Below, one piece after another: positions 1 to 21,071 of a DNA stretch of 21,071 bases. The notes beneath the pieces are model-generated. The model had not been told where the DNA came from. It worked only from the letters and a program-made list of their open reading frames with translations, and did not search any database. The stretch is taken from positions 1-21,071 of IMG/VR virus record IMGVR_UViG_3300035698_003074; one strand, written 5' to 3'. Position 1 is the first letter of the stretch, and every line of letters begins with the position of its first letter. The stretch is from a virus. The position numbers and the translations under genes are program-made.

Positions 1-1001
1 CGGAGATCTGCCGTGGTGTTGGCAAATGTCTTAACCACTGTCATGGCTGCAATTGTGGTAGATGTGATAGACGTGATCCGACAAATGCCCGTTTGGGTGG
101 AGCTGTTGACCGTTAAGTCAGCATTGATCGTACCGCTGGTGTGTTCCGTCACATTGATTCTGTATAGGATGTCGTCTTCTGCTTCGCTGCCAGTGTACTG
201 TACATTACGATCATTGTTGCTGGTCCAGGATCGGAAGCTCTCCCAGTTCCCTCCGCTGATTTGTCTCTGCAATACTATGGTGCCAATCCACTTGCCTGAC
301 GTGTTGACACTGAAAGCTCCTTCCACCATGATGGAAGTATCAATTACCCCTGTTGTGCTGCCAGTACTGGTGCCCTTCACTATTGTGTTTACACGCGGAT
401 GGGTCACACTAAACAAGGCTCCTATGTGCCCTGCGACAAAAGACAGATTCGTGGTGGCTGACAGCGTCAACGTCCCTGTGCTAGTCGTGACGGACGGAGT
501 CATAGTGACTGAATCGTCATTGGACAGATCATTGCGTTTCTGGAACGGCCCATTGGTGAATGTGATTGCAGACAGGTCGAATGCAGTTGCTGACGTGCGT
601 GTCAATTTCCGGGGCTGATAGTCTCCATGTACCATCCAAGTCACGTCATTGTTTTGTTTATACTGTACTTCAAACAGATCTGCTTCAAGATATGGCGTGA
701 CAGTGGACACTCTTGTAACACCACTCAGAACCTCACCACCATTGTAATAGTAATAGAACTTCAAGTCCTCCATCAGCACGACATACGCAATTGTGTTAGA
801 ATAGATAAAAGGCATGACACGAGCGATTCCACCACAGGTCTCAATGTACTTGGTGCCAGGACGCCTCTCCGCCGGGCCGTAGATGAGCGGGATCATATTC
901 TCCAAAGTTCGGCAGCCTGCCTTATATTTGGACACATCGCTGCGGACATCTACCAAGGGAGTTAGCTCGCCAGCATTAAATGAAACTATAGGAAATCTCA
1001 C
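1..1001 (-). CDS. Tail hub/tube-type structural protein, 5' part (runs off the left edge)
   Basis: An open frame of 333 codons starts with GTG and reaches the left edge without a stop. The GTG overlaps the TGA of the upstream gene, and AAGGAG lies 8 bases before it. The N-terminus, RFPIVSFNAGELTP followed by VDVRSDVSKYKAGCRTLENMIP and ERRPGTKYI, is the hallmark of a large podovirus tail protein family that usually directly follows the adaptor and fibre genes in marine and BPP-1-like phages ('stabilisation' or tail tubular B-like proteins). Residues from about 200 onward are beta-rich with a WIGTIVLQRQ...W pattern typical of the family's middle domain. The rest of the protein is outside the window. 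The family assignment rests on the N-terminal motif; the exact role (tail tube, hub or needle base) is inferred. Confidence 0.85.
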   Translation of the reverse strand, partial: MRFPIVSFNAGELTPLVDVRSDVSKYKAGCRTLENMIPLIYGPAERRPGTKYIETCGGIARVMPFIYSNTIAYVVLMEDLKFYYYYNGGEVLSGVTRVSTVTPYLEADLFEVQYKQNNDVTWMVHGDYQPRKLTRTSATAFDLSAITFTNGPFQKRNDLSNDDSVTMTPSVTTSTGTLTLSATTNLSFVAGHIGALFSVTHPRVNTIVKGTSTGSTTGVIDTSIMVEGAFSVNTSGKWIGTIVLQRQISGGNWESFRSWTSNNDRNVQYTGSEAEDDILYRINVTEHTSGTINADLTVNSSTQTGICRITSITSTTIAAMTVVKTFANTTADL

Positions 1002-1465
1002 GGATACACTCCTTCACCTGGATTAGACTCTATGATAGGTGTGACACCACCGACCTGTAAATTGCCCGTGTCGTCATAGATATTCAAGACGGATAGGATG
1101 TCATTTACCTTTGCAGCGTCATAGGCTATTAGTTCATACTCTGTTTCTGTTTGTTCTGAGGTTCCATCCCACCAGATCTCACCACCAGGAGGCATCACGT
1201 CGTCCGTGTCGGCCTTTGTAACGCCGTCCCACAAGTAAGAGGTAACATAGTAGTGACCAGCCGCTGTTCCTGTTGGGAAGTCAGCCACGTACATGTCGCC
1301 TGTATCAGATGTTTGGTCGATACCGTAATCAGCAGCATCCCGGCCAGACGCTCCCCATGTCTCAAAGGCGGCACCAACGATGTATAACACAGCATTCGCT
1401 TCATTACGAATACATGCGTACATGTTGCTGCCTGATGGATATGCTGTTTTTAGTTCGTTAGCCAT
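998..1465 (-). CDS. Small beta-rich phage structural protein
   Basis: A 155-residue protein. The ATG overlaps the TAA of the preceding gene (TAATG), so the two are translationally coupled. The sequence has alternating beta-type segments with YVADFPTGTAAGHYYVTSYLWDG followed by PPGGEIWWDG. It looks like one immunoglobulin-like or jelly-roll domain followed by a short tail (about residues 115-155). I know this pattern from uncharacterised tail-cluster proteins of many phages and do not know a measured function. No signal peptide or membrane segment is seen. Its place between the fibre-like genes and the tail hub gene suggests a virion part, perhaps a tail appendage or chaperone-like adaptor. 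Confidence 0.7.
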   Translation of the reverse strand: MANELKTAYPSGSNMYACIRNEANAVLYIVGAAFETWGASGRDAADYGIDQTSDTGDMYVADFPTGTAAGHYYVTSYLWDGVTKADTDDVMPPGGEIWWDGTSEQTETEYELIAYDAAKVNDILSVLNIYDDTGNLQVGGVTPIIESNPGEGVYP

Positions 1466-2556
1466 TATCTAGTTTCCACACAGCCCATAACACTGAATCG
1501 CATCATTAATAACACACTAAAATTATCTTCTAAAGTGACTCTAAGTTCATCATTTTCCTCTGATTTTAGAATCATAGGACAGTCTTGATGCCTCTCTACT
1601 GAGATTGCTGTATTTGTTCCATCACCGATTGCATTTGTAATCTCAGCATCTGGCATAGATAGCATATCACCAAGGTTACCAAGCCGGAAAGACGATCCAG
1701 ACACAAGCACATTATCTCGATATACTTCTAATTTAAGCCCCTCATTTGACGCCATGCCGAGAAACTTGTCATATGATAAAGCAGGCATTGTCCCAGATGC
1801 AAGCGTGGCTGCAAGAGCATCAACCATTGCAATATGGAACACATTGATATTGAACCAAGTTCCCGCTGTTGGTTTGACCGAGTACGCAATTGAACCACCC
1901 GTATTTTCCAAAGTTAATACATCAACATAATACGTTGGACCTCTTGGGCCGCCCTTTGACCCTTGAGTGATTCGTACTGCATCTATAAGAGTTGTTGATA
2001 GGCCAAGATCAGCCATAGGGATAATGATAAAGTGCCATGTATCCTGTTGTGCGTAGTCAAAGTAATCAGATAGATCAACCGCGTTGCCTGCCAATGCCGC
2101 ACCTACAACACCTTGAAATTGAACTTCAGTGGCAGCAGTCCAATTATTATCGACATTAATCCACATTGAAAACGCTACATAGTTTGTCATGTCAATATCA
2201 GTGCCAGCACCCCCGGCTTGATTCGTGAACTCAGCGTAATCGCCAACAGGGGCCTTAGCCGATTTAACTGAAGCTGATCCAGCATAGGCTCTATCTGTAC
2301 TTGCCTCAGTGAACTTTGTACCGCTCTGTGCGAACGTCCAAGGCGTTGAATCGCCATCGGCTATGAGTAGCGGGGTACCTCCGAAAGCCGCGTCCTGATT
2401 CATCTCACGACCGTAAGTCGGATTAGTCAAAAATGCTGCTCTGGATGTAAAGGTCTTGTGCGGCCTGGTCGCTACGACAAGACCGACATCCTCACCCTTG
2501 TCAGAGTTAACTTTAACATCAGTACCTTTAGCGTCAGCTAAAAAGTATTTCCACAT
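1465..2556 (-). CDS. Tail appendage protein with carbohydrate-binding-like beta domain
   Basis: A 363-residue protein, coupled by TAATG overlap with the upstream gene. The N-terminal 65 residues (MWKYFLADAKGTDVKVNS... LTNPTYGREMNQDAAFGG) match a recurring N-terminal module of phage appendage proteins. Residues about 75-215 look like a carbohydrate-binding-module type jelly roll: YAGSASVKSAKAPVGDYAEF, then YVAFSMWINV, then TWHFIIIPMADLG and TYYVDVLTLEN. The last 110 residues include a second beta region ending in MRFSVMGCVETR. No catalytic motif is visible. A receptor or glycan-binding tail fibre role is inferred from fold pattern and position. The gene is more AT-rich than the packaging genes, which suits exchangeable host-range genes. 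Confidence 0.65.
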   Translation of the reverse strand: MWKYFLADAKGTDVKVNSDKGEDVGLVVATRPHKTFTSRAAFLTNPTYGREMNQDAAFGGTPLLIADGDSTPWTFAQSGTKFTEASTDRAYAGSASVKSAKAPVGDYAEFTNQAGGAGTDIDMTNYVAFSMWINVDNNWTAATEVQFQGVVGAALAGNAVDLSDYFDYAQQDTWHFIIIPMADLGLSTTLIDAVRITQGSKGGPRGPTYYVDVLTLENTGGSIAYSVKPTAGTWFNINVFHIAMVDALAATLASGTMPALSYDKFLGMASNEGLKLEVYRDNVLVSGSSFRLGNLGDMLSMPDAEITNAIGDGTNTAISVERHQDCPMILKSEENDELRVTLEDNFSVLLMMRFSVMGCVETR

Positions 2557-3110
2557 TATTCAACCTTTTCATGATAATAAAAGAAAACAACCCATGTCAT
2601 GACGGATGTTGGGTCTGTACTATTTGCCATCACAAACGTCTGGTTCTTCTGTAATGAAATTTCAGCAGGATAGTTCCAAACCGCTTCAGTAATCGTACTT
2701 GGTAACTGAAGAATGTCATAAGTGTTTCCACCGGTAAGGGCCATTGACGTGGTAGAGGTATTGCGATTGAAGGTTCCTTCTGCCTCATTTCCACTACCTA
2801 TAAGAGAGTTTACGGGCACTAAGTCAATACCAGTTGTTGGCGTGCCAGTCACTCCAGTTTTGAGAGTTATGATACCACCCGTTGTAATGGCAAGACCCTT
2901 TATCTTGTATATACGCAGATCTTTATCAGATGAGTTCTTTATGTACAAGAAATCCCCTGCCACGTTAGGATCAATATTATAGACGACTGAATAAGCATCC
3001 CCCTTGTCTCCAGCATGTGCAGCCATATCTATGCCAGGACCAATACTATAAGCAAAACCCCTGTCATTTATCGTTCTTGGATTTCCATTTGAACTAATTT
3101 GTCTAGGCAT
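2556..3110 (-). CDS. Beta-rich phage structural protein, probable appendage component
   Basis: I chose the ATG at 3110 because GAGGAG lies 7-8 bases before it; an in-frame TTG further upstream (3125) would itself overlap that ribosome binding site. The product is 184 residues. It contains GDKGDAYSVVYNIDPNVAGDFLYIKNSSDKDLRIYKIKG, a block I recognise as recurrent in uncharacterised phage structural proteins, then a TGTPTTGIDLVPVNSLIGSGN block and a beta-rich C-terminus. No enzyme motif, signal peptide or membrane helix is seen. It is translationally coupled to the next gene and probably works with it in the same tail or fibre structure. Confidence 0.7.
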   Translation of the reverse strand: MPRQISSNGNPRTINDRGFAYSIGPGIDMAAHAGDKGDAYSVVYNIDPNVAGDFLYIKNSSDKDLRIYKIKGLAITTGGIITLKTGVTGTPTTGIDLVPVNSLIGSGNEAEGTFNRNTSTTSMALTGGNTYDILQLPSTITEAVWNYPAEISLQKNQTFVMANSTDPTSVMTWVVFFYYHEKVE

Positions 3111-3273
3111 TTTCGTACTCCTCAAATTCTATGTCACTTGCGTCCATTAAGTGATACTCAATTTTCTTTAGTTCATTTAATATTTGTTCGAGCAAGTCAA
3201 TCACACGCTCGTCAGAGGTCACAACTCTGTCTTGTCCTCCTTCTTCTCTCTGTGGCAATGCTACAAAACTCAT
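3103..3273 (-). CDS. 56-residue helical small protein of the tail cluster
   Basis: This short gene encodes 56 residues from MSFVALPQ to YENA. Its ATG overlaps the TGA of the upstream Ser-rich gene (ATGA), and its TAG lies just past the next gene's ATG, so it is coupled on both sides. The core VIDLLEQILNELKKIEYHLMDASD is an amphipathic helix of the type (LL.QIL.ELK.m..HL...t) found in very many small phage proteins directly after tail fibre genes. A short coiled coil or trimerisation/assembly role is possible; the function is not known. Codon phase, overlaps and family-like pattern make it real despite its size. Confidence 0.75.
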   Translation of the reverse strand: MSFVALPQREEGGQDRVVTSDERVIDLLEQILNELKKIEYHLMDASDIEFEEYENA

Positions 3274-5126
3274 CCCTGCAACCTCCAGTTCTCAGTCGTC
3301 TCAAATTGCAAAGCGTATGACCAAGCATCTTTGAGAATCGCATTTAACTCTTCTTCAATCTCTTCTGTGCCATCTGGAGTAATTGTCACGTCATTACTAG
3401 ATGAACCAACGTTCTTAATGTTATATGATCTTCCATCTCCACCGACGGGAAGAAGAACTTCCATCGCTCCATTGTCAGTGTCGCAATAAATGTTATGGTC
3501 TGTAGACAGTATTGTATAGGGTGAGTCTGCTGCTACCAAACGAGTGGTCCCTGCGACCCTGCCTTCAGTCGTAGTGAGAGTTTTGAACTCGGCGTCATGT
3601 TCTTCCAATGCTATCTTGTACCATATTGCACTCGGACTTGCACTCGGACTTGCACTTGGACTTGCACTTGGGCTTGCACTTGGGCTTGCACTTAGGCTTG
3701 CACTTGGAGACGGCGAAACAATTGCTGACGCACTGGCCGAAGGACTTGCTGATATCGAAGTGCTTGGGCTAGAGCTAGGCGATGACGAGAAAGACGAACT
3801 GGCCGACGGACTAGACGAAGACGAAGCACTTGGACTTACTGAGGGTGAAGGACTTGCTGACGCAGAAGGACTTGTTGACGCACTTGAAGATGCCGAAGCA
3901 CTTGGACTTGCACTAATTGAGCTTGATGGACTTGTCGATGGACTACCGCTAACAGAAGCCGAGGCTGACGCACTGGCGGACACGCTGGCCGAGGAACTGG
4001 CAGACGTACTTGCTGAACTGCTCGGTGATGCAGACGCACTAACACTAGGTGACGTGCTTGGACTTGCCGATGTACTAGGACTAGACGATACACTGACTGA
4101 CGGACTTGCTGAAGAACTTACTGAGGGACTTTCCGATGGAGATGACGATATTGACGCGGAAGGGCTGGCCGAAGGCGAACTGGAAGGGCTGGCCGAAGGA
4201 CTGGAGGATGCTGACGTACTGGGACTACTACTTACAGATGGCGACGATGAAGGGCTAGCACTGGCACTTGCTGAAGGCGACGATGAAGGGCTAGCACTGG
4301 CACTTGCTGAAGGCGATGATGAAGGGCTAGATGCTGCACCTGTTCCTATGATAATTGGCTCTGGCGTGTAGCGTGCGTAGCTGTCTAGGTTGTCGGCTTG
4401 AACTTCTGAGGCGGTTAGGGCTCGGTTGCGTATTGCTGACATGTCGATCTGACCATTGAAATTAACAATCGGTAGATCTACACCACTGCCAAAATATGTC
4501 CCAATAGTGGTTGGAGTTGACTCATCACTAGAATAGTCAACAGTCGCGGAGCTTAGTGTGCCAGTTTTTCGTACTGAGCCATCTATGTAGATCGCAACGA
4601 AAGTTCCATTTTTCACTGCTGCATAATGGTGCCACCCTGTATCTACCGTATCTGTAGTAGTGATGATTTCAATCGCATTTGCCACTACTACAATAAAACT
4701 AACTGTATTATCACTGTTAGTTCTTAATAAGGCCCCAGCAAGAGTCCCTGTACCTCCTGCACCCCCGGTCGCTCCGTCAACCTGCAACCCAAATAAGGCA
4801 TTATACTCGCCTAACACATCAAGCTTCGCTCTGGCAAAAAGAGTGAAATCCTGAAGTTCTAAATCAGGCTTGTCCCCAATTAAAATATAATCGCCAGTAC
4901 CATCAAACTCAATCGCCGGACCATTAAAACCAGCAACCCACTGAGGATCACCAGCGAAGGTTCCAGTTTTCCCATTTCCAGAACCATCATAAACCTTATT
5001 GCCGCCCCTCTCGTTGAACACCCACTCACACGTCAGACCTTTAGACGCAGGGTGTGCCAGGTTAGGCAGAGCCCCAAGAAGGGGCTTCTGGTTAGGTACT
5101 CTAAGTTGTGGAACTAAGATAGCCAT
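3270..5126 (-). CDS. LamG-type lectin-domain tail protein with long Ser/Ala/Pro-rich linker
   Basis: A 618-residue protein in three parts. Residues about 30-250 form a LamG/concanavalin-like jelly roll: CEWVFNERGG..VYDGSGNGKTGTF, GPAIEFDGTGDYILI, DFTLFARAKL, GWHHYAAVKNGTFVAIYIDG, FNGQIDMSAIRNRALTASEV. Residues about 265-500 consist almost only of Ser, Ala and Pro, with a few Val, Ile, Thr, Leu, Phe, Glu and Gly. Residues 501-618 are a compact beta-rich end with YTILSTDHNIYCDT, a pattern common at C-termini of phage fibre subunits. The likely job is glycan or receptor binding on the virion, with the linker as a flexible or glycosylated stalk. The gene starts 2 bases after the previous stop and has only a weak ribosome site, suggesting coupling. 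Function is inferred; the domain reading is fairly secure. Confidence 0.85.
   Translation of the reverse strand: MAILVPQLRVPNQKPLLGALPNLAHPASKGLTCEWVFNERGGNKVYDGSGNGKTGTFAGDPQWVAGFNGPAIEFDGTGDYILIGDKPDLELQDFTLFARAKLDVLGEYNALFGLQVDGATGGAGGTGTLAGALLRTNSDNTVSFIVVVANAIEIITTTDTVDTGWHHYAAVKNGTFVAIYIDGSVRKTGTLSSATVDYSSDESTPTTIGTYFGSGVDLPIVNFNGQIDMSAIRNRALTASEVQADNLDSYARYTPEPIIIGTGAASSPSSSPSASASASPSSSPSASASASPSSSPSVSSSPSTSASSSPSASPSSSPSASPSASISSSPSESPSVSSSASPSVSVSSSPSTSASPSTSPSVSASASPSSSASTSASSSASVSASASASASVSGSPSTSPSSSISASPSASASSSASTSPSASASPSPSVSPSASSSSSPSASSSFSSSPSSSPSTSISASPSASASAIVSPSPSASLSASPSASPSASPSASPSASPSAIWYKIALEEHDAEFKTLTTTEGRVAGTTRLVAADSPYTILSTDHNIYCDTDNGAMEVLLPVGGDGRSYNIKNVGSSSNDVTITPDGTEEIEEELNAILKDAWSYALQFETTENWRLQG
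3627..4334 (-). repeat. Coding tandem repeats, Ser/Ala/Pro (SPSA-type) linker
   Basis: Codons 265-500 of the lectin-domain protein are built of short SPS/SAS units. Near 3629-3710 the DNA is a nearly perfect 12-base repeat (ACTTGCACTTGG on the plus strand) encoding SPSA. Near 4235-4330 a longer unit of about 36 bases, containing GGGCTAGCACTGGCACTTGC, recurs. In the middle, Ser codons vary (TCA, TCG, TCT, AGT, AGC), so the amino acid pattern is kept while the DNA is not, which argues for selection on the protein. Confidence 0.9.
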
Positions 5127-5128
5127 TG

Positions 5129-5620
5129 TTATTGAGACTCGTAAGCAATTTGGGTGATTGTGAACTTACAAGTATCGTCTGTGTTTTTCAAATTATCAAC
5201 AGTACGATTAGCAACTACAGGTGATAAATATCTTGTCTCAACGGTAAATACTCCACTTGCTGTCATGTTGGCACTTGCAGTTTGATTGTCCACCTTTAAA
5301 TTACCGATATGCAACAGATTTGTTAATTGGTTTGCAGAAGTCACCGCAGCATCAGCCGCCCCAACTTCTCCATCTGACCGTGTTCCATCCGATGTGGCAA
5401 TATAGAAATCAAGAACCTCACCAAACTCAGGTGTCGTCTCCCACTGACCCGTGAATCTCCATTCAAACTTAAAAGGTGTAGATCCAGCCCCTAGGTCAAG
5501 AACAGCACCAACTCGCATTCCTGTACTTGCGGCAAGATTTTTAAGTGTCATAACCAATGTGCCAGCAGTATCTTGCCAAGTGGTAACAGTGCCTCGTGCT
5601 ATATATACTTTCGTTGCCAT
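5129..5620 (-). CDS. Beta-rich virion protein of the tail cluster
   Basis: A 163-residue protein with AGGAG 7 bases before its ATG. It starts MATKVYIARGTVTTWQDTAGTLVMTLKNLAASTGMRVGAVLDLG, then FKFEWRFTGQWETTPEFGEVLDFYIATSDG, and ends with a beta segment FTITQIAY. The whole length looks like a single all-beta domain without signal peptide or enzyme motif. It sits between a small conserved tail-cluster protein and the lectin-like protein and is likely a virion component. I recognise the general type from other phage tail clusters but not a specific function. Confidence 0.7.
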   Translation of the reverse strand: MATKVYIARGTVTTWQDTAGTLVMTLKNLAASTGMRVGAVLDLGAGSTPFKFEWRFTGQWETTPEFGEVLDFYIATSDGTRSDGEVGAADAAVTSANQLTNLLHIGNLKVDNQTASANMTASGVFTVETRYLSPVVANRTVDNLKNTDDTCKFTITQIAYESQ

Positions 5621-5622
5621 AA

Positions 5623-5925
5623 TTATTCTCCTGCAAACAGATTAACGGCGGCATCCACGTTTGTCTGAATCGCTGCGTCTGTTGCACCCAATATTTGTTC
5701 TGTGGTAGCATCTTTATTGGCTGCAAGTACAGCCCACAGCATTGGTCCAGACACCGATTTTGGGTTTGTCATCGCTTTTTCAGCCCAAATCAATCTCGCA
5801 GGCTGATTTGCAGGAGGTGACGAATCTTCACTAATTGTCCGTGCTGCCACAACAACCGCAACCGCGATCTTGTCCTGGAAGTCTGAATCGTTTTTTAAAC
5901 TGTATAATTCTTTATATGTTGCCAT
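5623..5925 (-). CDS. Small conserved phage tail-cluster protein
   Basis: A 100-residue protein, MATYKELYSLKNDSDFQDKIAVAVVVAARTI... and ending TTEQILGATDAAIQTNVDAAVNLFAGE. This start and this end are a widespread pattern in small proteins encoded near fibre genes of many phages; its biochemical role is not established. It is mostly helical, with no membrane segment. The ribosome site is a weak purine run (AGAAAG), and the gene begins 26 bases after the fusion enzyme's stop. It is probably a virion or assembly protein working with the neighbouring beta-rich protein. Confidence 0.75.
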   Translation of the reverse strand: MATYKELYSLKNDSDFQDKIAVAVVVAARTISEDSSPPANQPARLIWAEKAMTNPKSVSGPMLWAVLAANKDATTEQILGATDAAIQTNVDAAVNLFAGE

Positions 5926-5951
5926 TGTGTTTTCTTTCTATGATAAAAAAT

Positions 5952-8582
5952 CTATGTTTTTTCTATAAAACAAATATTTGGATAAAAGCATACCGAAGCT
6001 GCTTTATACCTATAAATATCCCTTATCTTTTCCGTTAGTCCTGTAAATAATTCTGGTACACCTTGTTGATCCTTATAACTATGGAAACAGTCTTCGATTA
6101 CATAGATACCACTGGTAGATGTCATCTGCCCTCGCTGCCTTAAAGCGGGCCACAATGCCTTAAAACTAGTTAAAATAGAACTAGGATGGTGACATCCATC
6201 ATCAATGATCACATCGTAGGGGCCTTTGGCTATAACTCTATCCAAATCTGTCTGTACTATTTGATCGCCAATTACAAAATCTATCTTTGCTTTACGCACT
6301 AATGGTTTTCTGGACACATCTTTAATGTCCATGCCGACAATATTGGCTTTTGGAAAACACTTACGCCATAGATATACTGAATTGCCTTGATCAACACCAA
6401 TCTCTAATATATTTAAACGACCTTTTGTTTCATAAATATGCTTCAGATGCCGATCATAATATCCAGTATAGTTGTGCATATAGTATTTATTAGTACATTC
6501 GGCACGACCGTTCTTTGAAAACATTTTCTGTGCTGTCTTTTCAATAAGTCCACCACTACGATAGTCCATGACGTATAAACTTTGCTTCCATGCTTTCTTA
6601 TCTTTAAACCTACGCACGAATACAGTCTTGATTCCAATGGCCTTGGCAATAATCAGCCTTCTACCACCTCTTACAACAATCTGCCTTCCGTTCTCATAAT
6701 AGCAATCTATTGGCGTATGTATTCCACCACTTTTAAGACTTTGGTATAGTCCTTCAGCGTCTCGCATTTTCTTTAAAACATGCTGTTCGCCTTTTCTTGT
6801 AACAGGATCTCTGTCTGAAACATTTAATCTCAATACCAAATAGTCAAAGTACGGATGTTTCTGTAATGTTTCATCATCAGTCTCTATACCCTTTTTGATA
6901 TCATTGACAAACTGATTAAACACTTTCATAAAATGATTACCACTTCCAAGATGAGTTGGATTTGTTTTTCCTGCCTCAAACATATTTGGAAGTTCTTCAT
7001 AAAAGGCATCAACATTACGTGCAAGTAAGTTGAATTTACATTCCATGAAAATCTCGTCACCTTCCATAACGGATTCCAGCACTTTAGCTGCACATGGCCA
7101 TCCATCCAATTCAACAGCGGCTCCTGTAACGGCTGTTATCTTGGTGTGCATATTGTATTTATGATGAATATTTATGACAGGCTTATCAATACTGAACAAA
7201 GCACAATTGTCTCTAAAACTTGCAATCTTGTCTTTGCCATGTTCAAGAATATTACTCCATTCCTGCCGACCTTCTAACCTTTCCTTTAGTCCTGTAATAA
7301 ACCACTCACGATTCGCTATCATTGCACACTGAGAGGTACGTTTCTTTTTAAAGTATGCCTTCTCATTTGGAATCAACATATATAGTGATTCACAGTAATA
7401 GGCACGATCCTTTTCAGGCGGATCGAATTTAAAGTACTCTGATGGATAAAGACAGTCAGTTTCGCATAACGCAATGTTTTCAGTGTCTAATGACTCAGCA
7501 CCGAGTAGGATTTGCCTAAGTTGGTTATTTGCAGAAATGCCAACATTGCCGACTACTATATTGTTCTCAATACTGACAGGACAATGAGTGACTGCTACAA
7601 TTGGACTGTTGCCAGCGTTCTCTTTTATCACATTAAGCGTATAGTCTATCATCGGCTTTGGTTCTTTATTGGCCGAGATATAGACAATGCCGGTCTTGGC
7701 TTTGCTGACCTCTTTAAAACTATCCCATCCTGGTAATGGGGCGAACTTATCAACCAACCATTGTAGTGGCCTCTTCTGCAACGGCCACTTACCCTTAAGC
7801 CAAATATCCCTTGAATATGCTCTGGCTTCCTTTTGTGACTTATTCGATATTTCATACGGAAATCCAATTTCGCCAGTGCGGAACCAATGGGCAAACCAAG
7901 TCTTCTTATTGACGACATGACGCCCACCAGACAGCCATGCCTTCATTGCAACTTCAATACCCATACCACCCCATGAGCCATGACCCTCATCCATGCCACC
8001 AAGTTCCCAAAACCTTGCCTTGTGCATGAAGAAACAAGCACCTTGGCCCGTCATAACATCATCAATCTCTGGAGAGTCTTTGATCCTTGCTTTGTATGCC
8101 TTGTACTCTACAGGATGTTCTCTAGCGGCCTTGCCATCCCAGTAGTATGATCTAAAGGGCCTATCCTCAATGTCAGGCGAACGAACCCACATATAGTCTG
8201 TCTTTTTTCTAAGCTTTGGCTCCCACTTCTCCACATCAAGGTTATACATTCGCGGTATAACAGTCCAATCGTACTCACAATCTGCGGCCAGCTTCACGTC
8301 AAAACCTTGATCAAACATGGAATGTCCATCAGTCTTTAGGATAAACTTGCCACGGGCCAAATGTGCTGCGTAATTAATACCGGCTCGTTGTCCACGAGGT
8401 TCCGTAAAATGAATCAAATTTACACGGGGATCATCAGGTACAGCAGGATCAGGCCAGTACCCATCACAAACTGCGATCACCTCAGTCTTACCTTCCGATG
8501 CAGACAAGATGCTTTCAATTGTTTTTGCAAGATATTGCTCATTCCGTGCTGGAATGATTACGCTAAGGAGCCAGTTTTCCAT
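5952..8582 (-). CDS. Fusion enzyme: DxH glycosyltransferase + second GT-like segment + ParB-like segment + class I methyltransferase
   Basis: An 876-residue protein. Residues 1-280 are a GT-A fold family 2-type glycosyltransferase: LSVIIPARNE (6-15), VCDG (38-41), RGQRAGINYAAHLARGKFILKTDGH with DGH at 85-87 in the metal-binding position, and GGMDEGHGSWGGMGIEVAMKAW (195-216) plus AHWFR (231-235). The DxH and WGG..E..W patterns resemble polypeptide GalNAc-transferases. Residues about 297-500 look like a second, diverged glycosyltransferase-like segment (ALCETDCLYPSEYF). Residues 545-660 resemble a ParB/Srx fold (IVVRGGRRLIIAKAIGIKTVFVRRF). Residues 700-876 are a SAM methyltransferase with NILEIGVDQGNS (724-735), VGMDIKD and DVIIDDGCHH (790-799), like sugar O-methyltransferases. 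The start overlaps the preceding gene by 20 bases. The gene looks AT-richer than its neighbours, suggesting separate acquisition. Probable role: building or methylating a glycan on virion proteins or a surface polymer (inferred). Confidence 0.85.
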   Translation of the reverse strand: MENWLLSVIIPARNEQYLAKTIESILSASEGKTEVIAVCDGYWPDPAVPDDPRVNLIHFTEPRGQRAGINYAAHLARGKFILKTDGHSMFDQGFDVKLAADCEYDWTVIPRMYNLDVEKWEPKLRKKTDYMWVRSPDIEDRPFRSYYWDGKAAREHPVEYKAYKARIKDSPEIDDVMTGQGACFFMHKARFWELGGMDEGHGSWGGMGIEVAMKAWLSGGRHVVNKKTWFAHWFRTGEIGFPYEISNKSQKEARAYSRDIWLKGKWPLQKRPLQWLVDKFAPLPGWDSFKEVSKAKTGIVYISANKEPKPMIDYTLNVIKENAGNSPIVAVTHCPVSIENNIVVGNVGISANNQLRQILLGAESLDTENIALCETDCLYPSEYFKFDPPEKDRAYYCESLYMLIPNEKAYFKKKRTSQCAMIANREWFITGLKERLEGRQEWSNILEHGKDKIASFRDNCALFSIDKPVINIHHKYNMHTKITAVTGAAVELDGWPCAAKVLESVMEGDEIFMECKFNLLARNVDAFYEELPNMFEAGKTNPTHLGSGNHFMKVFNQFVNDIKKGIETDDETLQKHPYFDYLVLRLNVSDRDPVTRKGEQHVLKKMRDAEGLYQSLKSGGIHTPIDCYYENGRQIVVRGGRRLIIAKAIGIKTVFVRRFKDKKAWKQSLYVMDYRSGGLIEKTAQKMFSKNGRAECTNKYYMHNYTGYYDRHLKHIYETKGRLNILEIGVDQGNSVYLWRKCFPKANIVGMDIKDVSRKPLVRKAKIDFVIGDQIVQTDLDRVIAKGPYDVIIDDGCHHPSSILTSFKALWPALRQRGQMTSTSGIYVIEDCFHSYKDQQGVPELFTGLTEKIRDIYRYKAASVCFYPNICFIEKT

Positions 8583-8787
8583 AGTATAGTCTATTATCCG
8601 TCGTTAAGTGAATTACTTTACCTGTTATAGCCTCTGCCGGTAATGACGCCACAGTATCAAAGTTCAATCCAAGGAATGTCGGACTTGCCGTGGTATTCAC
8701 ATCTTGGTGAACGTTGGTTGTTAAGTCGTGATCGACCTCTGACGAGTCGTGAATCGCTGTCGAGTCTCTATTGGTTTTAATCAGCAT
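8563..8787 (-). CDS. Short fibre-like protein
   Basis: A 74-residue protein with AGGGG upstream of its ATG; that site overlaps the preceding gene's stop. DHDLTTNVHQDVNTTASPTFLGLNFDTVASLP is the low-complexity 'HxDVNTTASPTF' type seen in phage fibre shafts and knob-proximal regions. It ends with TGKVIHLTTDNRLYYGKLAP, a short beta-hairpin-like end. It may be a complete small appendage subunit or what is left of a longer fibre whose distal part was replaced by the downstream genes. Its last 20 bases overlap the fusion enzyme gene. Function is not certain. Confidence 0.65.
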   Translation of the reverse strand: MLIKTNRDSTAIHDSSEVDHDLTTNVHQDVNTTASPTFLGLNFDTVASLPAEAITGKVIHLTTDNRLYYGKLAP

Positions 8788-8796
8788 GTCAAACCC

Positions 8797-9411
8797 CTAA
8801 GCCGTATCACTGTATCTGGCCGATTGCCAGGTCCTCAAGGCATCTCGTCCGATGACCTGTTCCTCCATACGGTCCATTGCCCGGACCTTACGCAGCAAAA
8901 ATGCCAAGTCCTTGTCAATGTCCTGCTTGATCTCTAGTTCCTGCGTCAGAGGCATTGACAGCTTGGATGCCAGCAGCAATACCAAGCACTCAATAAAGAG
9001 AGTATCCCACGATCCGACATCCGTGACCCACTTGACATACCTCAAATACACCGCTGTCTCGTCTGTGAGCAATTGATCTCCCTCAAGCTCGTAGGTATAA
9101 TAGGTCCGACCGTCTGGCCTGTCAGAGCCATTATAGAACAGAATCAGCCGCAAGAAGTCAGACGGTAAGTGGTATTGGTAAGTGTACTGAAATGTCGGAG
9201 TAGTAGTGTTTTGTGAGAGCTGAATCCTACCCTTACCAAAGGGCCAGTAATGGTCCTTCATCAAGGCTTTTGCCGTTTGATTAAACATCAAACGGCAATA
9301 GATCGCCTCCGGTTTCGTGTCCGTAGCATCAGTGTAGTCGTTGATTCTCTTGGCCCCTATTCGAGCTAGGGCCAGATTACATACCGTTGTTTCAGACTCA
9401 GAGCTAGACAT
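8797..9411 (-). CDS. Tail adaptor / tail tubular protein A-like (T7 gp11-type)
   Basis: A 204-residue protein with AGGAG 9 bases before ATG. The start TVCNLALARIGAKRINDYTDATDTKPEAIYCRLMFNQTAKALMKDHYWPFGKGRIQL, then YQYHLPSDFLRLILFYN, is the classic pattern of podovirus tail tubular protein A/gp4-like adaptors, which form the ring below the portal. The length fits the family (about 190-220). The C-terminal half is helical (ECLVLLLASKLSMPLTQ...). With the portal (15182-16822) and the tail hub protein at the left edge, it supports a short-tailed virion. Confidence 0.88.
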   Translation of the reverse strand: MSSSESETTVCNLALARIGAKRINDYTDATDTKPEAIYCRLMFNQTAKALMKDHYWPFGKGRIQLSQNTTTPTFQYTYQYHLPSDFLRLILFYNGSDRPDGRTYYTYELEGDQLLTDETAVYLRYVKWVTDVGSWDTLFIECLVLLLASKLSMPLTQELEIKQDIDKDLAFLLRKVRAMDRMEEQVIGRDALRTWQSARYSDTA

Positions 9412-9439
9412 ACGACACTCTCCTGTTTAATACATACTA

Positions 9440-10879
9440 TTATTCACCAACAACTATTACACCATCAGTGAGAGGAACAAACGTCATAGACCATTCTACA
9501 ACACCTGTTACTGCCGCATCCCCTAATTGATCTACGGTGCCCGCTGGACAATACCAGTTGATTGCTGTCTCACCTGAGAGATTCTGTGCTCCACCCGCAA
9601 GCGGCGTTAATACACTTGGAACCGCACCTGAAAATACATAAGTAGTTCCTACTGCATCACTATCACAAATAACTGATGTGGTGTATGGAAATGCAGTTGA
9701 AGTCTGATCATCAACAGCTTGAATGAGTAAATTGGAAGCACCTATTGTAGCGGTTGCTAGACCAAAAAAGTCTACAATTCTAATTGGCCCACCAGTAATG
9801 GTAAAGATAGGTACAGTCGAAGAAGTAATACTTGCAAGGGACGCAGTCATGGTATAACGTTTACCTGCAATGAGAGGAACGTCTATAGCAGCGGAATCAA
9901 TTGAAGTACTGCCAAAATTTCCTTCCTGCATGCAGGAACCTGGGTCCACAAGATAGGAATAACCGCCAAGATTCACATACGTGTTATTCTTGATCAAACC
10001 AGTCGCAGCAGCAGTCATTTCAATACAGAACTGATCTTGGTCCGCTTGAATGATAATGTTATCTACAATTCGAATGTTGGTATCGGCCATATTGCTGCTA
10101 TACAGAGCCGCAGTATCTGCCTCTGCGTTAATATAGTTCCCGATAATGCTCAGACTATCAACCGCAGCCGCTCCACCATCAATAAAACAAGTAGAACCAG
10201 GAGTCGCAGCGGTATTGATCCAGGTATTGTACGCGATTGTGACATTGTCAGCACCTGTGACCATTTGAAAGACTTTGTCAAACTCATATGTTGCGGTACC
10301 TGGTTCTGGAAACTCACAGCCTGCAACAGTAGAGTAATCGCTACCGGCCTGCATATCGAAAGCATTCGATACTTCCGCAATTCCAGCAATACATCGTAGC
10401 CCTGTGATGAAAATTCCAGCACCATTAACAACAAACTCATCAGAAGTAGTGTCAAAGGTGATAGTTGGCTTTGAGCTGCCATTTCCAAGACCGATGATAG
10501 TTGTACCAGCTACATTGAAAGTAATACTTCCAACTGCTGTTTCAGCGTGTCCGGGAGCAATATAAAGAACATCACCAGTGGATGTAAGAAGAGCCTCACC
10601 CTCAGCGATAGTGTCTTTAGCGTTATCCCAACTTGTTCCATCTCCTTCTGAGGTCACTCCAGAATCAACATAATAAATTGAACCTTTGACTTCAAGATTT
10701 GCCTCAATCCACGTCTCTACTTCGTTTGCAAACAAGTAAATCGGATTGATATTTTTGCCCTGAGATCCAATGTCTTGGATCTTGTCCAAAATCTCAGAAG
10801 CGGAATTAGCCATTTCTGCATTCACACTAAGAGGCATGAATACAATCAAAGTTGCTAAAATAATGAAAAGACGTTTCAT
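9440..10879 (-). CDS. Secreted-type beta-helix protein with C-terminal beta domain
   Basis: I chose the ATG at 10879 (479 residues) because AAGGA lies 8 bases upstream; an in-frame ATG two codons earlier sits almost on the site. The start MKRLFIILATLIVFMPLSVNAEM is a textbook Sec signal peptide: basic start, hydrophobic core, small residues before a likely cut after NA. Residues about 50-320 are a parallel beta-helix of the pectate-lyase-like kind: IYYVDSGVTSEGDGTSWDNAKDTIAEG, DVLYIAPGHAET, then repeated GxxxxITGL, NVTIAYNTW, LSIIGNYIN, IRIVDNIII, LIKNNTYVN rungs. Residues about 345-475 form a beta domain that resembles the whole 175-residue protein at 19526-20053. No catalytic residues could be assigned. 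It could be a tailspike-like or host-surface protein. A signal peptide on a phage structural protein is unusual. Confidence 0.85.
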   Translation of the reverse strand: MKRLFIILATLIVFMPLSVNAEMANSASEILDKIQDIGSQGKNINPIYLFANEVETWIEANLEVKGSIYYVDSGVTSEGDGTSWDNAKDTIAEGEALLTSTGDVLYIAPGHAETAVGSITFNVAGTTIIGLGNGSSKPTITFDTTSDEFVVNGAGIFITGLRCIAGIAEVSNAFDMQAGSDYSTVAGCEFPEPGTATYEFDKVFQMVTGADNVTIAYNTWINTAATPGSTCFIDGGAAAVDSLSIIGNYINAEADTAALYSSNMADTNIRIVDNIIIQADQDQFCIEMTAAATGLIKNNTYVNLGGYSYLVDPGSCMQEGNFGSTSIDSAAIDVPLIAGKRYTMTASLASITSSTVPIFTITGGPIRIVDFFGLATATIGASNLLIQAVDDQTSTAFPYTTSVICDSDAVGTTYVFSGAVPSVLTPLAGGAQNLSGETAINWYCPAGTVDQLGDAAVTGVVEWSMTFVPLTDGVIVVGE

Positions 10880-10890
10880 AGTCATGTTCC

Positions 10891-10940
10891 TTAAAATAAA
10901 AGACAAACAGCAAGTCGCCCTATTTCAGACGACTTGCTGT
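10891..10940 (-). terminator. Intrinsic terminator after the capsid block
   Basis: On the minus strand ACAGCAAGTCG (10940-10930) pairs perfectly with CGACTTGCTGT (10917-10907), an 11-bp stem with a loop of about 12 bases. It is followed by TTTGTCTTTTATTTT. It lies in the 44-70 base gap just after the second paralogous structural gene and before the signal-peptide gene, so it would end or attenuate capsid-operon transcripts. Confidence 0.85.
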
Positions 10941-10950
10941 AGGTTATAAA

Positions 10951-11730
10951 CTATTGATCAATACTGAGGTTAATCAAGGCTGCTTCATCAACAGCACCTT
11001 CCAGTAGCACATTGCCAAACGAGGCATTGAGAGTAGTTCGTGTCATACACGTTCCAGCATCCGTAGTGCCATATCCGCAAGAATTTCCAACAGCTACACT
11101 ATCACCGCTGTCAACTATAACAGGACAAGGACCTCCTGTCTGTGCCCAGAAGTAGTATCCATTGGTTACATCAATCAATGGAACTCCGGTAGCATAGCCA
11201 GTTACAGTTGTTGGAAAGAGCACCACGTCAAACCAGCGATTTGGAACCAGTGATATCTCAGACGTAACTATGATCGCATTCTGTATGGGGACTTCCAACT
11301 CAATATGCATGATAGTATCATCAGAAGAGTCTATTTCAGATGCTAGAATCCTATACGAATCTCCAATAGGAGTTACCGTATTGGCAAACATGTAGCCGTC
11401 TTTAAACTCATCACGAGCCCAAGTTCCGCCAGTCGTAATCAATACTGTACCGGAGACGTCTCCGACTTCCCACGCATGGCCAGTCTGTACTGTCTCATGC
11501 GTATCTGTATTAACCACTTGCGATTGAGTCATCTTAGCCTTTAAACAACCGCCTGCGGACCCCGAAACAGCATATCGAAAAATACGATCACCGTCCGTAT
11601 AACATGCTCCCAATCGGTGTTTCTGAGTAGCGCTCTGTTCAAAGACAGATTGCTTTGGCTCAGAACCAGGCCCAAAGACAATGCCCTGATCATATGAAGA
11701 GATACTTAATACTCTTGTGTCCGTAGACAT
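10951..11730 (-). CDS. Head-associated structural protein, paralog 2
   Basis: A 259-residue protein, a diverged copy of the gene just upstream. Shared blocks include YDQG..FGPGSEPKQSV, TQKHRLGA, DGDRIFRYA, TGGTW...EF.DG..FANTV.PIGD.YR, a NRW.DVV.FPT..TGYA.GV segment, and an identical end AALINLSIDQ. It contains more Cys residues than its paralog (GACY, GGCLKAK, SCGYG, TCMTRT). Its leader AAAGGAGCGATATTATG is almost identical to that of paralog 1, so the duplication included the ribosome site. Being right after the major capsid gene suggests a decoration, cement or head-fibre protein, but the function is not shown by the sequence. Confidence 0.75.
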   Translation of the reverse strand: MSTDTRVLSISSYDQGIVFGPGSEPKQSVFEQSATQKHRLGACYTDGDRIFRYAVSGSAGGCLKAKMTQSQVVNTDTHETVQTGHAWEVGDVSGTVLITTGGTWARDEFKDGYMFANTVTPIGDSYRILASEIDSSDDTIMHIELEVPIQNAIIVTSEISLVPNRWFDVVLFPTTVTGYATGVPLIDVTNGYYFWAQTGGPCPVIVDSGDSVAVGNSCGYGTTDAGTCMTRTTLNASFGNVLLEGAVDEAALINLSIDQ

Positions 11731-11742
11731 AATATCGCTCCT

Positions 11743-12531
11743 TTACTGATCAATTGAAAGATTAATCAACGCTGCATCATTAGTATGAGCACCAACAATC
11801 AGCACATTACCCCAAGATTGCTCTAATGTGACTCTAACACCGCACTGACCCGCAACAGCCGCTGTCCCAGGACTACCGACTGTATCGCCTATAACAATTG
11901 TCTCATCGTCATCCACCAATAGAGGGGCAGGGCCTGCTGTTTGGAGCCAACCATAATAGCTAGCAGCAATGTCAACCAACGCTACACCTGCAGCATAGCC
12001 CGTATGAGCTGTCGGAAATACTACAACATCATACCAACGGTTAGGGATCAAAGACATTTCAGACGTCGCACTGATAGCATTTCTTATAGGGGTCTCAAGT
12101 TCGAGATTCATAATCGTATCAGCAGAGCCTTCTGTTGATGCCATGACACGGTAGATGTCTCCTATAGGTGCTACTGTATTGGCAAAAAACCAACCGTCAG
12201 TAAACTCATTATCAACCCATGTTCCGCCTGTTGTAACTAACATGGTCCCACTAATATCCCCAGCAGACCAGGTATTACCCGTTTGTACAATCTCATGCGT
12301 CTTGGTCTCGACTACCTGTACCTGGTTCATCAAAGCTTTTGCCAGCGTTCCTGCTGAGCTGTTCTTTGCATACCTAAAAATTCGGTCGCCATCAATAAAT
12401 TTCGCACCTAGGCGGTGTTTTTGCGTCGATGATGTTTCATAGACGCTCTGTTTCGGTTCTGAACCCGGGCCAAATATAGTTCCCTGGTCATACGTTGGGA
12501 GCGTCAAATATCGTTCTGTTCTACCAGCCAT
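11743..12531 (-). CDS. Head-associated structural protein, paralog 1
   Basis: A 262-residue protein starting 12 bases after the capsid gene, with AAGGAGCGATATT before ATG. MAGRTERYLTLPTYDQGTIFGPGSEPKQSVYETSSTQKHRLGAKFIDGDRIFRYA is a recurrent N-terminus of uncharacterised proteins encoded next to podovirus capsid genes. The rest is beta-rich (GDISGTMLVTTGGTW, GWFFANTVAPIGDIYRVM, NRWYDVVVFPTAHTGYAAGV). Tight linkage to the capsid gene suggests an abundant virion protein. In the first 49 aligned residues of the shared block I count 37 identities to paralog 2. No enzyme motif is seen. Confidence 0.78.
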   Translation of the reverse strand: MAGRTERYLTLPTYDQGTIFGPGSEPKQSVYETSSTQKHRLGAKFIDGDRIFRYAKNSSAGTLAKALMNQVQVVETKTHEIVQTGNTWSAGDISGTMLVTTGGTWVDNEFTDGWFFANTVAPIGDIYRVMASTEGSADTIMNLELETPIRNAISATSEMSLIPNRWYDVVVFPTAHTGYAAGVALVDIAASYYGWLQTAGPAPLLVDDDETIVIGDTVGSPGTAAVAGQCGVRVTLEQSWGNVLIVGAHTNDAALINLSIDQ

Positions 12532-12542
12532 AATATCGCTCC

Positions 12543-13475
12543 TTATGCAACCTGATTAAGACATTCATGAACCTTGGCACCATCCATTCGGACAGCTCCG
12601 CCATTCATCCTGCTATACACCTGGGTAGTGTAACTCTTTGTGGGGAGTTGGTCGATATAAGACTCCACTCCCTTTGCACTGGCATAGATAAGACCATCTT
12701 TTGCCCATGCGAATGTTCGATACGCCGTAGATGTGGCAGCGTCTTTGGTCAATCGTGTGGACTTGATGAAGTAGAAATTCAAGAAGTTCACAATCTTACC
12801 TGTTTCCAGGGGACGGAGACTGACATAATCAGCAGAGGTCAGAGCAGCTAGTTGCAGCATTTCCCGCACGTCCTTGGGTGTAATAGCCCAATAACGTGGA
12901 ATTTCTTCATCGACATCCTCGTCGTCGAAGATTTGCTGCATTGTGGCGATCTTGGCCAGAGTGATGTCATCCAAACTACCAGAACCAGCAACTGTTGCGA
13001 GAGTGCCCAGAGAGGTCACAGTGCCATCGCCATTGATACTGACGGATTCGTCTTTGAAAGCAACCGAGGAAGTCGTAGGAGTGACTCCAGCGGCTGCGGT
13101 GCCGAGAGCGGCAGCGATGAGGATGTCATCTGTCTGGCGGCCCAGGGCTCGGCCTTGATTCTGCATGTACTCGTTCGTAGGCTCGATCAGCATTGCGATC
13201 TTGTCTTCAGAGTCGATGTACGAGTTGGTATGATAGTTACTGGGAGTGACCCACCTACGAGTATGAGGCTGCTCGTTGTTCGGGGTATCCCCGTGTCTGG
13301 TGGTCATTTCCTCAACAATTGCTTCGCCCAAACGATCAAAAGACTTTGATTCCCCTTGGCATCCTTCTTGACGGACGCACATTTGGAGCTTCGACTTTTG
13401 CTGTTGGGCCAAGACGTACAGCATTGAGCTGTATTGCCGCACAAAGGCGGTATCAATTGAGCTTGGTAGAGCCAT
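12543..13475 (-). CDS. Major capsid protein
   Basis: A 310-residue protein, AAGGA 7 bases before ATG. It starts MALPSSIDTAFVRQYSSMLYVLAQQQKSKLQMCV and includes FDRLGEAIVEEMTTRHGDTPNNEQPHTRRWVTPSNYHTNSYID, an early strand typical of the podovirus capsid family related to BPP-1 Bbp17. It continues with QGRALGRQTDDILIAAALGTAAAGVT, the helix and loop of an HK97-fold P domain, a variable GDGTV...LATVAGSG segment, IFDDEDVDEEIPRYWAITPKDVREMLQL, and a C-terminal FAWAKDGLIYASAKGVESYIDQLPTKSYTTQVYSRMNGGAVRMDGAKV. It follows the scaffold gene and a 298-base leader with its own promoter, consistent with the high expression a capsid gene needs. Confidence 0.9.
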   Translation of the reverse strand: MALPSSIDTAFVRQYSSMLYVLAQQQKSKLQMCVRQEGCQGESKSFDRLGEAIVEEMTTRHGDTPNNEQPHTRRWVTPSNYHTNSYIDSEDKIAMLIEPTNEYMQNQGRALGRQTDDILIAAALGTAAAGVTPTTSSVAFKDESVSINGDGTVTSLGTLATVAGSGSLDDITLAKIATMQQIFDDEDVDEEIPRYWAITPKDVREMLQLAALTSADYVSLRPLETGKIVNFLNFYFIKSTRLTKDAATSTAYRTFAWAKDGLIYASAKGVESYIDQLPTKSYTTQVYSRMNGGAVRMDGAKVHECLNQVA

Positions 13476-13555
13476 GATTGATTCCTTGGTTGTTTAACAT
13501 TCAAGATTAGTCAGCAGGAGTGTCTTGAACACCAAGGTCCGATGCCTGTCATTTA

Positions 13556-13570
13556 ACGTCTGATAGACGT
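13556..13570. other. Short perfect inverted repeat in the capsid leader
   Basis: ACGTCT-GAT-AGACGT is a perfect 6-bp inverted repeat with a 3-base centre. It lies about 80 bases before the capsid ATG and downstream of the UUCG-type hairpin. It may form a small RNA hairpin in the leader or serve as a protein site. No T run follows. Confidence 0.5.
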
Positions 13571-13595
13571 GTCATTTTGCATCATGGCTGATGGC

Positions 13596-13618
13596 AGACC
13601 CACTCGAAAGTGGGGTCT
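13596..13618 (-). other. Strong leader hairpin with TTCG tetraloop
   Basis: On the minus strand AGACCCCACT-TTCG-AGTGGGTCT forms a 9-bp stem with one bulged C, capped by a TTCG loop, the most stable RNA tetraloop class. It is not followed by a T run (next bases GCCATCAG), so it is not an intrinsic terminator. It more likely stabilises the 5' end of capsid mRNA, guides processing or shields the leader. Confidence 0.7.
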
Positions 13619-13631
13619 CTGCTTGAGAAAG

Positions 13632-13651
13632 CTACTATAAGCTGTTCTTAT
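13632..13651 (-). repeat. Direct repeat ATAAGnnnnGCTTATAGTAG, distal copy
   Basis: Minus-strand ATAAGAACAGCTTATAGTAG. It matches the copy at 13720-13739 in 16 of 20 positions (the first five and last eleven bases). Each copy holds an ATAAG/CTTAT inverted repeat. The pair brackets the CRISPR-repeat-like element. Confidence 0.7.
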
Positions 13652-13658
13652 GGTATCA

Positions 13659-13713
13659 ATCTACTATGTTTGTTTCAATCCACGCCTATATGAATAGGCG
13701 ACGTTAAGTAGAT
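13659..13713 (-). repeat. Inverted repeat enclosing the CRISPR-like repeat
   Basis: On the minus strand ATCTACT (13713-13707) and AGTAGAT (13665-13659) are perfectly complementary and lie 5 and 6 bases outside the two ends of the 31-base repeat-like element. In RNA they would form an outer 7-bp stem with the repeat hairpin inside. Confidence 0.65.
13672..13702 (-). CRISPR. Solitary type I-C-like CRISPR repeat (no array, candidate RNA anti-CRISPR)
   Basis: On the minus strand the 31-base element begins GTCGC and ends GTGGATTGAAAC, the two conserved ends of type I-C repeats. Between them CGCCTAT (13700-13694) pairs perfectly with ATAGGCG (13689-13683) around a TCAT loop, the stem-loop that Cas5d recognises in this subtype. 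Known I-C repeats are usually 32 bases. No second repeat, spacer or cas gene occurs in the window, so this is not an array. It lies about 26 bases downstream of the expected start of a good promoter, in the same direction. Solitary repeat units in phages are known to act as RNA anti-CRISPRs by binding Cas proteins; this function is inferred here. Confidence 0.75.
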
Positions 13714-13747
13714 CTTATACTACTATAAGCACAGCTTATAATAAGCT
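13714..13747. promoter_or_regulatory. Cluster of ATAAG/CTTAT palindromes over the capsid promoter (possible operators)
   Basis: Two dyads lie side by side: CTTATA-CTAC-TATAAG (13714-13729) and AGCTTATAATAAGCT (13733-13747). The second covers the -10 element. Two adjacent palindromes over a promoter look like binding sites for a phage regulator, though simple AT-rich promoter context could also give them. Confidence 0.45.
13720..13739 (-). repeat. Direct repeat ATAAGnnnnGCTTATAGTAG, proximal copy
   Basis: Minus-strand ATAAGCTGTGCTTATAGTAG, at the expected transcription start. It pairs with the copy 88 bases downstream (13632-13651). A third partial copy, ATAGTAG, is at 13661-13667. Confidence 0.7.
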
Positions 13748-13762
13748 CTTCTTATTTGTCAA
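13735..13762 (-). promoter_or_regulatory. Sigma70-type promoter for the leader and capsid gene
   Basis: On the minus strand a perfect -35 box TTGACA (13762-13757) is followed after 16 bases by TATAAG (13740-13735). Transcription would start near 13728, run through the solitary repeat and reach the capsid ATG at 13475 after about 250 bases. It lies just after the scaffold stop codon. It is the only clear promoter I found in this long operon. Confidence 0.7.
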
Positions 13763-13773
13763 GGGTTAAATTA

Positions 13774-14727
13774 TTATTTTCTGGTAGGATACGCTTCTTG
13801 GTACTTCTCACGTATTCTATTTGTAATTTCAGTTCTTTGCTCATCTGACATATCAGAACCCATATTCATATAGCCTGGAGTGGTTCTTAGGTCGTTGATC
13901 TCTTTCAGTGCTTGGTCTGGTGTGGACTGGGTCAGTTCGGCCACCAAGGCCTTACTCTCGACCATCCGACTGCCTATATTGGCAGCAAACCGCACAAAGT
14001 CAGGATCTCCCGCAAATTTTTGCAGGAAGTCCAGTTTTTGTGTTTCATTATTGCCGAAAGCCTCCGAGATCAATCGCTTGACCACATGAGTCCTCTCTTC
14101 AAATGCCTCGCCCCATTCCTTCTTCAGGGCCAGTACATCCTCGTCGTGCTTACGTTCTGCGTCTTGCTGGATCTGCTGCTGGGCGGCTTCTGCTGCCTCG
14201 GCATCCGCCTGCATAAACTGCTCAAACTGAGCTTGGGTCGCTCCGACCTTGTGGGCGATCTCCTTGCTCTGGGTCAGTTTTTCCTCGGTATAGATGTCTT
14301 CCATCCCCTCTGGGACCTCGAACTTATACTCTTCCGAGGTAGCAGGTTTGGCCAAAGCGGGATTGATCTTGCCCACAGATTCAAAGAATGCGTCCCATTC
14401 GGACGGATCAGCATCTTGTTTGGGCACAGCAATCTTGTTCTTTCCCACCATCTTCTCTGCATGGACCGTCCTTTTTGCCAAGTCAGCCAGGTTTTTGATC
14501 ACCCCGAGGGAATCACTGCCTCGAACATCTTCTGGCAATTTGTCTGATTTGTGCCAATCTTCTACAAAGCTGCCGTCTGGATTGACCAGCCCAGCAACTT
14601 CCAAGAGGTTTGGGGAGGGAGTTGCCTCCGGTGCCGCTGGGGTTTCTACTGGGGTATCCACAAGAGACGGAGTTTCCGGGGCTGCTGGAATTTCTATTAC
14701 TTCTGGGGTTGCTTGGTCTTCTGGCAT
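13774..14727 (-). CDS. Capsid scaffolding protein
   Basis: A 317-residue protein with AGGAG 6 bases before ATG, starting 1 base after the preceding stop. The first 50 residues are acidic and rich in Pro, Ala and Glu (EIPAAPETPSLVDTPVETPAAPEATP). Then comes a globular-helical part with FVEDWHKSDKLPEDVRGSDSLGVIKNLADLAKRTVHAEKMVGKNKIAVP, a well-known block of phage scaffold proteins, and DPSEWDAFFESVGK. Residues about 170-215 are a long Ala/Glu/Gln-rich helix, followed by ALKKEWGEAFEER, FAGDPDFVRFAANIG and a basic end. It lies immediately before the capsid gene, as scaffolds usually do. Confidence 0.88.
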   Translation of the reverse strand: MPEDQATPEVIEIPAAPETPSLVDTPVETPAAPEATPSPNLLEVAGLVNPDGSFVEDWHKSDKLPEDVRGSDSLGVIKNLADLAKRTVHAEKMVGKNKIAVPKQDADPSEWDAFFESVGKINPALAKPATSEEYKFEVPEGMEDIYTEEKLTQSKEIAHKVGATQAQFEQFMQADAEAAEAAQQQIQQDAERKHDEDVLALKKEWGEAFEERTHVVKRLISEAFGNNETQKLDFLQKFAGDPDFVRFAANIGSRMVESKALVAELTQSTPDQALKEINDLRTTPGYMNMGSDMSDEQRTEITNRIREKYQEAYPTRK

Positions 14728-14728
14728 G

Positions 14729-14992
14729 TTACTCTCCTAATCCTGATGTAATATTGATTGCTGTTGAAGGAGACGATTGGTTCGGGTCCTTCTGCATCAT
14801 ATTGTAAATGTGTTTGATCACGTTTGCTTGGCCTTCCATTACAAGGACGGCATTCACGTCGATTCCAGCACCTGGAGATATTCCCTTCCTGAAAAGGGTG
14901 CAGTGCTTTTCCAAGTCCTTCAAGACCCGGATGCCCTGCTCATCACCAAACTTCTGCTGGTAGTCTATGATTAACTGCTTTTTTCGCAACAC
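14729..14992 (-). CDS. Bbp19-like small phage protein
   Basis: An 87-residue protein starting with GTG, with GGA about 9 bases upstream. YQQKFGDEQGIRVLKDLEKHCTLFRKGISPGAGIDVNAVLVMEGQANVIKHIYNMM follows the Bbp19 pattern (…F.t..G..VL.DL...C......f......d.......EGrr.v...I...), a small protein encoded between portal and scaffold in Bordetella phage BPP-1-like genomes. The gene position matches as well. Its molecular job is unknown; a head assembly role is likely. Confidence 0.75.
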   Translation of the reverse strand: MLRKKQLIIDYQQKFGDEQGIRVLKDLEKHCTLFRKGISPGAGIDVNAVLVMEGQANVIKHIYNMMQKDPNQSSPSTAINITSGLGE

Positions 14993-14998
14993 GCTCTA

Positions 14999-15169
14999 CT
15001 ATCCTGTGGTCTTTAATATTCTATTTACAATCTCTGATTTCAACCAAACGAGATCGCATATGGTTTTTATTGCCTCAATACGATCTCTAGCCAAACAGGA
15101 CGGGTCTTGTGATATCCCCATCAATTGTTCTCTCAGTATCTCAATATCACCCAAATCTATTTCGTCCAT
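14999..15169 (-). CDS. 56-residue helical protein between portal and Bbp19-like gene
   Basis: A short gene for MDEIDLGDIEILREQL... to ...NRILKTTG, 56 residues. GGAG lies about 8 bases before its ATG, and it fills the gap between the portal stop and the next start, leaving no other explanation for these bases. It is nearly all helical and charged (DIEILREQLMGI, ARDRIEAIKTICDLVWLKSEIVNRIL). I do not recognise a family. A small head-assembly or DNA-packaging accessory protein is possible; even a small-terminase-like helical role cannot be excluded, but nothing proves it. Confidence 0.7.
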   Translation of the reverse strand: MDEIDLGDIEILREQLMGISQDPSCLARDRIEAIKTICDLVWLKSEIVNRILKTTG

Positions 15170-15181
15170 ACTACACTCTCC

Positions 15182-16822
15182 TTACTGTCCCAGCATTCCG
15201 GCAGCACTGCCTTCTTCTGGGGCCTTGGTTGTCTTTGCATAAGCATCCGACCCGGCTTGAAGCAATTCCATCTGCTCCTGCTGGGCCATTGCCTTTGCCT
15301 GCTGTTGTCTAATTTCATCCCGCTCAGTTACGGGTCTGATATGCTTGCCACTGACGCCCATGCTCTCACCAAGGTCCCTGGCCCATTGATCAGAATCCAC
15401 GTTGTCCAGGACGCCTGGGAATATCTGAGAAGCTGCTCCGAGTGCTTCAACCCAGTATTGGCCACCCCTACTTTGCTGATCCTCAAGGGCAAGTGCCAAT
15501 GGATTGATGAATCTGAGCTGCATGAGATTGCCTTGCAGGCTGGCTGGAGGTGCTTCCACCACGTTATTGCGGATCAAGAGCAATGCGGCTCTGGTAATCT
15601 GAGGAGTCAGAAGCTCAATAAACAGTCGGCCAAACGGTCGAGTGGCCTTTTTCAAGCCTTCACGCAGTCGCTCAATGATCTCTGTGGTATTCCTACGATC
15701 TCCCTGAAGCCCACTAATAGGCTCAAAGGCGTTCTTGTAGAACCCATCTTGAATGCCTGCCCTGTGGTATTCGAGGATATCCTTGGTAATCGGGTACGCC
15801 CCGTTGGACCCCATGTCTATGGGTTTGATAGATCCCATTGTGTTCACATAATTCAAAGCACCCGCAGACACCTCAACCTGCCCCTCAAACGTATCAAGGA
15901 TTTCTTTGGGGGGATTGACCCACTTGTTAGACATCTCCATATAGTCCTTTGCCAGGCGGTTCAGGACCCGGACTCGTGGAAGCATCATCGTGCCACGACC
16001 CCTGCCATAGATCTCACGATACATCACATTATACCGCGGTACGGCAAACGGAAACTCTTCATACCCGCCCTCAGACAGGACCACTTGGTCTTTTTCGTTA
16101 ACGTAGACGGATTCCCACGGCATGTTCAAGTTGTCGATCATGTCCGGGTTTCTGTCCTTACGTGGCCGAACAATCCACACCACATTGAAATCGTCGTAGG
16201 GTTGGTTGTTGGCCGGGCTCAGGGCCTGGTCCACCGAAGCTCCTAGAGATTCGTTCCCCTGACCAAACTCCTGCTTGATCTGCCTGGCTGTCATAGGCAT
16301 GGTCAGTATCATGGTGTCTACAATGCCCTTGGAGTTCTCCATGCACTGATAGGTGCCGATGGCGTAATCACGGAAGTTAAGCCCGTCAGCGACCGTCCAG
16401 TCGCTGTAATTGGCCCCTGTGCCGAAGCCTGCCCAGTAATGGATCGTGTTGCCGGTCTGGCTCAAGTAATTGCTGTTAAAGACTTCTTCATGGGCCACCT
16501 CGGTGAGGTAATAGAGATAGTCAGATGCTTCCTGATCCTCCTGGGCACTGAGTGGCACCTTGAACTTGAAGAACTTCTGACCGGGTGGGAACAAATTGGA
16601 TGCAATCCCGGAAGCCATATTCTCCATCTCTTCAATGGCCGTAGAGTCGAATATATCCTGCATCAACTCCTGACCACCTGCATGTCGGGTGGTAATTCCG
16701 TAGGTCTGAGGGGACATCAAATCAGATATGGACTGCCACATAGACCTCGTGCTTTGTTGTTTGGCCAGTGCCCTATCTCTGATGACGATTACTTCTTTGG
16801 CTTTTTTCTGAGGATCTTCCAT
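15182..16822 (-). CDS. Portal (head-to-tail connector) protein
   Basis: A 546-residue protein of the podovirus head-tail connector family (T7 gp8/BPP-1 type). The N-terminus KKAKEVIVIRDRALAKQQSTRSMWQSISDLMSP and AGGQELMQDIFDSTAIEEMENMASGIASNLFPPGQKFFKF match the family start, where the clip and wing begin. Family-typical parts follow: FGTGANYSDW, FRDYAIGTYQCMENSKG, PFAVPRYNVMYREIYGRGRGTMMLPRVRVLNRLAKDYMEMSNKWVNPP, RRNTTEIIERLREGLKKATRPFGRLFIELLTPQI and a C-terminal helical barrel region rich in Gln (RQQQAKAMAQQEQMELLQAG). It forms the ring at the capsid vertex through which DNA passes. The length fits the family. Confidence 0.93.
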   Translation of the reverse strand: MEDPQKKAKEVIVIRDRALAKQQSTRSMWQSISDLMSPQTYGITTRHAGGQELMQDIFDSTAIEEMENMASGIASNLFPPGQKFFKFKVPLSAQEDQEASDYLYYLTEVAHEEVFNSNYLSQTGNTIHYWAGFGTGANYSDWTVADGLNFRDYAIGTYQCMENSKGIVDTMILTMPMTARQIKQEFGQGNESLGASVDQALSPANNQPYDDFNVVWIVRPRKDRNPDMIDNLNMPWESVYVNEKDQVVLSEGGYEEFPFAVPRYNVMYREIYGRGRGTMMLPRVRVLNRLAKDYMEMSNKWVNPPKEILDTFEGQVEVSAGALNYVNTMGSIKPIDMGSNGAYPITKDILEYHRAGIQDGFYKNAFEPISGLQGDRRNTTEIIERLREGLKKATRPFGRLFIELLTPQITRAALLLIRNNVVEAPPASLQGNLMQLRFINPLALALEDQQSRGGQYWVEALGAASQIFPGVLDNVDSDQWARDLGESMGVSGKHIRPVTERDEIRQQQAKAMAQQEQMELLQAGSDAYAKTTKAPEEGSAAGMLGQ

Positions 16823-16828
16823 AGTTCG

Positions 16829-17167
16829 TTATCCTAAAAGGGATTTTATGCCTACGTTTTCTGGAATCAAGCTACCTGCCTGAATCGTGCTGGCTCTCCC
16901 TGCTCGTTTCTTTCTTCGTCTCATCGCATCCATAGAATCTCCTCCTGTTTCAGGAGTAGCGATAGGATCAGGAGTTGGAGGAAGGTCCGGCATTTCTGGC
17001 CTTATATAATCATCTAGAAGAGAAAGTCCATAATATAAAGGAGTTACCTTATAAAATTCTTCGGAAGCCTTTCCTATGTGCTTACCAGCATCCTTAAAAT
17101 CTCCTTTAATTAAATTAGAAACCGATCTCCCAATACTCTTAAACGGCTTAACAGGATTCCAGCCCAT
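16829..17167 (-). CDS. Short conserved phage protein next to portal
   Basis: A 112-residue protein with GGAG 9 bases before its ATG. Its middle has VTPLYYGLSLLDDYIRPEMPDLPPTPDPIATPE, a Pro-rich stretch. The end DAMRRRKKRAGRASTIQAGSLIPENVGIKSLLG is a recurrent C-terminal motif (RRR...GRaSTIL.g......KtlLG) of small proteins encoded beside phage portals. The N-terminal 45 residues are basic. Its function is not known; DNA contact or head completion has been suggested only by context. It ends 6 bases before the portal start. Confidence 0.75.
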   Translation of the reverse strand: MGWNPVKPFKSIGRSVSNLIKGDFKDAGKHIGKASEEFYKVTPLYYGLSLLDDYIRPEMPDLPPTPDPIATPETGGDSMDAMRRRKKRAGRASTIQAGSLIPENVGIKSLLG

Positions 17168-17619
17168 TACGTTATCTCCAAAAGGTAGACTGTCTCAAAC
17201 CAATTAGCTCCTGCTCGTTCGCAGAAGAGACATACTTTATCATGCAGGTCAGAAGCCAACTTACTGCCGCTGACCATTAAATGACTGCATCCGTTCTCCT
17301 TGGTCCATTTTCGGGCGGCCTTGAATAAGGCAGGCCCTGCCCTGTGGGCGTTCGGCAAGGCGAACCACATAGTCTCCATGGCTATCGTCTGCTTTCCAAA
17401 GAAAGAAGGCATAGGACACAAAGCAAAGAACCCCTCTACCTTGTCATCGTCCCCGTAAGCCACCAGCAACGCCCCTTCCAAGGAAAGCAGCTTTTGCATA
17501 TTAGCATCAGCCACTTCCAAGTCGATGTCCAGGCCGAAATCATCCCCATGGGCTATGGATGCCCAGGCATCATACAGTGGCCTGATGGTGTTTATGTCCT
17601 TGGTTTCTAATATTCGCAT
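17167..17619 (-). CDS. GNAT-like N-acetyltransferase
   Basis: A protein of about 150 residues. I place the start at the ATG at 17619, with GGAG 10 bases upstream; a GTG three codons earlier (17628) is possible but sits almost on that site. The pattern is that of a GNAT fold: MRILETKDINTIRPLYDAW first strand and helix, ALLVAYGDDDKVEGFFALCPMP strands, ETMWFALPNAHRAGPALFKAARKWTKENGCSHLMVSG with HRAGPA at the acetyl-CoA pyrophosphate loop, and a last AGANWFETVYLLEI strand. Similar acetyltransferases occur near terminase and portal genes of many podoviruses. The substrate is unknown. It overlaps the preceding small gene by 13 bases. Confidence 0.75.
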   Translation of the reverse strand: MRILETKDINTIRPLYDAWASIAHGDDFGLDIDLEVADANMQKLLSLEGALLVAYGDDDKVEGFFALCPMPSFFGKQTIAMETMWFALPNAHRAGPALFKAARKWTKENGCSHLMVSGSKLASDLHDKVCLFCERAGANWFETVYLLEIT

Positions 17620-17816
17620 CTCATCCACTCTCCGTTTTTATATACTTCCTTGTATGTCGGATAATACCGTATCCTCAACCCCGGATTCATATTCTTTGGC
17701 CGTGCCACAGGTACTCCATCTGACTTAACACTGTTGCCGTCCGTATCACAGACACCTATCTTATGCCCACGATAAATCATCTGCTCGATCTTTTTCATGC
17801 CTTTTGATTTAGCCAT
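17607..17816 (-). CDS. Small basic protein of unknown function
   Basis: I prefer the ATG at 17816 (69 residues, MAKSKGMKKIEQMIYRGHKIGV...), because AGGTG lies 6 bases upstream and it starts just after the large terminase stop. A longer frame would begin inside the terminase gene. The sequence is basic at the start and aromatic at the end (RIRYYPTYKEVYKNGEWMRCEY), with one compact beta-like fold. I do not recognise it. Co-transcription between terminase and acetyltransferase suggests a role in packaging or head maturation. Confidence 0.65.
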   Translation of the reverse strand: MAKSKGMKKIEQMIYRGHKIGVCDTDGNSVKSDGVPVARPKNMNPGLRIRYYPTYKEVYKNGEWMRCEY

Positions 17817-17817
17817 A

Positions 17818-19521
17818 TCAACACCTGGAATATTCGTTCTTTGCAAACTTCGGACGATTGCTCCTGCCGCCTCTTCCACCCACCACAGGCAGGCTATTGC
17901 TCGTAGCCGCCATGATGAAGTAGTTCAGGGCATGCCTGTAATCATCCGGCTTGTCTCCTAATTTCCTGTACCTGAATATCGTGCTCCTGGTTCTCCGAGA
18001 TACTTCCGGCACCTTGGCCACGGACGCACACTCAGTAGCGAATTGTCTTACTTCTGGACAATCAGCCGGTAGTTCTATAAGATTGTCCACTAACATCCTA
18101 TGTGAGGCGTCCATAATCTCAGTTCGATTGACCTTGACGAGCCCCGTCTTGTCATTCCAACTCGTGCCCACAGGCGTATTGGACGCATACTCACATAGAA
18201 AGGTTTGAAATGATGCCGTCTTCTGAAACTGACGAACCTCATCCTCGTATGGGCGAATATCCACAACAGCGATCCTGACGTTGAATCGGTAAGCCATGCT
18301 GAGGATCTCATCCATAGACTCTACTCTGGCAACCCTTAGGATTCGCCAGGAGTTCTTTCCGGTCCTACAACCAATCACCACATTCTTATGTCTTCTGATA
18401 TCCACCCCCATGGCACAAGGACCGTGGTGACTGTTGAGCTGGGCACCCATACCGCAGTTGCCCATCACCTGCTGTTTTGTGAGCTTGTCCTCTGCCGAGA
18501 TAAAAGGCTTGCCCAACTTAAACCGCATGACATCGCCCAGGTTTCCCTCCGGGGGGTTGGTGTATAATTGAAGCAACTTATAAGGATCTCTTCTCGCGGA
18601 AGAGAGCTGCGACAATTGATAGCCCCACATCTTATCAGAGTAGTGAGGCTCTTTGGGCACCCAGCACCCTACGTCAAGGCCCACAGGCTTGCCGCAGGAC
18701 ACACAGGCAATATACCCCTTGCCGTCTGAACCGACTTCTACATTGTTGGGAAATACCTCTTCAGCACACGTCCATCCATTTGTCGTCTCAGCATACCATT
18801 CCCAAGTAGCCCCGTTTGGTGGGGTAGTGCCACAATGCAGGCATCTCCTAAACCAGTGTCTCTGGTCTGACCTATTGAACAACGCAGAGATACCAAACCC
18901 AGGCACCGTTGGGTTACTAACAAAGTATTGTTCATGGACTGTGGAGTTACCGAGTCGGCCTTCTGCCTTGCCAGGGACCTCCTGATCCATCAAGTCAAAC
19001 TCATCGTACCTCACTATATCCGAGGAAATACCACGCAGCTTACCTGCCTCTTTGGCTTCACCGTCAATGGTTTGACTTAGACGTGCCCCACGCATATACA
19101 GGTTAGCACCGTGCACCCGCTTGAGGCTGGCGGTATTCGTGTCCTTGACATGATGTTTTATAGCCGTGGGGTTGTCATTCAGAAGGGGACCAAACCTTGA
19201 TTTGGAAAACTCCTGCATGTCCTCAGTGGTGGGGAAAAGATACAAAACACCCTTGGGGTAATGTCCGTATATCATCCCGTGCAGGGACGCCAGTATGCCC
19301 GCCTCACTAAAGCCTAACTGTGTGGCCTTCATGACGCATTGCTGCTCTGGAGCCAAGCCCTGCCGATAGAGCATATGCTGCTGTAGGGGCTGGACTAAGT
19401 ATGGATGGTTCTTAAACTCAAAGACACCGTCCTGTAGTTTGATGCGGTTCAACTGAGACCAATAGGCTGCATCTTGACTGGCCACAGCCTTTGGATCTAT
19501 TTGTGATAGATTAGTTTCCAT
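17818..19521 (-). CDS. Terminase large subunit (GpA-like)
   Basis: A 567-residue ATPase and nuclease that drives DNA into the head. The ATPase half shows a variant Walker A, MKATQLGFSEA (64-74), PTTEDMQEFSKSRF (97-110), and Walker B DIVRYDEFDLM with D173-E174. A zinc-binding-like insertion has C227xxC230 and C273xxC276, typical of the GpA branch. The nuclease half has MGVDIRRHKN (D374), VAVVDIRPYEDE (D421) and DKPDDYRHALNYF near 533-545 for the metal-binding acids. The length is within the family range (550-650). No small terminase subunit is recognisable next to it. Confidence 0.93.
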   Translation of the reverse strand: METNLSQIDPKAVASQDAAYWSQLNRIKLQDGVFEFKNHPYLVQPLQQHMLYRQGLAPEQQCVMKATQLGFSEAGILASLHGMIYGHYPKGVLYLFPTTEDMQEFSKSRFGPLLNDNPTAIKHHVKDTNTASLKRVHGANLYMRGARLSQTIDGEAKEAGKLRGISSDIVRYDEFDLMDQEVPGKAEGRLGNSTVHEQYFVSNPTVPGFGISALFNRSDQRHWFRRCLHCGTTPPNGATWEWYAETTNGWTCAEEVFPNNVEVGSDGKGYIACVSCGKPVGLDVGCWVPKEPHYSDKMWGYQLSQLSSARRDPYKLLQLYTNPPEGNLGDVMRFKLGKPFISAEDKLTKQQVMGNCGMGAQLNSHHGPCAMGVDIRRHKNVVIGCRTGKNSWRILRVARVESMDEILSMAYRFNVRIAVVDIRPYEDEVRQFQKTASFQTFLCEYASNTPVGTSWNDKTGLVKVNRTEIMDASHRMLVDNLIELPADCPEVRQFATECASVAKVPEVSRRTRSTIFRYRKLGDKPDDYRHALNYFIMAATSNSLPVVGGRGGRSNRPKFAKNEYSRC

Positions 19522-19525
19522 ATGA

Positions 19526-20053
19526 CTATGAGTAGATCATACCGGCTTCCGTATAGGACACGACAGCACCTTCAACCATCGGACGATACACCACCGTCAT
19601 TGTGGCTTCCCCAGTAGTCAAAGCATTTGCCCCGGTCAGGACAATGTCAATCCCACCTTCGGTCAAGATCGTGCCATAGCCATTAGCGTCCTGGCGATCA
19701 AAGCCGTTGTGGATCAAGCCAGTGACGGTAGTGGCCACGACCAAGGCCGTACCGTCCAGCTCAGCCCAAATGAAGTCGCCCAGGGCCGCTGAGGTAATAG
19801 AGACGGCATCCCCTATGACTCGATCACCACCGGCATCTGAGTCGAGAACCCATGACATATTGCAGACATTCGCTGAAGCTGCTGTGGTGATTTCCATGTA
19901 GGCGGCCATTAGCTGCACACTACCATCATATACATGAAACACATCTGATATCAAAGCCGTGGATTTGATCAAACTGATTCCAGGTCTGCGAAGACCCCAC
20001 ACTTGGCCCATTCCAGGCCGTTGCAAAGCACTTTTAGGACTAATCGCTGCCAT
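19526..20053 (-). CDS. Beta-domain structural protein upstream of terminase
   Basis: A 175-residue protein with GGAG 8 bases before its ATG. After a basic start (KSALQRPGMGQVWGLRRPG) it has DVFHVYDGSVQLMAAYMEITTAA...NMSWVLDSDAGG and ends GEATMTVVYRPMVEGAVVSY. This is the same pattern as the C-terminal part of the signal-peptide beta-helix protein (9440-10879), where one sees PIFTITGGPIRIVDFFG, CDSDAVG and GVVEWSMTFVPLTDGVIVV. It is thus a stand-alone copy of a phage beta domain, likely a virion surface or cement module. The link to packaging genes is positional only. Confidence 0.7.
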   Translation of the reverse strand: MAAISPKSALQRPGMGQVWGLRRPGISLIKSTALISDVFHVYDGSVQLMAAYMEITTAASANVCNMSWVLDSDAGGDRVIGDAVSITSAALGDFIWAELDGTALVVATTVTGLIHNGFDRQDANGYGTILTEGGIDIVLTGANALTTGEATMTVVYRPMVEGAVVSYTEAGMIYS

Positions 20054-20055
20054 AA

Positions 20056-20382
20056 TTATGACTCCTTATCCATCTCTGATTTGAGTTTCTGTGCTGCTTC
20101 CAGCCACGATTTCGCACCTTCGAGCAGTTTATTGAGCTCTTCACGGATGATCTGATCCTGTTTGCCCGTAGGAGAGAGACCTGATTTCATCTCCATAAGG
20201 GCATCCACAAGGTCTTTCTGAATGTCGATGGCATCATCAAAGGCCGAGGTATTAATGCCCTTGAGATTGGCCTCTCCTCGTGTTCTGAGCAGATACACCA
20301 TCTCTTCATGGTATGCCTCTATCTTCTTGGCATACGCTTGCCCTTGACTGGTTTGCCATGCTGTGATTTTTTCTACAGCCAT
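20056..20382 (-). CDS. Helical small protein, unknown function
   Basis: A 108-residue protein with a strong AAAGGAG site about 9 bases before ATG. It is almost wholly helical and charged: ITAWQTSQGQAYAKKIEAYHEEMVYLLRTRG, FDDAIDIQKDLVDALMEMKSGL, REELNKLLEGAKSWLEAAQKLKSEMD. The pattern suggests a helical bundle or coiled coil. It could be an oligomeric small terminase-like or scaffold-type factor by position before the large terminase, but it lacks a clear helix-turn-helix, so I leave it unassigned. Confidence 0.65.
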   Translation of the reverse strand: MAVEKITAWQTSQGQAYAKKIEAYHEEMVYLLRTRGEANLKGINTSAFDDAIDIQKDLVDALMEMKSGLSPTGKQDQIIREELNKLLEGAKSWLEAAQKLKSEMDKES

Positions 20383-20406
20383 TAGTTACTCTCCTTTAAA
20401 GGGTGA

Positions 20407-20646
20407 TCATTTTATTTTCTGGGACAGTTCTTTCTGCTTGGCCATAGCCACCTTCTCCGGTGTGGAGTTCAGAGGATCTGGGGCCGGGGCAGGAACCTCA
20501 GCCACCACAGTGGTAGCATCCGAGAAGGACTGGACGACACTCTGTGGGATCAGGACTTCTGGCTCTGGGGGAGTTGGGGGTGTTGGACTAACAGCAGGGG
20601 ACTCCCAAGCGAACTTAGTTTTTTTCTTGATTTTTTTCTTGGCCAT
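20407..20646 (-). CDS. Small basic and Pro-rich protein
   Basis: A 79-residue protein with AGGAG 8 bases before ATG. It starts with a lysine run (MAKKKIKKKTKFAW), has a Pro-rich middle (SPAVSPTPPTPPEPEVLIP) and ends VAMAKQKELSQKIK. It is probably unfolded, able to contact nucleic acid or bind another protein by its proline track. No family is recognised. Similar Lys-run and Pro-rich small proteins are often found at the start of phage packaging operons. Confidence 0.6.
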   Translation of the reverse strand: MAKKKIKKKTKFAWESPAVSPTPPTPPEPEVLIPQSVVQSFSDATTVVAEVPAPAPDPLNSTPEKVAMAKQKELSQKIK

Positions 20647-20657
20647 GTGATTAACTC

Positions 20658-20921
20658 CTAATTAAGACTGCGTTGGTCTTCTTTATGGTGTTTTGGAAAA
20701 ATTTCATTTGAGGCCCTAGTAACAAGACTTCTTTTATCTGCTTTGTGAATTTTCCATATTTCATTTGAAGCCCTAGTAACAAGACTTCTTTTATCTGCTT
20801 TGTGAATTTTCCATATTTCAGGGAGCACTGTGTATGATGATGACGACCCGCCGCTTGGGGGTAATGGCTTTGAGAGACCCCCGCCCCCTCTTCTATTGGC
20901 TATATTGTGGATCTTATTCAT
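20658..20921 (-). CDS. Small protein with internal 19-residue tandem repeat
   Basis: I choose the ATG at 20921 (87 residues) because GAGG lies 8 bases upstream; a GTG two codons earlier overlaps that site. The N-terminus is NKIHNIANRRGGGGLSKPLPPSGGSSSS, flexible and Gly/Ser-rich. EIWKIHKADKRSLVTRASN then occurs twice in a row, followed by a shortened third copy EIFPKHHKEDQRSLN. The repeats are basic with alternating hydrophobic residues. I recognise no family. The start lies within the last codons of the upstream repeat protein, so the two are coupled. Confidence 0.6.
   Translation of the reverse strand: MNKIHNIANRRGGGGLSKPLPPSGGSSSSYTVLPEIWKIHKADKRSLVTRASNEIWKIHKADKRSLVTRASNEIFPKHHKEDQRSLN
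20702..20815 (-). repeat. 57-base tandem duplication inside a coding region
   Basis: Two adjacent 57-base copies (20702-20758 and 20759-20815) differ at a single base that I can see (G versus A after TTTCATTTGA). The unit is 19 codons, so the frame is kept. A diverged partial copy at the protein's end indicates older expansion of the same unit. Confidence 0.9.
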
Positions 20922-21071
20922 CGTCACTACCTCGGTCCGTAAATGGCCACCGTCTGATTGTCTTGTCCTGTACCGGAGCAGGTGACATGTCCTGTACCGG
21001 AGCAGGTGACATGTCCTGTACCGGAGCAGGTGACATGTCCTGTACCGGAGCAGGTGACATGTCCTGTACCG
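20914..21071 (-). CDS. Partial repeat protein, (MSPAPVQD)n followed by a short end
   Basis: An open frame enters from the right edge. It reads VQD, then four exact MSPAPVQD units, then KTIRRWPFTDRGSDDE and a TAA at 20914. The 24-base unit keeps the frame. The stop overlaps the next gene's ATG region, with that gene's ribosome site inside this frame, as in true coupled phage genes. The Pro/Ala repeat is probably an extended linker or a display tail. The beginning of the gene is outside the window, so its main domain is unknown. Confidence 0.6.
   Translation of the reverse strand, partial: VQDMSPAPVQDMSPAPVQDMSPAPVQDMSPAPVQDKTIRRWPFTDRGSDDE
20964..21071. repeat. Perfect 24-base tandem repeat at the window edge (4.5 copies)
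   Basis: Units at 20964-20987, 20988-21011, 21012-21035 and 21036-21059 plus 12 further bases are identical. Each junction carries the palindrome GACATGTC. The array runs off the edge, so the copy number is a minimum. The identity suggests recent expansion; a contig end caused by an unresolved repeat is also likely. Confidence 0.95.

What the first reader, a model, noticed from the sequence alone, without database searches (positions are those of the whole stretch)
13672..13702. Solitary type I-C-like CRISPR repeat in the capsid leader: candidate RNA anti-CRISPR
Seen: a minus-strand 31-base element starting GTCGC, ending GTGGATTGAAAC, with a perfect 7-bp stem (CGCCTAT/ATAGGCG) and a 4-base loop. 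Both ends and the fold are those of type I-C repeats. There is only one copy and no cas gene. Known: phages and prophages carry solitary repeat units that, as small RNAs, bind Cas proteins in aberrant complexes and block immunity (RNA anti-CRISPRs). Inference: this phage expresses a repeat mimic that binds Cas5d or the I-C Cascade of its host. Placement between scaffold and capsid genes, behind a promoter, is unusual for such an element.
Basis: partly seen in the sequence, partly recalled or inferred. Interest (0 to 1): 0.93.

Follow-up and report, generated by a model that had tools for sequence, protein, structure and literature searches.

The report
Lone CRISPR repeat in capsid-gene leader
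This phage carries a single copy of a bacterial type I-C CRISPR repeat in the RNA leader of its capsid gene, most likely a decoy that ties up the host's CRISPR machinery; this is a known kind of trick, and here it sits inside a leader hairpin that close relatives have without the repeat.

Summary
Window 13702-13672 (minus strand) reads GTCGCCTATTCATATAGGCGTGGATTGAAAC: both type I-C repeat ends and a perfect 7-bp stem with a 4-base loop, one copy in the 21-kb record, about 1.7e-6 expected by chance. It lies about 26 nt into the predicted capsid transcript (TTGACA-16-TATAAG), inside a leader hairpin. Relatives with 90% identical capsids keep the promoter and hairpin but have no repeat, so the repeat was gained or lost recently. 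None of 84,980 bacterial and archaeal species genomes has an array repeat with this stem. The only two genome hits are solitary repeats inside type I-C cas operons, each followed by a guide with a perfect seed and TTC PAM match to its own cas locus (CreR-like). The phage 'spacer' has no such match in the phage. A sample of 97 solitary I-C repeats from viral contigs shows them enriched in sense leaders just before ribosome-binding sites, several before structural genes, so this placement is not unusual. Best reading: an RNA anti-CRISPR (Racr) candidate of type I-C carried by an mRNA leader, function untested and host unknown. New member of a known kind, with some unexplained features.

The parts
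13672..13702 (-). Solitary type I-C-like CRISPR repeat, 31 nt: GT + 7-bp stem + UCAU loop + UGGAUUGAAAC 3' flank
13735..13762 (-). Promoter-like TTGACA (13762-13757), 16-nt spacer, TATAAG (13740-13735); start of transcript predicted near 13728
   Evidence: read; same spacing in L003, TATAGG in L005; not expression-tested
13721..13735 (-). 5' arm of the outer leader stem (GCUGUGCUUAUAGUA); in relatives L003/L004 it is half of a perfect 17-bp mRNA 5' hairpin
13641..13655 (-). 3' arm of the outer leader stem (UACCAUAAGAACAGC), so the repeat sits in the loop region of a long hairpin
13636..13671 (-). Stretch that would occupy the 'spacer' position after Cas5d cleavage: AAACATAGTAGATTGATACCATAAGAACAGCTTATA; begins with AAAC like 11 of 97 other phage solitary repeats; no full-seed TTC-PAM target in the phage
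13636..13756 (.). Cluster of TATAAG-N5-CTTATA palindromes (13636-13652, 13703-13719, 13724-13740, 13740-13756), operator-like, flanking the repeat
   Evidence: 7 in window, 0.86 expected
13594..13622 (-). Second leader hairpin GCAGAGACCCCACUUUCGAGUGGGUCUGC, kept in L003 and, with compensating changes, in L006, which lack the repeat; no U-run behind it
12543..13475 (-). Major head protein gene, downstream of the repeat
   Evidence: phrog_3437 E 1.8e-66
13774..14727 (-). Upstream gene, putative scaffold by position (phrog_3742, unknown function)

Best explanation
The element is a solitary type I-C repeat that works as an RNA anti-CRISPR carried in the 5' leader of the capsid mRNA. Shown here: sequence, fold, position, absence in relatives, lack of self-target, and that such repeats commonly sit in phage leaders.
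For: All conserved I-C repeat positions and the hairpin present once. In solitary I-C repeats of viral contigs the variable stem positions keep pairing through many two-sided changes, so the fold is under constraint or copied from functional repeats. Of 97 such repeats, 33 lie sense in a leader with a ribosome-binding site, 11 antisense; random intergenic control 18%. Downstream genes with a PHROG name include two portals, head decoration, tail chaperone, head-tail adaptor, tail lysin and endolysin. Several phages carry two or three separate copies on one strand. Own-genome seed targets with TTC PAM: 4 against 2.6 expected, so they are not self-guides. RacrIC1 is expressed on a bicistronic mRNA and inhibits I-C (PMC10651486).
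Against: No expression or binding data. No host known. Best array repeat here only 84% identical, below the 90% used by SRUFinder (PMC10651486), though not against its repeat set. The stem is AT-rich (25% GC between the fixed ends, against 69% on average for array repeats). The outer leader stem could hide the element. A late capsid promoter would make the decoy too late to stop early CRISPR attack. Close relatives do without it.
Confidence: 0.55

Rival explanations
1. A viral CreR mimic: the repeat and the following bases form a guide RNA that takes the host Cascade to a partly matching site in the host's own cas promoter and shuts cas genes down.
For: Of 84,980 species genomes the only two with a CGCCTA/TAGGCG-stem I-C repeat have it as a solitary repeat inside a cas operon (Pseudovibrio between cas3 and cas5d; Novosphingobium between cas7 and cas4), unlike their own array repeats. 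Both guides match a TTC-PAM site in their own cas locus with a full seed (7 of 7, position 6 excepted) 100-250 bp away (about 0.02 expected each). The phage element is 90% identical to both.
Against: The two hits are alphaproteobacterial and unlinked to this phage. The stem may be shared because solitary repeats degenerate freely. The target cannot be tested without the host; other phage solitary repeats commonly run straight into a ribosome-binding site, so their 'spacers' are mRNA leaders. Two cases only.
Confidence: 0.15
2. A cis switch: Cas5d cutting or Cascade binding in the leader changes capsid mRNA stability or translation, so the phage reads or exploits the host's Cas proteins.
For: Leader position, nested in a 5' mRNA hairpin of the type that stabilises messages, and abutting ribosome-binding sites in many phages.
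Against: In this phage the start codon is about 200 nt downstream of the repeat, so direct blocking of translation is unlikely; downstream genes of other cases are varied.
Confidence: 0.15
3. A recent, functionless acquisition (recombination with a host array or mini-array remnant, or slippage), tolerated in an expendable leader loop.
For: Absent from the close relatives whose leader is held; neighbouring palindromes and AAAC tails suggest local slippage.
Against: All functional positions and the stem are intact, with AT-rich but perfect pairing unlike any array repeat seen here; many unrelated phages have the same arrangement.
Confidence: 0.13
4. Chance hairpin or an unrelated leader structure that resembles a repeat.
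For: The leader is rich in hairpins.
Against: Expected 1.7e-6 per window.
Confidence: 0.02

Closest known systems
RNA anti-CRISPRs (Racr), especially RacrIC1 of a Bifidobacterium prophage (PMC10651486)
   Same: Solitary I-C repeat in a phage, with hairpin and 3' flank, in an mRNA behind a promoter, no cas genes
   Different: RacrIC1 follows an AcrIC5 gene; here the neighbours are the capsid and a putative scaffold gene, and the repeat is nested in a leader hairpin; activity and host unknown
CreR cas-regulating RNAs (type I and V-A; reviewed in PMC13131331, PMC12737573)
   Same: Solitary, shortened and AT-richer repeat; 90% identical to two CreR-like elements in I-C cas operons
   Different: No cas genes, no identified promoter target
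CreA antitoxin of CreTA (PMC9458426)
   Same: One ectopic repeat followed by a guide-like stretch
   Different: No degenerate second repeat and no toxin gene seen; no repressed self-promoter match
Phage-borne CRISPR mini-arrays
   Same: Repeat in a virus
   Different: No second repeat within 100 bp at more than 42% identity

Membership tests
Racr / solitary repeat unit (SRU) | Intergenic repeat matching a CRISPR repeat type | tested here: met
   13672-13702 lies between ORFs 12543-13475 and 13774-14727; I-C ends and fold
Racr / solitary repeat unit (SRU) | At least 90% identity over 90% of a known array repeat (SRUFinder rule) | tested here: inconclusive
   Best of 35 array repeats seen here 84%; the SRUFinder repeat set was not available
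Racr / solitary repeat unit (SRU) | No second (partial) repeat within 100 bp | tested here: met
Racr / solitary repeat unit (SRU) | Promoter within 250 bp upstream | tested here: met
   TTGACA-16-TATAAG, spacing kept in relatives; by sequence only
Racr / solitary repeat unit (SRU) | Host carries a CRISPR-Cas of the same subtype | not testable with these tools
   Host unknown; nearest named phages by capsid are Pelagibacter phages at 38%
Racr / solitary repeat unit (SRU) | RNA inhibits CRISPR immunity by binding Cas proteins | not testable with these tools
   Bench assay needed
CreR cas-regulating RNA | Located in or next to a cas operon | tested here: not met
   Only phage genes around it; no PADLOC hit in ten proteins scanned
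CreR cas-regulating RNA | Guide with PAM and seed match to a cas promoter | not testable with these tools
   No full-seed TTC-PAM match within the phage; host promoter unknown
CRISPR mini-array | At least two repeats flanking a spacer | tested here: not met

The most novel reading that the evidence does not exclude
Phages of many kinds put I-C repeats into the leaders of their own messages, structural ones included, so that host Cas5d turns phage mRNA itself into Cascade decoys; this phage carries the weak-stem form that hosts use for CreR-type self-regulation and may thereby also act as a viral cas repressor.
Probability: 0.22. Interest if true: 0.75.

Novelty: new member of a known kind. Interest (0 to 1): 0.46.

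Why it matters
If true, a late structural message doubles as an RNA anti-CRISPR, which would make the decoy dose follow phage gene expression. The survey also gives a testable general rule, that type I-C solitary repeats sit sense in phage leaders with an excess of AAAC after the repeat, and the two cas-operon hits point to CreR-like control in type I-C, with the phage element resembling those regulators more than array repeats.

Tried and rejected
Array origin: one scan of 84,980 species genomes for CGCCTA/TAGGCG stems found no array, only two solitary cas-operon repeats. Self-targeting guide: no full seed with TTC PAM in the window; across 97 phage repeats 4 against 2.6 expected. Degenerate second repeat: none. 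Rfam: none. Relatives keeping a decayed repeat: L003-L006 and L172 have none in their leaders; in L002/L167 only 160 bases upstream are held, so it cannot be judged. Exact extended element GCGTGGATTGAAACAAACATAG in viral contigs: none. Short-repeat search in 385 alphaproteobacteria and 298 genomes of the order of Novosphingobium gave mostly GC-rich array repeats and no further weak-stem case among the places listed. Sample names of the related contigs could not be traced in papers, so no host guess is made. Papers on Cas5d (Nam 2012, Garside 2012) are not held; Cas5d steps rest on general knowledge and their citation in PMC10651486.

Full report
OBSERVATION. The minus strand of 13672-13702 reads GTCGCCTATTCATATAGGCGTGGATTGAAAC and folds into a 7-bp stem with a UCAU loop and a free 3' flank (z -2.97). 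The two fixed ends with the right spacing are expected about 1.7e-6 times in such a window; shuffles give none. It is alone in the record, and its flanks show no second repeat.

CONTEXT. Downstream on the same strand is the major head protein (12543-13475, phrog_3437), upstream a putative scaffold (13774-14727). Reading the leader, TTGACA (13762-13757), 16 bases and TATAAG (13740-13735) predict a start near 13728, about 26 nt before the repeat. The leader folds well (z -3.3): an outer stem formed by GCUGUGCUUAUAGUA and UACCAUAAGAACAGC encloses a second stem and, at its tip, the CRISPR hairpin, with AUUGAAACAAAC unpaired. Around it lie four TATAAG-N5-CTTATA palindromes, which could be operators.

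RELATIVES. Close capsid relatives were found in IMG/VR. L003, L004 and L005 (90% capsid identity) keep the promoter, with TTGACT, and the outer hairpin, there a perfect 17-bp stem in L003 and L004, but have no repeat: their loop is a few bases where the window has an insert of roughly 50-60 nt containing it. L006 (80%) and L172 (69%) lack it too. The element is thus a gain in this lineage, or a loss in the relatives. A second hairpin downstream (13594-13622) is kept with compensating changes in relatives without the repeat, so it belongs to the leader, not to the CRISPR element.

HOST-SIDE MATCHES. A scan of 84,980 species genomes for I-C repeats with the CGCCTA/TAGGCG stem gave two loci, neither an array. 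In Pseudovibrio stylochi GTCGCCTATTTGTAGGCGTGGATTGAAAC lies between cas3 and cas5d, whereas its array repeat is GTCGCCCCTCATACAGGGGCGTGGATTGAAAC. In Novosphingobium sediminicola GTCGCCTATGCTTTAGGCGTGGATTGAAAC lies between cas7 and cas4, its array repeat again being GC-rich. The cas gene names here are my reading of the ORF translations; no family search was run on them. In both, the bases after the solitary repeat match a nearby site in the cas locus with a TTC PAM and a full seed, the sixth base being the only mismatch in the first eight: Pseudovibrio ATGTAACCTTCCTA against ATGTAGCCTTCCTA, Novosphingobium TCCCTTTA against TCCCTATA just before cas4. About 0.02 such sites are expected per locus. 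These look like CreR elements of type I-C. Whether I-C CreR is already published I could not settle from the held papers; one review names I-B, I-E and V-A, another says type I in general.

PHAGE-SIDE SURVEY. A scan of viral contigs for GTCGC-N9..18-GCGTGGATTGAAAC stopped at 120 loci; 97 solitary, distinct cases remained. Variable stem positions 6 to 9 mostly pair above shuffles, with many two-sided changes. In 33 a start codon with a ribosome-binding site follows within 70 nt on the same strand, in 11 on the other strand; random intergenic points give 18%. Named downstream genes include portal (2), head decoration, tail chaperone, head-tail adaptor, tail lysin, endolysin, sigma factor and DNA-metabolism genes. 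Some phages have two or three separate copies. AAAC follows the repeat in 11 of 97 and in 0 of 184 array cases (P about 6e-6); the window shares it, and some have (AAAC)n. I have no explanation beyond slippage. Caveats: naive ORF calls, a truncated sample, and phages related by descent. The capsid-leader position is therefore within the common pattern.

MECHANISM. Most likely a Racr: Cas5d cuts the leader, keeps the handle, and Cascade subunits assemble on a message with no target and no closing repeat. The Racr paper shows this logic for I-F and activity for RacrIC1 (PMC10651486). The CreR-mimic rival rests on the 90% likeness to two regulators, above the 84% for the best array repeat, but no target can be checked without a host. 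A cis switch is possible. Steps shown here are sequence, fold, context and distribution; transcription, cutting and inhibition are inferred.

NOVELTY. Solitary I-C repeats in phages and their anti-CRISPR action are known, so this is a new member of a known kind. Less familiar are the nesting in a leader hairpin at an operator-like capsid promoter, the leader bias, the AAAC excess and the CreR-like weak stem.

Noticed in passing
window 13636-13756: Four TATAAG-N5-CTTATA palindromes around the capsid promoter; two exact inverted copies in L003. Possible operators of an unknown late regulator.
   Followed up: partly
L008 2767-2795 (-), L007 1591-1620 (-): Solitary weak-stem I-C repeats inside cas operons with TTC-PAM, full-seed matches to their own cas locus: probable type I-C CreR.
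   Followed up: partly
L035 358-389, 955-986 and a third copy in the same 50-kb record; also L018, L021, L060: Phages with two or three separate solitary I-C repeats, all on one strand, some just before ribosome-binding sites.
   Followed up: partly
first bases after phage solitary I-C repeats, e.g. L035, L057, L065, L067: Excess of AAAC, sometimes (AAAC)n, after the repeat; absent after array repeats.
   Followed up: partly
window 10951-11730 and 11743-12531: Two tandem paralogous genes directly behind the capsid gene, no family match.
   Followed up: no
window 20964-21071 and 20701-20820: Perfect 24-bp tandem repeat running off the right end, and a 57-bp repeat.
   Followed up: no
window 3270-5126 and 5952-8582: Ser/Pro-repeat protein with a laminin-G/lectin domain; an 876-aa protein joining a family 2 glycosyltransferase and a methyltransferase domain.
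   Followed up: no
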